Source of the DNA: Leptolyngbya ohadii IS1 | GTDB lineage: Bacteria > Cyanobacteriota > Cyanobacteriia > Elainellales > Elainellaceae | Assembly: GCF_002215035.1 (NCBI RefSeq) | Contig: NZ_NKFP01000006.1 | Span: forward strand, 818,530-882,529 | Direction: 5' to 3' | DNA length: 64,000 nucleotides | Shown here: one piece after another, positions 1 to 64,000 of the stretch | How the letters are laid out: each line of letters opens with the position of its first letter | How positions within the stretch are numbered: the first letter of the stretch is position 1 | Translations under genes and position numbers: made by a program | Notes under the pieces: model-generated | What the model was told of the DNA's origin: nothing | What the model saw: only the letters and a program-made list of their open reading frames with translations | Databases searched by the model: none

Positions 1-763
1 CCAGCAGCTCTAGACTGAATAGCTTTCCCAAAAAAAGGCGATCGGACTGGTTTGCCAGGAAGGTCAGGGCGGTGGAAAGGAAGATCCATTTGCCAAAATG
101 CAGGAGTTCGTGGACGGCGGTGGCATCCCAGATCGGTCGATTCCGTTCACCTTTGTTTAACCTGTGGCTGACAATGAGCTGAAACACCGCAGACACCGTG
201 CCCCCAATAACCAGTGCCCAGATCGAGGGGGAAATCCTCGCCCAGATCAGCATGACCGCCAGGGAAACGATCTGACTGGAAAGCTCAAACAGGGCAAGCT
301 GTTTCACTGACAGATGGCGATTGAGCGTGAATAGCGACGTGGAGTTAAAACCGCTTAGAACCGCGTTAAAACCTACGATCGGCAGCAGGATTGCCAAACG
401 AGGTTCACCATAGAATTGCGACACGGGGATTGCAATCACCAGGCAGATTCCCCACAGCAGCAGTCCGCGTAAAATTTGGAGCGACCAGGCGGTATTCAGG
501 AAGGCTGGCTCATCACCCCGCTTGTTCTGTACCACGCTGGTATTCAGTCCCAGGTCGGAGAACAGATGTAAACCTACAATAAACACATAGACCAAGCTCA
601 TCAGCCCGAAGAGGTCTGGCTCAAGCCAACGCGTTAGGACAATGTTGCTGGCAAAGCGGAGTACCAGACTGATGCCGTAGCCCGCCGTTGTCCAGATAGC
701 CCCCCGAATGGCGAGTTTCTTAATAGAGCTGGTTGAATTTGGTTCTGTGCTGGTCGATGCCAT
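1..763 (-). CDS. Oligosaccharide flippase family protein (3' end outside window)
   Basis: A minus-strand frame stays open from an ATG at 763 to the window edge, giving the first 254 residues of a larger protein. It starts with a polar leader and then has regularly spaced hydrophobic helices. The segment around GAIWTTAGYGISLVLRF and the later LANQSDRLFLGKLFS are typical of MATE-like polysaccharide flippases (Wzx/RfbX, MOP superfamily), which move lipid-linked oligosaccharides across the inner membrane. The O-antigen ligase-like gene just upstream on the same strand fits an exopolysaccharide locus. The family call is good; the substrate is unknown. The C-terminal half lies outside the window. 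Confidence 0.8.
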   Translation of the reverse strand, partial: MASTSTEPNSTSSIKKLAIRGAIWTTAGYGISLVLRFASNIVLTRWLEPDLFGLMSLVYVFIVGLHLFSDLGLNTSVVQNKRGDEPAFLNTAWSLQILRGLLLWGICLVIAIPVSQFYGEPRLAILLPIVGFNAVLSGFNSTSLFTLNRHLSVKQLALFELSSQIVSLAVMLIWARISPSIWALVIGGTVSAVFQLIVSHRLNKGERNRPIWDATAVHELLHFGKWIFLSTALTFLANQSDRLFLGKLFSLELL

Positions 764-910
764 GATTATATTTCCGTAAGTCCGATCGAGCTGTGATTAA
801 GCCGCTGGAGGAGCAGCGACAATCGCCAAAATAAAAAAGTAGAAGAATTGAGCGAATCTTTGCCTGCCATCATCCGACAAAGAGGAGGCATTGACCCTCT
901 AGCCAAGGGT

Positions 911-934
911 CTGATCAAAAACCTGATCAAAAAC
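911..934. repeat. 12-bp tandem duplication
   Basis: Two perfect head-to-tail copies of CTGATCAAAAAC in the 244-bp gap between the flippase and ligase-like genes. It is one of many short tandem duplications in the intergenic DNA of this window. Confidence 0.8.
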
Positions 935-1007
935 CCGACCTGAAACCGGACTGCAAAACTTCCCATTCCTACCAATGTCGATTGGTTCTCCACGATGGCG
1001 ATCGAAC

Positions 1008-2411
1008 TCATGTGAATCGCACAAGCTGAGCGACAGGTTTGGGAGGGCGAATTCTGTCCGGTTTGAGGACAAGTCCCGCCACGCCACCCACAATCAGGAC
1101 AAACACCGGATTGACCAGAGCGTTAACAAGACAGTCCATTTTATAGAGAATGACAACCACTGCTAAAACAGCCACAGGAGCGATTTGGGGATGGCTCCAG
1201 GTTCTAGCCGGATAGCGCATTGCGAACAACGCTGTTACGGGCAGCAGGAGTAACGCCGTCATACTTGCCAATCCCAAGGTGCCCTGGGTGCCAAAGACAA
1301 TAATCCAGAGACTATCCACGATTGTCTTAGGACCATTGGGGTTTGCCGGATCGACAGGGACAAGATTGCGTCCATAGCCGCCCCACCCGAACCATAGCCG
1401 CTCCCTCGCCTTGTCGGTCAGCAGTTCCTCATTGTTAAACCGGAATTCGAGCGATTGAATTCGATCGTCGGGTAAAAAGCGACCGAAGAATTCAATAATC
1501 TGATCGGTGAAGTAGGTTGAGGTTTCTGCACTGACGTAGAGATAGGCACAGATTAGCCCAATCAGGACAAAGACGGGCAGCGCTGTGCGAAAGTGCTTTC
1601 CGGCAAACAGTAGCCCCAGCCCCAGCAGCAGCAGAATGTAGGCTCCGGTCGATCGCAGCAGCAGAAAAGTGATGAACTGAGCGGCAACGAGCCAACTCAT
1701 AGGAATGCCCCAGAGCTGCTTAATCGTGCCCGATCGCCATAGCCAGATCCCAATCACGGTGGCAGCCATCATGAATGCTGCGACAGCTAACCCGTGCCGC
1801 ATAAACACCGTAGGGCGAAACCCCCCCAGACGAATTGACTGCCCAAAGTCGCCAAAGGCATGGGAACCGTAGACAATGCGATGCAGCTGGGGACTAAAGC
1901 GGGTTTCAAACAAACAGAGCGGAATGTAAATCAGCCCGCCAATAAAGATTCCAACTGCCATCTGCCGCATTGCCGATAGCTTATTCATGTAAATCCGCCC
2001 CAGAAAATAGGGCACACCCCAGGTCATTGTTTGGTCTACCGTCGAAGCGACTCCGTCATAGAGACCCAGATCATTCGACAAAGACGCAAACAGCGGAGAG
2101 ATACAAAAAATGGTTATGGGGATATCAATCCAGCGATATCGAAAGGACTGAAACCGCCCGACATCGAAAATAAATGTAGCAAGCAAAACGCCATAGGATG
2201 TGGCTGAAAGCTTTGTGTAGTCTGGAATTCCAGGAAGGGACAGCTCGGCTTCGGGGAGAAATAGCCAGGCGGTAATCACACTAATGACCAGTGCCTTCTG
2301 GGCTGGAAACCGAGTAAACAAATAGAGGACGATCGGAATCCAGGCAAACATGACGAGGGGCACAGTGGGTGCCACATAAGCGCCCGGATTGGCAGACAGT
2401 GTAAATCCCAT
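1008..2411 (-). CDS. O-antigen ligase/polymerase-like membrane protein
   Basis: 467 residues, almost all hydrophobic helices (about ten to twelve by eye) with one larger polar loop in the C-terminal half, around the stretch containing FGWGGYGRNLVP. This layout matches the O-antigen ligase/Wzy polymerase superfamily, inner-membrane proteins that polymerise or transfer polysaccharide repeat units. It sits between a flippase fragment and a 2OG oxygenase on the same strand, consistent with a surface polysaccharide cluster. Sequence conservation in this family is low, so ligase and polymerase cannot be told apart here. Confidence 0.7.
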   Translation of the reverse strand: MGFTLSANPGAYVAPTVPLVMFAWIPIVLYLFTRFPAQKALVISVITAWLFLPEAELSLPGIPDYTKLSATSYGVLLATFIFDVGRFQSFRYRWIDIPITIFCISPLFASLSNDLGLYDGVASTVDQTMTWGVPYFLGRIYMNKLSAMRQMAVGIFIGGLIYIPLCLFETRFSPQLHRIVYGSHAFGDFGQSIRLGGFRPTVFMRHGLAVAAFMMAATVIGIWLWRSGTIKQLWGIPMSWLVAAQFITFLLLRSTGAYILLLLGLGLLFAGKHFRTALPVFVLIGLICAYLYVSAETSTYFTDQIIEFFGRFLPDDRIQSLEFRFNNEELLTDKARERLWFGWGGYGRNLVPVDPANPNGPKTIVDSLWIIVFGTQGTLGLASMTALLLLPVTALFAMRYPARTWSHPQIAPVAVLAVVVILYKMDCLVNALVNPVFVLIVGGVAGLVLKPDRIRPPKPVAQLVRFT

Positions 2412-2469
2412 AACATTCCCTAATAACCGCCCAGGAAGGCTTTCTTGCCTTGGATTGAAGCTAACCGAT

Positions 2470-3273
2470 TCATGACCTGCGACTCAAGCCCGGAAGCAAC
2501 TTTTTCACCAGTTCCTTGGGCGATCGCTTGGGCTTTTCAAAGTCGATCGTTTCTCCCGGTCGGGCGCGGAACAGGGTGGAATGTTGCCCGCCGCGCGTTT
2601 CATGGGCAGGTCTGCCGTTGCTGTAATAGTAAAGGGCGAGGGACTTCCGGGTATTTCCAGGCGGACAGGTGAGCGGTTCGGGATGCCCGTGGAAGGTAAA
2701 GTCTGTGGTGTTGAAGATGACGCAGCGGTTGAAAAGGGGCAGAATTTTTTTGCTGAGCTGGGTCACATCTTTGTCCCAGAGTTCGAGGTGTCCGCCGTAT
2801 TCCTCCTTCCAATCCTTGTTCAGGTAGATCAGCAGGTTGAGACGCCGATCGAGCTTGAGGCGATCGTTACGGCTAAAGTCAACGTGCATCTTGAGATAGC
2901 CTCCTGGCTCAATCTGATGCAGTCCACCCCCTTCAAAGTGTGGATCGGGAATTAGACCCGTAATGCCTGTGAGCGTTTCTAGAAAGCTAATAAACGTTGA
3001 GGAATTAAGCTGATAGAGCAGCAACCGCGTAGCAGCGCCCATCTGCTGTTCTGACTTAGAGGCAAGCTTTTTCTCAGCGGCGGCTTCAAACCGCTGCCAG
3101 TCGATCGAACCAGGCTGCGGGAACTCCTCCAGGATGGAATCGAGGATCCGCTCCGGCAAAAAATTATCGATAACGGTATGGGGAAAGGGATCGGCGCTGG
3201 CGTAAGATTCACGGTATCGCTGTGCCAGGGCATTCAGATATTCCGGATCAAGGTAGTACATCTGGAGATCCAT
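2470..3273 (-). CDS. 2OG-Fe(II) oxygenase family protein
   Basis: 267 residues from the ATG at 3273, chosen because an AGGGA ribosome-binding site lies about 8 nt upstream; a longer GTG-started frame reaches 3378 but its leader has no family look. Iron ligands are visible as H130-x-D132 (MHVDFS) and a distal His in FHGHPEP near residue 195, with the 2-oxoglutarate-binding Arg in TRKSLAL near 209. This is the double-stranded beta-helix prolyl-4-hydroxylase-like class that hydroxylates proteins or small molecules. Close neighbours of this type often lie in polysaccharide loci, but the substrate here is unknown. It lies 58 bp upstream of the ligase-like gene and may share its transcript. Confidence 0.85.
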   Translation of the reverse strand: MDLQMYYLDPEYLNALAQRYRESYASADPFPHTVIDNFLPERILDSILEEFPQPGSIDWQRFEAAAEKKLASKSEQQMGAATRLLLYQLNSSTFISFLETLTGITGLIPDPHFEGGGLHQIEPGGYLKMHVDFSRNDRLKLDRRLNLLIYLNKDWKEEYGGHLELWDKDVTQLSKKILPLFNRCVIFNTTDFTFHGHPEPLTCPPGNTRKSLALYYYSNGRPAHETRGGQHSTLFRARPGETIDFEKPKRSPKELVKKLLPGLSRRS

Positions 3274-3493
3274 GGGATTTTCCCTATCAGGACGATTATG
3301 CAGGATAATGTTGACGCTCCGTGAATCCGGTTTAACAGTAACAAAATCGACTCCGCCTGCCGGAGAAGCAGCGTTCACTTTATGAAAAATTTACCTGTCT
3401 CCGTAATTTCCAGGTTGCAGGATCGCAGCTTCTTCACATTGACTTCTTCAATGAAGAGACGACCGGGATTGACGGAAGGAAAAGGATGACGCA

Positions 3494-3521
3494 AAAAGGA
3501 CACCCCATCGCGAAGTGCCCT
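3494..3521 (-). terminator. Rho-independent terminator of psbK
   Basis: On the minus strand a GGGCAC/GTGTCC stem (one G-U pair) with an 11-nt loop is followed by five T. It lies about 40 bp after the psbK stop codon. Confidence 0.7.
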
Positions 3522-3561
3522 AATTTTTATTTCATTTTTATTGAATTGTGAAACGAGATTC

Positions 3562-3699
3562 TTATCTAAAACCAACGGCTGCCTGCCACACAAACGCCAG
3601 CAGCAGGAAGAATACCGGGATTACAGGCAGAACATCTACCAGCGGATCAAAGATCGCGTAGGCTTCGGGTAACTTGGCTAAGAGCAATGCCGCTTCCAT
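3562..3699 (-). CDS. psbK: Photosystem II reaction center protein K
   Basis: 45-residue protein. An N-terminal leader of eight residues precedes [20 protein letters not shown], the near-invariant start of mature PsbK, then one hydrophobic transmembrane helix and the conserved WQAAVGFR end. PsbK is a single-span thylakoid subunit at the edge of the photosystem II core that helps dimer stability and plastoquinone binding. A GGAGAGG ribosome-binding site lies about 11 nt upstream of the ATG, and a terminator follows. The gene is monocistronic here. An overlapping 72-residue frame at 3375-3593 is an artefact of this gene's 3' region. Confidence 0.97.
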
Positions 3700-3815
3700 G
3701 AATCAGTCTACCTCTCCAACACAAATTTCATAATTGTTGGGTATCTTAACACGATCGCTGCCCGGATTCATCCACAGCGACAAATCTATTTATCAGCAAA
3801 TCTGATTGGCTCAGA

Positions 3816-3841
3816 CTGTGCAAAATTTCTGTGCAAAATTT
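3816..3841. repeat. 13-bp tandem duplication
   Basis: Two perfect copies of CTGTGCAAAATTT, ending 4 bp before the stop codon of the minus-strand secreted hypothetical gene (downstream of its 3' end). Confidence 0.8.
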
Positions 3842-3844
3842 GCT

Positions 3845-4318
3845 CTACGGCAGCAAAAAGCCTGCCCCTGCCCGACGAATAAAGTAGCGGGATGTATTTT
3901 CATTGGGCGATCGATAAAGCATCAAAAAGTCGCCGTTATCCAGGGTATAAAGACGATAAACGCCCTGAGCAGTTGTGAGCTGCTGGTTTCTGGGAATTCC
4001 TGCATTCTCCGGGAAATAGCCCCCTCTTGCTACAACCCGGTAGCCGCTCAAAATATTAGCCGCTGCGTTAAAAATTAACTGAAAATCCCCGTCAAAATTC
4101 GGATCAGTTTGCAGCTCGGCGAGCGTTCCCGCTGAAAGATTCAGATCGCTCTGCGCTGACCAATCCATCAGGCGAAACAACGGTAAAACGCCGCTGCGAA
4201 CTTCCGTTTGAGCAAGGCTGACTCGACCCAGACTCAGGAGCATCACCATCGTTAGCAATGATTGAATTAGCCCCTTCTGTAGCAAGTTCTTCGCAATTCT
4301 TGATCCACGATCGCCCAT
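3845..4318 (-). CDS. Secreted hypothetical protein
   Basis: 157 residues from the ATG at 4318 (a TTG 18 bp further upstream is the only longer start). The N-terminus is positively charged (GDRGSRIAKNLLQKG), followed by a hydrophobic stretch ending SLGRVSLAQ, which reads as a Sec signal peptide with cleavage near AQ-T. The mature part is about 115 residues with no Cys and a repeated short beta-like pattern (VYRLYTLDNGDFLMLYR). I do not recognise the family. It is probably a periplasmic or outer-membrane-associated protein. It is followed by psbK on the same strand but has its own spacing of about 145 bp. Confidence 0.6.
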   Translation of the reverse strand: MGDRGSRIAKNLLQKGLIQSLLTMVMLLSLGRVSLAQTEVRSGVLPLFRLMDWSAQSDLNLSAGTLAELQTDPNFDGDFQLIFNAAANILSGYRVVARGGYFPENAGIPRNQQLTTAQGVYRLYTLDNGDFLMLYRSPNENTSRYFIRRAGAGFLLP

Positions 4319-4416
4319 AGTTAACCTGTCAATCAAACGTTTAAATTTAATTGAGAGGAATTTATCACACTTTCAGGAGGGAGTGGGGAGGCAGGGAGCA
4401 GGGGAGCAAGAAAATA

Positions 4417-4524
4417 TGAGTAGAGTGCGGGTGAAGTTGTGCGATCGCTGCTATCCCGCTGTCAGCCAAAACAACCCCCACTACATTTACGGCGGTACCT
4501 GGAAAGCCCAAAAACCCCGCTAAT
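4417..4524 (+). pseudogene. Zinc-ribbon protein fragment, C-terminal half joined to start
   Basis: From the ATG inside the left repeat arm the frame reads MSRVRVKLCDRC, then YPAVSQNNPHYIYGGTWKA and stops at CGC-TAA, 35 residues in all. The end looks like the C-terminus of small cyanobacterial zinc-ribbon proteins that, as I recall them, have two CxxC knuckles. Only one CxxC is present here, so the segment between the two knuckles seems to be missing. It pairs with the minus-strand fragment in the right arm. Family recall is from memory and no alignment was run. Confidence 0.45.
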
Positions 4525-4535
4525 CCTACCCCCCA

Positions 4536-4616
4536 TCTACTCATCCACCTTGACGCGGTACAGCACCTCATCCGCCTGCCGACAGCGATCGCACAACTTC
4601 ACCCGCACTCTACTCA
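4536..4616 (-). pseudogene. Zinc-ribbon protein fragment, N-terminal half
   Basis: From the ATG in the right repeat arm the minus strand reads MSRVRVKLCDRC, then RQADEVLYRVKVDE and a TAG stop, 26 residues. This looks like the first CxxC knuckle and following beta strands of the same zinc-ribbon protein whose C-terminal half lies on the plus strand. An intact gene would be expected to join this half to the other through the second CDRC motif. Both pieces are intact-looking codon sequence without decay, which suggests a recent break or a sequence artefact. Confidence 0.45.
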
Positions 4617-4661
4617 TATTTTCTTGCTCCCCTGCTCCCTGCCTCCCCACTCCCCCACCCA

Positions 4662-5744
4662 CTACGAAACCACCGTCGATCCCTGCGGTCTTGCAAAGAT
4701 CATCCGCCCAGCCGAGGTTTGCAGCGAACCCGTGACCACGACTGCCAACTCTCCACCGATATAGCTGCCGCCTTCCTCCACGACAACCATTGTGCCGTCA
4801 TCCAGATAGCCGACGCCCTGGGCGGGTTCCTTGCCCTGCTTGAGAATCTTCAGATCGATCTGATCGCCGGGCAGATAGGCAGGACGCATTGCCTGCGCCA
4901 GATCGTTGATGTTCAAAACCGTGACTTTTTGCAGGCTTGCGACCTTGTTCAGGTTGTAGTCGTTGGTGAGCAGCGTCCCGTTAATGTCCTGTGCCAGACG
5001 CACCAGTTTGGCATCGACTGTGGACACATCATCATAGTCTGCGGGATGAATTACAATCCGCTCCGGGTATGCTTCCTGCATTTGGTTCAGGATGTCTAAG
5101 CCACGCCGTCCCCGTACCCGTTTCTGATCGTTGGAGCCATCGGCAAGCTGCTGAAGTTCTTGCAGGACAAACTTCGGTACGAGCAGTTGACCTTCCAAAA
5201 AGCCAGTTGCCAGGATGTCCTCAATCCGTCCGTCGATAATGCAGCTTGTATCCAGCACTTTGCTCGTTGCAGGCTTCAGCGTTCCCTCTGCCACCAGCAT
5301 CGACTCGACGCTATTGGGATTAATCAGCCGCAGCAGGGTTCGCCCGTGGATATCCGCCAGATTGATGCCAGAAAAGGCAAACATGACGCTTCCCAGAACA
5401 GCTGCCAGGGGTTTGATAAAGGCAAACTCGCGCGGAATCGGCAGCAGAAAGATAGGAGCCAGCATCAGGTTTGCCACCAGCAGCCCCAGCACCAGCCCGA
5501 TCGAGCGACTGAGTAAGCGATCGACTGGCATTTCCCGAATTTGCCGCTCTACTCGGCGGTAGGCAGTCTGAGCAGCAATGCCCAAAGCCAAGCCAATGAG
5601 TGCGCCAAACCCACCCGTGACAAAACTCAGCCCCTCCAGGTTTGTTACCTGTGCCAGGGCGTCATTCGGCAGGAAATCGACGCTATAAAAGCCAATTCCT
5701 GCCCCTGCTATGATGAAAGATATGATGATGATTGCGTCGAGCAT
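4662..5744 (-). CDS. PIN/TRAM domain protein (YacL-like)
   Basis: 360 residues. The first 130 residues contain about four membrane helices (SFIIAGAGIGFYSV; TGGFGALIGLALGIA; LVLGLLVANLMLAPIFLL; PLAAVLGSVMFAFSGI). A PIN nuclease fold follows, with acidic residues in VLDTSCIIDGRI, in VSTVDAKLVRLA and in LLTNDYNLNKVA. A C-terminal TRAM RNA-binding domain begins near QIDLKILKQGKEPAQGVGYL. This is the membrane-anchored PilT/YacL type, presumed to be an RNase, widely conserved in cyanobacteria and Firmicutes. Length matches the family. The end is only 8 bp from the inverted repeat. Confidence 0.9.
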   Translation of the reverse strand: MLDAIIIISFIIAGAGIGFYSVDFLPNDALAQVTNLEGLSFVTGGFGALIGLALGIAAQTAYRRVERQIREMPVDRLLSRSIGLVLGLLVANLMLAPIFLLPIPREFAFIKPLAAVLGSVMFAFSGINLADIHGRTLLRLINPNSVESMLVAEGTLKPATSKVLDTSCIIDGRIEDILATGFLEGQLLVPKFVLQELQQLADGSNDQKRVRGRRGLDILNQMQEAYPERIVIHPADYDDVSTVDAKLVRLAQDINGTLLTNDYNLNKVASLQKVTVLNINDLAQAMRPAYLPGDQIDLKILKQGKEPAQGVGYLDDGTMVVVEEGGSYIGGELAVVVTGSLQTSAGRMIFARPQGSTVVS

Positions 5745-5830
5745 GGCATTAATCCCAATAGGATTAGGTGCAGACTTCGTTAGGACTCCCGGTTAAACCA
5801 TCCGGTTAAGACGTGCTGTTGCAACATACC

Positions 5831-5860
5831 GTTAGAACGCACATTGTTAGAACGTACATT
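5831..5860. repeat. 15-bp tandem duplication
   Basis: GTTAGAACGCACATT followed by GTTAGAACGTACATT (one mismatch). Confidence 0.75.
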
Positions 5861-6089
5861 AATTAGGATTCACAATAGCACTGCAAGAATTTTTTAGCCT
5901 GAAGCGGTGATGACGATTTGCGGTTCAATCGGTCTGACGCGATCGCCAAGAAACACTCGCCCCAATGCGCCTCAATTCCTTGATTTAATTCATCAATTTG
6001 GCTGCGGTTTAACTGTGAATCTGACTTAAATTCTGCACAGTCCGATTATATCTTTTTAGCCTCATTCACGTTTTTGTATCCGGTCTTTG

Positions 6090-6123
6090 AATCCCTTGAA
6101 CCTGAGAATCCCTTGAACCTGAG
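6090..6123. repeat. 17-bp tandem duplication
   Basis: Two perfect copies of AATCCCTTGAACCTGAG upstream of the chosen hemW start. Confidence 0.85.
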
Positions 6124-6187
6124 CTACGATCGTTCCATTCTGTCCACCCATGACCGCTGTTCTGCTGCACCATCCTCCCAGGAGACG

Positions 6188-7381
6188 GTGACGGCTGCCT
6201 ACGTCCATATTCCTTTCTGTCGCCGCCGCTGCTATTACTGCGATTTTGCGATTTCGATTGTGGGGGACAAGCCACCCCTCGCCCAAACCGATGCGTCCCG
6301 CTCAGAGTATGGAACGATCGCGGACTATCTAGAAGCGCTCCAGCAGGAAATTCGCGCCACCCCTGCACGAGGTAATCCAGTTCAGACCGTCTTCCTGGGC
6401 GGTGGAACTCCCTCCTTGCTAATGCCCCAACAGGTTGAGCAGATTTTAAGGGCGATCGATCGCCAGTTTGGCATCGCGTCAGGCGCAGAAATCTCAATGG
6501 AAATCGACCCGGATACCTTCGATCGGGAGAAGTTGCAGGGCTATCTTGCTGCCGGGATGAATCGCTTTAGTTTGGGGGTTCAGGCATTCCAGTCCGAACT
6601 GCTGATCGCCTGCGGACGCACCCACACCAGGGAAGACATCGATCGCGCCGTGGAATCGCTGCACCAGCTCAACGTCCAGAACTTTAGCCTGGATCTGATC
6701 TCTGGACTGCCGCACCAGACGCTAGACCACTGGCAGGAATCGCTGCAAACGGCGATCGATCTCCATCCTGCCCACATCTCCGTCTATGACCTGACCGTAG
6801 AGCCGGGAACCGCCTTCGATCGCTGGTATCAGGCAGGCAGCAAACCGCTCCCGACCGACGAAATGACGGCTCAGATGTATCGCCTAACGCAGCAAACGCT
6901 AACTCAGGCAGGCTACGACCACTACGAAATCTCAAACTATGCGCGATCGGGGTTCCAGTGTCGGCACAATCGCGTCTACTGGGAAAATCGCCCCTACTAC
7001 GGTTTCGGCATGGGAGCCGCTAGCTATCTCGATCTCCAGCGGTTCACCCGACCTCGCAAACGCAGCGAATATCGGATATGGGTGGCAGACTATGCCGCTT
7101 CCGGTGGGACGATCGATTGTCCGGTCACGCCGCCAACGGAGATTCTGCTGGATACGCTGATGGTGGGTTTGCGTTTAGCTGAAGGAGTGAGTTTGACGGC
7201 TTTGGCAGAACAGTTTGGGCAGGAAATGGTCGATCGAATTCTGACCTGTTTGCAGCCCCATCGACAGCGGAACTGGGTTGAATTAACCGATGATGATATG
7301 GCACGTATTCGGCTCACTGACCCCGAAGGCTTTCTGTTCTCGAATGTGCTCCTGTCCGATCTGTTTGAAGCGTTTAGCTAG
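6188..7381 (+). CDS. hemW: Radical SAM heme chaperone HemW-like (HemN family)
   Basis: 397 residues from the GTG at 6188, which has AGGAG just upstream (spacing is short). An in-frame TTG at 6074 would add 38 residues containing a tandem duplication and no family similarity. The radical SAM cluster motif is CRRRCYYC right after AAYVHIPF. The glycine-rich SAM segment FLGGGTPSLL and the later YEISNYARSGFQCRHNRVYW are typical of HemW/HemN. HemW binds heme and inserts it into respiratory proteins; it is not the coproporphyrinogen oxidase, and length and the VHIPFCRRRC start favour HemW. It appears to be monocistronic. Confidence 0.88.
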   Translation: MTAAYVHIPFCRRRCYYCDFAISIVGDKPPLAQTDASRSEYGTIADYLEALQQEIRATPARGNPVQTVFLGGGTPSLLMPQQVEQILRAIDRQFGIASGAEISMEIDPDTFDREKLQGYLAAGMNRFSLGVQAFQSELLIACGRTHTREDIDRAVESLHQLNVQNFSLDLISGLPHQTLDHWQESLQTAIDLHPAHISVYDLTVEPGTAFDRWYQAGSKPLPTDEMTAQMYRLTQQTLTQAGYDHYEISNYARSGFQCRHNRVYWENRPYYGFGMGAASYLDLQRFTRPRKRSEYRIWVADYAASGGTIDCPVTPPTEILLDTLMVGLRLAEGVSLTALAEQFGQEMVDRILTCLQPHRQRNWVELTDDDMARIRLTDPEGFLFSNVLLSDLFEAFS

Positions 7382-7523
7382 AAGCTTTTTATAAAACCAT
7401 AGGGGATTTCTGGGAAAGAGGTATCAATGAATACAGATGTTTTGGATTGATTTTCTTCTGGGTTGTCCCTGATCTTCTTTAGATTTGATAGTCTAGTTTG
7501 AATGAGTCTTAAGGAAGAGAAGC

Positions 7524-8687
7524 GTGGACATTCAAATTGGTAGAGGCAAGGCTGCCCGTCGTGCATATGGGATTGATGAAATTGCGCTGGCTCCGGGAAA
7601 CCGAACGCTCGACCCTTCGTTAGCGGATACAAGCTGGACGATCGGCGGGATTGAGCGGCAAATTCCAATTATTGCCAGCGCGATGGATGGGGTCGTTGAT
7701 GTCAAAATGGCAGTGCGGCTGAGCCAACTGGGTGCATTGGGAGTGCTAAACCTGGAGGGCATTCAAACCCGCTATGACGATCCGGAACCGATTCTCGATC
7801 GCATTGCATCGGTAGACAAGCACGAATTTGTGCCCCTGATGCAGGAGCTATATGCCGAGCCGATTAAGCCCGAACTGATTGAAAAGCGCATTCAGGAGAT
7901 TAAAGCCCAGGGCGGCATTGCGGCAGTGAGCGCAACCCCGGCGGGTGCAGCAAAATACGGCGCAACGGTGGCAAAGGCAGGCGCAGATCTGTTCTTTATT
8001 CAGGCAACGGTCGTTTCCACGGCTCACCTCTCTCCAGAGTCAATCACGCCCCTGGATCTGGCAAAATTCTGCCAGGAGATGCCAATCCCCGTGGTGCTGG
8101 GCAACTGTGTCACCTATGATGTAGCGCTTAATCTAATGAAGGCAGGAGCCGCCGCCGTGCTGGTGGGCATTGGTCCCGGTGCAGCCTGTACTTCTCGTGG
8201 CGTGTTGGGTGTGGGTGTCCCGCAGGCAACCGCCGTGGCAGACTGTGCCGCAGCACGGGAAGATTTCTATCGCGAGACGGGTAAATACGTTCCGGTGATC
8301 GCCGATGGCGGTCTGATTACGGGCGGCGATATCTGTAAATGTATTGCCTGTGGTGCAGACGGCGTGATGATTGGCTCTCCGTTTGCTAGAGCCGCAGAAG
8401 CTCCCGGTCGGGGATTCCATTGGGGGATGGCAACGCCCAGTCCGGTTTTGCCGCGGGGTACTCGAATTAAGGTTGGAACCACCGGAACGCTGGAGCAAAT
8501 TCTGCGCGGACCCGCCCAGCTCGACGATGGTACGCACAACTTCCTGGGGGCACTCCAGACCAGTATGGGCACCCTGGGAGCAAAGAACATCCGCGAGATG
8601 CAGCAGGTCGAAGTGGTGATTGCTCCGTCTCTGCTGACTGAGGGTAAGGTATACCAGAAGGCGCAGCAGCTTGGCATGGGTAAATAG
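7524..8687 (+). CDS. guaB3: GuaB3 family IMP dehydrogenase-related protein
   Basis: 387 residues from a GTG preceded by AAGGAAGAG. It starts [19 protein letters not shown], characteristic of the short GuaB3 family, and has the IMPDH barrel without the CBS pair. The catalytic loop GPGAACTSR keeps the nucleophilic Cys, and the phosphate-binding GGLITGGD and MIGSPFARA segments follow. IMP dehydrogenases oxidise IMP to XMP for guanine nucleotide synthesis; GuaB3 is a separate lineage found in cyanobacteria and actinobacteria. The downstream order guaB3-Yfr1-trxA is conserved in cyanobacteria. Confidence 0.93.
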
Positions 8688-8768
8688 GTTTTACCTTTGT
8701 CAACCGAATTTATATAAGTTTATCTGCGGCTTTACAGGAAATGATACCGAAAATCCATAACAGTCGCT

Positions 8769-8774
8769 TACAAT
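8769..8774 (+). promoter_or_regulatory. Putative -10 box for Yfr1
   Basis: TACAAT, 9 bp before the first stem of Yfr1, a good sigma-70 -10 hexamer. A convincing -35 was not seen, which is common for cyanobacterial promoters. Confidence 0.5.
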
Positions 8775-8782
8775 AGAGGAAG

Positions 8783-8854
8783 CGGAGACGTATGTTTCCG
8801 TTCACTCCTCACACCACACTCCGCCTGGACACTGTTCAGGCGGTTCCTACTTTT
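8783..8854 (+). ncRNA. yfr1: Yfr1 small RNA
   Basis: The region contains the ultraconserved unpaired motif ACTCCTCACAC at 8804-8814. It is flanked by a 5' hairpin (CGGAGAC/GTTTCCG, 8783-8800, loop GTAT) and a 3' hairpin (CCGCCTG/CAGGCGG, 8821-8843) that leads into a T-rich tail and acts as the terminator. This stem-motif-stem layout and the position between guaB and trxA are diagnostic of Yfr1, a trans-acting RNA of nearly all cyanobacteria that is known to pair with outer-membrane porin mRNAs through the CCUCACAC motif. The exact 5' end is inferred from the TACAAT box. No protein frame explains this stretch. Confidence 0.92.
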
Positions 8855-9050
8855 AAAGGGGATTGTTGAGGAAAAGGATTGGCTGAGGAACAGGGAATTT
8901 ATTAAGGTGAAATGCTGCGGGGCTATTCATTCGATCAGCTGAGAGAACTGCATCCAAAATTTATATCTGTTTGTATAGAGCAGTAGCGCGAGCTGCCCGT
9001 TTTCGCTATGGTAAGATTTTGAACGATAACATAGGCTAAGGATTTCAGGC

Positions 9051-9371
9051 ATGGCAGCAGCCGCAGTTACAGACGCAAACTTTGAACAAGAAGTCATCGA
9101 GAGCAGCGTTCCTGTTCTGGTCGATTTTTGGGCACCTTGGTGTGGTCCCTGTCGAATGGTCGCACCTGTGGTCGATGAAATCTCTGAACAGTACGTTGGT
9201 CAAGTTAAGGTCGTTAAGGTCAACACCGACGAAAATCCCAGCGTCGCGAGCCGATATGGGATTCGCAGCATCCCAACCCTAATGATCTTCAAAGGTGGGC
9301 AGCGCGTTGATATGGTGGTTGGGGCAGTTCCCAAGGCAACGTTGGCAACGACGCTCGAAAAATATCTCTAG
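9051..9371 (+). CDS. trxA: Thioredoxin
   Basis: 106 residues, full length for the m-type thioredoxin. The active site is WCGPC after VLVDFWAP, with the cis-Pro loop [12 protein letters not shown] and the buried Asp in VDFWAP. It reduces disulfides of target enzymes in the cytoplasm, in cyanobacteria via ferredoxin-thioredoxin reductase or NADPH-thioredoxin reductase. The gene follows Yfr1 with its own leader of about 200 bp and a candidate terminator downstream. Confidence 0.97.
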
Positions 9372-9446
9372 GTTGCGCCTGGGTTGCCCTTAAATTGCTG
9401 AGTTATAACCCGATATAACTTTGCCCTTAATCTCGTTTTTCCCAAG

Positions 9447-9476
9447 ATGCCCTGGTCTTTCTGGCTGGGGCATTTT
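9447..9476 (+). terminator. Putative trxA terminator
   Basis: ATGCCC/GGGCAT stem with a 15-nt loop and a following TTTT, about 75 bp after the trxA stop. The stem is short and the loop large, so the call is moderate. Confidence 0.45.
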
Positions 9477-9546
9477 GACGTTAATAAAAGTGATTTGCTC
9501 AATAGACGTTAATAAAAGTGATTTGCTCAATAAAAGTGATTTGCTG
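9477..9546. repeat. 28-bp tandem duplication plus partial third copy
   Basis: Two perfect copies of a 28-bp unit beginning GACGTTAATAAAAGTG (9477-9504, 9505-9532) and a truncated third (AAAAGTGATTTGCT, 9533-9546), just after the putative trxA terminator. Confidence 0.85.
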
Positions 9547-9591
9547 CGGATTAAACGGCTTCTCGCTTTGCTGATAAAGAAGCATAGCCTT

Positions 9592-9615
9592 TTCCTGGAA
9601 GCCTTCCTGGAAGCC
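9592..9615. repeat. 12-bp tandem duplication
   Basis: Two perfect copies of TTCCTGGAAGCC, 55 bp upstream of the LOG-family gene. Confidence 0.75.
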
Positions 9616-9669
9616 CAGTGGCTGTAGCTATAATCCGATAAAATAGAGTACTGCTGTTCAAAGGAATAC

Positions 9670-10737
9670 ATGACCCTATCTCCTTCATCGTCCAGCTCAG
9701 AATCCTTTCAGGCAGAGATTAGCGAACTGCTCGCCCAGTTGCCCAAGATGAAGCACGGCGCACTGATTCAGCAGGCACTCATGACCTTGACCCGAATGGC
9801 GGAAGTAGATGTCGATCGCCTCGACTGGAAAATCCTGAACGCCTCATTGCAGGATATGGAGCAGGCGTTTCGCGTTTTTTATCCCCATCGTCACGTTCGT
9901 AAAATCACGATCTTTGGTTCTGCCCGGATCAAGCCCGGTACGCCAGCGTATCAAATGGCGGTGGACTTTGCGAAATGCGTAACGCTGCAAGGCTTTATGG
10001 TGATGACCGGAGGCGGTCCTGGCATCATGCAGGCAGGCAACGAGGGTGCCGGAGAAGGAAATTCCTTTGGGCTAAATATCCGGTTGCCGTTTGAGCAGGG
10101 ATCAAATCCCTACCTGGAGGGCAGCGACAAGCTGGTGAACTTCAAGTATTTCTTTACGCGCAAGCTGTTCTTTCTGCGGGAGACGGATGCGCTGGCGCTG
10201 TTTCCAGGCGGATTTGGCACGCAGGACGAGGCTTACGAATGCCTGACGCTGATGCAAACTGGAAAATCCGATCTGCTGCCGCTGGTGCTGGTGGAACCGC
10301 CGGGAAGCAACTACTGGCGCGGCTGGGAGGCTTACGTGCGCGACCATTTGCTGAAGGATGGCTTAATCAGTCCGGACGATCTGGATTTGTACACTATTAC
10401 CGATCGCGTAGATGTAGCTTGCGAAACGATTTCCAGCTTCTATCGCGTGTTTCACTCCAGTCGCTATGTGGGTGACAAACTGGTGATGCGGCTTAACTCG
10501 GCACTTTCGGAAAACGATGTGGAGTACCTGAACCAGAACTTTAGCGACATTCTGATTTCGGGACGGATTGAGCAAACGAAGGCACTGCCGGAAGAATTGG
10601 GTGGCGATGCGGCGCAGCTCCCCCGTTTAGTGATGCATTACAACCAGCGGGATTTTGGACGGATGTATCAGATGATCCGCGTGATCAATCAGTTGGGTAT
10701 GGATGCCCCCGAAGCCACCCATCCAGAACAGAAGTAG
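9670..10737 (+). CDS. LOG family protein (Rossmann-fold nucleotide-binding)
   Basis: 355 residues. A helical N-terminal region of about 85 residues precedes the LOG core, with KITIFGSARI, the GGGPGIMQAGNEGA motif and the PGGFGTQDEAYE catalytic motif. Small LOG proteins release cytokinin bases from riboside monophosphates; this longer cyanobacterial type also carries both LOG motifs but its substrate is not established. The C-terminal 90 residues are an extension beyond the core. The TAG stop codon is the first base triplet of a 14-bp tandem repeat. Confidence 0.88.
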   Translation: MTLSPSSSSSESFQAEISELLAQLPKMKHGALIQQALMTLTRMAEVDVDRLDWKILNASLQDMEQAFRVFYPHRHVRKITIFGSARIKPGTPAYQMAVDFAKCVTLQGFMVMTGGGPGIMQAGNEGAGEGNSFGLNIRLPFEQGSNPYLEGSDKLVNFKYFFTRKLFFLRETDALALFPGGFGTQDEAYECLTLMQTGKSDLLPLVLVEPPGSNYWRGWEAYVRDHLLKDGLISPDDLDLYTITDRVDVACETISSFYRVFHSSRYVGDKLVMRLNSALSENDVEYLNQNFSDILISGRIEQTKALPEELGGDAAQLPRLVMHYNQRDFGRMYQMIRVINQLGMDAPEATHPEQK

Positions 10738-10782
10738 CCTAGAACAAATAGCCTGTAACAAGTAGCCTGCCGCAAATAGCCT
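10735..10782. repeat. 14-bp tandem repeat overlapping a stop codon
   Basis: Three degenerate 14-bp units and a partial fourth, each starting TAGCCT: TAGCCTAGAACAAA, TAGCCTGTAACAAG, TAGCCTGCCGCAAA, TAGCCT. The first TAG is the stop codon of the LOG-family gene, so each unit carries a copy of that stop. Confidence 0.85.
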
Positions 10783-10825
10783 GGAAGGAGGAAGACATTA
10801 GGGCGTTGAAAGTAAACGATAGTAC

Positions 10826-12016
10826 ATGACCCAACATCCAAGCAGTTCCATGCCCATCATTTCGGTTGAAAACCTGACGAAGGTTTATCCCGTTGCGATC
10901 AAAGATCCTGGCTTTGCCGGAACCGTTAAGCATTTCTTTCAGCGCACCTATCGCGATGTAACAGCTGTGCAGTCGGTTTCCTTTGCGATCGAACCCGGTG
11001 AGGTGGTGGGATTTCTGGGACCGAATGGGGCAGGCAAAACGACAACGCTAAAAATGCTGACGGGGCTAATCCATCCTTCGTCCGGGCAGGTCAGGGTTGC
11101 AGGTCAGATTCCCTTTCGGCGACAGCGATCGTTCCTTCAGCAAATTACGCTGGTGATGGGGCAGAAGCAACAGCTAATTTGGGATTTGCCTGCGCTGGAT
11201 TCTCTGCGGATTAATGCGGCGGTGTATGGCATTGACGATCACGAGTATCGGCAGCGGGTGGGCGAACTGACCGAGATGCTGTCCCTGCAAGGCAAGCTGA
11301 ATCAGCCCGTGCGGAAGCTTTCCCTGGGGGAACGGATGAAGGCGGAACTGCTGGCGGCGTTGCTCCACCGTCCGAAGGTTTTGTTTTTAGATGAGCCGAC
11401 CCTTGGACTGGATGTGAATGCCCAGGTGAACGTGCGGGAGTTTCTGCGGGAATACAACGAGCGCTACCAGGCAACGGTGCTGCTGACGAGTCACTACATG
11501 GCAGACATTACGGCGCTGTGTCAGCGGGTGCTGATGATCCACGCCGGACACCTGATCTACGACGGCAGCTTAGACAGCTTGTTGGAGCGGTTTGCCCCCT
11601 GTCGCGAAGTCTCGATCGAACTCAGCCATCCCCGATCGCCTGCCGAACTGCGTCCCTATGGGGAACTGAAGCAGGTAGATGGGCAGCTCGCGCAGTTTAT
11701 TGTGCCTCAGGAGAAGCTCACCCACACGATCGCCCAGCTTCTAGCCGACTTTGAAGTGGTGGATTTGAAAGTGACCGATCCGCCGATCGAGGAAGTGATT
11801 GGTCAGGTGTTCCAGTTGGGATCGACCGTGGGCGCAGACTCCGATAATTCAGATCCTTCAGACCGGGTGACGGACGAATCGCTGGACGGCAATCCAAACG
11901 GGAATCCAGAAGCTATGAACGGGGGCGATTGGGCAGTGTCTCCAAATCAATTACCGCAGGGCAAAGTTTCTGACCGGGAATTTACTGAGGATCGGCAACC
12001 GGGAGGCACCCGGTAA
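10826..12016 (+). CDS. ABC-2 type transporter ATP-binding protein
   Basis: 396 residues. Walker A is GPNGAGKTT, the signature is the variant LSLGERMK, and Walker B is VLFLDEPTLGLD, followed by the His switch TSHYM. The N-terminus of about 30 residues before the core and the C-terminal acidic, low-complexity tail (after residue 330) are typical of the NatA/YadG-like ABC-2 exporters of cyanobacteria. It powers export through the permease encoded directly downstream; stop and start share one base (TAATG), so the two are translationally coupled. The substrate is unknown. Confidence 0.92.
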   Translation: MTQHPSSSMPIISVENLTKVYPVAIKDPGFAGTVKHFFQRTYRDVTAVQSVSFAIEPGEVVGFLGPNGAGKTTTLKMLTGLIHPSSGQVRVAGQIPFRRQRSFLQQITLVMGQKQQLIWDLPALDSLRINAAVYGIDDHEYRQRVGELTEMLSLQGKLNQPVRKLSLGERMKAELLAALLHRPKVLFLDEPTLGLDVNAQVNVREFLREYNERYQATVLLTSHYMADITALCQRVLMIHAGHLIYDGSLDSLLERFAPCREVSIELSHPRSPAELRPYGELKQVDGQLAQFIVPQEKLTHTIAQLLADFEVVDLKVTDPPIEEVIGQVFQLGSTVGADSDNSDPSDRVTDESLDGNPNGNPEAMNGGDWAVSPNQLPQGKVSDREFTEDRQPGGTR

Positions 12017-12825
12017 TGCAGGCGATCGGAGGAATGATGGGGCGCTCGCTGCGAATTGCTCAAACGCTGCTGTCGGTGTATTACGCCTACATGGTGGAAT
12101 ATCGGGCGGAGTTAATTCTGTGGATGCTGTCGGGCAGTCTACCGCTGATTTTGATGGGCGCATGGATTCAGGCGGCGCAAAACGGGCAGTTTGGGCTTTC
12201 GCCGATCGACTTTATCCGCTACTTCCTCGCCGTGTTTCTGGTGCGGCAGTTCACGGTGGTCTGGGTGATCTGGGAATTTGAGCGAGAGGTCGTAGAGGGC
12301 AAGCTTTCCTTCCGGCTATTGCAGCCGCTCGACCCGGGCTGGCATCACTTTTTGTCCCACTTTGCCGAACGGTTTGCCCGCTTGCCCTTTGCGATTCTGC
12401 TGGTGATTTTGTTCTTTGTGCTGTACCCGCAGGCGGTATGGATTCCCAGCTTGTTGCAACTGCTGCTGTTTTTGCTGACGGTGAGCCTGTCGTTTGTGCT
12501 GCGCTTTGTCACCCAATATGCCTTTGCGATGCTGTCTTTTTGGATTGAACGCGCGAATTCGATCGAATCTTTCTATTTCCTGTTCTACTTGTTTCTGTCG
12601 GGACTGATTGCGCCGATCGAAGTGTTTCCTCCAGCAGTGCGAGAAATTGTGCTGTGGACACCGTTTCCCTACATGATCAACTTTCCTGCCAGTGTGCTAA
12701 TTGGTCTGCCGGAAAATGTGGTGCAGAGTTTGCTGATTATGGTGGGCTGGATTGCGCTGTTTTGGGTATTGAATCGCTGGCTGTGGAAAAAAGGGCTACG
12801 GCGCTATTCGGGTATGGGGGCTTAA
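12016..12825 (+). CDS. ABC-2 family transporter permease
   Basis: 269 residues with about six membrane helices, starting after a short amphipathic leader. The segment VIWEFEREVVEGKLSFRLLQPLDP between helices is typical of ABC-2 permeases of the DUF990-like class. It forms the membrane channel for the ATPase encoded immediately upstream, with which it overlaps by one base. In many cyanobacteria a second permease gene accompanies this type; only one is seen here, so it may work as a homodimer or with a subunit encoded elsewhere. Confidence 0.85.
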   Translation: MQAIGGMMGRSLRIAQTLLSVYYAYMVEYRAELILWMLSGSLPLILMGAWIQAAQNGQFGLSPIDFIRYFLAVFLVRQFTVVWVIWEFEREVVEGKLSFRLLQPLDPGWHHFLSHFAERFARLPFAILLVILFFVLYPQAVWIPSLLQLLLFLLTVSLSFVLRFVTQYAFAMLSFWIERANSIESFYFLFYLFLSGLIAPIEVFPPAVREIVLWTPFPYMINFPASVLIGLPENVVQSLLIMVGWIALFWVLNRWLWKKGLRRYSGMGA

Positions 12826-12847
12826 TTGCCGGGATTGTTCAAATGTC

Positions 12848-14197
12848 CTAAACCTGTTGAGCCACCCGGATAATCGCCGCCAGGCTTTCTTCTACGTCTG
12901 CTTCGGTTGTTGCCCAGGAGGAGACGCTGATTCGCATCGCAGTTTTTCCCTGCCAGACCGTACTGCCGCACCAGCAGGTTCCCTCGGATTGCAGAGCAGC
13001 CACGATGCGGAGAGTATGTTCTGCTGAGCCAAAGGAAACCAGGACTTGATTGATGACCACGTCATTCAGAATCCCGTAGCCCGCCGATCGCAGTCCTTCG
13101 GCAAACTGCTGGGCATAGCGACAGGTGCGATCGATTAGATCCGTCACGCCTTCCCGACCGAGCGATCGTAAGGCTGCCCAAACTTCGACCCCTCTGGCAC
13201 GGCGAGAAAGTTCTGGCGTATAGTCCGAGGGATTGCGCTGCTCGCTTGTGGGCAAATAGTCTGCCCGGATTGCCATTGCCGATCGCAGATCTGCCTCATC
13301 CTTTACGAAGGCAATGCCGCTGTCGTAGGGGACATTCAGCCACTTATGGGCATCCGTTGCCCAGGAGTCTGCCCGTTCCATCCCTACCGTCAGATGTGCC
13401 AGTCGGGGAACCACTGCCGCCCACAGCCCAAACGCCCCGTCCACATGAACCCAGGTTCCGGTCTTCTGTGCCCGATCACAGATTTCTCCAATTGGATCAA
13501 ACGAACCCGTATTCACATTGCCCGCCTGTACACAAACGATCGATCGCTCATGCAAGTCCGGCAGTTTCTCGGCAATCATGCGTCCCTGATCGTCTACGGG
13601 GACTTTGATAACGCGATCGCGCCCCAGTCCGAGCAGTCCGAGTGCCTTGAGCAAACTGGGATGGACTTCCTGACTGACGACCACCTGAATTTCCGGTGCG
13701 CCAAATAGCCCGTCTGCTTCGATGTTCCAGCCTGCCTGCGTTAGAACTCGATTTCGGGCAGCGGCAAGTGCCGTAAAGTTTGCCATCGTTGCCCCCGTCA
13801 CAAAAGCCCCTCCCGTCTCTGGGGGAAACTGAAACAGGTCGTTCAGCCACTGAAGGGCGATCGATTCTAGTGCAGTTGTCGCGGGCGTGATTTTTGCCAG
13901 TCCGGTATTTTGATCCCAGGCTCCCGCTAACCAGTTTGCTGCCAGCGTCACGGGCAACGAGCCTCCCGTCACAAATCCAAAGAATCGCGATCCTGCCATT
14001 GCCATCGTCGCTGGAGACCCGATCGCATCCAGAAGTTCTAGCACCTGTTCCGGGTCGGTCGAATGATCAGGCAGGGGATGGTTCAGCTGAGTTAAACGAT
14101 CGATCGCGTCTTGCGTTGGTCTAACGCTGCGGTGATTGAGTTCCTGGAGGTAGGCGATCGCACGTTGGGCGGTGGTTTTAAGGAGGGAGCTAATCAT
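12848..14197 (-). CDS. PLP-dependent group II decarboxylase family protein
   Basis: 449 residues from the ATG at 14197; a longer frame to 14383 would overlap the upstream glutaminase gene and adds no family sequence. The PLP-binding Lys lies in TDAHKWLNVPYDSG, and the cofactor-binding Asp and neighbour in WVHVDGAFGLWAA. These are the marks of the fold-type I pyridoxal decarboxylase family (glutamate, aromatic amino acid and histidine decarboxylases). Substrate cannot be fixed from sequence. It starts 7 bp after the glutaminase stop, so the two are probably co-transcribed. It converges on the ABC exporter genes. Confidence 0.88.
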   Translation of the reverse strand: MISSLLKTTAQRAIAYLQELNHRSVRPTQDAIDRLTQLNHPLPDHSTDPEQVLELLDAIGSPATMAMAGSRFFGFVTGGSLPVTLAANWLAGAWDQNTGLAKITPATTALESIALQWLNDLFQFPPETGGAFVTGATMANFTALAAARNRVLTQAGWNIEADGLFGAPEIQVVVSQEVHPSLLKALGLLGLGRDRVIKVPVDDQGRMIAEKLPDLHERSIVCVQAGNVNTGSFDPIGEICDRAQKTGTWVHVDGAFGLWAAVVPRLAHLTVGMERADSWATDAHKWLNVPYDSGIAFVKDEADLRSAMAIRADYLPTSEQRNPSDYTPELSRRARGVEVWAALRSLGREGVTDLIDRTCRYAQQFAEGLRSAGYGILNDVVINQVLVSFGSAEHTLRIVAALQSEGTCWCGSTVWQGKTAMRISVSSWATTEADVEESLAAIIRVAQQV

Positions 14198-14204
14198 GGC
14201 ATCT

Positions 14205-15212
14205 TCAATCTGAGTGATTACAGCGAGAATCGGGCGGGGCACATTCAAACAAATGCAAGCCAAACCGCTGCGATAATTCCTCGCATACCTTAACTCCTCT
14301 CCAGCTATTGCCCCTGGCATCCAGCAACGGCGAAAAGACTGCAATTCCCATGCGATCGGGCACGACGACGATAATGCCACCACTCACCCCGCTTTTGGCA
14401 GGCAGCCCCACCTTGTACGCCCACTCCCCCGCAAAGTTGTACATGCCGCAGGTGTACATGACGCTGAGGATATCCCGCACATAGCAGGCAGACACCGCCT
14501 GAACATTCGTCAGGGGATTAACACCCCGATTTGCCAGCGTTGCCGCCATCACAGACAGATCGCGGCAGTCCACTAAAAGCGAACATTGCTGAAAGTACAG
14601 GTCTAACGCCTCGTCAATCTTTTCGTCGATCATGCCAAAATTTAGCATCAAATGCGCCATTGCCCGGTTGCGGTGTCCGGTTGTCCGCTCCGACATGAAG
14701 GTGGGCATGTCGAGGTAGGGTTCGTGCCCGACGTACCGCTCGAACATTGCCAGCATTCGGTTTAAGCGATCGGTTGCCCCATGCCCCTTAATCAAACTCG
14801 TCGTGGCGATCGCCCCGGCATTCACCATTGGATTATAGGGACGCTTCGACTGCTCATCTAAAACGATCGCATTAAAGGCATCCCCCGTTGGCTCCACGCC
14901 CACCTTTGCCAGCACCCGATCGCGTCCGTGATCCTCCAGCGCCAGTCCGTAAACAAAGACTTTAGAAATTGACTGAATTGTGAATCGCTGCTCGGCATCG
15001 CCCACCGCAAACTGCTGCCCATCCACCGTTGTCACACAAATGCTGAACCAGTCGGGATTCGCCTTTGCCAGTTCAGGAATATAGTCGGCAATTTTGCCCG
15101 ATCGCAATGACTGATGCTGAGTATGCAGCTCTTCGAGAACCGATGGCAGCAAATCTGAAGAGATGGGGGTATCAGCAGGCTGAGGCGATCGAAGATCTGG
15201 CGTCAGAGTCAT
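14205..15212 (-). CDS. glsA: Glutaminase A
   Basis: 335 residues from the ATG at 15212 (a TTG at 15254 would add 14 residues). The serine-dependent beta-lactamase-like fold shows S-x-x-K in [10 protein letters not shown], then [18 protein letters not shown] and a late [17 protein letters not shown], all typical of the glutaminase family. It hydrolyses L-glutamine to L-glutamate and ammonia. It is the first gene of a likely two-gene unit with a PLP decarboxylase, which could use the glutamate produced. Length agrees with the family. Confidence 0.95.
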
Positions 15213-15515
15213 GGTGGTGTTGGGCGCGAAGAGTTTTCGCAGAGAATTCCCCAATTCTAGTGCGATCGACTGGTTGGGGGAATGTGGGAGGTTGATTTTG
15301 ACAGTCGGTTCTAGCCAAACTATTGCGATCGCTTCCCAATCAATTCTGCATTTTCATAAATTTTCTATAGAAATATTGTCGTCGATAGCATTCCAGCAAT
15401 GATTTTCCCTTACAGCAGATATTTGATTAATAAGAGAATTAAAGGAACATTAAATTTGGCTTGAATCTATCGATCGGCGCATCCCAATAAACGTTCCGCT
15501 GCATAAGCTTGAAGA
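15213..15515. other. Divergent intergenic region
   Basis: AT-rich gap between glsA (minus) and the small plus-strand gene. It must hold two divergent promoters but no confident boxes, RNA genes or repeats are seen. Confidence 0.5.
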
Positions 15516-15695
15516 ATGAGCTATGCAGATGTTCTGAGTTACACCGTCAAACAGTACCGCAACGGCGAAATCAGTCGCGAAGAGTTCCGTGCGTGGTTGA
15601 AGCACAGCCTGACGCTGCAAATGAGCATTCGGATCGAGCAGACCACCAAGCGAATGCTGCAAAACAAGATTCAGATGGTGCGATCGCTCCATTAA
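15516..15695 (+). CDS. Small hypothetical protein, 59 aa
   Basis: A short frame with coding character: MSYADVLSYTVKQYRNGEIS, then a charged amphipathic helix-rich remainder (REEFRAWLKHSL, IRIEQTTKRMLQNK). It has no Cys, no membrane segment and an even charge balance. The only ribosome-binding candidate is a weak GAAGA close to the ATG. I do not recognise the family. The regular helical pattern and lack of stop codons across 60 codons make it more likely a real small DNA- or protein-binding protein than chance. It converges on the YhcG-like gene. Confidence 0.55.
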   Translation: MSYADVLSYTVKQYRNGEISREEFRAWLKHSLTLQMSIRIEQTTKRMLQNKIQMVRSLH

Positions 15696-15735
15696 GCTCT
15701 TAAGAGCAACGCTCCACCAATATCATTGCGGCGAA

Positions 15736-16758
15736 TTAGTTTCCTGCTAGTAATTCATAAAACTCGTTCAGTTTTCTGCGTAGCACCTCTTTCGGAATCA
15801 GTTTGATTTCGTATTCAGCGACGACGGTAGGGCTAATCGATCGACTAATCGATCGACTGAGTGCATATTCAACAACCTCGTCATCTTTATCACGACACAG
15901 CAAAACCCCAATACTCGGATTTTCGTGAGGTTTCTTGATGTCGCGATCGAGTGCTTCCAGGTAGAATTCAAGCTGTCCAAGATACTCAGGCTGGAATTTA
16001 TCAACTTTCAGTTCAAACGCAACAAGGCTTTGGAGTTCGCGGTGGAAGAAGAGTAAATCGATCGCAAGGTCGCTATTGCCAACTTGCAGTCGGTACTCCT
16101 GACCCAGAAAGGTGAAATCTCGACCGAGTTCAAGGATAAAATCTCTGAGGCAAGCGACAAGAGCGGTTTTCAGGTCGTTCTCAGAGTGGTTAGGCGGCAG
16201 GTTGAGGAAGTCCAAGACATAGCTATCGCGGAAAACTCCGATTAGCGGTTTGGGGTGGTTCGTCTGCGGAAGTTTAGCATCGGCAAGGCGAGTGCGCTCG
16301 AAGATCCCGCTGTTAATTTGACGATCCAGTTCGCGAGTGCTGTAGCGATCGGTAACAGTAAGCTGAAGATAAAAGAGGCGTTCGTCTTCGGTCTTACAAC
16401 GGGACATGAGAATGGTGTGATGAGTCCAGCTTATTTGTGTCAGCAGTGATGACACGATTTCAGAATTTGGGTAGGTTTCGTAAAATTGGCGCATTCTGTA
16501 GAGGTTGCGCTTTTCAAAACCCCTGATGCCGGGTTCTTGAGCTTGAATGAAGGCTGCAAGCTGTTCGATCGTTTTTTGTCCCCATTCCCTGCTGGCTAGA
16601 CGGTCACGCTTCGCGTGTGCGAAGGCAACGCTGATATATTTTCCAATGCTCCAATAGAGTTTGATTAGCTCCTGGTTTGTGGCGGCAAAAACTTTCTGCT
16701 GAGCCGTTTGAATCAGCGTGAGAACTTCAGCAAATTGGGGCTGCAAAGAATCCGTCAT
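15736..16758 (-). CDS. PDDEXK nuclease domain protein (YhcG/DUF1016)
   Basis: 340 residues. The N-terminal DUF1016 winged-helix half includes LYWSIGKYIS, RGFEKRNLYRMRQFYE and WTHHTILM. The C-terminal half is a PDDEXK nuclease with VGNSDLAIDLLFFHRELQSL and VAFELKVDKFQPEYLGQLEFY, carrying the D...ExK catalytic residues. Proteins of this family are linked to DNA recombination and mobile or defence DNA; a precise function is not established. A small in-frame duplication encodes RSISRSIS near residue 305. It neighbours an AT-rich HEPN-like gene, so both may belong to one accessory island. Confidence 0.9.
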   Translation of the reverse strand: MTDSLQPQFAEVLTLIQTAQQKVFAATNQELIKLYWSIGKYISVAFAHAKRDRLASREWGQKTIEQLAAFIQAQEPGIRGFEKRNLYRMRQFYETYPNSEIVSSLLTQISWTHHTILMSRCKTEDERLFYLQLTVTDRYSTRELDRQINSGIFERTRLADAKLPQTNHPKPLIGVFRDSYVLDFLNLPPNHSENDLKTALVACLRDFILELGRDFTFLGQEYRLQVGNSDLAIDLLFFHRELQSLVAFELKVDKFQPEYLGQLEFYLEALDRDIKKPHENPSIGVLLCRDKDDEVVEYALSRSISRSISPTVVAEYEIKLIPKEVLRRKLNEFYELLAGN

Positions 16759-17048
16759 AGGCTGCTTTTCTCAATTTGCGATCGTCTCATTAAGTGCTTT
16801 AGAGCAACGATTCACAAATGGCAGCACATTCGCCCTAAATCGCTGATTTTCAGGATTAGCCGAGGTATTGAATAGGTAGAAGGGCGGCTACCGAAAACAT
16901 AACACATGAATTTTAGAGTTTTGATGCACTATAGCAATTGCCTAACGCATTCTACAAAATACTTGTATTAGACTAACAACTGTGTTCAACTAATATATGC
17001 AATATTGAGTTGAGAGAAGACTTCACTTATTTCGCCAAACTACATCTA

Positions 17049-18098
17049 TTAGTTTTCAAGATTTGCAATAATTTTATTTAGTAATAGTAGGATAGCTTCT
17101 GCCAACTGCTTCAATGAATTTAAGTCAATTTTTTGACCATGAGCGAAGTTATCACGAACCTTTTTTGCAAACATAAAAACATCATAATCACTCGTATCTG
17201 TAAAATCCCACTTAAAAATAGAAAGGTATGCATATTTTTGAGCAACTGTAGGTTTAAATTCACGCTTGCGATCTTTGAATAATCGATTCACACGGTCTTT
17301 ATAATTGTATGGAACGTTCTCAATCGGAAAGTCATCAATGGCGCAGTCTTTGTAGCACTGGTTAATAAATACCTCAATAGCCATCCATGCAAAGAGGAAT
17401 ACTTTAAGGTCATCGGTCTCTTGCATTGATGCATACATTAATTTAGAAACTCGTTCTCCAGGTGGATGGTAGGTGCTAATTTTAGAGGCTATCTTACCAA
17501 ATGCGTCTGCTGAGGAGATCCCTGTACTTATGCTCCACTCAGCACTAGGAATAGACTTGAAATCAATTATAGATTTTCCATTTGGCATTAATCCATATAC
17601 AAATGTATCGAGATGAATGATTCTTACTAGGTTTCCAAGTGATGATAGCTGTGCTGTAATCAGTGGAATATATGGAATTTCAAAGTCATTAACAATATTG
17701 GCTATGTCCCTTCTAGCTTCACAGAAGCATTCATGAGTAATGACTTGACCTTTCCAAACCTGATACCATCTGCATCCAGATTTGTAATCTTTTTTGTTCT
17801 TAGAATGAGTAATTAGAAATGGTGCATGAGCATTCTTTTCTTCCATCCAGATTTCTAAATTCTTGCTGTGCGTTTCATTTGTCATTTTTAAGAAAATTCT
17901 ATTTATATCATTCCCAATTCCGAAGTCACAGAAATCATTAAGTTGACCAATTTTCTCAGGAGCATTCTCGTCAAAGTAGATGCCCTTAATTGAGTAAACT
18001 TTAGTGCAGAAGTATTGGCATTGAAGTTCAAGGGGTGGAATTTGCTCTAAGAAACCCCCAGCTTTAAGCGCATCGTCATTATATTCAGCTAGTGTCAT
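17049..18098 (-). CDS. Hypothetical protein with HEPN-like C-terminus
   Basis: 349 residues, clearly AT-richer than its neighbours and with codon use to match, so probably acquired. The N-terminal 220 residues form no fold I recognise. The C-terminal third is helical (VFLFAWMAIEVFINQCYKD; YKDRVNRLFKD) and ends with KKVRDNFAHGQKID, an R-x4-H motif of the kind found in HEPN ribonuclease domains (ApeA/RiboL-PSP-like). HEPN proteins are common in toxin and anti-phage systems. No antitoxin-like partner is adjacent apart from the YhcG-like gene, 290 bp away. Function is inferred only from the motif. Confidence 0.6.
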   Translation of the reverse strand: MTLAEYNDDALKAGGFLEQIPPLELQCQYFCTKVYSIKGIYFDENAPEKIGQLNDFCDFGIGNDINRIFLKMTNETHSKNLEIWMEEKNAHAPFLITHSKNKKDYKSGCRWYQVWKGQVITHECFCEARRDIANIVNDFEIPYIPLITAQLSSLGNLVRIIHLDTFVYGLMPNGKSIIDFKSIPSAEWSISTGISSADAFGKIASKISTYHPPGERVSKLMYASMQETDDLKVFLFAWMAIEVFINQCYKDCAIDDFPIENVPYNYKDRVNRLFKDRKREFKPTVAQKYAYLSIFKWDFTDTSDYDVFMFAKKVRDNFAHGQKIDLNSLKQLAEAILLLLNKIIANLEN

Positions 18099-18305
18099 TG
18101 AAAAATGCTCTGCGTGGAAGATAGAGTAGCTGAGTTATGATTAAATATTTCGTCTTAAGATTCCATACTAGTTATGTTGAAGTAGAAATTTTTTAGGCTT
18201 AGATACTTATTTGGCTGCTTAAACTAAAGACTTCAATTCTAAAGCTTCGATCGCCCTACAGCCATCACCTAACCCAAGCTATGAAGGACGATCGTCCCAA
18301 CACCC

Positions 18306-19946
18306 CTAAATATCCTCAGGCTCCTGCCCAGAAACCACAGGCGCAACCTTTCTCAGCTTCAGTTCCGGGTGTTCGCCTTCCACCTGCTGACAGTTCCATT
18401 CGTTGCGGAACAGCAAAACCGGACGACCCCAGCTATCCTTTACCGCTGCCGTGTTAAACAGACGACCCACCTTATTCAGCGCATCCCAGCCGCCTTCCAC
18501 CCAGCGAGCCACGCTAAAGCCCAGCGGTTCCAGCAGGGTTTCCACGCCATACTCGTTTTGCAGCCGGAACTGCACCACCTCAAACTGAAGCTGACCCACC
18601 GCCGCCAAAATCGGATCGCGCTTTGCCTCATCAGCAGAGTACATAATCTGGACGGCTCCTTCCTCCCGCAGTTCGCTCACGCCTTTGCGGAATTGCTTGA
18701 ACTTCGAGGGGTTCGGGTTTCGCAGGTAGGCAAACAGTTCCGGCGAGAACATAGGAATGCCGTCAAACTCTAGCCGCTGACCGCTGTAGATCGTATCGCC
18801 GATCGCAAAAACGCCGGGGTTATTCAGACCAATTACATCGCCGGGATATGCCTCCGTCAGCGACTCCCGATCCTGCCCAAACAGCTTTTGCGGGTGAGAA
18901 AGCCTGACTGTTTTGCCCGATCGCGCATGGTTGACCACCATATCTTTCTCAAACTTGCCGGAGCAGACGCGGATAAAGGCAATTCGGTCTCGGTGGCGCG
19001 GGTCCATGTTTGCCTGAAGCTTGAACACAAATCCGGTAAATTCCGGCTCCGTCGGCTGAATTGCACCCACCGTACTGCGGCGCACACCGGGCTTCAGGGC
19101 ATAGTCCAGGAAGGCATTCAGGAATAGCTCTACCCCAAAGTTAGTCATGGCGCTGCCAAAGAAAACGGGCGTGAGTTCACCAGCGTGAATCGCCTCCAGG
19201 TCAAACTCCGTCCCCGCCATTTCCAGCAGTTCCAGGTCTTCTTTCAGCTTGTAGTAAAGGTCGGTTTCCAGCAGTTCTTCAATACGCGGATCGCCCAGAT
19301 CCACAACGGTATCCACCGCCTCCCGACTGCCGTGTGCCGATCGCTCGAACAGGTGAATTTTGCGCTCCCGTCGATCGAATACACCTTTAAAACGATCGCC
19401 CATGCCGATGGGCCAGTTGACTGCGTAGGTTTTCAGTCCCAGTTCCTTCTCGATTTCATCCATTAGCTCAAACGGGTCACGTCCAGGGCGATCGAGCTTG
19501 TTGAAGAAGGTAAAAATGGGAATGCCGCGCATCCGGCAAACTTCAAATAATTTACGGGTTTGGGGTTCCAGACCTTTCGCCGCATCCTCCAGCATCACCG
19601 CATTATCCGCAGCCGCCAGCGTCCGATAGGTGTCCTCACTGAAGTCCTGGTGTCCGGGCGTGTCCAGCAGATTGATCCAGTAGCCGTCGTACTGAAATTG
19701 AAGCACCGTGGAGGTGATCGAAATACCCCGCTGCTGCTCCATCGCCATCCAGTCCGAAGTGGCATGACGCTGTGCCCGCCGTGCCTTTACCGCTCCTGCC
19801 TCGTGAATTGCACCCCCGTACAGCAAAAGCTTTTCCGTCAGCGTTGTCTTTCCGGCGTCCGGGTGGGAAATAATCGCAAAGTTGCGGCGTTTCTCAACGG
19901 CAGCGGCAATTTCAGTCTGGATCTCGGTCTGGACGTTGGTGGACAT
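18306..19946 (-). CDS. prfC: Peptide chain release factor 3
   Basis: 546 residues from the ATG at 19946 (a TTG 21 bp upstream is possible). The GTPase motifs are SHPDAGKTT (G1), [14 protein letters not shown] (G3) and [10 protein letters not shown] (G4). The middle and C-terminal domains follow EF-G-like order with GVGVE-type segments replaced by [14 protein letters not shown], characteristic of RF3. It is a ribosome-bound GTPase that removes RF1/RF2 after peptide release. It is closely followed on the minus strand by no obvious partner; the gh1 gene upstream ends about 70 bp before it. Confidence 0.95.
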
Positions 19947-20018
19947 TCTTACGCTCTGTAAACCCAAATTTCATTATAAGGAATGTCGCCAGGAGGCGCG
20001 ATCGCAGGGAGTAGAATC

Positions 20019-21404
20019 TCACACCACGCGATTCTGGCGAACGCACTCTGAGTAATACCGGGCACTCGCCTTTGGAATCCGCTGCTGCGTCGGATAGTCT
20101 ACATACACAATGCCAAACCGACGATCGTATCCCCAAGCCCACTCAAAGTTATCCATCAAACTCCAGACAAAGTAGCCCTGGAGCGGATAGCCTTCCTGCG
20201 TTGCCCGCTGAGCCGCTTTAAGATACTGACGCAGGTAGAAAATGCGATCGCTGTCCAGCACTTCCCCAGCTTGCAGTTGATCATCTGCCGCACAGCCGTT
20301 CTCGGTAATCAGAATCGGTAAGTCAGGCAGGTTAAGAGTTTCACTGATATGCCGCACGCCCCAGTAGAGCGAATCGGGGACAACTTGCAGCCAGGGCATA
20401 TGCATTCGCGGATAGGTCGGCGGCACGGGCAGAATTTCATAGCCCGGATCGTGATCAATCGATCGCACGTACACCCCAGAGTAGATGTTGAAGCCCAGTC
20501 GATCGATCGGCTGATGAATAATCTCTAAATCGCCCGACCGAATCTCAGGCGCGTTCTCGCCCAACTGCTGCAAAAACTCCGGATGATATGCCCCCGTAAG
20601 AGCCGGATACAGAATACCGCCGTTCTGTCCGCAGAAGGGAAAAGCCGCCTTTGCCGCCGAAACGTGTTCGGGCGTTTCCATCAGGGGAACCGAGACGGCA
20701 AAATTATCCACCAGCGATACGCTACAGGGAACCGGAGAAGCCGATCGAATTGCCTGACAAGCCATTCCGTGTGCTAGCAGCGCATGATGGGACGTTTGCC
20801 AGACTTCCCTCGGCGTTTGGACGATCGTTCCCGGTGCATGGGGCGGGACTTGCCTAACGCCGTAGCCCATGTGAGTAAAGCAGGGAATTTCGTTGATTGT
20901 GATCCAGTTCGTGATGCGATCGCCTAATCGCTGAACCGTCACAGCCACATAATCGGCAAAATCCTTCGCGATCTCACGGCTGCGCCAGGAACCATACAAA
21001 TCCTCTAACGCCTGGGGACTGTCCCAGTGAAACAGGGTTGCGTGGGGCGTAATGCCGTATTCCAGCAGGCACTCCACCAGCCGACTATAGAAATCTAGCC
21101 CTGCCTCGTTCACTGCTCCCCGTCCATCCGGCACGACTCGACACCAGGAAATACTGAAGCGATAGTGCTTCATTCCTAGATCTGCTAGCAGCTTAATATC
21201 GTCTCGATAGCGATGATAGTGATCGCAGGCAGGTTCGCCCGTATCGCCGTTGAGCACTCGTCCCGGTGTGCCGCTAAAGGTATCCCAGACACTCGGTTTT
21301 CGTCCGTCGATTGCCGTGGCTCCCTCGATCTGATAGGCAGCGGTTGCTGCACCCCAGAGAAAGCGATCGGGAAATTGATTCACTAGCGCTTCTATTTCTG
21401 TCAC
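20019..21404 (-). CDS. Family 1 glycoside hydrolase (beta-glucosidase-like)
   Basis: 461 residues, full length for GH1. It starts FPDRFLWGAATAAYQIEGA, typical of the family. The nucleophile Glu is in ILITENGCA. The acid/base Glu is in WITINEIPCF: the usual N-E-P is N-E-I here, while the Glu itself is kept. The aglycone region WSLMDNFEWAWGYDRRFGIVYVDY is also standard. It hydrolyses beta-glucosides or related sugars in the cytoplasm; the altered motif leaves open a different specificity or transglycosylation. No signal peptide is seen. It lies 72 bp upstream of prfC on the same strand. Confidence 0.93.
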   Translation of the reverse strand: MTEIEALVNQFPDRFLWGAATAAYQIEGATAIDGRKPSVWDTFSGTPGRVLNGDTGEPACDHYHRYRDDIKLLADLGMKHYRFSISWCRVVPDGRGAVNEAGLDFYSRLVECLLEYGITPHATLFHWDSPQALEDLYGSWRSREIAKDFADYVAVTVQRLGDRITNWITINEIPCFTHMGYGVRQVPPHAPGTIVQTPREVWQTSHHALLAHGMACQAIRSASPVPCSVSLVDNFAVSVPLMETPEHVSAAKAAFPFCGQNGGILYPALTGAYHPEFLQQLGENAPEIRSGDLEIIHQPIDRLGFNIYSGVYVRSIDHDPGYEILPVPPTYPRMHMPWLQVVPDSLYWGVRHISETLNLPDLPILITENGCAADDQLQAGEVLDSDRIFYLRQYLKAAQRATQEGYPLQGYFVWSLMDNFEWAWGYDRRFGIVYVDYPTQQRIPKASARYYSECVRQNRVV

Positions 21405-21517
21405 TGCTCATCCTCTCCCGTTTCATTAAAAAATACCCCCAGAGCGAGGTTCGATCGCCTCTACAGCCGCTAGAGTGGGTCTAGTCATAATTTTCTACTG
21501 TCAACTGGGTTACAGTC

Positions 21518-21994
21518 ATGACGTTATACGAACTCGATCTCGATCCCGCATCCAATGCCTCTGGCAGCGAAGATTCCTCTATTACGGTGAACTACATTGA
21601 GGTGATCGAAACGGTCATCGCCAGCCTTCAGCAGGACAACAGCGCCATGGTCAGCCATACAGATGGCGGGTATCTGTGGAAGTTCAAGTATGGCAGCGTG
21701 GAAGTTTTTGTGCAGCTTCCTGGCACTTCCGAAGACGATATTCTCACCGTCTGGTCAACGATTTTGAAACTGCCCGTCACCAACGAAGCCGGATTGCTGC
21801 GGAGGCTGATGGAAATGAACTGGGGCAACACCTTTGAAGCCCGCTTTGCCATCTCTGATAATCAGGTCGTTGTCTGCGCCCGTCGCACCCTTGCCGAACT
21901 CTCCCCCGGCGAGATCTCCCGCAATATCACGATCGTCGCCACCCTCGCCGACGACAACGACGAAGCTCTGCAAGCCGAATTCCCCGCATCCTGA
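21518..21994 (+). CDS. YbjN domain-containing protein
   Basis: 158 residues. After an acidic leader of 25 residues it shows the YbjN-like beta-alpha pattern: YGSVEVFVQLPGTSEDDILTVW-type core, LLRRLMEMNWGNTFEARFAI, and VVVCARRTLAELSPGEISRNI. This is the type III secretion chaperone-like fold, whose roles in cyanobacteria are poorly known; related proteins bind partners and affect motility, stress and cell shape. The gene is alone on its strand, divergent from the GH1 gene. Confidence 0.85.
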   Translation: MTLYELDLDPASNASGSEDSSITVNYIEVIETVIASLQQDNSAMVSHTDGGYLWKFKYGSVEVFVQLPGTSEDDILTVWSTILKLPVTNEAGLLRRLMEMNWGNTFEARFAISDNQVVVCARRTLAELSPGEISRNITIVATLADDNDEALQAEFPAS

Positions 21995-22014
21995 AATCCT
22001 GCTTCACTCAAAGT

Positions 22015-22060
22015 CCCCCATAATTCCCCCTTGAGGGGGTAGGGGGTGTTAGGGGATTTA
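22015..22060. repeat. C/G-run palindromic intergenic repeat
   Basis: Runs of five C followed by TTGAGGGGGTAGGGGG, able to fold back. Similar C-run and G-run segments occur at 48640-48710 and 48895-48930, so this is a dispersed intergenic repeat family. Confidence 0.6.
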
Positions 22061-22094
22061 GAGGGCAGTAAACCCTTCGATACTCAACAAAAAC

Positions 22095-22125
22095 AAAAAA
22101 AGGCTGAGTCCCAACAGACCCAACC
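22095..22125 (-). terminator. Rho-independent terminator of clpX
   Basis: On the minus strand a 9-bp GGTTGGGTC/GACTCAGCC stem (two G-U pairs) with a 6-nt loop runs into seven T, about 40 bp after the clpX stop. Confidence 0.8.
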
Positions 22126-22166
22126 TCCTTTGCAGCACAAGCTTGAATTTCTTACGCCCAATCGTC

Positions 22167-23501
22167 CTATGCCGATTCTGGTTTTGGCATTGAGGAGGGG
22201 TGCATTAGCAGTTCCGCAGTCGATCGCTTCTCGACCATTTCACGGGTAATCGCACAGCGAGTCACATCCTTGCGGGAAGGCAGTTCGTACATCACGTCGA
22301 GCATCAGTTCTTCCACAATGCTTCGTAGTGCCCGTGCCCCGGTCTTACGGCGGTATGCCTCTTTCGCAATGGCACGAACCGCATCCGGCTTAAATTCAAG
22401 CTGCACGTTATCCATCCGCATCAGCTTTTGATACTGCTTCACCAGAGCGTTACGCGGCTCGGTCAGAATCGCAGTCAGGGCATCCTCGTCCAGCGGCTCC
22501 ACAACGGCGATCACCGGAACCCGCCCGATGAACTCAGGAATCATGCCGAACTTCACGATGTCATCCGGCTCCAGGTGCTTTAGCACGTCCGAGGCACGCT
22601 TTTCCTTCGACTGACCTTCACCCGGCTGGATAAAGCCCATCGTCTTTTTGCCGATCCGCTGCTCAACCGCCTTATCCAGACCCACAAACGCGCCACCGCA
22701 GATAAACAGGATGTTGCTGGTGTCGATCTGAATGCAGTCCTGATAGGGATGCTTCCGTCCACCCTGGGGCGGCACGTTGGCGATCGTCCCTTCCAGCATC
22801 TTCAGTAATGCCTGCTGTACTCCTTCGCCGGATACATCGCGGGTAATCGAGGGGTTTTCGCTCTTGCGGGCAATCTTGTCGATTTCATCGATGTAGATGA
22901 TGCCGCGCTGAGCTGCTTCCACATCCAGATCCGCTACCTGTAGAAGACGCAGCAGAATGTTTTCTACGTCCTCGCCCACATAGCCTGCTTCCGTTAGTGT
23001 CGTGGCATCGGCAACCGCAAAGGGCACATCCAGCATTTCTGCCAGGGTTTGCGCCAGCAGGGTTTTCCCGCAGCCCGTAGGACCGATTAGCAGAATGTTA
23101 GATTTTTGGATTTCGATCGCGTCCTCGCCTTTGCTGCCCTTAGACTGAGCATAGGAAAGCCGCTTGTAGTGGTTATAAACCGCCACCGAAAGAATCTTCT
23201 TTGCCTCGTCCTGCCCGATCACATGGTCGTCCAGATGGTTCTTGATTTCCCTGGGTTTGGGAATCTGGCTTAGATTCAGGCTAGATGCCCGCACCTGACG
23301 CTTTTCGGGCGGACTTTCGCGACGGGCAGAGGGCTGAGGAACTGTGGCACTGGAGTCAAACAACTCCTCATCCAAGATCTCATTGCAGAGGTCTACACAT
23401 TCGTCACAGATATATACTCCAGGTCCAGCAATCAGCTTACGGACTTGTTCCTGCGACTTACCGCAGAATGAACACTTGAGATGGGAGTCGTACTTGGACA
23501 T
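22167..23501 (-). CDS. clpX: ATP-dependent Clp protease ATP-binding subunit ClpX
   Basis: 444 residues. The N-terminal zinc-binding domain has CSFCGKSQ and CDECVDLC. The AAA+ module has Walker [11 protein letters not shown], the pore loop GYVGEDVE, Walker [11 protein letters not shown] and the ClpP-contacting loop IGKKTMGF. ClpX unfolds tagged substrates and feeds them to ClpP. The minus-strand order tig-clpP-clpX places it last, 9 bp after clpP, so the two are co-transcribed and end at the terminator downstream. Confidence 0.97.
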
Positions 23502-23510
23502 ATTTTCCCC

Positions 23511-24245
23511 TTACTGCACAGCGGCAATGGATTCACCGGGCATCGGCAGATTCTGACGCGCAATCACCTGATCGATCAAACCGTAGTTTTTGGCTTCTTC
23601 CGCAGACATAAAGAAGTCACGCTCTGTATCCGCTTCAATTCGTTCAAGCGGCTGTCCAGTATGATAAGCCAACAGTTCGTTTAAGGTGCGTTTGTGGTAA
23701 AGAATTTCCTTTGCCTGGATCTCGATATCCACCGCCTGACCCTGCGCTCCGCCGAGCGGCTGGTGAATCATAATCCGGGAGTTTGGCAGCGAGAGGCGCT
23801 TCCCGGCAGCCCCCCCACAGAGCAGAAATGCACCCATGCTGGCAGCTAGACCGTAGCAAATCGTCACCACGTCAGGTCGAACCTGCTGCATCGTGTCGTA
23901 AATTGCCATCCCTGCCGTGACAGAGCCGCCCGGTGAATTGATATAGAGCTGGATATCACGCTCTGGCTCTTCCGCATCCAGGAACAGCAGCTGTGCCACG
24001 ATCGAATCGGCGATCGTATCGTCTACCTGAGTTCCCAGGAAGATAATCCGCTCCCGCAGCAGCCGCGAGTAGATGTCGAAGGCACGTTCACCCCGACCGG
24101 ACTGCTCAACCACCATCGGCACAACGCCATTGACTGTTGAACCGTTGATTGCTGATGCACTGGTCACAGGGTGACTGCCGATCGAGGTAATTTGGGGTGT
24201 CCGAATGCTGAGCAAATCGGACTGGTGATGTTGAGGTTTAGCCAT
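23511..24245 (-). CDS. clpP: ATP-dependent Clp protease proteolytic subunit ClpP
   Basis: 244 residues from the ATG at 24245 (MAKPQHH); other in-frame starts further upstream lack family sequence. The catalytic Ser is in [14 protein letters not shown], the His in [10 protein letters not shown] and the Asp in the [14 protein letters not shown] region. The extra N-terminal segment of about 45 residues is longer than in most ClpP proteins. Fourteen subunits form the proteolytic barrel. In cyanobacteria the clpP copy next to clpX is usually one of several clpP paralogues. Confidence 0.95.
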
Positions 24246-24561
24246 AGCAGGAATGAAATGTCGTGAATTCATTCTGACAAATTCAAGCACAATTGACACG
24301 CGACTGACACACAACAGATCCACCAACTCCTATCTATTGGTGATTCCAGGCAGTGCCGAGCCATTTCTCCTGATTTGCCAATTGCTGTTTTCCAATTGTT
24401 TCCCTAGCTTGCTGAGATGGGGCGATCGAACGTGATGCCACTGCCATCCTACATTCAATTCGGTGCAATACCACAGAATAGGGCTAACAGATGCCTGACG
24501 CGATACTTGTCATCTCAGCTTAACCATAAGGGGAAACTGGCGATCGGGTGGTTTCTCTCAA
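24246..24561. other. tig-clpP intergenic region
   Basis: 316-bp gap between the trigger factor stop and the ClpP start, all on the minus strand. It probably contains the clpP promoter. No strong hairpin or repeat is seen. Confidence 0.5.
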
Positions 24562-26061
24562 CTATTTCTTTGACTTTCCGGACTTGGATTTTTTCGGTTC
24601 TGCTTCAGGCGCATCCGATTCAGCCGCATCCGCTTCCCCGTCTGATTCGACTGCCGACGCCTCAACCTCGATCGCCTCATCCAGAGCCGCAACCTCCCCC
24701 GCCTCTTCGGGGATGTCAGTCTCAGCTTCGTCCTGCTTGAGCGTTCCTTCGGGTACTAGCTCAACCGTGTTGTTTTGCTCCAGCCAATCGAGAATTTTAT
24801 CCTTCAGCAGATCCTCCTCCACGACTTCGCGGAGCCGCTGCATATCAATTCCCTCTGTAGACTGATCCTTGATCAGTTCTGCAACCTTGGCATCAACTTC
24901 AGGAGGTTCTACCTTAATCGACTGGGTCTTTGCCACTTCGCCCAGGGTCAGCGTTCGCATCAGCCGTTTGGTTGCCTCCGGGCGAGCCTGCTGCCGCAGC
25001 ATATCCACAATTTCCTGGGTGAACATCTTGCGGACATCCATTCCCTGCTGGCTCATCTGCATTGCCGTCTGGGTGATGGAGTAGTCTACCTCGCGCTTGA
25101 TCAGGGTTTCGGGCAGCTCGACTTCAATGTGGTTCACCAGCTCGTTGAGCAGCGCTTCCTGCTTGTTGTCCTTCGTTTTGCGATCGGCTTCTTCCTGGAA
25201 GCGGTTTTCGAGGGATTGGCGCAGTTCCTCCAGGGTTTCAAACTCGCTCACTTCCTGGGCAAAGTCGTCGTCCAGTTCGGGCAGTTCCCGTGCCTTCAGC
25301 TCTTTCACTGTGACGGTAAAGATCGCGGGCTTGCCTGCCAGATCTGCCTGGGGATAGCCTTCAGGAAACTGGGCGGTGACATCCTTAGTTTCGCCGGGCT
25401 TCATGCCGATCATGCCGTCGATAAAGCCTTCAATGAATCTGCCTTCCAGCAGCTCAATTTCAAAATCTTCTGCACTGCCACCCGGAATCTCCTGAGGTTC
25501 TTCACCTTCAGCCGTGTCGGCAATAATACCTTTGAAGTCAACAGTGGCAACATCGCCTTTCTCCGCCGGACGATCTTCCACGGGCACCAGCGTCGCCGAT
25601 TTCTTGCGGTAATCTTCCAGCGTGTTGTTGACCCGTTCCGGATCGTATTTAATTTCTTCTGCCTGGACGGTCAGCCCCGTGTAGTCCTTCAGCGTCACGG
25701 TTGGCGGCACATCCACGGCTGCGGAGAAGGTGAGCGCTGCTCCGGGCTGGTACTGGGCAACCAGTTCTTCAAAGGAAGACTTGAGCTCAAAGTTTCCTAG
25801 CGCCTCAATCTTTTCCTGCTCGATCGCCTTTTTGAGGCTATCCTGCACCAGATCCTCAACGACGGCTGCTTTGATGCGCTCAGAGCCGAATCGCTGGATC
25901 AAAACCTGGCGCGGCACCTTGCCCTTGCGGAACCCAGGAATATTGACAGAGCGCGTAAACTCCTGCAATGTTTTGTCATATGCCTGTTGTGACATCTCAG
26001 GGGTCACTTCGATCTGCAAACCAATCTGACTCGCGGGCAATTTTTCCTGGGTTACTTTCAT
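24562..26061 (-). CDS. tig: Trigger factor
   Basis: 499 residues. The N-terminal ribosome-binding domain carries PGFRKGKVPRQVLIQRFG, close to the family signature. The FKBP-type prolyl isomerase domain spans roughly residues 160-245 (KGDVATVDFKG; GRFIEGFIDGMIGMKPGE). The C-terminal arms follow, and the last 45 residues are an acidic tail ending in a Lys/Ser-rich KKSKSGKSKK. It binds nascent chains at the ribosome exit and helps folding. It heads the conserved tig-clpP-clpX cluster. Confidence 0.97.
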   Translation of the reverse strand: MKVTQEKLPASQIGLQIEVTPEMSQQAYDKTLQEFTRSVNIPGFRKGKVPRQVLIQRFGSERIKAAVVEDLVQDSLKKAIEQEKIEALGNFELKSSFEELVAQYQPGAALTFSAAVDVPPTVTLKDYTGLTVQAEEIKYDPERVNNTLEDYRKKSATLVPVEDRPAEKGDVATVDFKGIIADTAEGEEPQEIPGGSAEDFEIELLEGRFIEGFIDGMIGMKPGETKDVTAQFPEGYPQADLAGKPAIFTVTVKELKARELPELDDDFAQEVSEFETLEELRQSLENRFQEEADRKTKDNKQEALLNELVNHIEVELPETLIKREVDYSITQTAMQMSQQGMDVRKMFTQEIVDMLRQQARPEATKRLMRTLTLGEVAKTQSIKVEPPEVDAKVAELIKDQSTEGIDMQRLREVVEEDLLKDKILDWLEQNNTVELVPEGTLKQDEAETDIPEEAGEVAALDEAIEVEASAVESDGEADAAESDAPEAEPKKSKSGKSKK

Positions 26062-26708
26062 CGTTCTCTTGTCACATCGTCAGGTCTAGACGGCTGAGCT
26101 GCATTGCTCCAAGCGAATTGCTCCATCGCTGGGGATGCTGCAATTAACTAATGCCGCAATAAGCTATGGTAACTGATTCTGACCGATCCTGACTCTGAAT
26201 CCCGATTGTCCTCCGGAAGAATCTGTCCATCAGACGATTTGTAGGCTAGTTTGCAGGCTGGCTGACGATCGGGTTTCGTAAAGCCAGCTTGTTCATCAGG
26301 GAATAATCGATGAAGGGACAAAGCAGTGCGACAAAAGTCGGCTATTATCGGTGTAAAGATGAATTGACGCTGGAACCCACAGGGCTAAAATTAGAACCAA
26401 AGGTTAAGGCTGAAGGTCAAGATTGAAGCTGGAAAATTCGTTGAAGCTGAAAGGTTCAGCGATCGAGGCAACACTTGTCCAGGAATTAAGGCTTGTTCAG
26501 GAATAAAGCTTGTCCGGAAATAATATACGCTGGAGGCTGCTCTGCTCTCCCGGTCTGTTTCCCCTCAACCTATTGATACTTCTCATTGACGTTCATAAGT
26601 ATTCATCCATAGCTTTCAATTATCATTTAATTCCTACTGACTGTTTTTATTGCCCGCTTTTCACTCATTTAAGAAACAAAGTTTAATTTTGTACGGAGGA
26701 ACCTCATT
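26062..26708. other. Large divergent intergenic region tig/asd
   Basis: 647 bp between divergent tig and asd. It contains degenerate AAGGTTAAGGCTGAAGG-like repeats near 26400-26460 and a 17-18-bp degenerate triplicate (26474-26525). A GGAGGA ribosome-binding site lies at its right end in front of asd. No RNA gene or riboswitch pattern was recognised. Confidence 0.5.
26474..26525. repeat. Degenerate 17-18-bp tandem triplicate
   Basis: Units CTTGTCCAGGAATTAAGG, CTTGTTCAGGAATAAAG and CTTGTCCGGAAATAATA in a row in the asd leader. Confidence 0.65.
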
Positions 26709-27755
26709 TTGCCCAAGTCATATCGTGTTGCCATTTTGGGCGCGACTGGAGCGGTTGGAGCTGAACTGCTAGAACTGCTGGAGCAGCGTCAGTTTCCGAT
26801 CGCTAATCTGAAGCTGCTGGCTTCTCCCCGATCGGCAGGGCAGCAGGTCAAATTTAGCGGTGAATCCCTGACTGTAGAGGCAGTAGACGATCGCGCCTTC
26901 GACGGTGTTGATCTGGTGCTGGCATCGGCAGGAGGTTCAGTTTCAAAGGCATTTGCGCCCAAAGCAGTCGAAGCAGGCGCCGTGGTGATTGATAACTCCA
27001 GCGCATTTCGGATGAAGGCGGATGTGCCGCTGGTTGTCCCGGAGGTGAATCCCGAAGCCGCTGCCCAGCACCAGGGAATTATTGCTAACCCCAACTGCAC
27101 GACTATTCTGATGTCGGTTGCGGTTTACCCACTGCATCAGGTACAGCCCGTTCAGCGCATTGTTGCTGCGACTTACCAGTCTGCCAGCGGAGCCGGAGCG
27201 CGGGCGATGGAGGAAGTCAAGGTGCAGGCAAAGGCTATTTTGGCGGGCGAGACACCCCAAGCAGAAATTTTTCCCTATCCCCTCGCCTTCAACCTCTTTC
27301 CGCACAACTCTGCCCTCAGTGAGTCGGGCTACTGTGAAGAAGAGTTGAAAATGGTGAATGAGACGCGCAAGATTTTCGGTACGCCCGATCTGCGAATTAC
27401 CGCAACCTGTGTTCGGGTTCCCGTACTGCGTGCCCACTCGGAAGCAATTAATCTAGAGTTTGCGTCACCGTTTAGCGTGGCTCAGGCGCGGGAAATTCTC
27501 AGTCAGGCTCCGGGCGTGACCCTGGTGGAAAACTGGCAGACCAATTATTTCCCTATGCCGATCGAAGCCAGCGGCAAGGACGATGTTTTGGTCGGGCGCA
27601 TTCGTCAGGATCTCTCCAATCCCAACGGGCTGGAGCTATGGCTGAGCGGCGACCAGATCCGCAAAGGAGCAGCCCTCAATGCAGTGCAAATTGCTGAACT
27701 GCTAGCGGCACAAAGCCTAATTCGTCCAGTTGAGGCGATCGCCACCGTCCGCTAA
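26709..27755 (+). CDS. asd: Aspartate-semialdehyde dehydrogenase
   Basis: 348 residues from a TTG start; GGAGGA ends 8 bp upstream and supports this unusual start. The NADP-binding motif is ILGATGAVGAELLELLEQR. The catalytic Cys is in NPNCTTI and the active-site His in VRVPVLRAHSEAI. It converts aspartyl phosphate to aspartate semialdehyde, the branch point to lysine/diaminopimelate, threonine and methionine. The next gene, dapA, uses its product. Confidence 0.96.
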   Translation: MPKSYRVAILGATGAVGAELLELLEQRQFPIANLKLLASPRSAGQQVKFSGESLTVEAVDDRAFDGVDLVLASAGGSVSKAFAPKAVEAGAVVIDNSSAFRMKADVPLVVPEVNPEAAAQHQGIIANPNCTTILMSVAVYPLHQVQPVQRIVAATYQSASGAGARAMEEVKVQAKAILAGETPQAEIFPYPLAFNLFPHNSALSESGYCEEELKMVNETRKIFGTPDLRITATCVRVPVLRAHSEAINLEFASPFSVAQAREILSQAPGVTLVENWQTNYFPMPIEASGKDDVLVGRIRQDLSNPNGLELWLSGDQIRKGAALNAVQIAELLAAQSLIRPVEAIATVR

Positions 27756-28066
27756 TCTCTAGTTCGCTCATCTCTGGGTAGAATTTGGGGTGGGTTTGGA
27801 AAGCGTAATGCTGGAAAGACATGAATTGCAGAAATCTGGGTTTAGATAGCTTGAGCGAATGCGCCACGGATTTTGTAACAAATCCTACGGAAAAAGGACT
27901 GGCACTTTGTAAACAGGATTACAGTCTTCTGGACTTTCGGGCGGCGATCGCGTTTTAACTCTCGTTTCTTGTCCGGTCGTCCCATCTACCCCAACTCAAA
28001 CGATCGATATCTACTGCTCTCATTTATCTATTACTCAACTATCGCTCAACGAGGAGTGCGTCGCGT
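27756..28066. other. asd-dapA intergenic region
   Basis: 311 bp without a coding frame. GAGGAG, 11 bp before the dapA GTG, is its ribosome-binding site. Nothing else is recognised. Confidence 0.5.
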
Positions 28067-28972
28067 GTGACCGAGTTTGGACGAGTTTTAACCGCAATGA
28101 TCACGCCCTTCAAGGAGGATGGCAGCGTCAACTATGCGGTCGCGGAGGAACTGGCTGCCCATCTGGTAGCTAATGGAACCAATACGCTAGTGGTCTGCGG
28201 CACAACGGGCGAATCCCCAACGCTGACCTGGAGCGAAGAACATGATTTATTTCAGGCGGTGCAGAACGCTGTTGCCGGGAAAGCCAAAATTGTTGCGGGA
28301 ACAGGGTCAAATTCGACTCATGAAGCTGTCACAGCTACCCAAAAAGCTTCTAAAATAGGAATAGATGGCACGCTTCAGGTTGTGCCTTACTACAACAAAC
28401 CGCCGCAGGCAGGGCTGTATCAGCACTTCAAAGCGATCGCTGAAGCCAGTTCCGAACTGCCGATGATCCTTTACAACATTCCTGGTCGTACCGGACAGAA
28501 TCTGTTGCCTGAAACAGTGGCTCGTCTGGCAGAAATTCCGAATATTATTGCAATTAAGGAAGCGAGCGGAAATCTCGACCAGGCAAGTGAGGTTCGCCGT
28601 CTCACTCCACCTGAGTTTCTGATCTATTCTGGAGATGATTCTCTGACGATGCCCCTTCTATCCGTGGGTGGCTATGGCGTTGTTAGTGTGGCAAGTCACC
28701 TGGTTGGATCGCAGATTCAGCAGATGATTCAGGATTTTGAGCAGGGTAAGGTTCAGGCAGCAGTTCAGATGCATCTTCAGCTTTTCCCGCTGTTCAAGGC
28801 ACTCTTTACAGTGACAAACCCAATTCCTGTAAAGGCAGCGCTCCGGCTTCAGGGATGGCAGGTTGGCTCCACACGCCTGCCGCTCACCGAGGAGTCCACG
28901 AGCTATGAGACTCGACTGAAGACGGTTATGGCGAACCTGGGCTTACTGGAGACAGAGTCGTTGAAAGCCTGA
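28067..28972 (+). CDS. dapA: 4-hydroxy-tetrahydrodipicolinate synthase
   Basis: 301 residues from a GTG with GAGGAG upstream. The Schiff-base Lys is in [10 protein letters not shown], the catalytic Tyr in [11 protein letters not shown] and the Thr pair in [11 protein letters not shown]. It condenses aspartate semialdehyde with pyruvate in lysine and peptidoglycan diaminopimelate synthesis. The order asd-dapA-rnj is common in cyanobacteria. Confidence 0.97.
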
Positions 28973-29239
28973 ACGGAAAACCCATCTGTTAAGTTTCTGA
29001 CAACTGAATATTGCCGATAAAAGAATGACGCGAAATTAGCTGATGCGTGGTAAGCCGGACATTTCTGTCCATTTTTCCCCTGATATTTCATTGGATGCTC
29101 TGAACGATCGTACCTGACTCGAATTTAAAACTCCCGCTTTAACCCCCACCTAATCGGCTCTAACTATCGTTCTTTTGGCTTCGATCGCACCCCTTTTTAG
29201 TCGTCTACCTACACCTAGTAAAGTTAGTTACACCTACAC

Positions 29240-31000
29240 ATGAGTCAAAACGGTTCTACAAATGCACTTAAAGTCATCCCGCTCGGAGGACTGCACGAAA
29301 TTGGTAAGAATACCTGCGTTTTTGAGTACAACGATGAGATTGTGCTGCTAGATGCGGGTCTGGCGTTTCCGACGGACGGAATGCACGGTGTGAACGTGGT
29401 GCTTCCCGACACGACCTACCTGCGGGAAAATCGCCACAAAATTAAGGGTATGATTGTCACCCATGGTCACGAAGATCACATTGGCGGCATTCCCTTCCAC
29501 CTGAAACAGTTTGATGTACCCGTGATCTACGGTCCTCGGCTGGCAATGGCACTCCTGCACGACAAGCTTGAAGAGGCAGGGGTAGCAGAGCGAACCGAAC
29601 TGAGAACGGTACAGCCGCGAGAAATTGTCCGGATTGGCACTTACTTCCTGGTGGAGTACATTCGCAACACCCACTCAATTGCTGACAGCTACAGCGTTGC
29701 CATCCATACGCCCGCTGGTGTGGTGATCCATACAGGAGACTTCAAGTTCGACCATACCCCCGTGGATGGCGAGAAGTTTGACCTTCAGCGGTTGGCGGAG
29801 CACGGCGAGAAAGGCGTTCTCTGTCTGATCAGCGATTCCACAAACTCGGAAGTTCCGGGTTTTACCCCCTCTGAGCGTTCCGTATTCCCGAACCTCGATC
29901 GCACCTTTGCCCAGGCACAGGGACGGCTGATTGTCACCACCTTCGCCTCCTCGGTGCATCGGGTCAATATGATTCTGGAGCTTGCCAGGAAGCACAAGCG
30001 ATCGGTTGCAGTCATTGGACGATCGATGCTGAACGTGATTGCCCATGCGCGAAATCTAGGCTACATCAAGTGCGAAGACGACCTGTTCGTGCCGCTGAAT
30101 ATGGTCAATAAGATGCCGGATCAGAACGTGCTGATCCTCACGACCGGATCGCAGGGTGAGCCCATGGCAGCCCTGACCCGGATTGCAAATCAGTCCCACC
30201 GCCAGGTGAAGATCCGTCCCGGTGATACCGTTGTTTTCTCTGCAAACCCGATTCCCGGTAATACGATCGCAGTCGTTGGCACGATCGATAAGCTGATGAT
30301 GCAGGGCGCAAAGGTGATCTACGGACGCGACAAGGGCATCCACGTTTCCGGTCACGGGGCACAGGAAGACCAGAAGCTAATGCTGGCACTTACCCGTCCC
30401 AAGTTTTTCCTGCCTGTCCACGGCGAACACCGGATGCTGGTGAAGCACTCGGAGACGGCTCAGAGCATGGGCGTTCCGGCAGAGAATATGGTGATCATCG
30501 ACAACGGTGACGTGGTGGAGCTGACAAAGGACAGCATTCGCATTGCCGACAAGGTGCCTTCGGGGATTGAACTGGTGGATTCTGCCCATGCCGGTGTTGT
30601 ACATCAGCAGGTCTTGAAAGAACGTCAGCAGCTTGCTGAAGAAGGCATTGTCACGATCGCTGCTGCGCTGGGCTGGAAGGGCGAACTGATTGCCAAGCCA
30701 GAAATTCACCTGCGCGGGGTGGCAACCACGATCGAAGCTGCCAAACTGGAGCAGTCGATTATTCAAACGATTCAGACAGTCATCGAAAACCGCTGGTCGG
30801 AATACAGCCGTTCGCTAGGGAATCTGGTTGAAGTAGACTGGGATCGGGTGCGCGTGGATGTTGAAACTGAACTGCGGCGGATGCTGCGGCGCGAACTTCA
30901 AAACAATCCGACGCTGCTCTTTCTGCTGCAAAAGCCCACTGAACCCCAGGTGACGACTGCCCGCACCAGACAGCGATCGACCGCAAAAGTCGCTTCCTAG
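29240..31000 (+). CDS. rnj: Ribonuclease J
   Basis: 586 residues. The metallo-beta-lactamase motif is THGHEDHIGG, followed by HTGDFKFD and the beta-CASP domain (SDSTNSEVPGFTPSE; VTTFASSVHRV; SGHGAQEDQKLM; LPVHGEHRML). It is a 5'-3' exo- and endoribonuclease for RNA turnover. The C-terminal region after residue 450 and the Arg/Thr-rich end are typical of cyanobacterial RNase J. It follows dapA after 267 bp and ends at a strong terminator. Confidence 0.96.
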   Translation: MSQNGSTNALKVIPLGGLHEIGKNTCVFEYNDEIVLLDAGLAFPTDGMHGVNVVLPDTTYLRENRHKIKGMIVTHGHEDHIGGIPFHLKQFDVPVIYGPRLAMALLHDKLEEAGVAERTELRTVQPREIVRIGTYFLVEYIRNTHSIADSYSVAIHTPAGVVIHTGDFKFDHTPVDGEKFDLQRLAEHGEKGVLCLISDSTNSEVPGFTPSERSVFPNLDRTFAQAQGRLIVTTFASSVHRVNMILELARKHKRSVAVIGRSMLNVIAHARNLGYIKCEDDLFVPLNMVNKMPDQNVLILTTGSQGEPMAALTRIANQSHRQVKIRPGDTVVFSANPIPGNTIAVVGTIDKLMMQGAKVIYGRDKGIHVSGHGAQEDQKLMLALTRPKFFLPVHGEHRMLVKHSETAQSMGVPAENMVIIDNGDVVELTKDSIRIADKVPSGIELVDSAHAGVVHQQVLKERQQLAEEGIVTIAAALGWKGELIAKPEIHLRGVATTIEAAKLEQSIIQTIQTVIENRWSEYSRSLGNLVEVDWDRVRVDVETELRRMLRRELQNNPTLLFLLQKPTEPQVTTARTRQRSTAKVAS

Positions 31001-31144
31001 GTCTATCGGTTAGGCGGTACAGGGATAGAGAGATTTGCGAACCGTCCCTTATGCGGGAGGTCAGCAACGATCGATTCCTGGGCGTCCTTGACCGTTGTCT
31101 CTCCATAAATTGGTTTATCTAATTCGTTAAATTACGGATTTCAA

Positions 31145-31177
31145 GCGATCGTTCCTCTCTGGAGGGCGATCGTTTTT
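31145..31177 (+). terminator. Rho-independent terminator of rnj
   Basis: CGATCG...CCTC stem paired to GAGG...CGATCG with a TCTG loop and a small internal mismatch, then five T, about 150 bp after the rnj stop. Confidence 0.7.
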
Positions 31178-31246
31178 GTATGGTCAAATCCTTTCAGCTC
31201 AAGCGATCCCCAGTTTGCGTCTTAATTTCGACCGAAGAAGATTTAC

Positions 31247-31501
31247 GTGGATTTACGGGACGATCCGCTGCCCCTCCCCCAAGATTGGGTGCGATTACGG
31301 GTACTCTACTGGGTGATTTTCGGCAATATTGCCCTAGATTCACTCGATAGTTGTTCGATCGTTTCCGATTTAGTTGGATCTGGTTTTGTAGATCCTGACA
31401 TACAGGGTCAAAGCCAAACTTCAAAGCCAAACTTCAAAGCCAAACTTCACACGCTAGACAAACTGCATCAGCCCTTCAGTACAGCATCAAGTTATCGCTA
31501 G
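31247..31501 (+). CDS. Possible small protein, uncertain
   Basis: 84 residues from a GTG with GAAGAAG 6 bp upstream. The first 50 residues look plausible (DLRDDPLPLPQDWVRLRVLY; IALDSLDSCSIVSDLVGSG), but the last third is made by a 13-bp tandem triplicate (31409-31447) and is not protein-like. An equally long frame exists on the other strand. I do not recognise a family; treat as uncertain. Confidence 0.25.
   Translation: MDLRDDPLPLPQDWVRLRVLYWVIFGNIALDSLDSCSIVSDLVGSGFVDPDIQGQSQTSKPNFKAKLHTLDKLHQPFSTASSYR
31409..31447. repeat. 13-bp tandem triplicate
   Basis: Three perfect copies of CAAAGCCAAACTT upstream of the Mo-nitrogenase-like gene. Confidence 0.85.
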
Positions 31502-31561
31502 CCTCAAACCTATCGTCTCAAAATCCCTCTGAAACCCACTTCACTCAATTACGAGGACACC

Positions 31562-31861
31562 ATGCAAGCATCTCACCCCTCCTACCCGCCCTCCCAGCCC
31601 GCCATTGACCTGCTGCTTCCCCTGCGTCGCTGGATCGACAATATTGAGCTAAATAATCCCCAACTGGCACACCGAATTTGTCATTTGATTCCGGCGCAGT
31701 GCCCCTTTGAGCGAGATGTGCAGCTTTTTGGACGCACGCTGTTTCACATTCCGCCAATGTGCAAACTCAACCCTCTGTATGAGCAGGTTGTTGGTTTACG
31801 CTTCCGGGCGATGTGCTACCTGGCAGACGTATGTGGCGAAGATGTAAGCCGCTATTGCTAG
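31562..31861 (+). CDS. Mo-dependent nitrogenase C-terminal domain protein
   Basis: 99 residues from the ATG after ACGAGGACACC. The pattern LLLPLRRWIDNIELNNPQLA, HRICHLIPAQCPFERD, and the Cys-rich MCKLNPLYEQ...CYLADVCGED match the small cyanobacterial family named after the Mo-dependent nitrogenase C-terminus. Despite the name these proteins are not nitrogenase subunits and no nif gene is near. Five Cys residues (HICH-type and C-terminal) suggest metal or redox binding. Role unknown. Confidence 0.85.
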   Translation: MQASHPSYPPSQPAIDLLLPLRRWIDNIELNNPQLAHRICHLIPAQCPFERDVQLFGRTLFHIPPMCKLNPLYEQVVGLRFRAMCYLADVCGEDVSRYC

Positions 31862-31973
31862 ACTTTATTGCTGGAAACTATGGAACGATCACCTGAACGA
31901 TCAGGAAAGAGTCGGGGGAATGGTAGAACGAACGAGTAGATGAACATCTCAGGCGACAGGTTTAGCCAAACCC

Positions 31974-32279
31974 TTAGCCAAATACGAGGGACAGCAGTGT
32001 TAACACCCCTGCCAATACCATCAGTCCCGCAGGCATGAACTTACGCGTTTTGGACAGACGCACCGCAAAGACGATCACCAGAGCGATCGCTACAATCGTT
32101 GCCAGAGGCAATCCCCAGTTCAGTCCCTGCTGTTGCGCTACACCGCTGACAATCAGCAGAATGCTGCTAATTACGCCAGAAATCAGAGAAGTTGTGCTGC
32201 CTGCTTTGGTATAGCCCAGAACGCCACCAACGAGGGCTAAAACACCATAAACGTAGGTTGCCACAATATCTAAACTCAC
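31974..32279 (-). CDS. TMEM14 family membrane protein (UPF0136-like)
   Basis: 101 residues with four hydrophobic helices and short Gly-rich turns (GGVLGYTKAGSTTSLISG; AGLMVLAGVLTLLSLVFG). This is the TMEM14/FAX-like family, whose chloroplast members export fatty acids. Cyanobacterial function is not established. Length matches the family. The gene converges on the preceding plus-strand gene. Confidence 0.85.
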   Translation of the reverse strand: MSLDIVATYVYGVLALVGGVLGYTKAGSTTSLISGVISSILLIVSGVAQQQGLNWGLPLATIVAIALVIVFAVRLSKTRKFMPAGLMVLAGVLTLLSLVFG

Positions 32280-32448
32280 TGTTTTTTCCTTAAATTTTGA
32301 TTCTGAATGACTGCAAATTATGCCAGCAAACGTTACTGGTTATTGCAGGATGACGATCGATCAAAATCTTTCTTTACGCAAATTGATTCCAAATCCTGGG
32401 TCAATTTTGCTCATTGATGAAAGGGTCAATTGTTGATAAATTGACCGA

Positions 32449-33747
32449 ATGACGGACTTAGACCTAACCCATTTCGTACTTTTACAACAGCAAGCCGGCT
32501 CGCTGCTGCTCTACCAAACCACTCTGGAAGCTGAGCCAATCGCTTTTTTTCTCAATCTGCTCCAGACGATCGCCGCTCCCCAAGCCGACAAAATCGCAGC
32601 GCTGCAAGCCTACGGTCGCTGGTTCAGGGCAATGGCAACGGTGAAGCAAAGCTGGCAGTCCTATCTTGTTCAGCAAATTCTCAGGGTGGAGAATCCCTTT
32701 ACCCGGCTGTCTCAGACAATCTCCCTGTCTGAAATGCCGATCGCTTTAGTGGAAGCGGCGCGTCACGATTTACAAGTGTTTCAGCAGCTCTATTACTGCC
32801 CCAGTGAGCAGTTAGCTCAAGTTGTCAAACAGCAGGCAGGATTGAGCAGTGCACCGATCGCCTGGCAAATTGAAGCGGAAACCAGTCAGGACGATCGCAC
32901 CTCAGATATGATTGCAAAGTTTGCAGCAACACCGGACTGGGCAGACCTGATCGAACCGCTGGCAGCCTACTACCGGGAGTGTGGGACAGGAATTTTTGCG
33001 GTGTATCGAGCGTTCCGCTGGCAAAATGAGCAGCTTTGCGGCATTGCCTACCCAGATACCATTCGCCTGCATGAGCTGGTCGGCTACGAGATGCAGAAGG
33101 AGGTGCTGCTGAAAAATACCCAGGCATTGCTGAAGGGATATCCGGCGCTGCACGTTTTGCTCTACGGCAGTCGTGGATCGGGCAAGTCCTCCCTTGTTAA
33201 ATCATTGCTCCACGAGTATGGACAGCAGGGCTTACGGCTGATTGAAGTAGCGAAGGCGGATCTGCGCGATCTTCCGGCGATCGTCGATCGGCTGCGGCAG
33301 GTGTCGCTAAAGTTCATTATCTTTGTCGATGACCTGTCCTTTGAAGAGGATGATGATGCCTACAAGGCTCTAAAGGTTGTCCTAGAAGGCAATCTGACCG
33401 CCCGACCGCAAAATGTAGTTGTGTACGCCACCTCAAACCGACGCCACCTCATTCGCGAATATTTTGCCGATCGCCCCCGTCCCAGCGATGCCGATGAGGT
33501 TAATGCCTGGGATACGGTGCAGGAAAAGCTCTCCTTTAGCGATCGGTTTGGCTTGACGCTCACCTTCAATCCCGCCGATCAAGATACCTATCTGGAGATT
33601 GTGCGCCATCTGGCGGCAGGTCTGGCGATCGAACCCCAGGATTTAGAATTTCGGGCTTTGCAGTGGGCAACTCGACACAATGGGCGATCGGGCAGAACCG
33701 CACGGCAGTTTGTAGATTTCCTGCGGGCAGACCTCACCGAACGCTAG
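32449..33747 (+). CDS. DUF815 AAA family ATP-binding protein
   Basis: 432 residues. A helical N-terminal half of about 200 residues is followed by an AAA-like ATPase with Walker A LYGSRGSGKSSLVK, Walker B KFIIFVDDLSFEED, and sensor region VVVYATSNRRHLI. The pattern GNLTARPQNVVVYATSNRRHL is diagnostic of DUF815 proteins. Their role is not known. The stop codon overlaps by 4 bp with the stop of the converging oxidoreductase gene. Confidence 0.9.
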   Translation: MTDLDLTHFVLLQQQAGSLLLYQTTLEAEPIAFFLNLLQTIAAPQADKIAALQAYGRWFRAMATVKQSWQSYLVQQILRVENPFTRLSQTISLSEMPIALVEAARHDLQVFQQLYYCPSEQLAQVVKQQAGLSSAPIAWQIEAETSQDDRTSDMIAKFAATPDWADLIEPLAAYYRECGTGIFAVYRAFRWQNEQLCGIAYPDTIRLHELVGYEMQKEVLLKNTQALLKGYPALHVLLYGSRGSGKSSLVKSLLHEYGQQGLRLIEVAKADLRDLPAIVDRLRQVSLKFIIFVDDLSFEEDDDAYKALKVVLEGNLTARPQNVVVYATSNRRHLIREYFADRPRPSDADEVNAWDTVQEKLSFSDRFGLTLTFNPADQDTYLEIVRHLAAGLAIEPQDLEFRALQWATRHNGRSGRTARQFVDFLRADLTER

Positions 33748-34835
33748 AGAGCCACTTTTGAGGCGGGATGGGTAGAGGGGGCATGGAGGGTGTTTAGCTC
33801 CGGTTGATTCCAGAACTGTCCATCCAGTGCCATCTCCTCAATCAGACTGGCAAGACGCAGTGCCTTGAGTGCTTGTTCTCCGCCCACCGAGGGCTGATTG
33901 CCGCCCCGCACGCAGTTCACAAAATGCTCTAGTTCCGCGTGAAGCGGCTCGATGTTGCTGGTTTGCACCTTCTCGATCAAGCCATCCTGACGGTAAAGCA
34001 CCTGCCCGTAGTCGGTTAAACAGTTGGCGGTGGTTTTGCGATGGATCAGGATTTCGTTGTTGAGGAAATCCGCTTCTGTGAGGGAATTGCGGCAGTGGGC
34101 AGAAATGCGGCGAATCTTGCGGTGGGTGACTTTGCTGGCGGTTAGCGTTGCCACAATGCCGTTGGCAAAACCCAGAATGGCGGTCACGTAGTCCAGATGT
34201 CCCGAATCCGGTCCACGACTGCCGCTGGCGGTGAGCTTAACAACGGGGGAACCGACTAACTCCAGCAGCAAATCAATATCGTGGATCATCAAGTCCAGCA
34301 CGACCGACACATCGTTGGCGCGATCGGAATAGGGACTCATGCGGTGTGCCTCTAGCGCCAGCAAATCCTCGGTTTTGAGAACTTTGTTGAGTTCCTGGAA
34401 GGCGGGATTAAACCGTTCGATGTGCCCCACTTGAAGAATGCAGCGAGACTCGGCAGCCGCGTTCACCAATGCTTCGGCTTCGGCAATACTGGCGGCGATC
34501 GGCTTTTCGATCAGCACATGAATGCCCGCTTGCAGGCAGGTGGTTCCTACCGCGTAGTGTGCTCTGGTTGGTACAGCTACACACACCGCATCGACGTGCT
34601 GAAGCATATCGCGATAGTCTTCAAAAAAATGCGCCCGATATTTTCCTGCCGTATCAATGCCGCGCTCCACATTCACATCCGAGACGCCCACTAACTCCAC
34701 ATCCTTGAGCAGGCTCAAAACGCGAGTGTGGTGCTGCCCCATATTGCCAACCCCAATCACCCCAACCCGAACGGGTGCAGCATGATTATTTTGCCGGATT
34801 GACGCAAATTGCCCGATCGATGAGTTTTCCTGCAC
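33744..34835 (-). CDS. Gfo/Idh/MocA family oxidoreductase
   Basis: 363 residues. The Rossmann motif is VGVIGVGNMGQHHTRVL, followed by HVLIEKPIAAS with the conserved EKP Lys and GHIERFNPAF. The C-terminal beta-sheet domain has the HDIDLLLELVG segment (catalytic Asp/His pair). These enzymes act on sugars or sugar nucleotides with NAD(P). In several bacteria close relatives sit in surface-sugar loci, but its substrate is not certain. It converges tail to tail with the DUF815 gene. Confidence 0.9.
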   Translation of the reverse strand: MQENSSIGQFASIRQNNHAAPVRVGVIGVGNMGQHHTRVLSLLKDVELVGVSDVNVERGIDTAGKYRAHFFEDYRDMLQHVDAVCVAVPTRAHYAVGTTCLQAGIHVLIEKPIAASIAEAEALVNAAAESRCILQVGHIERFNPAFQELNKVLKTEDLLALEAHRMSPYSDRANDVSVVLDLMIHDIDLLLELVGSPVVKLTASGSRGPDSGHLDYVTAILGFANGIVATLTASKVTHRKIRRISAHCRNSLTEADFLNNEILIHRKTTANCLTDYGQVLYRQDGLIEKVQTSNIEPLHAELEHFVNCVRGGNQPSVGGEQALKALRLASLIEEMALDGQFWNQPELNTLHAPSTHPASKVAL

Positions 34836-34847
34836 GCCTGCTGTCTC

Positions 34848-35132
34848 CTACACCACAGAAGAAACGAATGTTACCCTAGCCAATTGAAACGCTCTCAACT
34901 GAAACGCACGAATGGAGGCGATGCGACGCAGTTCTTCCCTGAAGAAAATCAGTGAAGCCATCGAGCTATTGAGGACATAATACATAAAGAATCTTAAAGG
35001 TTCATTGAGTTCAAGCATATCGTTGCCCCGATTAATTTTCCGGATTTCACCCACAGCGGAATGAACAGCTTGTGTCAGTTTCTGCCCTGTCTGCGGCTTT
35101 TGGTGATGCTCAACACTGAATTGAGGACGCAT
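34848..35132 (-). CDS. Hypothetical protein, 94 aa
   Basis: 94 residues from the ATG at 35132 (the frame extends 12 bp to a TTG). The sequence MRPQFSVEHHQKPQTGQKL, KINRGNDMLELNEPLRFFMY, and LIFFREELRRIASIRAF is helical and charged. A 15-bp near-duplication makes RAFQLRAFQL near the C-terminus. No family recognised. It follows the UPF0104 gene by 12 bp and may be co-transcribed with it and with the oxidoreductase downstream. Confidence 0.5.
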   Translation of the reverse strand: MRPQFSVEHHQKPQTGQKLTQAVHSAVGEIRKINRGNDMLELNEPLRFFMYYVLNSSMASLIFFREELRRIASIRAFQLRAFQLARVTFVSSVV

Positions 35133-35144
35133 TGAAAAAATCAA

Positions 35145-36206
35145 TTAGAGCTTTTGAACCGTCCAGTCCGGAGGAATCAGTGCGGCGAGGGCAGCTCCAG
35201 CGGCTTCTGCCAGAGTGCTGATCAGGCGATATAGAGCAACTCCTCCCAGAACCACTGCCGCCGGGAAATGGTTAGACAATAGGGCAACCGCCGTTGCTTC
35301 AAATACGCCAATACCGCCCGGTGCCCCCGGAATGACGAGTCCGAGTAGCCATGCAATGCTAAATCCGCTGAGTGTCGGTAGAATATCGCCCGCCTGAAGG
35401 GGCTGAAGTGCCTGAAACGTGAGCAAAAAGCCTGCTCCGCGCAGCAGCACAAACAGAAACTCGCCCGCCAATGGAATCAGCGGATAGCGATGCAGAGCCG
35501 TTTTTGTTGCAGGAGGGGTGGACGGGTCAGAGGTTCCTCCCGAAATAGGGGATTGAAACGCAACATCAGAATTTTGATAACTGTCGGATTGATGGGTGTC
35601 GGATTGATAACTGTTGGGGCGGGGTTTGCCCTTTAGTTGCCGTGCCATCTCCAGCAACCGATTGAGAATGCGCGGATGGACGATCGCCAGCACCAGCACC
35701 AGACTCACCGCTTGCAGCAGTAGATGAGTTTTCAGTCCGGTCAGGAGGGCGAGACAGAGGGCAGATGCTGCCATCAGCAAAGGTTCCAGAAGCACACTTA
35801 GCGTTGATGCCGCCAGCGGAATGCCAGCGGACTGGGCAGCCGTGACTCTGCCGTAGAAGTGCCAGACGTTGCCGGGAAGATATTTAGCGATATTGGTTTT
35901 CAGGTAGGTCTGCATTGCCCAGAGTCCTGACCGTTTCTGATTTAGCTCCTTGAGGATGAGATTCCAGACGTATCCCGTCCAGCAATGTGCCAGGAGCGTT
36001 ACGCCAAATCCGAGCGAAAGATCAAGCAGCGCATTTTCCCTGAGTTTGAGGGCGGCAATTCCATCCCAGTGCTGTTTGAGCGTACTGCTCAGGAAAAACA
36101 AGGTTGCGCCTAGAATCACCCAGCGCAGGTAGGGCTTGAATCGAGAAACGATCGATTGCTTAGATTTGCCGGATTTTCTGAATTTGCCGTTCGTTGGCTC
36201 TGTCAT
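35145..36206 (-). CDS. UPF0104/lysylphosphatidylglycerol synthase TM-domain protein
   Basis: 353 residues with about eight membrane helices. The diagnostic segments are LKTNIAKYLPGNVWHFYGR and FSIAWLLGLVIPGAPGGIGVFEA, the hallmark of the MprF-type flippase domain (UPF0104). No synthase domain is attached. Such proteins are proposed lipid or isoprenoid-sugar flippases. A hydrophilic loop near residues 195-235 holds a short imperfect repeat (SYQSDTHQSDSYQNSD). A small hypothetical gene follows at 12 bp. Confidence 0.88.
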   Translation of the reverse strand: MTEPTNGKFRKSGKSKQSIVSRFKPYLRWVILGATLFFLSSTLKQHWDGIAALKLRENALLDLSLGFGVTLLAHCWTGYVWNLILKELNQKRSGLWAMQTYLKTNIAKYLPGNVWHFYGRVTAAQSAGIPLAASTLSVLLEPLLMAASALCLALLTGLKTHLLLQAVSLVLVLAIVHPRILNRLLEMARQLKGKPRPNSYQSDTHQSDSYQNSDVAFQSPISGGTSDPSTPPATKTALHRYPLIPLAGEFLFVLLRGAGFLLTFQALQPLQAGDILPTLSGFSIAWLLGLVIPGAPGGIGVFEATAVALLSNHFPAAVVLGGVALYRLISTLAEAAGAALAALIPPDWTVQKL

Positions 36207-36241
36207 GCAGGATTTCGGGATGCTGACCAGTAGACGGGTTC

Positions 36242-39004
36242 CTATGCTTCCCGTTCCACAAAAATAACGTTTTCTGTCACTTTCTCAAAGGTGTCGTCGT
36301 GGCTGATCACAAAGAGCTGACGGAAGGACTTGATTCCAGCGATCGCCTCTGCCAGACTTTCGCGGCGAGGTTTATCCATATTGGTCGTCGGCTCATCGAA
36401 GAAGGCGATATCAATATCCGCCAGCACACGCAATAGCGCCAGTCTAACTGCCAGTGCCGCACACATCTGCTCACCCCCGGAGAGATTGACGAAGCGGCGA
36501 GTATGCGCTCCTTCCTGCACAATAATTTCGTATTCGTTTGTCCATTCCAGCGCGACGTTTGGACGGTTGAGCAGTTCGCGGAACAGGCGATCGGCTTCTT
36601 TAGAAATCGACTGCACATAGCGTTCGGTAATGCGGGGAGCGGCTTGCTTGTAGACCTTGCGAGCAGTGTTAATGAACTTGAGGACTTTTTGCTTTTGCTT
36701 CAGTTCAAGCTGTGCCCGATCGCGCTGTTCGGCGATGGCTTTGAGGCTATTAATTTGCAGTTCCAGTTCTGCCAGCAATTTGCGCTGCGGTGGCAGTGCC
36801 CCGGAAATCCGGTCTGCCTGACTGCGGAGGGTGCTGTACTGCTGCTCGATCTGCTCTCCCTGCTGCGGATCGTAGTGCTGCCTTAGGCGATCGTATTCTG
36901 CCTTAATCTGCGATCGGCTGGATTCAAGCTGCTGAATATGGGCGATCGTTTGAATCAGTTCTGATTGAAGTTGGGGCAATCTATCTGCCGTTTGCTGCTG
37001 CTGAAGCACCGTAAGATAGCCGTTCTGATGACTGCGCTGGAGGGATTTCTGCTGTTCGAGCTGGTCTTCTAGCGTTGCAAAGGGGGCAATCTGGCGATCG
37101 ATCGACTGAATTTGCTGCTGAATCTGCTGATAGTCGTGATAGCGATCGGCGTACTGCGATCGGAATTCTTCCTGCTGTGCCAACTGCTGCTGAAGTAACT
37201 GGGCGCGTTCCCTCGGACTGTTGAGGGTCTGGAGTTGCTGGAAGATTTGTTGGCGTTGCTCAAGGCGATCGGGTTCGGTCTGGATGGACTGCTCTAGCTC
37301 ATTCAACCGTGCTTGAAGCTGGTCGATTTCCTGCTGGATATCTTCCTGCTGCGCCTGTTTGCCTTCCAGCGTCGCCACCTCTGCCTGCACTTGATAGAAG
37401 CTTTGAAGCTGGGTTTTGATTTGCTGAATCTGCTGCTGAAGCTTTGTTGCGGACACCTGCTCCGACAAATCCGCCAGAATGCGCCAGAGTGCCTGTAGTA
37501 GATCGGTATTCAGATCCACGCCTGCTTGGACTGCCTCCAACGCCGACTCTACCGAAGCGGTCGCTAACAAAGGAACCGTCTGCTGCACGTCCCGCAAAAT
37601 CTGAATCGCCTCGTCTGCCTTTCCCTGATGCCGATCGCGCTTTGCCTCCCCGTCGCTGACTAGCTGCCGTAGCTCTGCCTCAAACTGTTTGGCGGCTTCC
37701 ACGCGGCTCAACTGTTCCTGAAGCCGATCGCGCTTTTGCTCTAATTCGGGAACGTGCTTGATCTGTGCGCCTGCGGTCTGGATACGATCGATCGCCTGCT
37801 GAAGTTGAGCGGACTCTGCCTGGAGCTTTTGAAGCTGTTTCGTGCCGTTCTTGTACTCGGTTTTGTCGATCTGAAGCTGGTTGAGCTGATCGGTAATGGT
37901 CTTTTGCGCCTGCTCTAGCTGGGTTTGCTGGGCGATCGCCGTCTGAAGCTGCTGAATTTCCGACTCCGCCTGTTCGAGCCGCTCTAGCTGGACTTGCAGC
38001 CGCGTCAGTTCGGTCTGGCGGGTAAGCAGGGTCTGCTGCTGCTGTTCTTTCTGGCGAAGCAGGGTTTGCTTTTGCTTGAGCTGCTGGTCTAGCTGCTTCA
38101 GGGTTTGGTCTGCCTTCAGGTAAGCATCATGACTGGCGCGATTGGCGGTACAGAGTTCCACTGCTTGTTCTGCCTGCTGGACTGCCTGCCGCAATAGGGC
38201 GATCGCCTGCTGTTTACTATCAAGCTGGGTAGTGAGCTGCTGCAATTGCTGGGCGGTCTGTTGAACCTGGTCTGCCTGTGCCGCAAACTGCTCCTTGACT
38301 GCCTGAAGTTTGGCAAGCTCTCCCTCTAGCTGTTGCAGCGTGGTTTCTGACTGCACGATTTCATTGATCACCATTTGCTGGCGATCGCTCAACCCCTCCC
38401 ATTCCGCCAAACTCTCTTCGTGGCGAGCAATGTCCGTATTCAGCTTTTCCACCTGATCCTCGGCGTACTTCTCAAGCTGGCGCGAGTCCTTTTGCACCTG
38501 CTGATACTCTTCCACCTTGAGGATGCTGTCGAATACGGCTTTACGATCCTTTGGGGGCTGAAGGAAATCTACGGTAAACGTGCCCTGGGGAACACCGATC
38601 GTATTGGCAAACAGCCGCGCCAGATCCGTTGCGGGAGCCACACCCAACTGCTGCCGAATCCAGGGCAGAATTTCCGCTTCGATGCTGCGATACTCTAGCC
38701 GAACGTTGAGCTGCGGGTCATAAATGGTGTAGCCCTTGCTGGTACATCTCTGAATCTCGTAGGTGCGCCCATCCCGATCGGAAATAAACGTCACAATTGC
38801 CTGGGCACTATTTGCCCCGTTGCGAATCAAATCCTCGACCTTGTACGCCCCCCGGTGGTTAAACATTACCCAGGCGATCGCCTCCAGGATGCTCGTCTTC
38901 CCGGCTCCGTTTTCCCCACAGATGGCGTTTGTCCCCGGCTGAAAGGAGAAATGGCGATCGCGGTGGGTTTTGAAGTTTTTGAGGGTGACGGAGAGGAGTT
39001 GCAT
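36242..39004 (-). CDS. SbcC/Rad50-like SMC-family ATPase without zinc hook
   Basis: 920 residues. The N-terminal ATPase lobe has Walker A CGENGAGKTSILEA and VPQGTFTVDFLQPPKDRKAVFD. The C-terminal lobe has the signature LSGGEQMCAALAVRLALL and Walker B IDIAFFDEPTTNMDKPRRE. Between them lie two long Gln/Leu-rich coiled coils (about 180-440 and 520-740). The protein has only four Cys, none in a CxxC, so the usual Rad50 zinc hook is missing. The centre (about 440-520, with ADEAIQILRDVQQTVPLLAT) is a helical insert. The family clamps DNA ends with an SbcD/Mre11 nuclease, which is not adjacent here. Confidence 0.88.
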   Translation of the reverse strand: MQLLSVTLKNFKTHRDRHFSFQPGTNAICGENGAGKTSILEAIAWVMFNHRGAYKVEDLIRNGANSAQAIVTFISDRDGRTYEIQRCTSKGYTIYDPQLNVRLEYRSIEAEILPWIRQQLGVAPATDLARLFANTIGVPQGTFTVDFLQPPKDRKAVFDSILKVEEYQQVQKDSRQLEKYAEDQVEKLNTDIARHEESLAEWEGLSDRQQMVINEIVQSETTLQQLEGELAKLQAVKEQFAAQADQVQQTAQQLQQLTTQLDSKQQAIALLRQAVQQAEQAVELCTANRASHDAYLKADQTLKQLDQQLKQKQTLLRQKEQQQQTLLTRQTELTRLQVQLERLEQAESEIQQLQTAIAQQTQLEQAQKTITDQLNQLQIDKTEYKNGTKQLQKLQAESAQLQQAIDRIQTAGAQIKHVPELEQKRDRLQEQLSRVEAAKQFEAELRQLVSDGEAKRDRHQGKADEAIQILRDVQQTVPLLATASVESALEAVQAGVDLNTDLLQALWRILADLSEQVSATKLQQQIQQIKTQLQSFYQVQAEVATLEGKQAQQEDIQQEIDQLQARLNELEQSIQTEPDRLEQRQQIFQQLQTLNSPRERAQLLQQQLAQQEEFRSQYADRYHDYQQIQQQIQSIDRQIAPFATLEDQLEQQKSLQRSHQNGYLTVLQQQQTADRLPQLQSELIQTIAHIQQLESSRSQIKAEYDRLRQHYDPQQGEQIEQQYSTLRSQADRISGALPPQRKLLAELELQINSLKAIAEQRDRAQLELKQKQKVLKFINTARKVYKQAAPRITERYVQSISKEADRLFRELLNRPNVALEWTNEYEIIVQEGAHTRRFVNLSGGEQMCAALAVRLALLRVLADIDIAFFDEPTTNMDKPRRESLAEAIAGIKSFRQLFVISHDDTFEKVTENVIFVEREA

Positions 39005-39667
39005 TGCGGAGGGTGGGGAGTGAGGAGTGGGAAGCGGAGGAGGCGAAGGGATGAGGGGATGGGGAGCGGGGGAGCAGGGAGCAGGGGAAATTAGGGGTTT
39101 TTAGGGGAAGGGTTGTATCTCGATTACGTTGATTTCGGGGCGGGGTTTTGGTTTGTTTTTGGCGCTTGTTTTTGTTGGAGGGGACTGGTTGCTCATATTT
39201 CGTTCAGAGCAGAACAATTGAACCAGTCTCTACCGCTAGTGTACCCTGTTTTCTCTGGGGCAGGAGGTTTGTGCGGGTTGGGATCTACTGCTTTGTAATT
39301 TAATTCGTGGCTCTTGTGGGGTGGGCATCTGGTCTCCCTTTCGGGATCAATTTCGCCCCCAGGCAGTTTCATGGATAATCACTTGGAACTTCACTCAAAC
39401 CCGATCGTCTCAAAGCGAGGAAAGCCAGACAGATGAACCTCAGGGACGGATTGAACACCCGCGGTCCGGGGCGGTCTCCAGAAGGGGGTATTCTTTAGAG
39501 AGCCAGAGTAGAGTATTATCTTGCTTTGAACCTCTATTGTTAAAAAGTAGATACATTTATAAGCTGCCCTAATTTCGATTCGGATGTTGATGCCGATTGA
39601 TGCGATCGATTGTTTTAGGGGCAGGGTAAAGGAGAACGACAGCAGAACGTTAGGGTGAGGAGGCTCG
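39005..39667. other. Divergent intergenic region with purine-rich repeat
   Basis: 663 bp between the SbcC-like gene and the exporter. The part at 39010-39095 is purine-rich on the plus strand with GGGGAGCAGGGAGCAGGGGA, the same motif that begins the arms of the inverted repeat at 4379. A GAGGAGG ribosome-binding site precedes the exporter permease. No other element is seen. Confidence 0.55.
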
Positions 39668-40486
39668 GTGTTGAACGGTCGGATCGCAAAAAAATGGAAT
39701 CGATTTCGGACGCTCGGCTATCACCGAGACTGGGAAAACTATCGGGATTTGCTGATTGTCCTGGTTGAGAAAGAACTAAAAGTCCGCTACGGCAATAAGG
39801 CGCTGGGCTATGTTTGGTCGATCGCCAATCCGCTTGCCTCGGCGCTGGTTTACTTTGTTGCTTTTGGCATTTTGATGCGGGTTAATATTCCCGGCTATCC
39901 GGTGATTCTGCTTTCAGGTATTTTTCCCTGGCAGTGGTTTGGTAATGTTGTGAGTGCTTCGCCAAACGTCTTCGTGGGAAACTCCAGCATTATCAAGAAG
40001 GTGAATTTCCCCCGCAACATCGTCCTGCTTTGCACCACGCTGAATCACATGATCCACTACGTGATTTCGCTCCCGGTGCTGGCTCTCTTCCTAATTGCCT
40101 TTAACCACAAGCCTACTCTGACGTGGCTTTGGGGCATTCCCCTCCTGCTGGTGATCCATTTTGTAATGGTGTACGGGATTGGGTTGGCACTTGCCTCGAT
40201 TAATTTGTTTTTCCGCGACCTGGAACGGTTAACGAGTATTGTGCTGAACTTCGTCTTTTTCCTGACGCCCATTCTTTACCCGCTGGAGCAAATCCCCGAA
40301 CATCTCCGCAAGTATATCTGGCTTAACCCTGCCGCGCCGCTGATTGTGAGCTGGCGTGAATTGTTCCTCTACGGCAAGGTGGAACCGATGTACATCCTTT
40401 ATAGCCTGCTGTATGCGATCGCCTTCTTTGCGATCGGGCAGACCATTTACCGCAAGCTTTCCTGGAAATTTGCAGAACTGATATGA
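39668..40486 (+). CDS. Polysaccharide ABC exporter permease (Wzm/TagG-like)
   Basis: 272 residues from a GTG with GAGGAGG upstream. A cytoplasmic leader ending in LLIVLVEKELKVRYGNKALGYVWS is the typical start of ABC-2 polysaccharide permeases. Six hydrophobic helices follow, with FFLTPILYPLEQIPEHLRKYIWLNP in the C-terminal loop. With the downstream ATPase (4-bp ATGA overlap) it exports undecaprenyl-linked glycans across the inner membrane. Confidence 0.92.
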   Translation: MLNGRIAKKWNRFRTLGYHRDWENYRDLLIVLVEKELKVRYGNKALGYVWSIANPLASALVYFVAFGILMRVNIPGYPVILLSGIFPWQWFGNVVSASPNVFVGNSSIIKKVNFPRNIVLLCTTLNHMIHYVISLPVLALFLIAFNHKPTLTWLWGIPLLLVIHFVMVYGIGLALASINLFFRDLERLTSIVLNFVFFLTPILYPLEQIPEHLRKYIWLNPAAPLIVSWRELFLYGKVEPMYILYSLLYAIAFFAIGQTIYRKLSWKFAELI

Positions 40487-41262
40487 AAGAGCCAGTTATT
40501 ACTTTCTATAACGTCAGTAAGTCCTATCCGCTCTATCGGCATATTCGGGGTATCAAAAATTTCGTCTTCAATATGCCCAAGCATCTGAAAACGATGCAAA
40601 AGGAGCAGTATGAGGCGCTGCGAGACATTTCCTTTGAGGTGTACGAAGGCGAAAACTTCGGTGTAATTGGCAACAACGGAGCCGGAAAAAGTACGACACT
40701 GGGTTTGATTGCGGGTGTGCTAAAGCCGAATCGGGGACGGGTAATTGTGCGGCGGCGGGTATCTCCCCTACTGGCACTGGGGGCAGGCTTCCATCCTGAG
40801 CTGAGCGGGCGGGAGAATATCATGCTCAACGGCGTACTGATGGGGCTGACCCGTCGGGAAATCCGCGAAAAAGAAGAGGAAATTATCGAGTTTTCCGAGC
40901 TGGGTGAGTTTATTAACCATCCGCTGCGGATGTACTCCACCGGGATGATTGCCCGTTTGGGGTTCTCGGTTGTTGCCCATCTCGATCCGGAAATTTTGCT
41001 GATCGATGAAGTTCTGGGCGTGGGCGATATCCGCTTTCAAAGGAAATGTCTGGAGAAAATGAAAACCTTCCAGGACAGCAACGTGACAATGGTGCTAGTA
41101 ACCCACTCTGTAGCTAGCGTCATCAACCTTTGCGATCGCGTCATGTGGATCGAGGATCACGAAGTCAAAATGGTTGGTGATCCGGAGGAAGTGGTGACTT
41201 GCTACTCTAAGGCAGCGGGTGTACCGCTTGACCTGAGCGCGGTGAATAAAGCGAAGCTGTAA
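40483..41262 (+). CDS. Polysaccharide ABC exporter ATP-binding protein (Wzt/KpsT-like)
   Basis: 259 residues. Walker A is GNNGAGKSTTLG, the signature YSTGMIARLGF and Walker B ILLIDEVLGVGD, all characteristic of the polysaccharide-export ATPases. The protein ends soon after the core, without the long carbohydrate-binding C-terminal domain of Wzt, so recognition of the glycan end is not via that domain. Translation is coupled to the permease. The next genes, a sulfotransferase and a glycosyltransferase, suggest a modified surface glycan. Confidence 0.93.
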   Translation: MKEPVITFYNVSKSYPLYRHIRGIKNFVFNMPKHLKTMQKEQYEALRDISFEVYEGENFGVIGNNGAGKSTTLGLIAGVLKPNRGRVIVRRRVSPLLALGAGFHPELSGRENIMLNGVLMGLTRREIREKEEEIIEFSELGEFINHPLRMYSTGMIARLGFSVVAHLDPEILLIDEVLGVGDIRFQRKCLEKMKTFQDSNVTMVLVTHSVASVINLCDRVMWIEDHEVKMVGDPEEVVTCYSKAAGVPLDLSAVNKAKL

Positions 41263-41311
41263 GGCAAAAACTAAAACAATAGGCAGTAGGCAATAGGCAG
41301 TAGCGACGGGC

Positions 41312-43045
41312 ATGAGAAACTTTCCGGCACAGTACACCCTGAATGATGAGGATGTGTTGTATTTCTCCCACATCCCTAAAACCGCAGGCATGACCTTTCG
41401 GACGATCGTGGAAGACCAGTTCGACGATCGAGAAATCTGCCCCGCTACGCTCAATGCCCAGGTTGCCAAAATTCCGAAGGATGAACTGAAAAACTATCGC
41501 CTGTTTCGCGGACACCTGGGATTTATCAACATTCCCGATCTGCTGCCCGGCAAGCGAGTGGTCAACGTCACGATTCTGCGAGAGCCGATCGCCCGTGTGA
41601 TTTCCCACTACGACTACATCCGCCGGATGCCGGGAGATCCGCACTACGAAGCGGTGAAGGATATGACCCTGGCGGAGTTTGCTCAGAAGTTGACTGCCGG
41701 AAAGGTTGGCAAAAATATCCAGACCTACCACGTCGCGAAGGCAATGCGGTTCAAGCTGGATGACCTGACTCCAGAAGAGACGCTGACGCTGGCAAAGGAA
41801 AGTTTGGATAGCTTTGCATTTGTTGGATTGGTGGAGCGATTTCAAGACTCGCTGTTTCTGCTGTCCTACATTCTGGGATGGAAGCCAATCCTCAACAGCC
41901 GCAAGGAAAACGCCGCCAAAAAGAAAAAGTCCTTTGACGAAATCCCGGCGGAAACGCTGGAAATCATCAAGGCAAATTCGCTGCTCGACCTGGAGCTGTT
42001 CCATTACGCCCAGGAAATTTTCGAGATGCGGTTTAACGAGATGGTGCAGCAGTTGATTGCCCAGTTCGGCAATTCCTCCGATCAAGCAGAGAATATTTCC
42101 AGCGATCGCCTCAAGGAACTTCTAGAACTGCACTACGAGCAGCGCTATCGCGATCGAGCCGTTACCCCTTCCCCCACTCTGCTCTACGATTTCGGTCAGG
42201 CTTTGCGCGGCGTGGGCTGGCAGCGGCGAGAATGTCCGCCTTCGGGTCCGCCTGCCTATCGGTGGACGGGGCCGGGCACGCTTTCCACCCTGGATTTGCC
42301 GCAAATCGCCGTTCCGCAGGAAGATTGTCTGCTGGAGTTTCGCGTGATTGCAACCCAGGCAACTGCCCCCGATATTCTAGAAAGCCTATCTGTTTCGGTG
42401 AATCGGCATCCGGTCAAGCTCTACCCGATGCACAGCGATCGCGGCGTGAAGCTGATCCAGGCGGCGGTGGCTCCCGAACTGCTGAAATCAGAAAGACCCT
42501 TTACCGAGATCAAGTTTGAGGTCGATCGCGTTACGTCCCTGAATGCGGTTAATCCCCTCGACCCCGATACGCGACTGGTGGGTGTGGCGTTGAACTACGT
42601 GCAGGTCTTTCCGCAAAGTGCCGAGAAGCAGTACAGTGCGGCGACTCAGTTGTTTGAAGATCAGGCTTGGCAGGAGGCGATCGATTTTCTAAAGCAGCAC
42701 GTTCAGCCGCAGGAAACGGTGGTTGCGCCGCTGGCGTTCCGGGTGATGCTCAACAATCCGGTGCTGGACTACGAGGCATTTCTAGACGGCAAACCCGCAG
42801 AATGGGTCGTTCTGCATAAGGGCGTAGCGGCACAGATCAGCACGATTTTAATGAAGCTGCTCGGTCGCGGATTGTCTCCCGTTTTCGCCAACGAAGTGTT
42901 TGTGGTGTACTCGAATCATCGCGGCATTTCGACGACTAGCTATGTTTCTAAGCATGTTCGTCCGGTGTATATCGATCGGGTCAAGAAGAACGTGGAGCAT
43001 AGGCTGAAGACGATTTATCGGCAGTACGCAGGGAAAAAGCGATAG
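41312..43045 (+). CDS. Sulfotransferase family protein with C-terminal beta domain
   Basis: 577 residues. The PAPS 5'-phosphosulfate loop is FSHIPKTAGMTF and the 3'-phosphate motif TILREPIARVISHYDY, as in heparan-type (sulfotransferase family 2) enzymes. The catalytic module covers about 260 residues. The remaining 300 residues form a separate region with GTLSTLDLPQIAVPQEDCLL and VSVNRHPVKL, which reads as a beta-sandwich-like domain also seen next to glycan enzymes; I cannot name it. It probably sulfates the exported polysaccharide. It lies between the exporter ATPase (49-bp gap) and a glycosyltransferase (8-bp gap). Confidence 0.87.
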   Translation: MRNFPAQYTLNDEDVLYFSHIPKTAGMTFRTIVEDQFDDREICPATLNAQVAKIPKDELKNYRLFRGHLGFINIPDLLPGKRVVNVTILREPIARVISHYDYIRRMPGDPHYEAVKDMTLAEFAQKLTAGKVGKNIQTYHVAKAMRFKLDDLTPEETLTLAKESLDSFAFVGLVERFQDSLFLLSYILGWKPILNSRKENAAKKKKSFDEIPAETLEIIKANSLLDLELFHYAQEIFEMRFNEMVQQLIAQFGNSSDQAENISSDRLKELLELHYEQRYRDRAVTPSPTLLYDFGQALRGVGWQRRECPPSGPPAYRWTGPGTLSTLDLPQIAVPQEDCLLEFRVIATQATAPDILESLSVSVNRHPVKLYPMHSDRGVKLIQAAVAPELLKSERPFTEIKFEVDRVTSLNAVNPLDPDTRLVGVALNYVQVFPQSAEKQYSAATQLFEDQAWQEAIDFLKQHVQPQETVVAPLAFRVMLNNPVLDYEAFLDGKPAEWVVLHKGVAAQISTILMKLLGRGLSPVFANEVFVVYSNHRGISTTSYVSKHVRPVYIDRVKKNVEHRLKTIYRQYAGKKR

Positions 43046-43053
43046 TTCCAAAG

Positions 43054-44196
43054 ATGAGCGGAGTCGGTGAGCCACACGAAAACTCAGCGCAAGTCGTTGC
43101 CAGTTTGCCTTTTGTCGGACGAAAGCCGACCGGACTCGCTACCTACGCGATTAACCTGACTGCTGAGCTAACCCTGCCCGGATTAACTTTGTTGGCTCCC
43201 TCAGCCCTGAAGCAGCACACTCAACCCAAGCAGCCCTGCTACGAAATTCCGGGGGGCATGAGTGCGGAGGAGGGCAAAGCGGGACATTTTCGTCGCCTGA
43301 AGTGGACGCAGTTTCAGCTTCCGGGAATTTATCGCCAGCTTCAATCCGATTTGCTGTTTTCTCTGGTGCCGGAGGCTCCGATCGGAACAATCTCCCGAAC
43401 AAAGTGCCAATCGATCGTCATGGTTCACGATCTGATTCCGCTGCGCTTTCCCAACTGGCGATCGCCCCTGTTCCACTATGCGCGTCTTTATGTGCCGCAG
43501 GTTTTGAAGCAGGCGGATCATATTCTCTGCAATTCCCAGGCAACGGCTCAGGATGTCTGCGATTTTTATGGCGTTCCTGCCCACAAGATTACCCCTGTTC
43601 TGCTGTCCCACGATTCCCGTCACTTTTGCGTCCCTGATGCCTCCCCGGAGCCAATTTCTGAGCGTCCCTACTTCTTTTACGTTGGACGGCACGACCCCTA
43701 TAAGAATTTGATACGACTGATTCGCGCCTTTTCTGCTTTACCCCACCGGCAAGAGTACGATTTGCTGATTGCAGGCTCCCCCGATCCGCGCTACACACCT
43801 CTCCTGAAACAGCAGGCGATCGACAAAGGCGTATCCGAGCAAGTGAAGTTTCTCGACTATGTGGAATACGATCAGCTTCCCGTGCTGCTCAATCGATCGA
43901 TCGCCCTGGTCTATCCCAGCCTGTGGGAAGGGTTTGGGTTTCCCGTTCTAGAAGCGATGGCTTGTGGCGCTCCGGTGATCACGTCTAACTTGTCCTCCCT
44001 GCCCGAAGTTGCTGGCGATGCGGCGATTTTGATTGATCCGTATGACGAGCAGGCTTTAGCAGATGCAATGGCACAAGTGGCAACCGATGATCAGACGCGA
44101 CAAGATTTGCGATCGGCAGGTTTAAAGCGAGCGAGCGAGTTTAGCTGGGCAAAAACAGGACAACAAACGGCAGAAGTGCTGCAAAGGTTTATCTAG
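43054..44196 (+). CDS. Family 4 glycosyltransferase
   Basis: 380 residues with the GT-B fold. The donor-binding region has [19 protein letters not shown] and the E-x7-E motif in [17 protein letters not shown]. The N-terminal half carries [16 protein letters not shown], typical of mannosyl/rhamnosyl transferases of the WbaZ-like group. It builds the polysaccharide exported by the two upstream genes. It starts 8 bp after the sulfotransferase stop. Confidence 0.92.
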
Positions 44197-44306
44197 ACCG
44201 ATCGGCTAGATGTTGCAAAACCTATCGTTTTGGGCTGAGGAACGATCGTTTGTTGAAGAATAGGAGAGAAGCTGTCCTACAGCCGTTCTAAACCTTCGTT
44301 GGAATT

Positions 44307-44768
44307 ATGACAAATACAACCTATCCCCATACCCCCGACCTCGACGCCTCAGATTATCTGGTTGTGGGGCTGGCAACCTGCTTTATTAAACAGGATGGCG
44401 AAGTGCATGCCGTCCATGTGGTAGAACCGATTCCCTCGGCGGCTCTGGAAGCGCTCAGTAAGGGCATTGCAACGTCCTACGAATTTGCCTGCGCGACAAC
44501 GATCGGGTCGGTGCTGTCTAATGGCAATCCAACTTTGCTGGCAGAACTGCCGCCCGACACTCAATTCTGCGATGATTTTGCCTTCCGCGCTACGGCTGCT
44601 GCCCGCACTTATAAGAGCCGATCGCAGAGCCAAAGCCTGATTCCCGTGGGAACGACCAAGCGCGACTTTAATTTTTCCACCGAACGAAAGCGCGTCCTCA
44701 ACTCCGATCGCATTGTCAAAACCGAGGATAATGTGAAGCAGCACGCCTATACGCATCAAGTGCTTTAA
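44307..44768 (+). CDS. Conserved cyanobacterial hypothetical protein
   Basis: 153 residues. The N-terminal 90 residues look like a compact domain (YLVVGLATCFIKQDGEVHAV; PIPSAALEALSKGIATSYEF) and the C-terminal 60 are polar and probably disordered, ending HAYTHQVL. I do not recognise the family by name. It sits 36 bp upstream of a GST gene and may be co-transcribed. No signal peptide or membrane segment. Confidence 0.7.
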   Translation: MTNTTYPHTPDLDASDYLVVGLATCFIKQDGEVHAVHVVEPIPSAALEALSKGIATSYEFACATTIGSVLSNGNPTLLAELPPDTQFCDDFAFRATAAARTYKSRSQSQSLIPVGTTKRDFNFSTERKRVLNSDRIVKTEDNVKQHAYTHQVL

Positions 44769-44804
44769 TCCAGTGCTGTAGTTCAGGTTCAAGAAAATCA
44801 ATCT

Positions 44805-45368
44805 ATGCTCAAACTTTACGGCGGAGCCAGAAGCCGCGCCTCGATCGTCCAGTGGTATTTGGAGGAATTGGGGGTTCCCTACGAGTACGTTCTGCTAGAT
44901 ATGCAGGCAGGACAGCACAAAGAACCGGACTTCCTGGCAATTAATCCGTTTGGCAAGGTTCCTGCGATCGAAGAAAACGGCTATCGGCTGTGGGAGTCCG
45001 GTGCAATTTTGCTCTATCTGTCTGAAAAGTACGACACCGCCATTTCAACGCCAGAGCAACGCGCCACGATCGCCCAATGGGTGCTGTTTGCCAATGCCAC
45101 CCTGGGACCGGGAATTTTTGTGGAAGCAAGCCGTGAGCGGGAAATGCCGCGCCTTCTGGCACCCCTGAATCAAATCTTTGAGCAGCAGCCCTTCCTGCTA
45201 GGTGAGCAATTCTCTGCCGCCGATGTCGCAGTCGGCTCGATGCTGGCGTATATGCCGCTGATGCTCAAGATTGGCTTTGAGGACTATCCGGGAATTGCGG
45301 ACTATCTCAAGCGCATCGCAGAACGTCCCGGTTTCCAAAAGACGCTCGGAGGTCGGAAGGCAGCATAG
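44805..45368 (+). CDS. Glutathione S-transferase family protein
   Basis: 187 residues. The thioredoxin-like N-terminal domain has LYGGARSRASIVQWYLEE and KVPAIEENGYRLWESGAILLYLSEK with the glutathione-binding ES pair. The helical C-terminal domain has GEQFSAADVAVGSMLAY with the conserved Asp. It conjugates glutathione or reduces peroxides; the substrate is unknown. It converges on argC. Confidence 0.92.
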   Translation: MLKLYGGARSRASIVQWYLEELGVPYEYVLLDMQAGQHKEPDFLAINPFGKVPAIEENGYRLWESGAILLYLSEKYDTAISTPEQRATIAQWVLFANATLGPGIFVEASREREMPRLLAPLNQIFEQQPFLLGEQFSAADVAVGSMLAYMPLMLKIGFEDYPGIADYLKRIAERPGFQKTLGGRKAA

Positions 45369-45411
45369 AGTTTGTGATCGGTTGGGAGAAAGGCGATTCG
45401 GATTTAAAACC

Positions 45412-46470
45412 TTAGGGATAAAAACTAAGCTGCGGCAGTCCTAGCGTTTCCTCCCAGCCCATCATTAGGTTAAGGCACTGGATTGCCTGTCCCGCCTGAC
45501 CCTTCATCAGGTTATCGATCGCCGACATTACAATTACGCGATCGGTGCGGGGATCAACTTCAATGCCGATATAGCAAAGGTTTGTGCCACAAGCCCACTT
45601 GGTTTGCGGATAGGTGCCGCTCGGCAGGATCTTCACCCAGGGCGAGGAGCGGTAAAACGCCTGATAAATCGTAATCAGATCGTCGCGCACCAATCCCGGA
45701 TCGCGCAGCGTGGCGTATACCGTTGCCAGAATTCCGCGCACCATCGGAATCAGGTGAGGCGTGAACTGAATCAGCACCTCATGCCCCGCTAGATCGCTAC
45801 ACACTTCTTCGATTTCCGGCGTATGACGATGTCGTCCAACGTTGTACGCGCCAAGGGACTGATCCGCTTCTGCCAAGAGTAAATTCGTTTTTGCCTGACG
45901 ACCGCCGCCGGAGGTTCCAGATTTTGCGTCGATAATGGCGGATTCGGGGACAACCAAGCCCTGCTTCAGGAGCGGCGAGAGTGCCAGCAGACTGGCGGTA
46001 GGGTAGCAGCCCGGACAGCCCACAAGTTGAGCTTCGGCAATGCGATCGCGGTAAAGCTCCGGCAAACCATACACAGCGGTTTCGGCGATGTCTCGATCGG
46101 TTCTTTGTCTGCCGTACCACGTTTCATAGGTATCCAGATTGCTGAAGCGATAGTCTGCGGACAGATCCAGCACCTTGCAGCCCTTGGCTAACAGAGCAGG
46201 AGCCATATCGCAGGCAAGACCGTTGGGCAGCGACAGAAAAACGACGCGGCAGCGATTGCCAATTTCTTCTAGATCGATCGGCTCGATTACAAGCTTGGTG
46301 TAGTGTCCCAGGTGGGGGTAAAGATCAGAGAATGCCTTGCCTGCACTGCTTTCGCCACCCACATAAACCAGTTCGAGTTTGGGATGATCAGCCAGCAATC
46401 GCACGAGCTGAACGCCACCATAGCCCGACGCGCCGATGATGCCAACGGGTATCCGCTCTGAATCCCCCAT
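45412..46470 (-). CDS. argC: N-acetyl-gamma-glutamyl-phosphate reductase
   Basis: 352 residues from the ATG at 46470 (a TTG 18 bp further is the only longer start). The NADP motif is [18 protein letters not shown] and the catalytic Cys is in [14 protein letters not shown]. The His region [12 protein letters not shown] is also conserved. It makes N-acetylglutamate semialdehyde in arginine synthesis. The gene stands alone here. Confidence 0.96.
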
Positions 46471-46856
46471 GATGCTCTGTCGCTCCAAACTTGGGTAAAA
46501 AATCTCGGTAACGGTAGGATAGGGTAACGCGATCGGCTACGTCTATCAAAAGCAAAATTTTAGTCTGAATCTGGCTTTTCTGCTGTACAGAGTTCAAGAC
46601 AAATTTGCATCGCTGAAATCAGAGACAGCCTGCCTGTCAGAACAAGTCAGCAATCGACCCGACCGAATGGATTAAATAAATTTAACATTAGAGATAGAAG
46701 TCAGCCGAAGTCGAGGGCAGTTCAGCAAATCCGGGGACGCAGCACACAGATTGCCTCACGATTCGTTTTTCCCGCAGGCAATCCCCCCGCTCCTCCGTCG
46801 GCTGCATTCTAAACTGATGAACTTCAAGACCGTTTATTTCAAGATTGGGGCGTTTA
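46471..46856. other. argC-ribBA divergent intergenic region
   Basis: 386 bp that should hold promoters for argC and ribBA. I looked for an FMN riboswitch in front of ribBA and saw none of its conserved core. Confidence 0.5.
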
Positions 46857-48614
46857 ATGGTGGAACCGCTACAGGGACAAGAGGATTCCGGTTTGAATTT
46901 GGGTCTAGATTCCGGTACAGCATTTCAGTTTGACTCGATCGAATCTGCGCTGGCAGACCTGAAGGCAGGACGATCGATCGTGGTCGTAGATGACGAAAAC
47001 CGCGAGAACGAAGGCGATATTATCTGCGCGGCTCAGTTTGCGACACCGGACATGATTAACTTCATGGCGGTTGAAGCACGGGGCTTAATTTGCTTGGCAA
47101 TGACGGGCGATCGGCTGGATGAGTTAGATCTGCCTCTGATGGTCAGCGGTCGTGCCTTTGAGGACAGCAACGAGCAAACCGCCTTTACCGTCAGTATTGA
47201 TGGAGCTTTGCATTTGGGTGTGGGGACGGGAATTTCGGCGGACGATCGGGCTAGAACCATTCAGCTTGCGATTAATCCCAACACGAAGCCTGAAGATCTG
47301 CGTCGTCCCGGTCACATTTTTCCGCTGCGAGCAAAAGAGGGCGGTGTCCTGAAGCGGGCAGGGCATACGGAAGCGGGGGTGGATTTAGCACGACTGGCGG
47401 GACTCTATCCGGCGGGTGTGATCTGCGAGATTCAAAACCCGGATGGCTCAATGGCGCGACTGCCGCAGTTAATTGAATATTCTCGAAACCACAATCTCAA
47501 GATCATCAGCATTGCTGACCTGATTAGCTATCGCCTCCAGCACGAACGGTTTGTGCAGCGGGAAGCCGTCGCCGATCTGCCTACCCAGTTCGGACACTTC
47601 CAGGTCTACGCCTACCGCAATATGCTGGACAATTCCGAGCATCTGGCGATCGTCAAAGGCGACCCAGCAACTTTCAAAGACAAAACCGTGATGGTGCGCG
47701 TCCACTCGGAATGTCTAACCGGAGATGCGTTGGGTTCGCTGCGGTGCGACTGCCGAATGCAGCTTCAAGCAGCCCTCAAGATGATCGAGTCTGCGGGGGA
47801 AGGCGTCGTTGTGTATCTGCGGCAGGAAGGTCGCGGAATTGGACTGGTCAACAAGCTAAAAGCCTATTCGCTGCAAGACATGGGGCTGGATACGGTCGAA
47901 GCAAACGAAAAGCTCGGCTTCCCGGCGGATCAGCGCAACTACGGCATCGGCGCACAAATTCTCAACGATGTGAAAGTCCAGAAATTCAGCCTGATTACTA
48001 ATAATCCGCGCAAGATCGCCGGACTTAAAGGCTACGGACTGGAGATGGTCGATCGCGTGCCGCTGCTCATTGAAGCCACGACCTACAACGCTGACTATCT
48101 GGCAACTAAGGCTGAGAAACTGGGACACCTGCTGCTGCGAACCTATCTCGTTACTGTTGCAATTCAGTGGCAAGAGGATCAGCTTTCCGTCACCGATCGC
48201 TACGATCGCCTGGAAAAAATTCGTGCCCTCGCCCAAGCCCACGATCTGCTGCTGCAAGAGGAAGCCCGATCGCTGGCAAGTGCCCTGTTCAGCAAATCAT
48301 CGCTCATCTTCCACCTCGGCTTCGACCAGATCAACCTTTCCACACCCGACTGGTATCAGCAACCCGACCATCCCTACGTGCAGGCGATCGGCAAAATCCT
48401 CGACGAGCTAACCCACTGGACATCTGTGCAGCAGATTGAATTCCTGGTTGCCACTGGACAAGACCCACTGACTAATCTACAGGTGCAGCTCGATCGCCAG
48501 ATCTTTAGACTCGATCGGACTCAACCAGAGACGAACGTGCTGCCCTCGCAGGTGTGCAAGCAACTTGAGACGCAGCGGATCTATGTGTTTTCAGAGCATC
48601 CGCCGATGGATTAA
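46857..48614 (+). CDS. ribBA: Bifunctional DHBP synthase/GTP cyclohydrolase II
   Basis: 585 residues from the ATG at 46857 (the frame extends to a TTG at 46845). The N-terminal RibB part has [14 protein letters not shown] and the acidic loop. The C-terminal RibA part has the zinc site [18 protein letters not shown] and [16 protein letters not shown]. Together they make both riboflavin precursors. About 160 residues follow the RibA core ([20 protein letters not shown] onward), longer than the usual proteobacterial protein. Other cyanobacterial RibBA proteins also have an extension, as I recall. Confidence 0.95.
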
Positions 48615-49064
48615 GGAAATGCTGGAGGAGCCGCAGGGGGGTATCGCCCCCTAAATCCCCCACTATCATCTGCCGCTCCTCAGGAGCGAGGGGGGACTTT
48701 GAGACATCAAATTTTGATTTGCAAATGGACCCTCTGCTGGTTCTTGCTCCAATGCTCTGCTTTGGAATGTTCTAAGGAAGGCTCTGCCTCTAGGTCGTAT
48801 AAGCGGCAGCTTGCATCAAACCCACGTTCAGGCTAAGCCTAGTTATCAGGGTTTAAGGCTTTAATCGAACTGAAAGGGATGTCTTTATGGGTTTAATTCC
48901 CCCCTAGAATTGGGGGGTTAGGGGGGCGAGTTAGTTTTACCTGCAAAGACTCTGTTTTGCAAAGACACCAATCTCACTACAGTTCATTGCAAACCCGATC
49001 CCCCAACCAAAACAGAGCGACAATAGAGATAGATCAAGAACGATCGCCACAATTGGAGGTCACT
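48615..49064. other. Intergenic region with C/G-run repeats
   Basis: 450 bp holding two C/G-run palindromic repeats: about 48640-48710 and about 48895-48930. They resemble the repeat at 22015. It also has a GCTCCTCAGGAGC palindrome. No gene is supported until the small membrane protein. Confidence 0.6.
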
Positions 49065-49187
49065 ATGCATACTCCGATTCGCCACATTTCTTCCAAGTCC
49101 TATTCCACATCTTTTTTGATTGATCTACTGACTCTGATTCTGGCTGTTGTGATCTGGTGGTTGCTCATTGCGCCGATCGCAGTCTAG
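49065..49187 (+). CDS. Small membrane protein, 40 aa
   Basis: 40 residues from an ATG with a perfect GGAGGT ribosome-binding site 4 bp upstream. A short polar N-terminus (MHTPIRHISSKSYS) is followed by one long hydrophobic helix (LIDLLTLILAVVIWWLLIAP). It is probably a single-span membrane peptide. The strong ribosome-binding site argues for translation. No family known to me. Confidence 0.65.
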   Translation: MHTPIRHISSKSYSTSFLIDLLTLILAVVIWWLLIAPIAV

Positions 49188-49548
49188 TTTTTTAAATCTC
49201 CAGATTTACCTCGCTCCAAAACCGACTCCGTAGGGTAGCAGAAAACGGTATCGGTGGGAACGTTTCAGCCCTCCGTCGGGTAGGCAAATATGCTAAAATT
49301 TCATAGTTAGCGAGTGATACTTAGCAGTGTGCTGATCGGGCAATCTCTGGGTCAGAATATCAGTCTGAATACCGGACTAAACGCACAACACAACGAGGGT
49401 CGGTTGCTTGCCTGTGGCTCAAAAACATCAGGACGACAGGCAGGTTTTTAGAGCAGCAGGGTTTTGCTGTTGCTGCTCAATGTAGGTTCTAGCTTATCGC
49501 CTCTAGACAGCCTGCTAAACACTCACAGATCTGGAGCTTTTTCACGGT
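49188..49548. other. gyrA leader region
   Basis: 361 bp upstream of gyrA. TATGCTAAAATTTC near 49288 is a possible -10 region. No RNA gene recognised. Confidence 0.4.
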
Positions 49549-52107
49549 ATGAGTATTCCCCAGGAGCGAATCGTTCCCACCGATCTGCGGAACGAGATGT
49601 CCCGATCGTATTTGGAATACGCGATGAGCGTCATCGTCGGTCGGGCATTACCAGACGCGCGGGATGGACTCAAGCCAGTTCACCGCCGCATCCTCTATGC
49701 AATGCACGAGTTGGGCTTAACGCACGATCGCCCCTTCCGAAAGTGTGCCCGTGTGGTGGGGGAAGTGCTGGGTAAATATCACCCCCACGGCGATACGGCG
49801 GTCTACGATGCCCTGGTGCGAATGGCGCAGGACTTCTCGATGCGTCACCCGCTGATTAACGGACACGGCAACTTCGGGTCGATCGACAATGATCCCCCGG
49901 CAGCAATGCGATACACCGAGTGTCGTTTGCAGGCGTTAACCTCCAGTGCGCTGCTGCAAGACATCGAATCGGAAACCGTTGATTTTGGCGACAACTTCGA
50001 CGGTTCGCAGCAAGAACCCCTCGTCATGCCTGCCCGTGTGCCGCAGCTTTTGCTGAACGGATCTTCTGGGATCGCCGTCGGCATGGCAACCAATATTCCG
50101 CCCCATAACCTGGGCGAACTGCTGGACGGCGTGGTGGCACTGATTCAGAATCCAGAGATCACCGATCTGGAACTGATGCAGTACATCCCCGGTCCCGACT
50201 TCCCCACAGGCGGACAAATCCTCGGCACTAGCGGCATCCGCGAAGCATACACGACCGGACGCGGCTCGATCACGATGCGGGGCGTGGCAAATATTGAGAC
50301 GATCGAACTGCGGGGTAGACCCGATCGCGAAGCCATCATCATCACCGAACTGCCCTACCAGACTAATAAAGCTGGCATGATCGAGCGTATCGCCGAAATG
50401 GTGAATGAGCGTCGATTAGAGGGCATTGCTGATATTCGGGACGAGAGCGATCGCGACGGAATGCGGATTGTGATCGAACTGCGCCGGGATGCCTACCCGC
50501 GTGTGGTGCTGAACAATCTCTATAAGCAAACGCCACTGCAAACCAACTTCGGTGTCAATATGCTGGCGCTGGTGGATGGTGAGCCGCAAATCCTGAGTCT
50601 GAAGCAGTCTCTCCAGGTCTTCCTCGACTTTCGGATCGAGACAATTACGCGCCGGACGCGGTATGAGCTTCGCAAGGCAGAGGAGCGGGATCACATCCTG
50701 CAAGGCTACCTGATTGCGCTGCAAAATCTGGATGCCATCATCGCCCTGATTCGCCACGCGGCAGATACCGTCTCCGCCAAGCAGGAACTCATCCAGACCT
50801 ACCGGCTCTCAGAGGCACAGGCAGATGCCATTCTGCAAATGCAGCTCCGCCGCCTCACCGCCCTCGAATCGGAAAAGATTCAGCAGGAACACGAGGATCT
50901 TCAGCGCAAGATTATCGACTTGCAGGACATCCTGGCACGGCGAGAACGCATCCTGCAAATGATCGAAACCGAGATTGGGGAACTGCGATCGTCCTTCTCT
51001 AACAAACGCCGCACGATTATCGAAACGATCGATGGTGAACTGGGCGACATGGATCTGATTGCCAATGAGCAGGCGATCATTCTGCTGACTGAGCAGGGCT
51101 ACCTGAAGCGGATGCCTATGAGCAGCTTTGAGGCTCAGAGTCGCGCCACTCGCGGGAAGTCCGGCACTCGCATGAAGGAAGATGACGTAGTAGAACACTT
51201 CCTCACCTGCTGCGACCACGATAGCGTCCTGTTCTTCAGCGATCGCGGCACGGTTTACTGCGGGAGGGCGTATCAGATTCCGGTCAGTTCGCGGAACGCT
51301 CGCGGAATGCCAATCGTGCAGATGCTACCCATCTCTCACGAAGAGAAAATTACGTCGATCGTGCCTGTCTCCGAGTTTGCGAACGACGAGTATCTGGTAA
51401 TGCTGACCCAGAAGGGCTTCATCAAGAAGACCCAGCTTTCCGCCTTCAGCAACATCCGCGCCAACGGACTAATTGCGATCTCGTTGGAAGAGGGCGATCA
51501 GCTACGCTGGGTGCGTCGTGCCAGAGTTGAAGACAGTATCATGATCGGCTCGCGTCAGGGGATGTCGATCCACTTCCGGGCAACGCACGAGCAACTGCGT
51601 CCTTTGGGTCGTGCCACGCGCGGAGTCCGGGCAATGTCGCTGCGGGAAGGCGATGAGCTAATCAGCATGGACATCCTTCCATCTCAGGTCGTCGCTCAGG
51701 TGGCAGAAGCCGATGCTCCCGAAAGCGAATCTGAAGAAGTGCTGGATAATGAAACCTCCCAGCAGGGTCCGTGGGCACTGGTCATTACCACTGGTGGACT
51801 GGGCAAACGGGTTCCGGTCACGCAGTTCCGCCTGCAAAATCGGGCAGGTATGGGTCTCCGCGCCATCAAGTTCCGTAAGCAGGGCGATCGTCTTGCCGCT
51901 TTGCAGGTGGTCAACGAAGACGACGAAATCGTGATCGTCAGCAGTCGAGGCATTATCATCCGTCAGGCAGTCAAAGCCATCTCCTGTCAGTCTCGTGCTG
52001 CCACCGGAGTCCGGGTACAGCGGTTAGATGAGGATGATGCGATCGTTGCTGTGGCGCTGGTTCCCCCGTCGAACGGTGAAGAAGAACTCGCAGAGTCAGC
52101 GGAATAG
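49549..52107 (+). CDS. gyrA: DNA gyrase subunit A
   Basis: 852 residues. The catalytic Tyr122 is in [10 protein letters not shown] and the winged-helix region [17 protein letters not shown] is present; the position equal to E. coli Ser83 is Thr and Asp87 is conserved. The C-terminal beta-pinwheel repeats follow, with [10 protein letters not shown] as the GyrA-box-like segment and an acidic end. With GyrB it introduces negative supercoils. An own promoter and a clear terminator frame the gene. Confidence 0.95.
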
Positions 52108-52132
52108 GCTTGCTGTAAACGAATAAACTTCG

Positions 52133-52160
52133 GGGTGGACAGCAAATCCGCCCTTTTTTT
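52133..52160 (+). terminator. Rho-independent terminator of gyrA
   Basis: GGGTGGA/TCCGCCC stem (one G-U pair), CAGCAAA loop and seven T, 25 bp after the gyrA stop. Confidence 0.88.
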
Positions 52161-52207
52161 GTAGTTTGTTTGGGGACTGAGCGATCGTCCTATTTGTCAG
52201 ACAGTCT

Positions 52208-52332
52208 GATCTCGTGTGATCTCGTGTCTAGGCTCCGCCTAGATATGGCTCGGATGCGGCTCTGCCGCTTACTATAACCGGGAGGCAGAGCCTCCAAAAG
52301 GCATTCCAACGCAGAGCATTGGAACGAGGAGT
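52208..52332. repeat. Tandem duplication and palindromic intergenic repeats
   Basis: A 10-bp duplication TGATCTCGTG (52208-52227) is followed by several small palindromes: TAGGCTCCGCCTA, GAGGCAGAGCCTC and CATTCCAACGCAGAGCATTGGAACG. Their AGGCAGAGCCT-like core is a common dispersed repeat of filamentous cyanobacteria. Confidence 0.65.
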
Positions 52333-52335
52333 ATT

Positions 52336-53745
52336 TCACGGCGTAACAGGCACAAAATCAAACCCATAGCCCGATCGCCTGCCCGGTTCCACGGTGACAA
52401 GCTGCATAGGCTGAGATCGATCGCCAGAGGACAAAAAGCGCACGGTTCCGGTTGCGCCTTGCAGGGTAAAGTTTGAACTGGCGAGGGTTTGCTGTACACC
52501 CTGTCGCGTAGGGTTTTGCTTTAGTCCTGCGATGAGTACCTCCGCCGCATCGTAAGCCATTGCGGTACGCCAGTTGACATCGCCGCCCCAAAACTGCCGG
52601 GATTCCTGCACAAAGGGCGTATTCGGATTGGCAAGCAGAATCCAGGGCACTGCCACCACCATTTCTTCCGCTGCTGCCCCGCCCACTTCCAGGGTTTTCG
52701 GATCGTACATATCATCCCCTGCCAAAATGGGTAACCGTTTCTGATTCACTGTAATGACCTGCAATGCCAGATTCAGCACACCGCTACTGGGAAACAGCAC
52801 CAGCACCTCCGCCCCCTGTTGGGTTGCCTGCTCGATCGCATTAGAAGCACTGAATCCAGGATTGTTCAGATCAAAATCAGCAACGACTTGCCCTCCATCG
52901 TTTGCTACTGCCGTTGTAAATTCGTCCTTGAGGGAAAGGCTGTACTGGCTGCTGGAGTCAAAAAATATCGCGGCGTTTTTGCGCTGCAAGCGGCTCAGCA
53001 TATCGCGAGAGAGGGTCGTGGCAGAAAATCGATCGCTCGGCACGGTGCGAAACACATAGTCTCCTAAATTGGAAAGCTGCACCGCCGTACTGGTGGGCGA
53101 AATCATGACCAGCCCGTTCTGCTGATAAACTTCCCCAGCAGCCAGGGAAGCCCCGCTGCTAAAGTGCCCGACTACCCCCAGCACAGAGCCATCCTGCACG
53201 AGCGATCGCGCCACATTAGGAGCCAGAGCTGGATTGCTGTCATCGCTGGCAATTTTGACCTTGAGCGGTACGCCGTTAATTCCCCCCGCCCGATTCACTT
53301 CCTCCTGTGCCTGGGCGACTCCCCGCAGAATTTCCAGCGCAGTATTGAGGGAGGTTGCCATCGGTACAGCGACGGCGATCGTGTAGGACTTTTGCTGACC
53401 GATGCGGGCATTGTTAAGGTAAATTAAAGCCTCTGGGTCGTTGCGGTTTGCCTGAAGGCTATCGGTAAAATTCTGGACTGCCTGCTCAAAGTTCCCGGCT
53501 TTCATTGCGTCGATGCCCGCCTGCTTCTGCGGAGAGGCATTGCTGGGGTCTAAAAGCTGTGTTCCCTCGCTGAATCGATCGTCAGTTGCCGCCACCGAAC
53601 CGCTCGACTGGGAATTGGATGCAGTGACACCGGGAACCCCCGATCGAAAGACTCGGTTCAATAAAAGCCATCCCCCACCCCCCAACAGCAGGAGCGTCAG
53701 CAGCAGGGCAGCAATCAGGGCAGGCGTTTCGTTTTTCTGGGACAT
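52336..53745 (-). CDS. ABC transporter substrate-binding protein (branched-chain amino acid type), membrane-anchored
   Basis: 469 residues. A single N-terminal membrane helix (ALIAALLLTLLLLGGGGWLLL) anchors it. A short TPR-like segment follows (KQAGIDAMKAGNFEQAVQNF). From residue 130 it is a periplasmic-binding fold of the LivJ/Leu-Ile-Val type (EILRGVAQAQEEVNRAGGIN; VVGHFSSGASLAAGEVYQQ). It lies just downstream of a Ser/Thr kinase on the same strand, a pairing seen in other cyanobacteria, where it may act as a sensor rather than a transporter. Its first 117 bp-scale region is also found as a second copy inside the scrambled kinase. Confidence 0.88.
   Translation of the reverse strand: MSQKNETPALIAALLLTLLLLGGGGWLLLNRVFRSGVPGVTASNSQSSGSVAATDDRFSEGTQLLDPSNASPQKQAGIDAMKAGNFEQAVQNFTDSLQANRNDPEALIYLNNARIGQQKSYTIAVAVPMATSLNTALEILRGVAQAQEEVNRAGGINGVPLKVKIASDDSNPALAPNVARSLVQDGSVLGVVGHFSSGASLAAGEVYQQNGLVMISPTSTAVQLSNLGDYVFRTVPSDRFSATTLSRDMLSRLQRKNAAIFFDSSSQYSLSLKDEFTTAVANDGGQVVADFDLNNPGFSASNAIEQATQQGAEVLVLFPSSGVLNLALQVITVNQKRLPILAGDDMYDPKTLEVGGAAAEEMVVAVPWILLANPNTPFVQESRQFWGGDVNWRTAMAYDAAEVLIAGLKQNPTRQGVQQTLASSNFTLQGATGTVRFLSSGDRSQPMQLVTVEPGRRSGYGFDFVPVTP
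53589..53705. repeat. 117-bp direct repeat, copy 1 (in binding-protein gene)
   Basis: Identical to 54449-54565 in the same orientation. It covers the membrane helix and following linker of the binding protein. Confidence 0.9.
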
Positions 53746-53825
53746 AGGGTTCTGGAACAGCGGTTCGGGGACTCAGCGACAGCGAAAGACACAAATCAAT
53801 CCCAGATTAGCCACTTTTTGACGAT

Positions 53826-54203
53826 TTAGAGTATTTGGGCAACCAGTTTGTAAATTAACCGAAACACGATCGCCCCAAACAGCACAACCAGTGCGGAAAC
53901 ACCAGCCACAACTAGTACGGTATAGAGTGAATTTCCTCCCATCACAGCCAGCAAACGTTCCAGGATCGTCACATTAAACAGAGCAGACCGCAGAATCGGC
54001 AGGAAGAAAATTGCTGCCGTCGATCCGACCGCAATCAAAAATAAATCAACTCGTTCAATCCAGCGAAGCGACTGAGCCACTGCAACCCCCGCCACAATGC
54101 CCAGCAGGATCAGCCAGAAAATCGGCGTGAGAACCAGCGTTCCCAGCAGGCTCGCCAGCACGATCGCCCCAAACAGCACAACCAGTGCGGAAACACCAGC
54201 CAC
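53826..54203 (-). pseudogene. Detached C-terminal membrane module of the Ser/Thr kinase
   Basis: A 125-residue minus-strand frame with no N-terminal domain. The order of helices (ASLLGTLVLTPIFWLILLG; AQSLRWIERVDLFLIA; final FRLIYKLVAQIL) is what I recall from the C-terminal membrane part of four-Cys cyanobacterial kinases, so it is most likely the end of the kinase gene upstream, now separated from it. It begins and ends with the same 16 residues because a 49-bp sequence is present twice (53865-53913 and 54159-54207). The GTG start is fortuitous. Confidence 0.6.
53865..53913. repeat. 49-bp direct repeat, copy 1
   Basis: Identical to 54159-54207, same orientation; encodes the VAGVSALVVLFGAIV segment of the membrane module on the minus strand. 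Confidence 0.9.
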
Positions 54204-54207
54204 AACT
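54159..54207. repeat. 49-bp direct repeat, copy 2
   Basis: Second copy of 53865-53913. Its right end runs straight into the inverted kinase segment through the shared AGCCACAACT. Confidence 0.9.
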
Positions 54208-54384
54208 CTGGCACTGCTGGAAAGTCTGCTGCCCGTGCTGCAATTCGTTCACGATCGCGGCTCGATCCATCGCGACATCAAACCCTCCAACATCATGCGC
54301 CGCAAGGATGGAACCCTCTTCCTGCTGGACTTTGGCGCAGTGAAACAGGCAACCGCCTCCAATCCCGGACAGGCACAGTCTTCC

Positions 54385-55755
54385 TCAACGGGCATCTACT
54401 CCCAGGGCTTCGCACCGCCGGAACAGATGAAGGGCAATCAGGTCTATCCCGCCACCGAACCGCTCGACTGGGAATTGGATGCAGTGACACCGGGAACCCC
54501 CGATCGAAAGACTCGGTTCAATAAAAGCCATCCCCCACCCCCCAACAGCAGGAGCGTCAGCAGCATTAAGCAGGTGACAGCCAGGGCATAGAGATCGGTG
54601 GCGGGATAGACCTGATTGCCCTTCATCTGTTCCGGCGGTGCGAAGCCCTGGGAGTAGATGCCCGTTGAGGAAGACTGTGCCTGTCCGGGATTGGAGGCGG
54701 TTGCCTGTTTCACTGCGCCAAAGTCCAGCAGGAAGAGGGTTCCATCCTTGCGGCGCATGATGTTGGAGGGTTTGATGTCGCGATGGATCGAGCCGCGATC
54801 GTGAACGAATTGCAGCACGGGCAGCAGACTTTCCAGCAGTGCCAGAGTTGTGGCTGGGGGTGAGCATCAGCATTTTGTCCAGCACTGTGGCGAGACGATC
54901 GCTCACTTTCACATGAGAATGCCAGCTCCACTCATCTTTGTAGGTGTCGTAGAGATCCTGGGGTTGCTCTCTGGTCAGCAGCATTAAGCAGGTGACAGCC
55001 AGGGCATAGAGATCGGTGGCGGGATAGACCTGATTGCCCTTCATCTGTTCCGGCGGTGCGAAGCCCTGGGAGTAGATGCCCGTTGAGGAAGACTGTGCCT
55101 GTCCGGGATTGGAGGCGGTTGCCTGTTTCACTGCGCCAAAGTCCAGCAGGAAGAGGGTTCCATCCTTGCGGCGCATGATGTTGGAGGGTTTGATGTCGCG
55201 ATGGATCGAGCCGCGATCGTGAACGAATTGCAGCACGGGCAGCAGACTTTCCAGCAGTGCCAGAGTTTTGGCTTCCGAGAAGCGTCCCTGCTGTTCGAGT
55301 TCCTGTTCCAGGTTTTGCCCGTCGATGAATTCCTGCACCAGATAGAAAAACTGATCCGGGTCGTTGGCATAGCGGCGCGTCACGGGCAGGGCAAAAAACG
55401 CCAGCAAATCGGGAATCTGCGGATGGGTTCCCAATTCCTCCAGGACTTGACCTTCCCGCTCAAATAAATTCTGGGCAATTTCAAGCTGCTGGGACGTGAG
55501 TTGGGTCGAGGGCTGAAACTGCTTCACCACACAGAACCGCATCGCCGGAGTATAGCGATCGCGTGCCAGATAAGCCGTACCGAAGCCACCCTGTCCTAAG
55601 AGTTTGACGGCAAAGTAGCGACCTGCCAGCAGCAGTTCTAGACCGCAGGCAGTACAGTATTTTTGCGGAATCGTCTTCAGAGTTGCCGAATTGTCAAGAT
55701 CGGCAAAGTGATTCAGCGGACGAGGACAGCTTGGACGGGTACAGTACACTTCCAT
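54385..55755 (-). CDS. Four-Cys Ser/Thr protein kinase, 3' half scrambled
   Basis: The gene starts with a Cys knuckle (C5, C10, C34, C37), then a kinase domain: LLGQGGFGTAY loop, VVKQF Lys, IHRDIKPSN catalytic loop, LLDFGAVKQ and the GFAPPEQM activation segment. Kinase sequence is normal to residue 301 (LDKMLMLTPS). From there the frame enters a second copy of its own catalytic region out of register and continues as nonsense to 54385. The expected C-terminal membrane module lies at 53826-54160, beyond an inverted third copy. Either the gene is broken or the assembly is. It belongs with the binding-protein gene downstream. Confidence 0.8.
   Translation of the reverse strand: MEVYCTRPSCPRPLNHFADLDNSATLKTIPQKYCTACGLELLLAGRYFAVKLLGQGGFGTAYLARDRYTPAMRFCVVKQFQPSTQLTSQQLEIAQNLFEREGQVLEELGTHPQIPDLLAFFALPVTRRYANDPDQFFYLVQEFIDGQNLEQELEQQGRFSEAKTLALLESLLPVLQFVHDRGSIHRDIKPSNIMRRKDGTLFLLDFGAVKQATASNPGQAQSSSTGIYSQGFAPPEQMKGNQVYPATDLYALAVTCLMLLTREQPQDLYDTYKDEWSWHSHVKVSDRLATVLDKMLMLTPSHNSGTAGKSAARAAIRSRSRLDPSRHQTLQHHAPQGWNPLPAGLWRSETGNRLQSRTGTVFLNGHLLPGLRTAGTDEGQSGLSRHRSLCPGCHLLNAADAPAVGGWGMAFIEPSLSIGGSRCHCIQFPVERFGGGIDLIALHLFRRCEALGVDAR
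54449..54565. repeat. 117-bp direct repeat, copy 2
   Basis: Second copy of the binding-protein segment 53589-53705, joined to kinase sequence at both ends through about 10-bp shared words (CCGCCACCGA on the left, GTCAGCAGCA on the right). Confidence 0.9.
54556..54849. repeat. 294-bp direct repeat, copy B of kinase segment
   Basis: Identical to 54974-55267 in the same orientation, offset 418 bp. It repeats the catalytic loop and activation segment of the kinase. Confidence 0.92.
54974..55267. repeat. 294-bp direct repeat, copy A (parental kinase position)
   Basis: The copy that lies in frame in the kinase gene; copies B and C (inverted, 54196-54458) derive from it. Confidence 0.9.
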
Positions 55756-55841
55756 AAGTCCTCAATTCTGAGCCATAACTGCCTGAGAATCAAGGGTTTG
55801 CGTTAATTCTTTCCGTCCGAATCCTTCCGGCTCCAAGCCTT

Positions 55842-56879
55842 CTAGTCGTCAAGCTGAATCACCTTTCCCAGGCTCGCCTCCAGCGCCAGCGCATTGCCAT
55901 TCAAGTGATCTGCCATCACTTTTTCCCTAGGTTTCTCCAGTGCCTCCAGCGGCGCTTCGTAGGTGGCAAACTGGGGCAGAATTTCCTGGGTGAAGGCTTC
56001 AGCGGCTTTCGATCGATAGCGGTTTGGATTCGTAATCACCGATAGCGTCCGGTTTACCACCACTCCCTCGATCGGGGAACGGTGCAGCACGCCAAGCTGA
56101 AGCTCTTTCTCGATCGCCGAAATCGACACAAACGCCGCTCCAAGACCGGACTGCACTGCGTTTTTGATTGCCTCGATCGTGTTTAGCTCCATTTCGATCT
56201 TCAGCCGTCGCGTTTCGATGCCGCAGCGAGTGAGTACCTGATCGATCACCTTGCGGATGGTGGACTGGGAATCGAGGGCGATGAATTGCAGCTTGTAGAG
56301 GTCATCTTTCTCGATTTTCTCTGCCTGCGCCAGCGGATGGAACATGGGCAGAATCAGCGCCATTTCGTCTTCCGCGTAGGGAATCACTTCCAGGGAGTCT
56401 TGCAGTTCCGGCGGAATTTCACCGCCAATAATCGCCAAATCGATCTGTCCGTTTGCTACGCTCCAGGCAGTGCGGCGGGTGGAGTGAACGTGAAGCTGTA
56501 CGGCAACGTCGGGATACTTTTGGCGAAACAGCCCCAGCATTCGCGGCAGCAGATAGGTTCCCGTCGTCTGGCTCGCGCCCACAATCAGGGTTCCGCCTTG
56601 CAGGTTTTGCAAATCTTCGATCGCCCGACAGGTTTCTTGACAGAGGCTCAGGATGCGATCGCCATAGCTCAGAAGCAAATGTCCCGCTTCCGTGAGCTGC
56701 GCCCGCCGACCTCCCCGGTCAAACAAAGGAACATCCAATTGCCGTTCCAGGTTTTGCACCTGAAGGCTCACGGCAGGCTGAGAAACGTACAGACTATCGG
56801 CAGCACGCTTAAAGCTACCCTCGGCGGCAATGGCTTTAAGAATGCGTAACTGATCCAGAGTGAAAGGAAGATCAGACAT
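55842..56879 (-). CDS. rbcR: LysR-type regulator RbcR
   Basis: 345 residues. The winged-helix DNA-binding domain is [20 protein letters not shown] and [19 protein letters not shown]; the effector domain begins near [19 protein letters not shown]. The first 100 residues are nearly those I know from RbcR/Ycf30, the regulator of RuBisCO and carbon-fixation genes in cyanobacteria and red-lineage plastids. The last 35 residues are a polar tail. It is divergent from the photosystem II assembly-like cluster, with 663 bp between. Confidence 0.9.
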
Positions 56880-57542
56880 GGCTGCTAAATCTAGAGGAGA
56901 AGAAAAGCCGGAGAACTGGGCGAGATTATTGTGAGACTAAACGTGGGATTGAAAGCGTGAGCTTGAACGGTGCAGGGTGAAACGGTGAGGGATTCAGTGT
57001 TAGATACAGAAGACGAGACTGTAATGAGAGAGCTCATCCAAAGTCTAAATGGAAACCGCACATCTGAGAAGCATCTTCCGATTTGCGGAAGAATTCAATT
57101 CGCTCGAAGAGATTTGACAAGTCCGGGATGGGGAACCGATGTATGTAGATCCGCGAAGATTGGGAACCATAGTAGCGTAAGTATCGCAGAAGAAACCCCT
57201 GGCTATTGTTTCTATCGAAGGAGATTCTGGTGAAGGTGTGTTCTAGAAAGTAAGCGTGATCGCTATGCCCTTATACTGGCATACTCAGGGGGAGCATCGA
57301 TCCAAATAGGCTAAGAATTATGGGGCAACCACGAGCCAGGATTTCTGCGTCGAGATTAAACTCAGGATTGCTTGTCTGCCCTCAAAGCTTCTAGTAAAAG
57401 CTGCCTGAGCGACTAGAGGTCGCTTGAGCTACTAGAGACTGCTTGAGCAACAGAGCCAGGGAATTGGCAATCGCTCCCTGCGCTGAGTGAATTGGTTTTG
57501 AGTGGATTGGTATCTGAACTTAGCAAAAGTTGACTGTAGAAG
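56880..57542. other. Divergent intergenic region rbcR/PAP-like cluster
   Basis: 663 bp. A possible 87-residue frame at 56970-57233 has no protein character. Three degenerate 19-bp units (57403-57459, GCCTGAGCGACTAGAGG-type) lie near the right end. Promoters for rbcR and for the eight-gene cluster should be here, but none could be placed with confidence. Confidence 0.55.
57403..57459. repeat. Degenerate 19-bp tandem triplicate
   Basis: Units GCCTGAGCGACTAGAGGTC, GCTTGAGCTACTAGAGACT and GCTTGAGCAACAGAGCCAG in a row, 84 bp before the first gene of the cluster. Confidence 0.75.
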
Positions 57543-58412
57543 ATGAAACGGGAGGTTATCCAAGACTTTTTGAATTTGCCAGGGATCGCCGGAGTCGCCC
57601 TGCTGGATGGGCGATCGCGTCCTTATTTCTGTGGTGTCGATCAAAGCCTCAATTCCCAACAAAAGGAGGCATTGGCACGGGGCATTCATCAGGTCATTGA
57701 CACAACGCCCCCTGGCTTTAAATTTTTTGAATTTCAGTTCAGCGGACATCAGGCATATATTTACCGCCTGGAACACGGAATTATTTTGCTCGTTCTTGCG
57801 ACCAATAGCCTAGTTCATGCCTCCTACGTTGAAGTGATGAACCAGCTTCAGCAGGAACTGCAAAAAGACGCTGCCAGCAGTATCGCAACCTTTCGTCTAT
57901 TAGCAGATAGCAGCACCCTGTCTAAGCAGGACTACTGGCGACGCACTCAAGCTCAAGCCGTCCTGACGACACCTGAAGAAATCTCCGCACCGATTCCACT
58001 AAAGCCCGATGTTCCCAGTCCTGCTGCAACAACGGTCTTACAGTCTAGCAGCCTGCCCAGCGTTACCCTCAAAGAGACGATCGCTGCGATGAACCAGCTC
58101 AGCAAATTTACCATGCAATACCTGGGCGGAACGGTGGTGACAAACTACTGGAAGGCGACTCGTCCAGCCATGCCCTGGCTTCAGCAGTTTCAAGTCGAAC
58201 GGTCTGCCCAAATCAGCTTTTCTGCCTCAGAGGGCACCTCCGCGCAAGCCGCAGCCGATAAAGCGGTATTGACCTCAGAGCAGCAGCAATGGATTCAGGA
58301 GTGGGTTGAAGCATTCATTCAGCGGTGTGCAAAGGTCATTCGCGACTTTCCGAAAACGGTGCGAGAGCAGGCGCTCCCTGAACAGCAGCAATTTCTACTC
58401 AAAAATCCCTAG
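57543..58412 (+). CDS. Hypothetical protein, first gene of PAP-like cluster
   Basis: 289 residues. The N-terminal 115 residues (FLNLPGIAGVALLDGRSRPY; HQAYIYRLEHGIILLVLA) have the alternating pattern of a roadblock/longin-like domain; this is my inference. A Pro/Ala/Ser-rich linker follows, and a C-terminal helical domain near 180-285 (TIAAMNQLSKFTMQYLGGTV; VEAFIQRCAKVIRDFP). No membrane segment or signal. It precedes the ferredoxin by 166 bp. Role unknown; co-orientation with the V4R and phycobilisome-like genes suggests the same process. Confidence 0.7.
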   Translation: MKREVIQDFLNLPGIAGVALLDGRSRPYFCGVDQSLNSQQKEALARGIHQVIDTTPPGFKFFEFQFSGHQAYIYRLEHGIILLVLATNSLVHASYVEVMNQLQQELQKDAASSIATFRLLADSSTLSKQDYWRRTQAQAVLTTPEEISAPIPLKPDVPSPAATTVLQSSSLPSVTLKETIAAMNQLSKFTMQYLGGTVVTNYWKATRPAMPWLQQFQVERSAQISFSASEGTSAQAAADKAVLTSEQQQWIQEWVEAFIQRCAKVIRDFPKTVREQALPEQQQFLLKNP

Positions 58413-58578
58413 CTTGATTAAGGGATAAAGGGAGCAATAAAGGGATAAATAAGTCTGACCAGGCGATCGAAAAATTAGCATTTTGCCTTTTGGGTCTGCC
58501 TGTTTTGCCCTTACTTTTGTCGGCATCAACGTCCGCATTGACAATCTCATTGACAATACTCTGGAGCGATCTAAATCT

Positions 58579-59064
58579 ATGGTCAAAACTGTTCGGCTGG
58601 AACCGATCGCACAGGAGATGGCGATTGAAACCAATGGCAATTTGCTCTCTGTGCTGCTGAGGAAAGATCTGGATGTTTTGAAAGAATGCGGCGGACGTGG
58701 AATGTGTGCCACCTGCCATGTGTATGTCCGGGACGGTATGGATGCTCTGTCACCCGTCAACCGCCGAGAACAGCGCACCCTGGAAGTCATTACCTCCTGC
58801 AAACCGAATTCCCGTCTTGCCTGCCAAGCCAGGGTTTTAACCGATGGTGTGGTGGTTGAACTGCCGCCTGGAATGTACATTAATTCGATTCAAGATATTG
58901 AAGCGTTAGTGGGTCGGCGGGCTGAGGAGAACTTACTGCACCCCGTCACCGGACACGTTCTGGTCGAAGCAGGCAAACTGATCACCCGCTCCGTTCTGAA
59001 GCAAATTGAAGCGACCACCAGTTTCGATTACAAGACCTTCTTTGCAAATAGCAGTGATAGCTAA
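58579..59064 (+). CDS. 2Fe-2S ferredoxin with C-terminal extension
   Basis: 161 residues from the ATG at 58579 (MVKTVRLEP); an upstream start at 58483 adds a hydrophobic leader without family sequence. Iron-sulfur ligands are seen in KECGGRGMCATCHVYV (C-x5-C-x2-C) and a fourth in SRLACQARV, adrenodoxin/Isc type. After the core at residue 95 an extra helical region of about 65 residues follows (GMYINSIQDIEALVGRRAEE). It resembles the Slr0148-type ferredoxin of the Synechocystis PAP cluster, as I recall. Confidence 0.88.
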   Translation: MVKTVRLEPIAQEMAIETNGNLLSVLLRKDLDVLKECGGRGMCATCHVYVRDGMDALSPVNRREQRTLEVITSCKPNSRLACQARVLTDGVVVELPPGMYINSIQDIEALVGRRAEENLLHPVTGHVLVEAGKLITRSVLKQIEATTSFDYKTFFANSSDS

Positions 59065-59220
59065 ATTCGCCGATCGCTTAAATCTCTCATTAATGTTTTC
59101 TCTTATTACGAGCTGATAGGTGCATTTCCAAACTGGGCAGACTGAGCAACAGAGACAGAATAAAGCCCTGAGCCAACAGACTGCTTTTTCCTGGATGATT
59201 ACTTTTTCTGAACGATAGAA

Positions 59221-59697
59221 ATGCTGAGACAACTCAACTGTTTAAGCCGAGATGTAGAAGGTCGCTATGCGACTGACGCGGAGCTTCAATTCATTGCAGA
59301 CTACGTCGGGTCTTTTGCCCAACGCCTGCAAACCTACCAGAAGCTCCAGGATACCGAAACGGCGATCGTCCAGCAAACCTACGCTAAAGTGCGGACGATC
59401 GACTCCAGGCTGTTCATGTACGGCTCAGAGGATGCCACCCAAAAATGGAAACGCGACACGCTGAGAACGCTCCGCTATACTGCCGCTGCCGTGCTGCTCA
59501 ATGATTCGGAAACCTTGCAAGAACGGTTTTTGCTCTGGTTTCAAACGATCATGCGTGCTTTTAGTGTCCAGCGGAGCTGTGAGGTAACATATCAGGCAAT
59601 GCAGGATGTTGTTAGGCAGCAGTTTCCAGTACAGCAAGCCAATTTGATTTGCCCCATCCTTGAGCTGAACCGCCGCTCCTTGGGGAATGTAACTTGA
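59221..59697 (+). CDS. Phycobilisome-like (phycobiliprotein-fold) protein, copy 1
   Basis: 158 residues. DVEGRYATDAELQFIADYVG and LRTLRYTAAAVLLNDSETLQ follow the globin-like phycobiliprotein pattern. The helix that carries the bilin-binding Cys in phycobiliproteins has no Cys here, so it is unlikely to hold a standard bilin; the only Cys residues lie elsewhere (RSCEV and LICPIL). A second related gene lies at 60940. Similar proteins accompany V4R proteins in the PAP cluster and may act as assembly factors. Confidence 0.75.
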   Translation: MLRQLNCLSRDVEGRYATDAELQFIADYVGSFAQRLQTYQKLQDTETAIVQQTYAKVRTIDSRLFMYGSEDATQKWKRDTLRTLRYTAAAVLLNDSETLQERFLLWFQTIMRAFSVQRSCEVTYQAMQDVVRQQFPVQQANLICPILELNRRSLGNVT

Positions 59698-59756
59698 TTT
59701 TCAGCGTGAATCCTAACGCAATCTCCGCGATCTCCACCATTCCGACTCGCATCAGC

Positions 59757-59786
59757 AGGCTGAGAAACTATAGGCTGAGAAACTAT
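59757..59786. repeat. 15-bp tandem duplication overlapping a start codon
   Basis: Two perfect copies of AGGCTGAGAAACTAT; the last two bases of copy two are the first two of the V4R ATG at 59785. Confidence 0.85.
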
Positions 59787-60477
59787 GATCACTGCAACAT
59801 CTGCTACTGAAACGTCAAACCCGGCTAAAAGAAAGTACCCCAAAAAGCACAACCATTACGGCTTCCGCGACTTCTTTCATTTTGACCCCGATCGCGGCAC
59901 TATTGTTGACTGGAACGACAGCCATAATCTATTAACCACCGAGGATTTTATTATCGGCTTGGTGGAAGGACTGGAAGAAGAAGTAGGGGATGCTTCTGCC
60001 GTCACGATGTACACGATCGGCTGTGAGTGGGGGCAAAAGGACGCCTTCTTCTTCGAGAAGTGGTTTGAGAAGGAATTCGATCGCGGGATGCGGCAAACCA
60101 ATTTGCTGTTTCTGCTAGAAACCTGGTGGTGGCCCTTTACCTCTCAGGGTTGGGGGCGCTGGGAAGTCGATATGGGCGATCGCAAGCAGGGTTTCATGTT
60201 TATCAACATTTTTGACTCGGCGGTGGCGCGAACGCTGGGCGATGTAGGTAAGCCTGTCTGCCATCTTTACGCCGGGCTGTTTGCCGGATTTTTCACCGAG
60301 CTGGTGCGGAAACAGCTGAGCTGCATCGAAATTCAGTGCTATTCCATGGGCGAAACCTACTGCAAATTCCTGGTGGGTGGGCAGGATCGCATTGATGCGG
60401 CAGCCTTCTGGCTGAATGAGGGAGCCACTGCCAAAGATATCGAAAAACGGCTGAGATCTGGGGAGCTGCGGCGATGA
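59785..60477 (+). CDS. V4R (4-vinyl reductase) domain protein, copy 1
   Basis: 230 residues. A basic N-terminus (AKRKYPKKHNHYGFRDFFHF) precedes a V4R core: GCEWGQKDAFFFEKWFEK, WWWPFTSQGWGRWEVDMG, and SCIEIQCYSMGETYCKFLVG with the conserved Cys-x-x-x-x-x-x-x-Cys. V4R domains are predicted small-molecule or hydrocarbon-binding; in Synechocystis two such proteins are encoded by the photosystem II assembly cluster. The gene overlaps the next one by 4 bp (ATGA). Confidence 0.85.
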   Translation: MITATSATETSNPAKRKYPKKHNHYGFRDFFHFDPDRGTIVDWNDSHNLLTTEDFIIGLVEGLEEEVGDASAVTMYTIGCEWGQKDAFFFEKWFEKEFDRGMRQTNLLFLLETWWWPFTSQGWGRWEVDMGDRKQGFMFINIFDSAVARTLGDVGKPVCHLYAGLFAGFFTELVRKQLSCIEIQCYSMGETYCKFLVGGQDRIDAAAFWLNEGATAKDIEKRLRSGELRR

Positions 60478-60833
60478 CCCACATCCTTTTTCCCACCATG
60501 AATAGTTCAGGGTCGAATGGTTCAACGTTGAATGGAGCGACGTCCCATCCAGAGCTTGCCTGGAAGCAGCAATCGGTGCATCAGTTCTTCAGCCAGGTGA
60601 ACTGGGAAGATCAGCCGCCTGAGGTGCAAAAGTTTCAGCAGGCGTCGGAGGATGGTTTGATTGGGAGCCTGTTGCTAACCGTCAACCAATTCTTCAGCAC
60701 GGTGAATTGGGAGGGTGTTCCAGCCCAGCCGCAGGAGCATCTACCGCTCGGCAACCTGAATCTGAACAATCCGCTGAATTCTGCATCGAAAGCTGACCTG
60801 TTTACGCTCGATGAATTCTCCGATCTGTTCTAG
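60474..60833 (+). CDS. Small protein with two QFFSxVNWE motifs
   Basis: 119 residues; translation is coupled to the V4R gene by an ATGA overlap. Two related motifs are visible, VHQFFSQVNWED near residue 40 and VNQFFSTVNWEG near residue 70, each followed by a polar linker. The rest is low-complexity (Asn, Ser, Leu). The motif type x-V-x-QFF-x-x-x-W recurs in other small cyanobacterial proteins as I recall. It probably docks on a partner through these motifs. No membrane segment. Confidence 0.65.
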   Translation: MTHILFPTMNSSGSNGSTLNGATSHPELAWKQQSVHQFFSQVNWEDQPPEVQKFQQASEDGLIGSLLLTVNQFFSTVNWEGVPAQPQEHLPLGNLNLNNPLNSASKADLFTLDEFSDLF

Positions 60834-60939
60834 TGATTGGTTCCTGATTGGTTTCAGTCCGGCTTGAGGTTTGGCACATCTAAAGCCTGGCAAATTGAAA
60901 TCTGGCAAACCGTTCTCTTTCTTCGTCTAACCCCTATCT

Positions 60940-61428
60940 ATGACTTCCTTTCTTGACTCCGTCTTTCACGACGCAGAAAACCGCTACCTTAAGCCCGAAG
61001 AACTCAAAAACCTGAGTCAATACGTGAGTTCTTTACCGGAGCGACTCCAAATCTATCGCACTTTGCGCGATCGCGAAATCGACATTCTGCAATGGGCAGC
61101 CGATCAGCTTCAGGCAGCCATGCCGCAGGAAAACCCCGAACTTCTGGAACGCAGCGTCAAAGGGGCGATTCTAATGCTGCGCTACTGTGCGATGGCAATG
61201 CTGATGAATGACGATCGAATTGTGCGTGAACGCTACGTGGGATGGTTTAGCGAACTCAGTGAGGTTTACGGTATGAAGGCGATCGACGCGACCCTGTACC
61301 AGTATCTTAATCAGCGGCTCAACCAAATTCTGGGCAGTAGAGCAATGACTCTCCTGGAGCCAATCTTGTCACTGGCTCAGGGACGGGAGCTGGAAACCGC
61401 TTCCCTGAATGGCAAAGCGTATCGCTAG
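60940..61428 (+). CDS. Phycobilisome-like (phycobiliprotein-fold) protein, copy 2
   Basis: 162 residues. It starts FLDSVFHDAENRYLKPEELK and continues with GAILMLRYCAMAMLMNDDRI, a clear relative of the copy at 59221 with the same helix order. A Cys is present in LRYCAMAM but not in the C-x-R-D context of bilin attachment. The C-terminal part (AMTLLEPILSLAQGREL) is also as in the first copy. Probably not pigmented. Confidence 0.78.
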   Translation: MTSFLDSVFHDAENRYLKPEELKNLSQYVSSLPERLQIYRTLRDREIDILQWAADQLQAAMPQENPELLERSVKGAILMLRYCAMAMLMNDDRIVRERYVGWFSELSEVYGMKAIDATLYQYLNQRLNQILGSRAMTLLEPILSLAQGRELETASLNGKAYR

Positions 61429-61593
61429 TTCTCCGCCGCTGACCTGACTCCTGACTCCGCTGCTTCTGCTCGGCGTTAACCAACCTGGCACTTCAGATCT
61501 GACCTTTCAAGTCCGACGCTTAGCAATTCCGCAACGCTATCTCCTGCTTTTTGCTGTTCTTCACTTTACGGTATTCCTCCCTGGGGTATTCCT

Positions 61594-62247
61594 ATGATTT
61601 CCGTCGCCGACTTACTTACCCAACCTCGCCTGCCCGGAAACTACTTCGCACCCGATGTCTATGTGCGGAGCGATCTAGAAATGGGTCTGCTCGAAAACCG
61701 TCAGGGCGATCGGCTGCTGGCATTGCCCGAAACGCTGATCCAGGCAATTTATGCTGGACTGGAAAAGGAAACGGGTCAGGCAGCCCGACTGGTTCTGTTT
61801 AACTGCGGTCGCTGGTGGGGAAAAAGCTTTCATACTCGCTTCTGCGAACAGATTAGCCATTACTACGAAACGCCCAGTGCCAATCTGCCTATGGCGGAGT
61901 TCTTGAGCTGTTTGCAGCAGTGCTGGGTTACCCACGGTTGGGGCAAGCTTGAACTCGACCAAACCCATCAGCATCGGGGGTTTCTGATTATCAAAATTTG
62001 GAATTCACCCTTTGCCCGACTCGCTCCAAAATGGGAATATCCGGTGTGCTTCCTGGAGGCAGGGATTTTGTCGAGTTTCTTCAGCCAGCTAACAGGTCGA
62101 GAGTTACACTGTATTCAAACAAGCTGTGAGTCCCTAGGCTCCGACTGCAATCGCTTTGTTCTGGGCTTGCCGAAGCGACTCGAACCAGCCGAAACGATGA
62201 TCACGAATTTTGATCACGACGCCATTATGCAGCAGCTTTGCCAGTAA
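61594..62247 (+). CDS. V4R domain protein, copy 2
   Basis: 217 residues. The V4R core has FNCGRWWGKSFHTRFCEQI, CWVTHGWGKLELD and LHCIQTSCESLGSDCNRFVL with the conserved Cys pattern. It shows the same domain order as the copy at 59785 but a different N-terminus. The TAA stop lies in a 13-bp duplicated word. Like its partner it belongs to the photosystem II assembly-like cluster. Confidence 0.85.
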   Translation: MISVADLLTQPRLPGNYFAPDVYVRSDLEMGLLENRQGDRLLALPETLIQAIYAGLEKETGQAARLVLFNCGRWWGKSFHTRFCEQISHYYETPSANLPMAEFLSCLQQCWVTHGWGKLELDQTHQHRGFLIIKIWNSPFARLAPKWEYPVCFLEAGILSSFFSQLTGRELHCIQTSCESLGSDCNRFVLGLPKRLEPAETMITNFDHDAIMQQLCQ

Positions 62248-62262
62248 CCGCTTTGCCAGTAA
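62235..62262. repeat. 13-bp duplication including a stop codon
   Basis: Two copies of GCTTTGCCAGTAA separated by CC. The TAA in the first copy is the stop codon of the V4R gene; the second copy follows after it. Confidence 0.85.
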
Positions 62263-62310
62263 AGCTTACTTAAGCTTGTCTAATCGGATGTCTGCTGAGG
62301 ACAAAAATCG

Positions 62311-64000
62311 GTGGCAAACCCTCCGGAAAGTGATTCTAAAAATGCTCTAAACCGATCGAAATACCGCCTTCTGGGGCTGGTCGGACAAGGACAGTTTGGG
62401 CGCGTATTTTGTGCTGCCCATCGCCAAACGGGTCAGCTTGTTGCCCTGAAGAATCTCGATCGCGATCGCTTTCCCACTGCCCAATTTTTGAGGGAACTCC
62501 GCTTTTTGCTCAGCCTGAAGCATCCCAACATCGTTATGTTTAAGGCAGTGGAGCATACTGCCACCGGGCGCTATCTGGTGATGGACTACTGTGAGGGGGG
62601 GACACTCCGTAGCCTCATGGTAGAAGAGGGAGGACTCAACTTACCCCAGAGCCTGAAGCTGGTGATTGATATTTTGTCTGGGTTGGGGCACGCCCACGAT
62701 CACCAGATTGTTCACTGCGACATTAAACCGGAAAACATTCTGCTCAATGTTACCCCAACGGGATGGACTGCCCGGATTTCCGACTTTGGCATTGCTCGCC
62801 TTACCCAGGAACTTGCAGACCATCGCCTCAGCAATACCGGATCGCCCGCCTACATGGCTCCTGAGCGGTTCTACGGGCAGTATTCCCCGACGTCCGATCT
62901 CTATTCAGTAGGCATTTTGCTGTATGAGCTGCTTGCCGGACATCGCCCCTTCTCAGGCACACCCGGCGAACTCATGACCGCCCACCTAAATCTGCCTGTG
63001 ACATTTCCGGGAACGGTGCCCGCCATCTGGCAACCCATCCTAAACACGGCACTTCAAAAGCTTTCGGCAAGACGATATCGATCGGCACAGGAGATGCGAG
63101 ATGCCATTCTGGCGACAGCGCTGGCTGCCAATCTGCTCGACTCCGATGTGAATTTATCACCCCTGCTCAAATCGGTGACGCTGCACTGCTCCACGGCATT
63201 CCATGCCCAATATCAGGAAACGCTGCGATCGCCCATTCACGAACTCTGCTCCGCCGAATATCAGTCTCAGCGGTTTGTTTTTCGGAGTAGCCATGAGCAG
63301 GTGACATTCCAGGACTGGAGCCAGCAGAAACCAGCACAAACCGACTATACGCCTCAGCCGGAGGTCTGGCATCTAGCGCCGTTGCCTGCTTCCGTTACCC
63401 AGCTTATATTCCGTCCCCAGGGCTGCTTTGTCGTCCTGGAAAAATCGCTGCATTTAATTGCGCCGGAAAAGCGTCCATCGGAAGGGCAGACATTTGTGCT
63501 GACGCCTCAATTGGTTTGGGAATTGCCGCTCTCCAGCATGGTGGCAATCGAAGCCAAAGGACGGTGGCTTGCTGTGTTGATGCAGGATATGGAAGAGGGA
63601 CTCCAACTCCGCTTTGACCGGATTCCCCAGTCCGCAGTCCGGATGACCATTACCCCCCACCCGCTGCCGCTCACCCTGCCGACAGATACCCTGGATGGCG
63701 TCCGATTGCTGGCACTGGATGCTCATCACGTTGCCGTTTTGACGGATATAGGTCATCCGCCAAGACATCCGATCGTCCTTACCCAGTCCAAAAAACTACC
63801 CGACTGTAAAACAGAGGTACAAATTTTCTGTCGCCGGGGACAGCGGATCGGAGCTGTATTTTTGCCGCTGCACCTGAAACAAATTCTGCTAACGTCCAGA
63901 CCCTATCGCCTGCTCGCTGTCGATCGCCACAATCCGGACGTTCTGGCACTCATTGACCTCAAGCCCTATCGCATTCTCAGAATTGGGGTGGATATTACCC
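62311..64000 (+). CDS. spkG: Ser/Thr protein kinase, SpkG-like (3' end outside window)
   Basis: Open from a GTG at 62311 (GAGGA 11 bp upstream) to the window edge, 563 residues seen. The kinase domain has VGQGQFGRVF, VALKNL Lys, IVHCDIKPEN (HCD in place of HRD), ISDFGIARL and MAPERF. After about residue 275 the protein continues as a beta-rich region (WHLAPLPASVTQLIFRPQG; ELPLSSMVAIEAKGRWLAVL), probably a propeller-like sensor part. No N-terminal Cys cluster. It ends the cluster as SpkG (slr0152) ends slr0144-slr0152 in Synechocystis; that match is from memory. Confidence 0.85.
   Translation, partial: MANPPESDSKNALNRSKYRLLGLVGQGQFGRVFCAAHRQTGQLVALKNLDRDRFPTAQFLRELRFLLSLKHPNIVMFKAVEHTATGRYLVMDYCEGGTLRSLMVEEGGLNLPQSLKLVIDILSGLGHAHDHQIVHCDIKPENILLNVTPTGWTARISDFGIARLTQELADHRLSNTGSPAYMAPERFYGQYSPTSDLYSVGILLYELLAGHRPFSGTPGELMTAHLNLPVTFPGTVPAIWQPILNTALQKLSARRYRSAQEMRDAILATALAANLLDSDVNLSPLLKSVTLHCSTAFHAQYQETLRSPIHELCSAEYQSQRFVFRSSHEQVTFQDWSQQKPAQTDYTPQPEVWHLAPLPASVTQLIFRPQGCFVVLEKSLHLIAPEKRPSEGQTFVLTPQLVWELPLSSMVAIEAKGRWLAVLMQDMEEGLQLRFDRIPQSAVRMTITPHPLPLTLPTDTLDGVRLLALDAHHVAVLTDIGHPPRHPIVLTQSKKLPDCKTEVQIFCRRGQRIGAVFLPLHLKQILLTSRPYRLLAVDRHNPDVLALIDLKPYRILRIGVDIT

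What the first reader, a model, noticed from the sequence alone, without database searches (positions are those of the whole stretch)
53589..55267. Kinase locus scrambled by four nested duplications with short-homology joins
Four repeat pairs interlock within 1.7 kb: 117-bp direct (53589/54449), 49-bp direct (53865/54159), 294-bp direct (54556/54974) and 263-bp inverted (54196/54595). The joins fall on short shared words: CCGCCACCGA, GTCAGCAGCA, AGCCACAACT (9 of 10) and CACGATCG. Kinase sequence is present three times, once inverted, with a piece of the neighbouring binding-protein gene between. All copies look identical, so the event is recent or artificial. This is the pattern expected of serial template switching, or of amplification or assembly chimeras.
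Basis: partly seen in the sequence, partly recalled or inferred. Interest (0 to 1): 0.72.

Follow-up and report, generated by a model that had tools for sequence, protein, structure and literature searches.

The report
Kinase gene scrambled by faulty assembly
The scrambled kinase gene is real in the deposited sequence but very probably not in the organism: most of its joins, and those at similar scars elsewhere in this cyanobacterium's published genome, follow a ten-base overlap rule that points to assembly software closing gaps wrongly.

Summary
In detail: all four repeat pairs are exact and in place, plus a second inverted pair. The sister species FACHB-502 has one intact 516-codon kinase. 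In the window about 0.3 kb of it is missing, replaced by a 699-base patchwork (54159-54857) of nearby pieces.

The locus is one of many. In 1.66 Mb of this genome (21%) I found 11 interlocked scrambles; 0.8 Mb from three relatives had no exact inverted repeat of 30 bases or more within 3 kb. Of 22 distinct joins with both parents readable, 17 share exactly 10-14 bases (11 of them exactly 10), four share 10-12 with one mismatch, one 9 with one mismatch. Words of 8-9 bases are 12 times commoner there than words of 10-14, yet none is among the 17. Such a step looks like a program's minimum overlap; it does not fit microhomology-mediated replication (2-15 bp) or amplification chimeras (2-21 nt, local ones nearly all inverted; here 10 inverted, 12 direct). 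Copies are exact inside their matches with few exceptions, and the first 40 residues of PurH are missing from the assembly.

Best reading: misclosed assembly gaps. No raw reads were available.

The parts
54858..55755 (-). Genuine 5' part of a Ser/Thr protein kinase gene (start codon at 55755), from the N terminus to '...LDKMLMLTP'
   Evidence: Pfam Pkinase PF00069 E 4.1e-33; match to residues 1-310 of the FACHB-502 kinase at 87% identity, which runs about 30 bases into the patchwork
53826..54158 (-). Genuine 3' end of the same kinase gene (hydrophobic C terminus), cut off from the 5' part
   Evidence: 63% identical to residues 405-516 of the FACHB-502 kinase
54159..54857 (.). 699-base patchwork that replaces about 0.3 kb of kinase gene (end of the kinase domain and the Pro-rich linker)
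   Evidence: comparison with FACHB-502; the missing stretch is nowhere else in the genome (best E 0.116)
54159..54207 (+). Patch piece 1: copy of 53865-53913; join word CACGATCG or longer
   Evidence: exact match
54204..54458 (-). Patch piece 2: inverted copy of kinase 55013-55267; join word AGCCA[C/A]AACT at 54198-54207
   Evidence: exact match
54449..54565 (+). Patch piece 3: copy of 53589-53705 from the binding-protein gene; join word CCGCCACCGA at 54449-54458
   Evidence: exact match
54556..54849 (+). Patch piece 4: copy of kinase 54974-55267; join word GTCAGCAGCA at 54556-54565
   Evidence: exact match
54595..54857 (.). Second arm of the 263-bp inverted repeat with 54196-54458; carries the same variant base at the one-mismatch join and ends at the last join (readable part TGGCTGG, 54851-54857)
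52336..53745 (-). Neighbouring gene, periplasmic binding protein (Peripla_BP_6), intact; donor of patch piece 3
   Evidence: 86% identical full-length homologue in FACHB-502

Best explanation
The scramble is an assembly artefact. Where reads did not cover a short stretch of the kinase gene (about 0.3 kb, Pro-rich), the assembler or a gap-closing step glued nearby fragment ends wherever they shared at least about 10 bases (mostly exact, sometimes with one mismatch), on either strand, and the chosen path ran through neighbouring pieces more than once and in both directions. The same error was made at a few dozen other places. The organism itself most likely has one intact kinase like that of FACHB-502. 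Shown: the repeats, the missing piece, the recurrence in this assembly, the step near 10 bases, the similar numbers of direct and inverted joins, the exactness of the copies, the damage to purH. Inferred: that software made the joins, that coverage was missing, and which kind of step did it.
For: (1) 22 distinct joins in 11 loci: 17 exact with lengths 10 (eleven), 11 (three), 12, 13, 14 (one each); four with one mismatch over 10-12; one with one mismatch over 9 (tally by eye). Shared words of 8-9 bases number 4,036 in these loci and none is among the 17 exact joins; 17 against 340 words of 10-14 (Fisher p 9e-20; counts; the cut at 10 was chosen after seeing the data). A threshold-plus-geometric model beats a Poisson by 15 log units. 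(2) Exact repeats of 30 nt or more within 3 kb: this genome 37 direct and 34 inverted in 1.66 Mb; relatives 23 direct and 0 inverted in 0.8 Mb. (3) Of 46 self-matches at the 11 loci 16 have no difference, and in nearly all others the differences lie outside one long exact run. (4) PurH: 12 of 13 genomes match from profile position 1-3; this one starts at 40, and residues 1-40 of the FACHB-502 protein have no match in the assembly except an E 0.54 hit. (5) Zero-spacer palindromes with arms of 510, 169, 158, 77 and 39 bases. (6) Gluing tips on short overlaps is an ordinary assembler step: PMC6736328, passages, gives exact overlap of at least 8 plus one read pair for rnaSPAdes and says smaller thresholds often create false connections.
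Against: That the genomic SPAdes setting is 10 bases with one mismatch is recalled and comes from no call. Joins with one lost parent cannot be measured; the last join of the window locus shows only 7 readable bases (TGGCTGG), and FACHB-502 suggests that the lost parent differed just before them, so it may fall below the floor. One of 22 joins is 9 bases with a mismatch and its mirror image reads 8. Pure tip gluing does not explain second passages through stretches that are continuous elsewhere; a path-finding error must be added. Next to the 510-base palindrome at L127 lies a stretch (9574-9677) about 74% identical to its partner and found nowhere else, which a plain copy does not explain. 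Completeness is listed as 100%.
Confidence: 0.89

Rival explanations
1. In-cell serial template switching (microhomology-mediated break-induced replication or fork stalling and template switching): the replication machinery jumped about five times within 1.7 kb while repairing a break, perhaps after drying and rewetting, and left copied pieces in place of 0.3 kb.
For: Interleaved direct and inverted copies with a deletion are the classic outcome; the joins lie on shared words; E. coli amplification junctions of this class have 2-15 bp and some amplicons hold direct and inverted repeats (PMC2621351, passages).
Against: The floor near 10 bases is not the 2-15 or 2-5 bp spread reported for that class. 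Copies are exact inside their matches with few exceptions, so nearly all events would have no age. purH is broken with no second copy found. A 1,020-bp perfect palindrome without spacer is present; such palindromes are as a rule unstable in bacteria (recalled).
Confidence: 0.06
2. Chimeras made in the test tube by whole-genome amplification (phi29 multiple displacement amplification) and kept by the assembler where coverage was thin.
For: Such chimeras join nearby sequence at 2-21 shared bases, about one junction per 22 kb (PMC1855051, parts 1 and 2 of 4 read).
Against: In that study local joins were 337 inverted to 11 direct; here 10 inverted to 12 direct (binomial p 5e-13). The orientation is read against the other copy, which is certain as source only at the window locus, and at L146 mirror readings of one join disagree. 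No floor at 10 is reported there. Four to five joins within 700 bases would be far above one per 22 kb.
Confidence: 0.03

Closest known systems
False joins from assembly gap closing (tip gluing on short overlaps, as in the SPAdes family)
   Same: Minimum overlap, either strand, local fragments, exact copies, missing native sequence
   Different: The published rnaSPAdes description gives 8 bases exact; here the floor is about 10. The program actually used is unknown to me
Microhomology-mediated break-induced replication / fork stalling and template switching
   Same: Mixed direct and inverted copies with deletion, joins on shared words
   Different: Floor near 10 bases, copies without age, purH broken
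Multiple displacement amplification chimeras
   Same: Local joins on shared words, inverted copies
   Different: Direct joins as common as inverted; several joins per locus; no spread below about 10 bases

Membership tests
Assembly gap-closing error | Join words show a minimum length and a roughly geometric fall-off above it | tested here: met
   17 exact joins: 11 of 10, 3 of 11, 1 each of 12, 13, 14; five more hold one mismatch (four over 10-12 bases, one over 9); joins with a lost parent not measurable, one of them may be 7
Assembly gap-closing error | Same error recurs across the assembly and not in assemblies of relatives | tested here: met
   11 loci in 1.66 Mb; no exact inverted repeat of 30 nt or more within 3 kb in 0.8 Mb of three relatives
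Assembly gap-closing error | Genes that the organism should need are damaged in the assembly | tested here: met
   PurH match starts at profile position 40; 12 of 13 genomes start at 1-3. That a photoautotroph needs the gene is established knowledge, not tested
Assembly gap-closing error | Reads do not support the joins | not testable with these tools
   no raw reads on hand
Microhomology-mediated break-induced replication | Interleaved duplications, inversions and deletions at one place | tested here: met
Microhomology-mediated break-induced replication | Join microhomology variable, 2-15 bp in E. coli, 2-5 bp in human disease | tested here: not met
   floor near 10; literature values from PMC2621351, passages
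MDA chimera | Local joins overwhelmingly inverted (337 of 348) | tested here: not met
   10 of 22 inverted, with the caveat on orientation
Ser/Thr protein kinase (Pfam PF00069) | Profile match over the catalytic domain | tested here: met
   E 4.1e-33, residues 50-300, profile 4-248 of 263; the end of the domain lies at the scramble

The most novel reading that the evidence does not exclude
A soil-crust cyanobacterium carries about fifty recent clusters of serial template switching across its genome, made by a repair process that needs about ten bases of annealing, as a by-product of repairing breaks after drying and rewetting.
Probability: 0.05. Interest if true: 0.85.

Novelty: not a real feature. 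Interest (0 to 1): 0.12.

Why it matters
The assembly appears, by its exact size, to be that of Leptolyngbya ohadii IS1, a soil-crust strain from Nitzana. If the reading is right, roughly 50 loci (26-94 by Poisson limits, scaled from 11 in a non-random 21% of the genome) hold false sequence, so gene-loss or pseudogene claims drawn from it (a headless PurH, a truncated Hsp33, a broken kinase) may be wrong. The test used here, a step in join-word length together with the share of direct joins, separates software joins from template switching without reads and could be tried on other drafts.

Tried and rejected
An intact second copy of the kinase or its missing stretch elsewhere in the genome: none found. 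Old events, by looking for diverged copies: of 46 self-matches of 60 bases or more at the 11 loci, 16 have no difference and in nearly all others the differences lie outside one long exact run. Exceptions: L127 9574-9677, about 74% identical to its partner beyond the 510-base arms (not explained; it has no other copy); L146 5188-5369 / 5536-5717 and its inverted counterpart, 145 exact then 8 differences; L147, one 14-base deletion of a tandem unit; L208 13293-13698, where the differences lie in the spacer. Other diverged repeats in this genome are mostly direct; the relatives also have direct ones. PdxJ as a second broken gene: rejected, its profile match is nearly complete (4-233 of 234), with an inverted partial copy beside it.

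Rows set aside before the join tally: of 26 repeat clusters 12 went into the join analysis. Left out were 12 single pairs without interlocking and two others: L160, a family 74-78% alike, whose overlaps of 12-20 bases I dropped; and L131, an interrupted inverted pair 3-4.4 kb apart. One of the 12 (L127 3900-5200) gave no readable join. Mirror images of one join were merged by eye. Five joins whose parent is itself rearranged, native or lost were set aside: L127 4907, L135 3201, L146 4992 (2 bases), L147 9127, L209 13925 (3 bases). L202 5598 reads as 10 or 16 and the window join at 54198 as 10 with one mismatch (against the native kinase) or 12 exact (against the other patch copy); I used the first of each. 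L209 14354 reads 9 with one mismatch, its mirror at 14913 reads 8. The L146 join holds 9 exact bases within its 12.

Literature searches for the assembly method and for the SPAdes threshold gave nothing direct.
Full report
OBSERVATION. A fifth pair, 54204-54458 inverted against 55013-55267, completes the picture. The kinase gene runs on the minus strand from 55755. Pfam finds a protein kinase domain; downstream lies an intact periplasmic binding protein gene (52336-53745).

WHAT THE LOCUS SHOULD LOOK LIKE. The only other genome of the genus held here is G001; its contig C44 has the same length, 422,511 bases, as the FACHB-502 contig that names. It has one 516-codon kinase in front of the same binding protein gene. 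In the family search, which includes the window's own genome, 34 of 36 genomes have a homologue at E 1e-134 or better, and in 25 of 36 the match is one piece reaching residue 511 or beyond (counted by eye; in the other 11, the window's own genome among them, it ends earlier or is weak). Against FACHB-502 the window keeps residues 1-310 and 405-516. About 308 bases between (57.5% GC, up to 70% in 50-base windows; a Pro-rich linker in the translation) have no match in the own genome better than E 0.116. In their place stand 699 bases, 54159-54857.

PATH OF THE PATCHWORK. Reading the plus strand: native sequence to 54158; copy of 53865-53907 or so (join CACGATCG, or 10 with one mismatch, one parent partly lost); inverted kinase from 55267 down to 55013 (join AGCCA[C/A]AACT, 9 of 10); copy of 53589-53705 (join CCGCCACCGA); copy of kinase 54974-55267 (join GTCAGCAGCA); then a few bases with the same variant base as the one-mismatch join, and a return to native kinase at about 54858. 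Of this last join only TGGCTGG is readable.

THE PATTERN RECURS. I sampled 81 stretches, 1,660,000 bases or 21% of the genome, including the window. Exact repeats of 30 bases or more within 3 kb, overlapping tandem copies excluded: 37 direct and 34 inverted. In 40 control stretches, 800,000 bases from G001, G003 and G008: 23 direct and 0 inverted. Pairs within one locus are not independent. Eleven loci show interlocked copies with readable joins, the window's among them. Scaled to the genome this is about 52 loci, Poisson limits 26-94; the sample was not random.

THE JOINS OBEY A THRESHOLD. Where both parents of a join can be read, the shared word can be measured. After merging mirror images there are 22: 17 exact, of lengths 10 (eleven), 11 (three), 12, 13 and 14; four with one mismatch over 10-12 bases; one with one mismatch over 9. 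Five more were set aside (list in Tried and rejected), and joins with a lost parent are not in the count; the last join of the window locus is one of these and may be shorter than 10. In the same loci there are 3,096 shared words of 8 and 940 of 9 bases, against 233 of 10, 69 of 11, 25 of 12, 8 of 13 and 5 of 14. None of the 17 exact joins used a word of 8 or 9. A smooth preference for longer annealing would not leave an empty class next to the fullest one; a rule 'at least ten' does, and the fall-off above ten is roughly geometric as chance predicts. The cut was noticed in the data before it was tested.

COMPARISON WITH BIOLOGY. For microhomology-mediated replication the ranges given are 2-15 bp in E. 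coli and 2-5 bp in human disease (PMC2621351, passages). For amplification chimeras they are 2-21 nt, with 337 inverted against 11 direct among joins under 10 kb (PMC1855051, first two of four parts read). Here 10 of 22 joins are inverted. The orientation count takes the other copy as source, which is established only for the window locus; there two of the three joins measured are inverted, and the first join, with one parent partly lost, is direct. At L146 two mirror readings of one join disagree in orientation.

COPIES HAVE LITTLE AGE. Of 46 self-matches of 60 bases or more at the 11 loci, 16 have no difference; in nearly all others the differences lie outside one long exact run, that is past the join. 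The exceptions are listed in Tried and rejected. The only one I cannot explain is L127 9574-9677, about 74% identical to its partner outside the 510-base arms, without the codon-position bias of a diverged gene, and without another copy for its last 86 bases. An ongoing process would be expected to leave some copies with scattered substitutions.

AN IMPORTANT GENE IS HIT. At L127 near 4907-4984 (genome place C6:304907-304984) the purine-synthesis gene purH starts at profile position 40 of 511; 12 of 13 genomes searched start at 1-3. A query with residues 1-70 of the FACHB-502 protein finds residues 41-70 there and 41-61 inverted beside them, plus one hit of E 0.54; the latter lies in a 1,109-codon frame that also matches the profile weakly, as similar frames do in most of the relatives (probably carbamoyl-phosphate synthase, recalled). 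A photosynthetic organism on mineral medium is expected to need PurH (established knowledge). Hsp33 is truncated at L135 (profile 2-206 of 297). A perfect palindrome of 2 x 510 bases without spacer lies at the start of pdxJ.

MECHANISM. The best account is gap closing in an assembly graph: fragment ends near a coverage gap are glued on short overlaps on either strand, and the path then revisits pieces. PMC6736328 (passages) describes such gluing in rnaSPAdes with an exact overlap of at least 8 and one read pair, and says that smaller thresholds often create false connections. I recall, without a call, that the genomic SPAdes setting is 10 bases with one mismatch allowed; that would match, but the program used for this genome is unknown to me.

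IDENTITY. The genome has 7,902,459 bases in 8 contigs, exactly the size printed for Leptolyngbya ohadii IS1, biological soil crust, Nitzana, Israel (PMC8619395, table passage). Its desiccation tolerance is recalled.

LIMITS. No reads were seen. The window's genome could not be scanned whole. The merging of mirror joins was done by eye.

Noticed in passing
window 4379-4450 and 4583-4654: Exact 72-bp inverted repeat with a 132-bp spacer; FACHB-502 has a piece of the middle in the opposite orientation to the flanks. Either a small natural inversion or another false join.
   Followed up: partly
L127 4053-4984 (G000:C6:304053-304984): purH lacks its first 40 codons; a 218-bp direct repeat and a 39+39-bp zero-spacer palindrome sit at the break.
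   Followed up: yes
L127 9574-10697: Perfect palindrome of 2 x 510 bases without spacer at the start of pdxJ, continued on one side by a stretch about 74% identical to its partner and otherwise unmatched in the genome. Unexplained.
   Followed up: partly
L135 2540-5314: Hsp33 (hslO) truncated, and a frame that looks like a response regulator (by eye) broken, by a large interlocked scramble with a palindrome.
   Followed up: partly
L103 2882-2954 and 3263-3335: Exact 73-bp direct repeat 381 bases apart inside an open 865-codon frame that looks like MutS2 (family by eye, not searched); may be genuine.
   Followed up: no
L215 17668-18098 and 18485-18915: Duplicated pilin-like gene (recalled from the N-terminal motif), 431 exact bases with differences at the flanks; looks like a natural recent gene duplication.
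   Followed up: no
G000:C6:1204905-1205750 (L058): A diverged kinase homologue with two TAG stops inside, probably a pseudogene.
   Followed up: no
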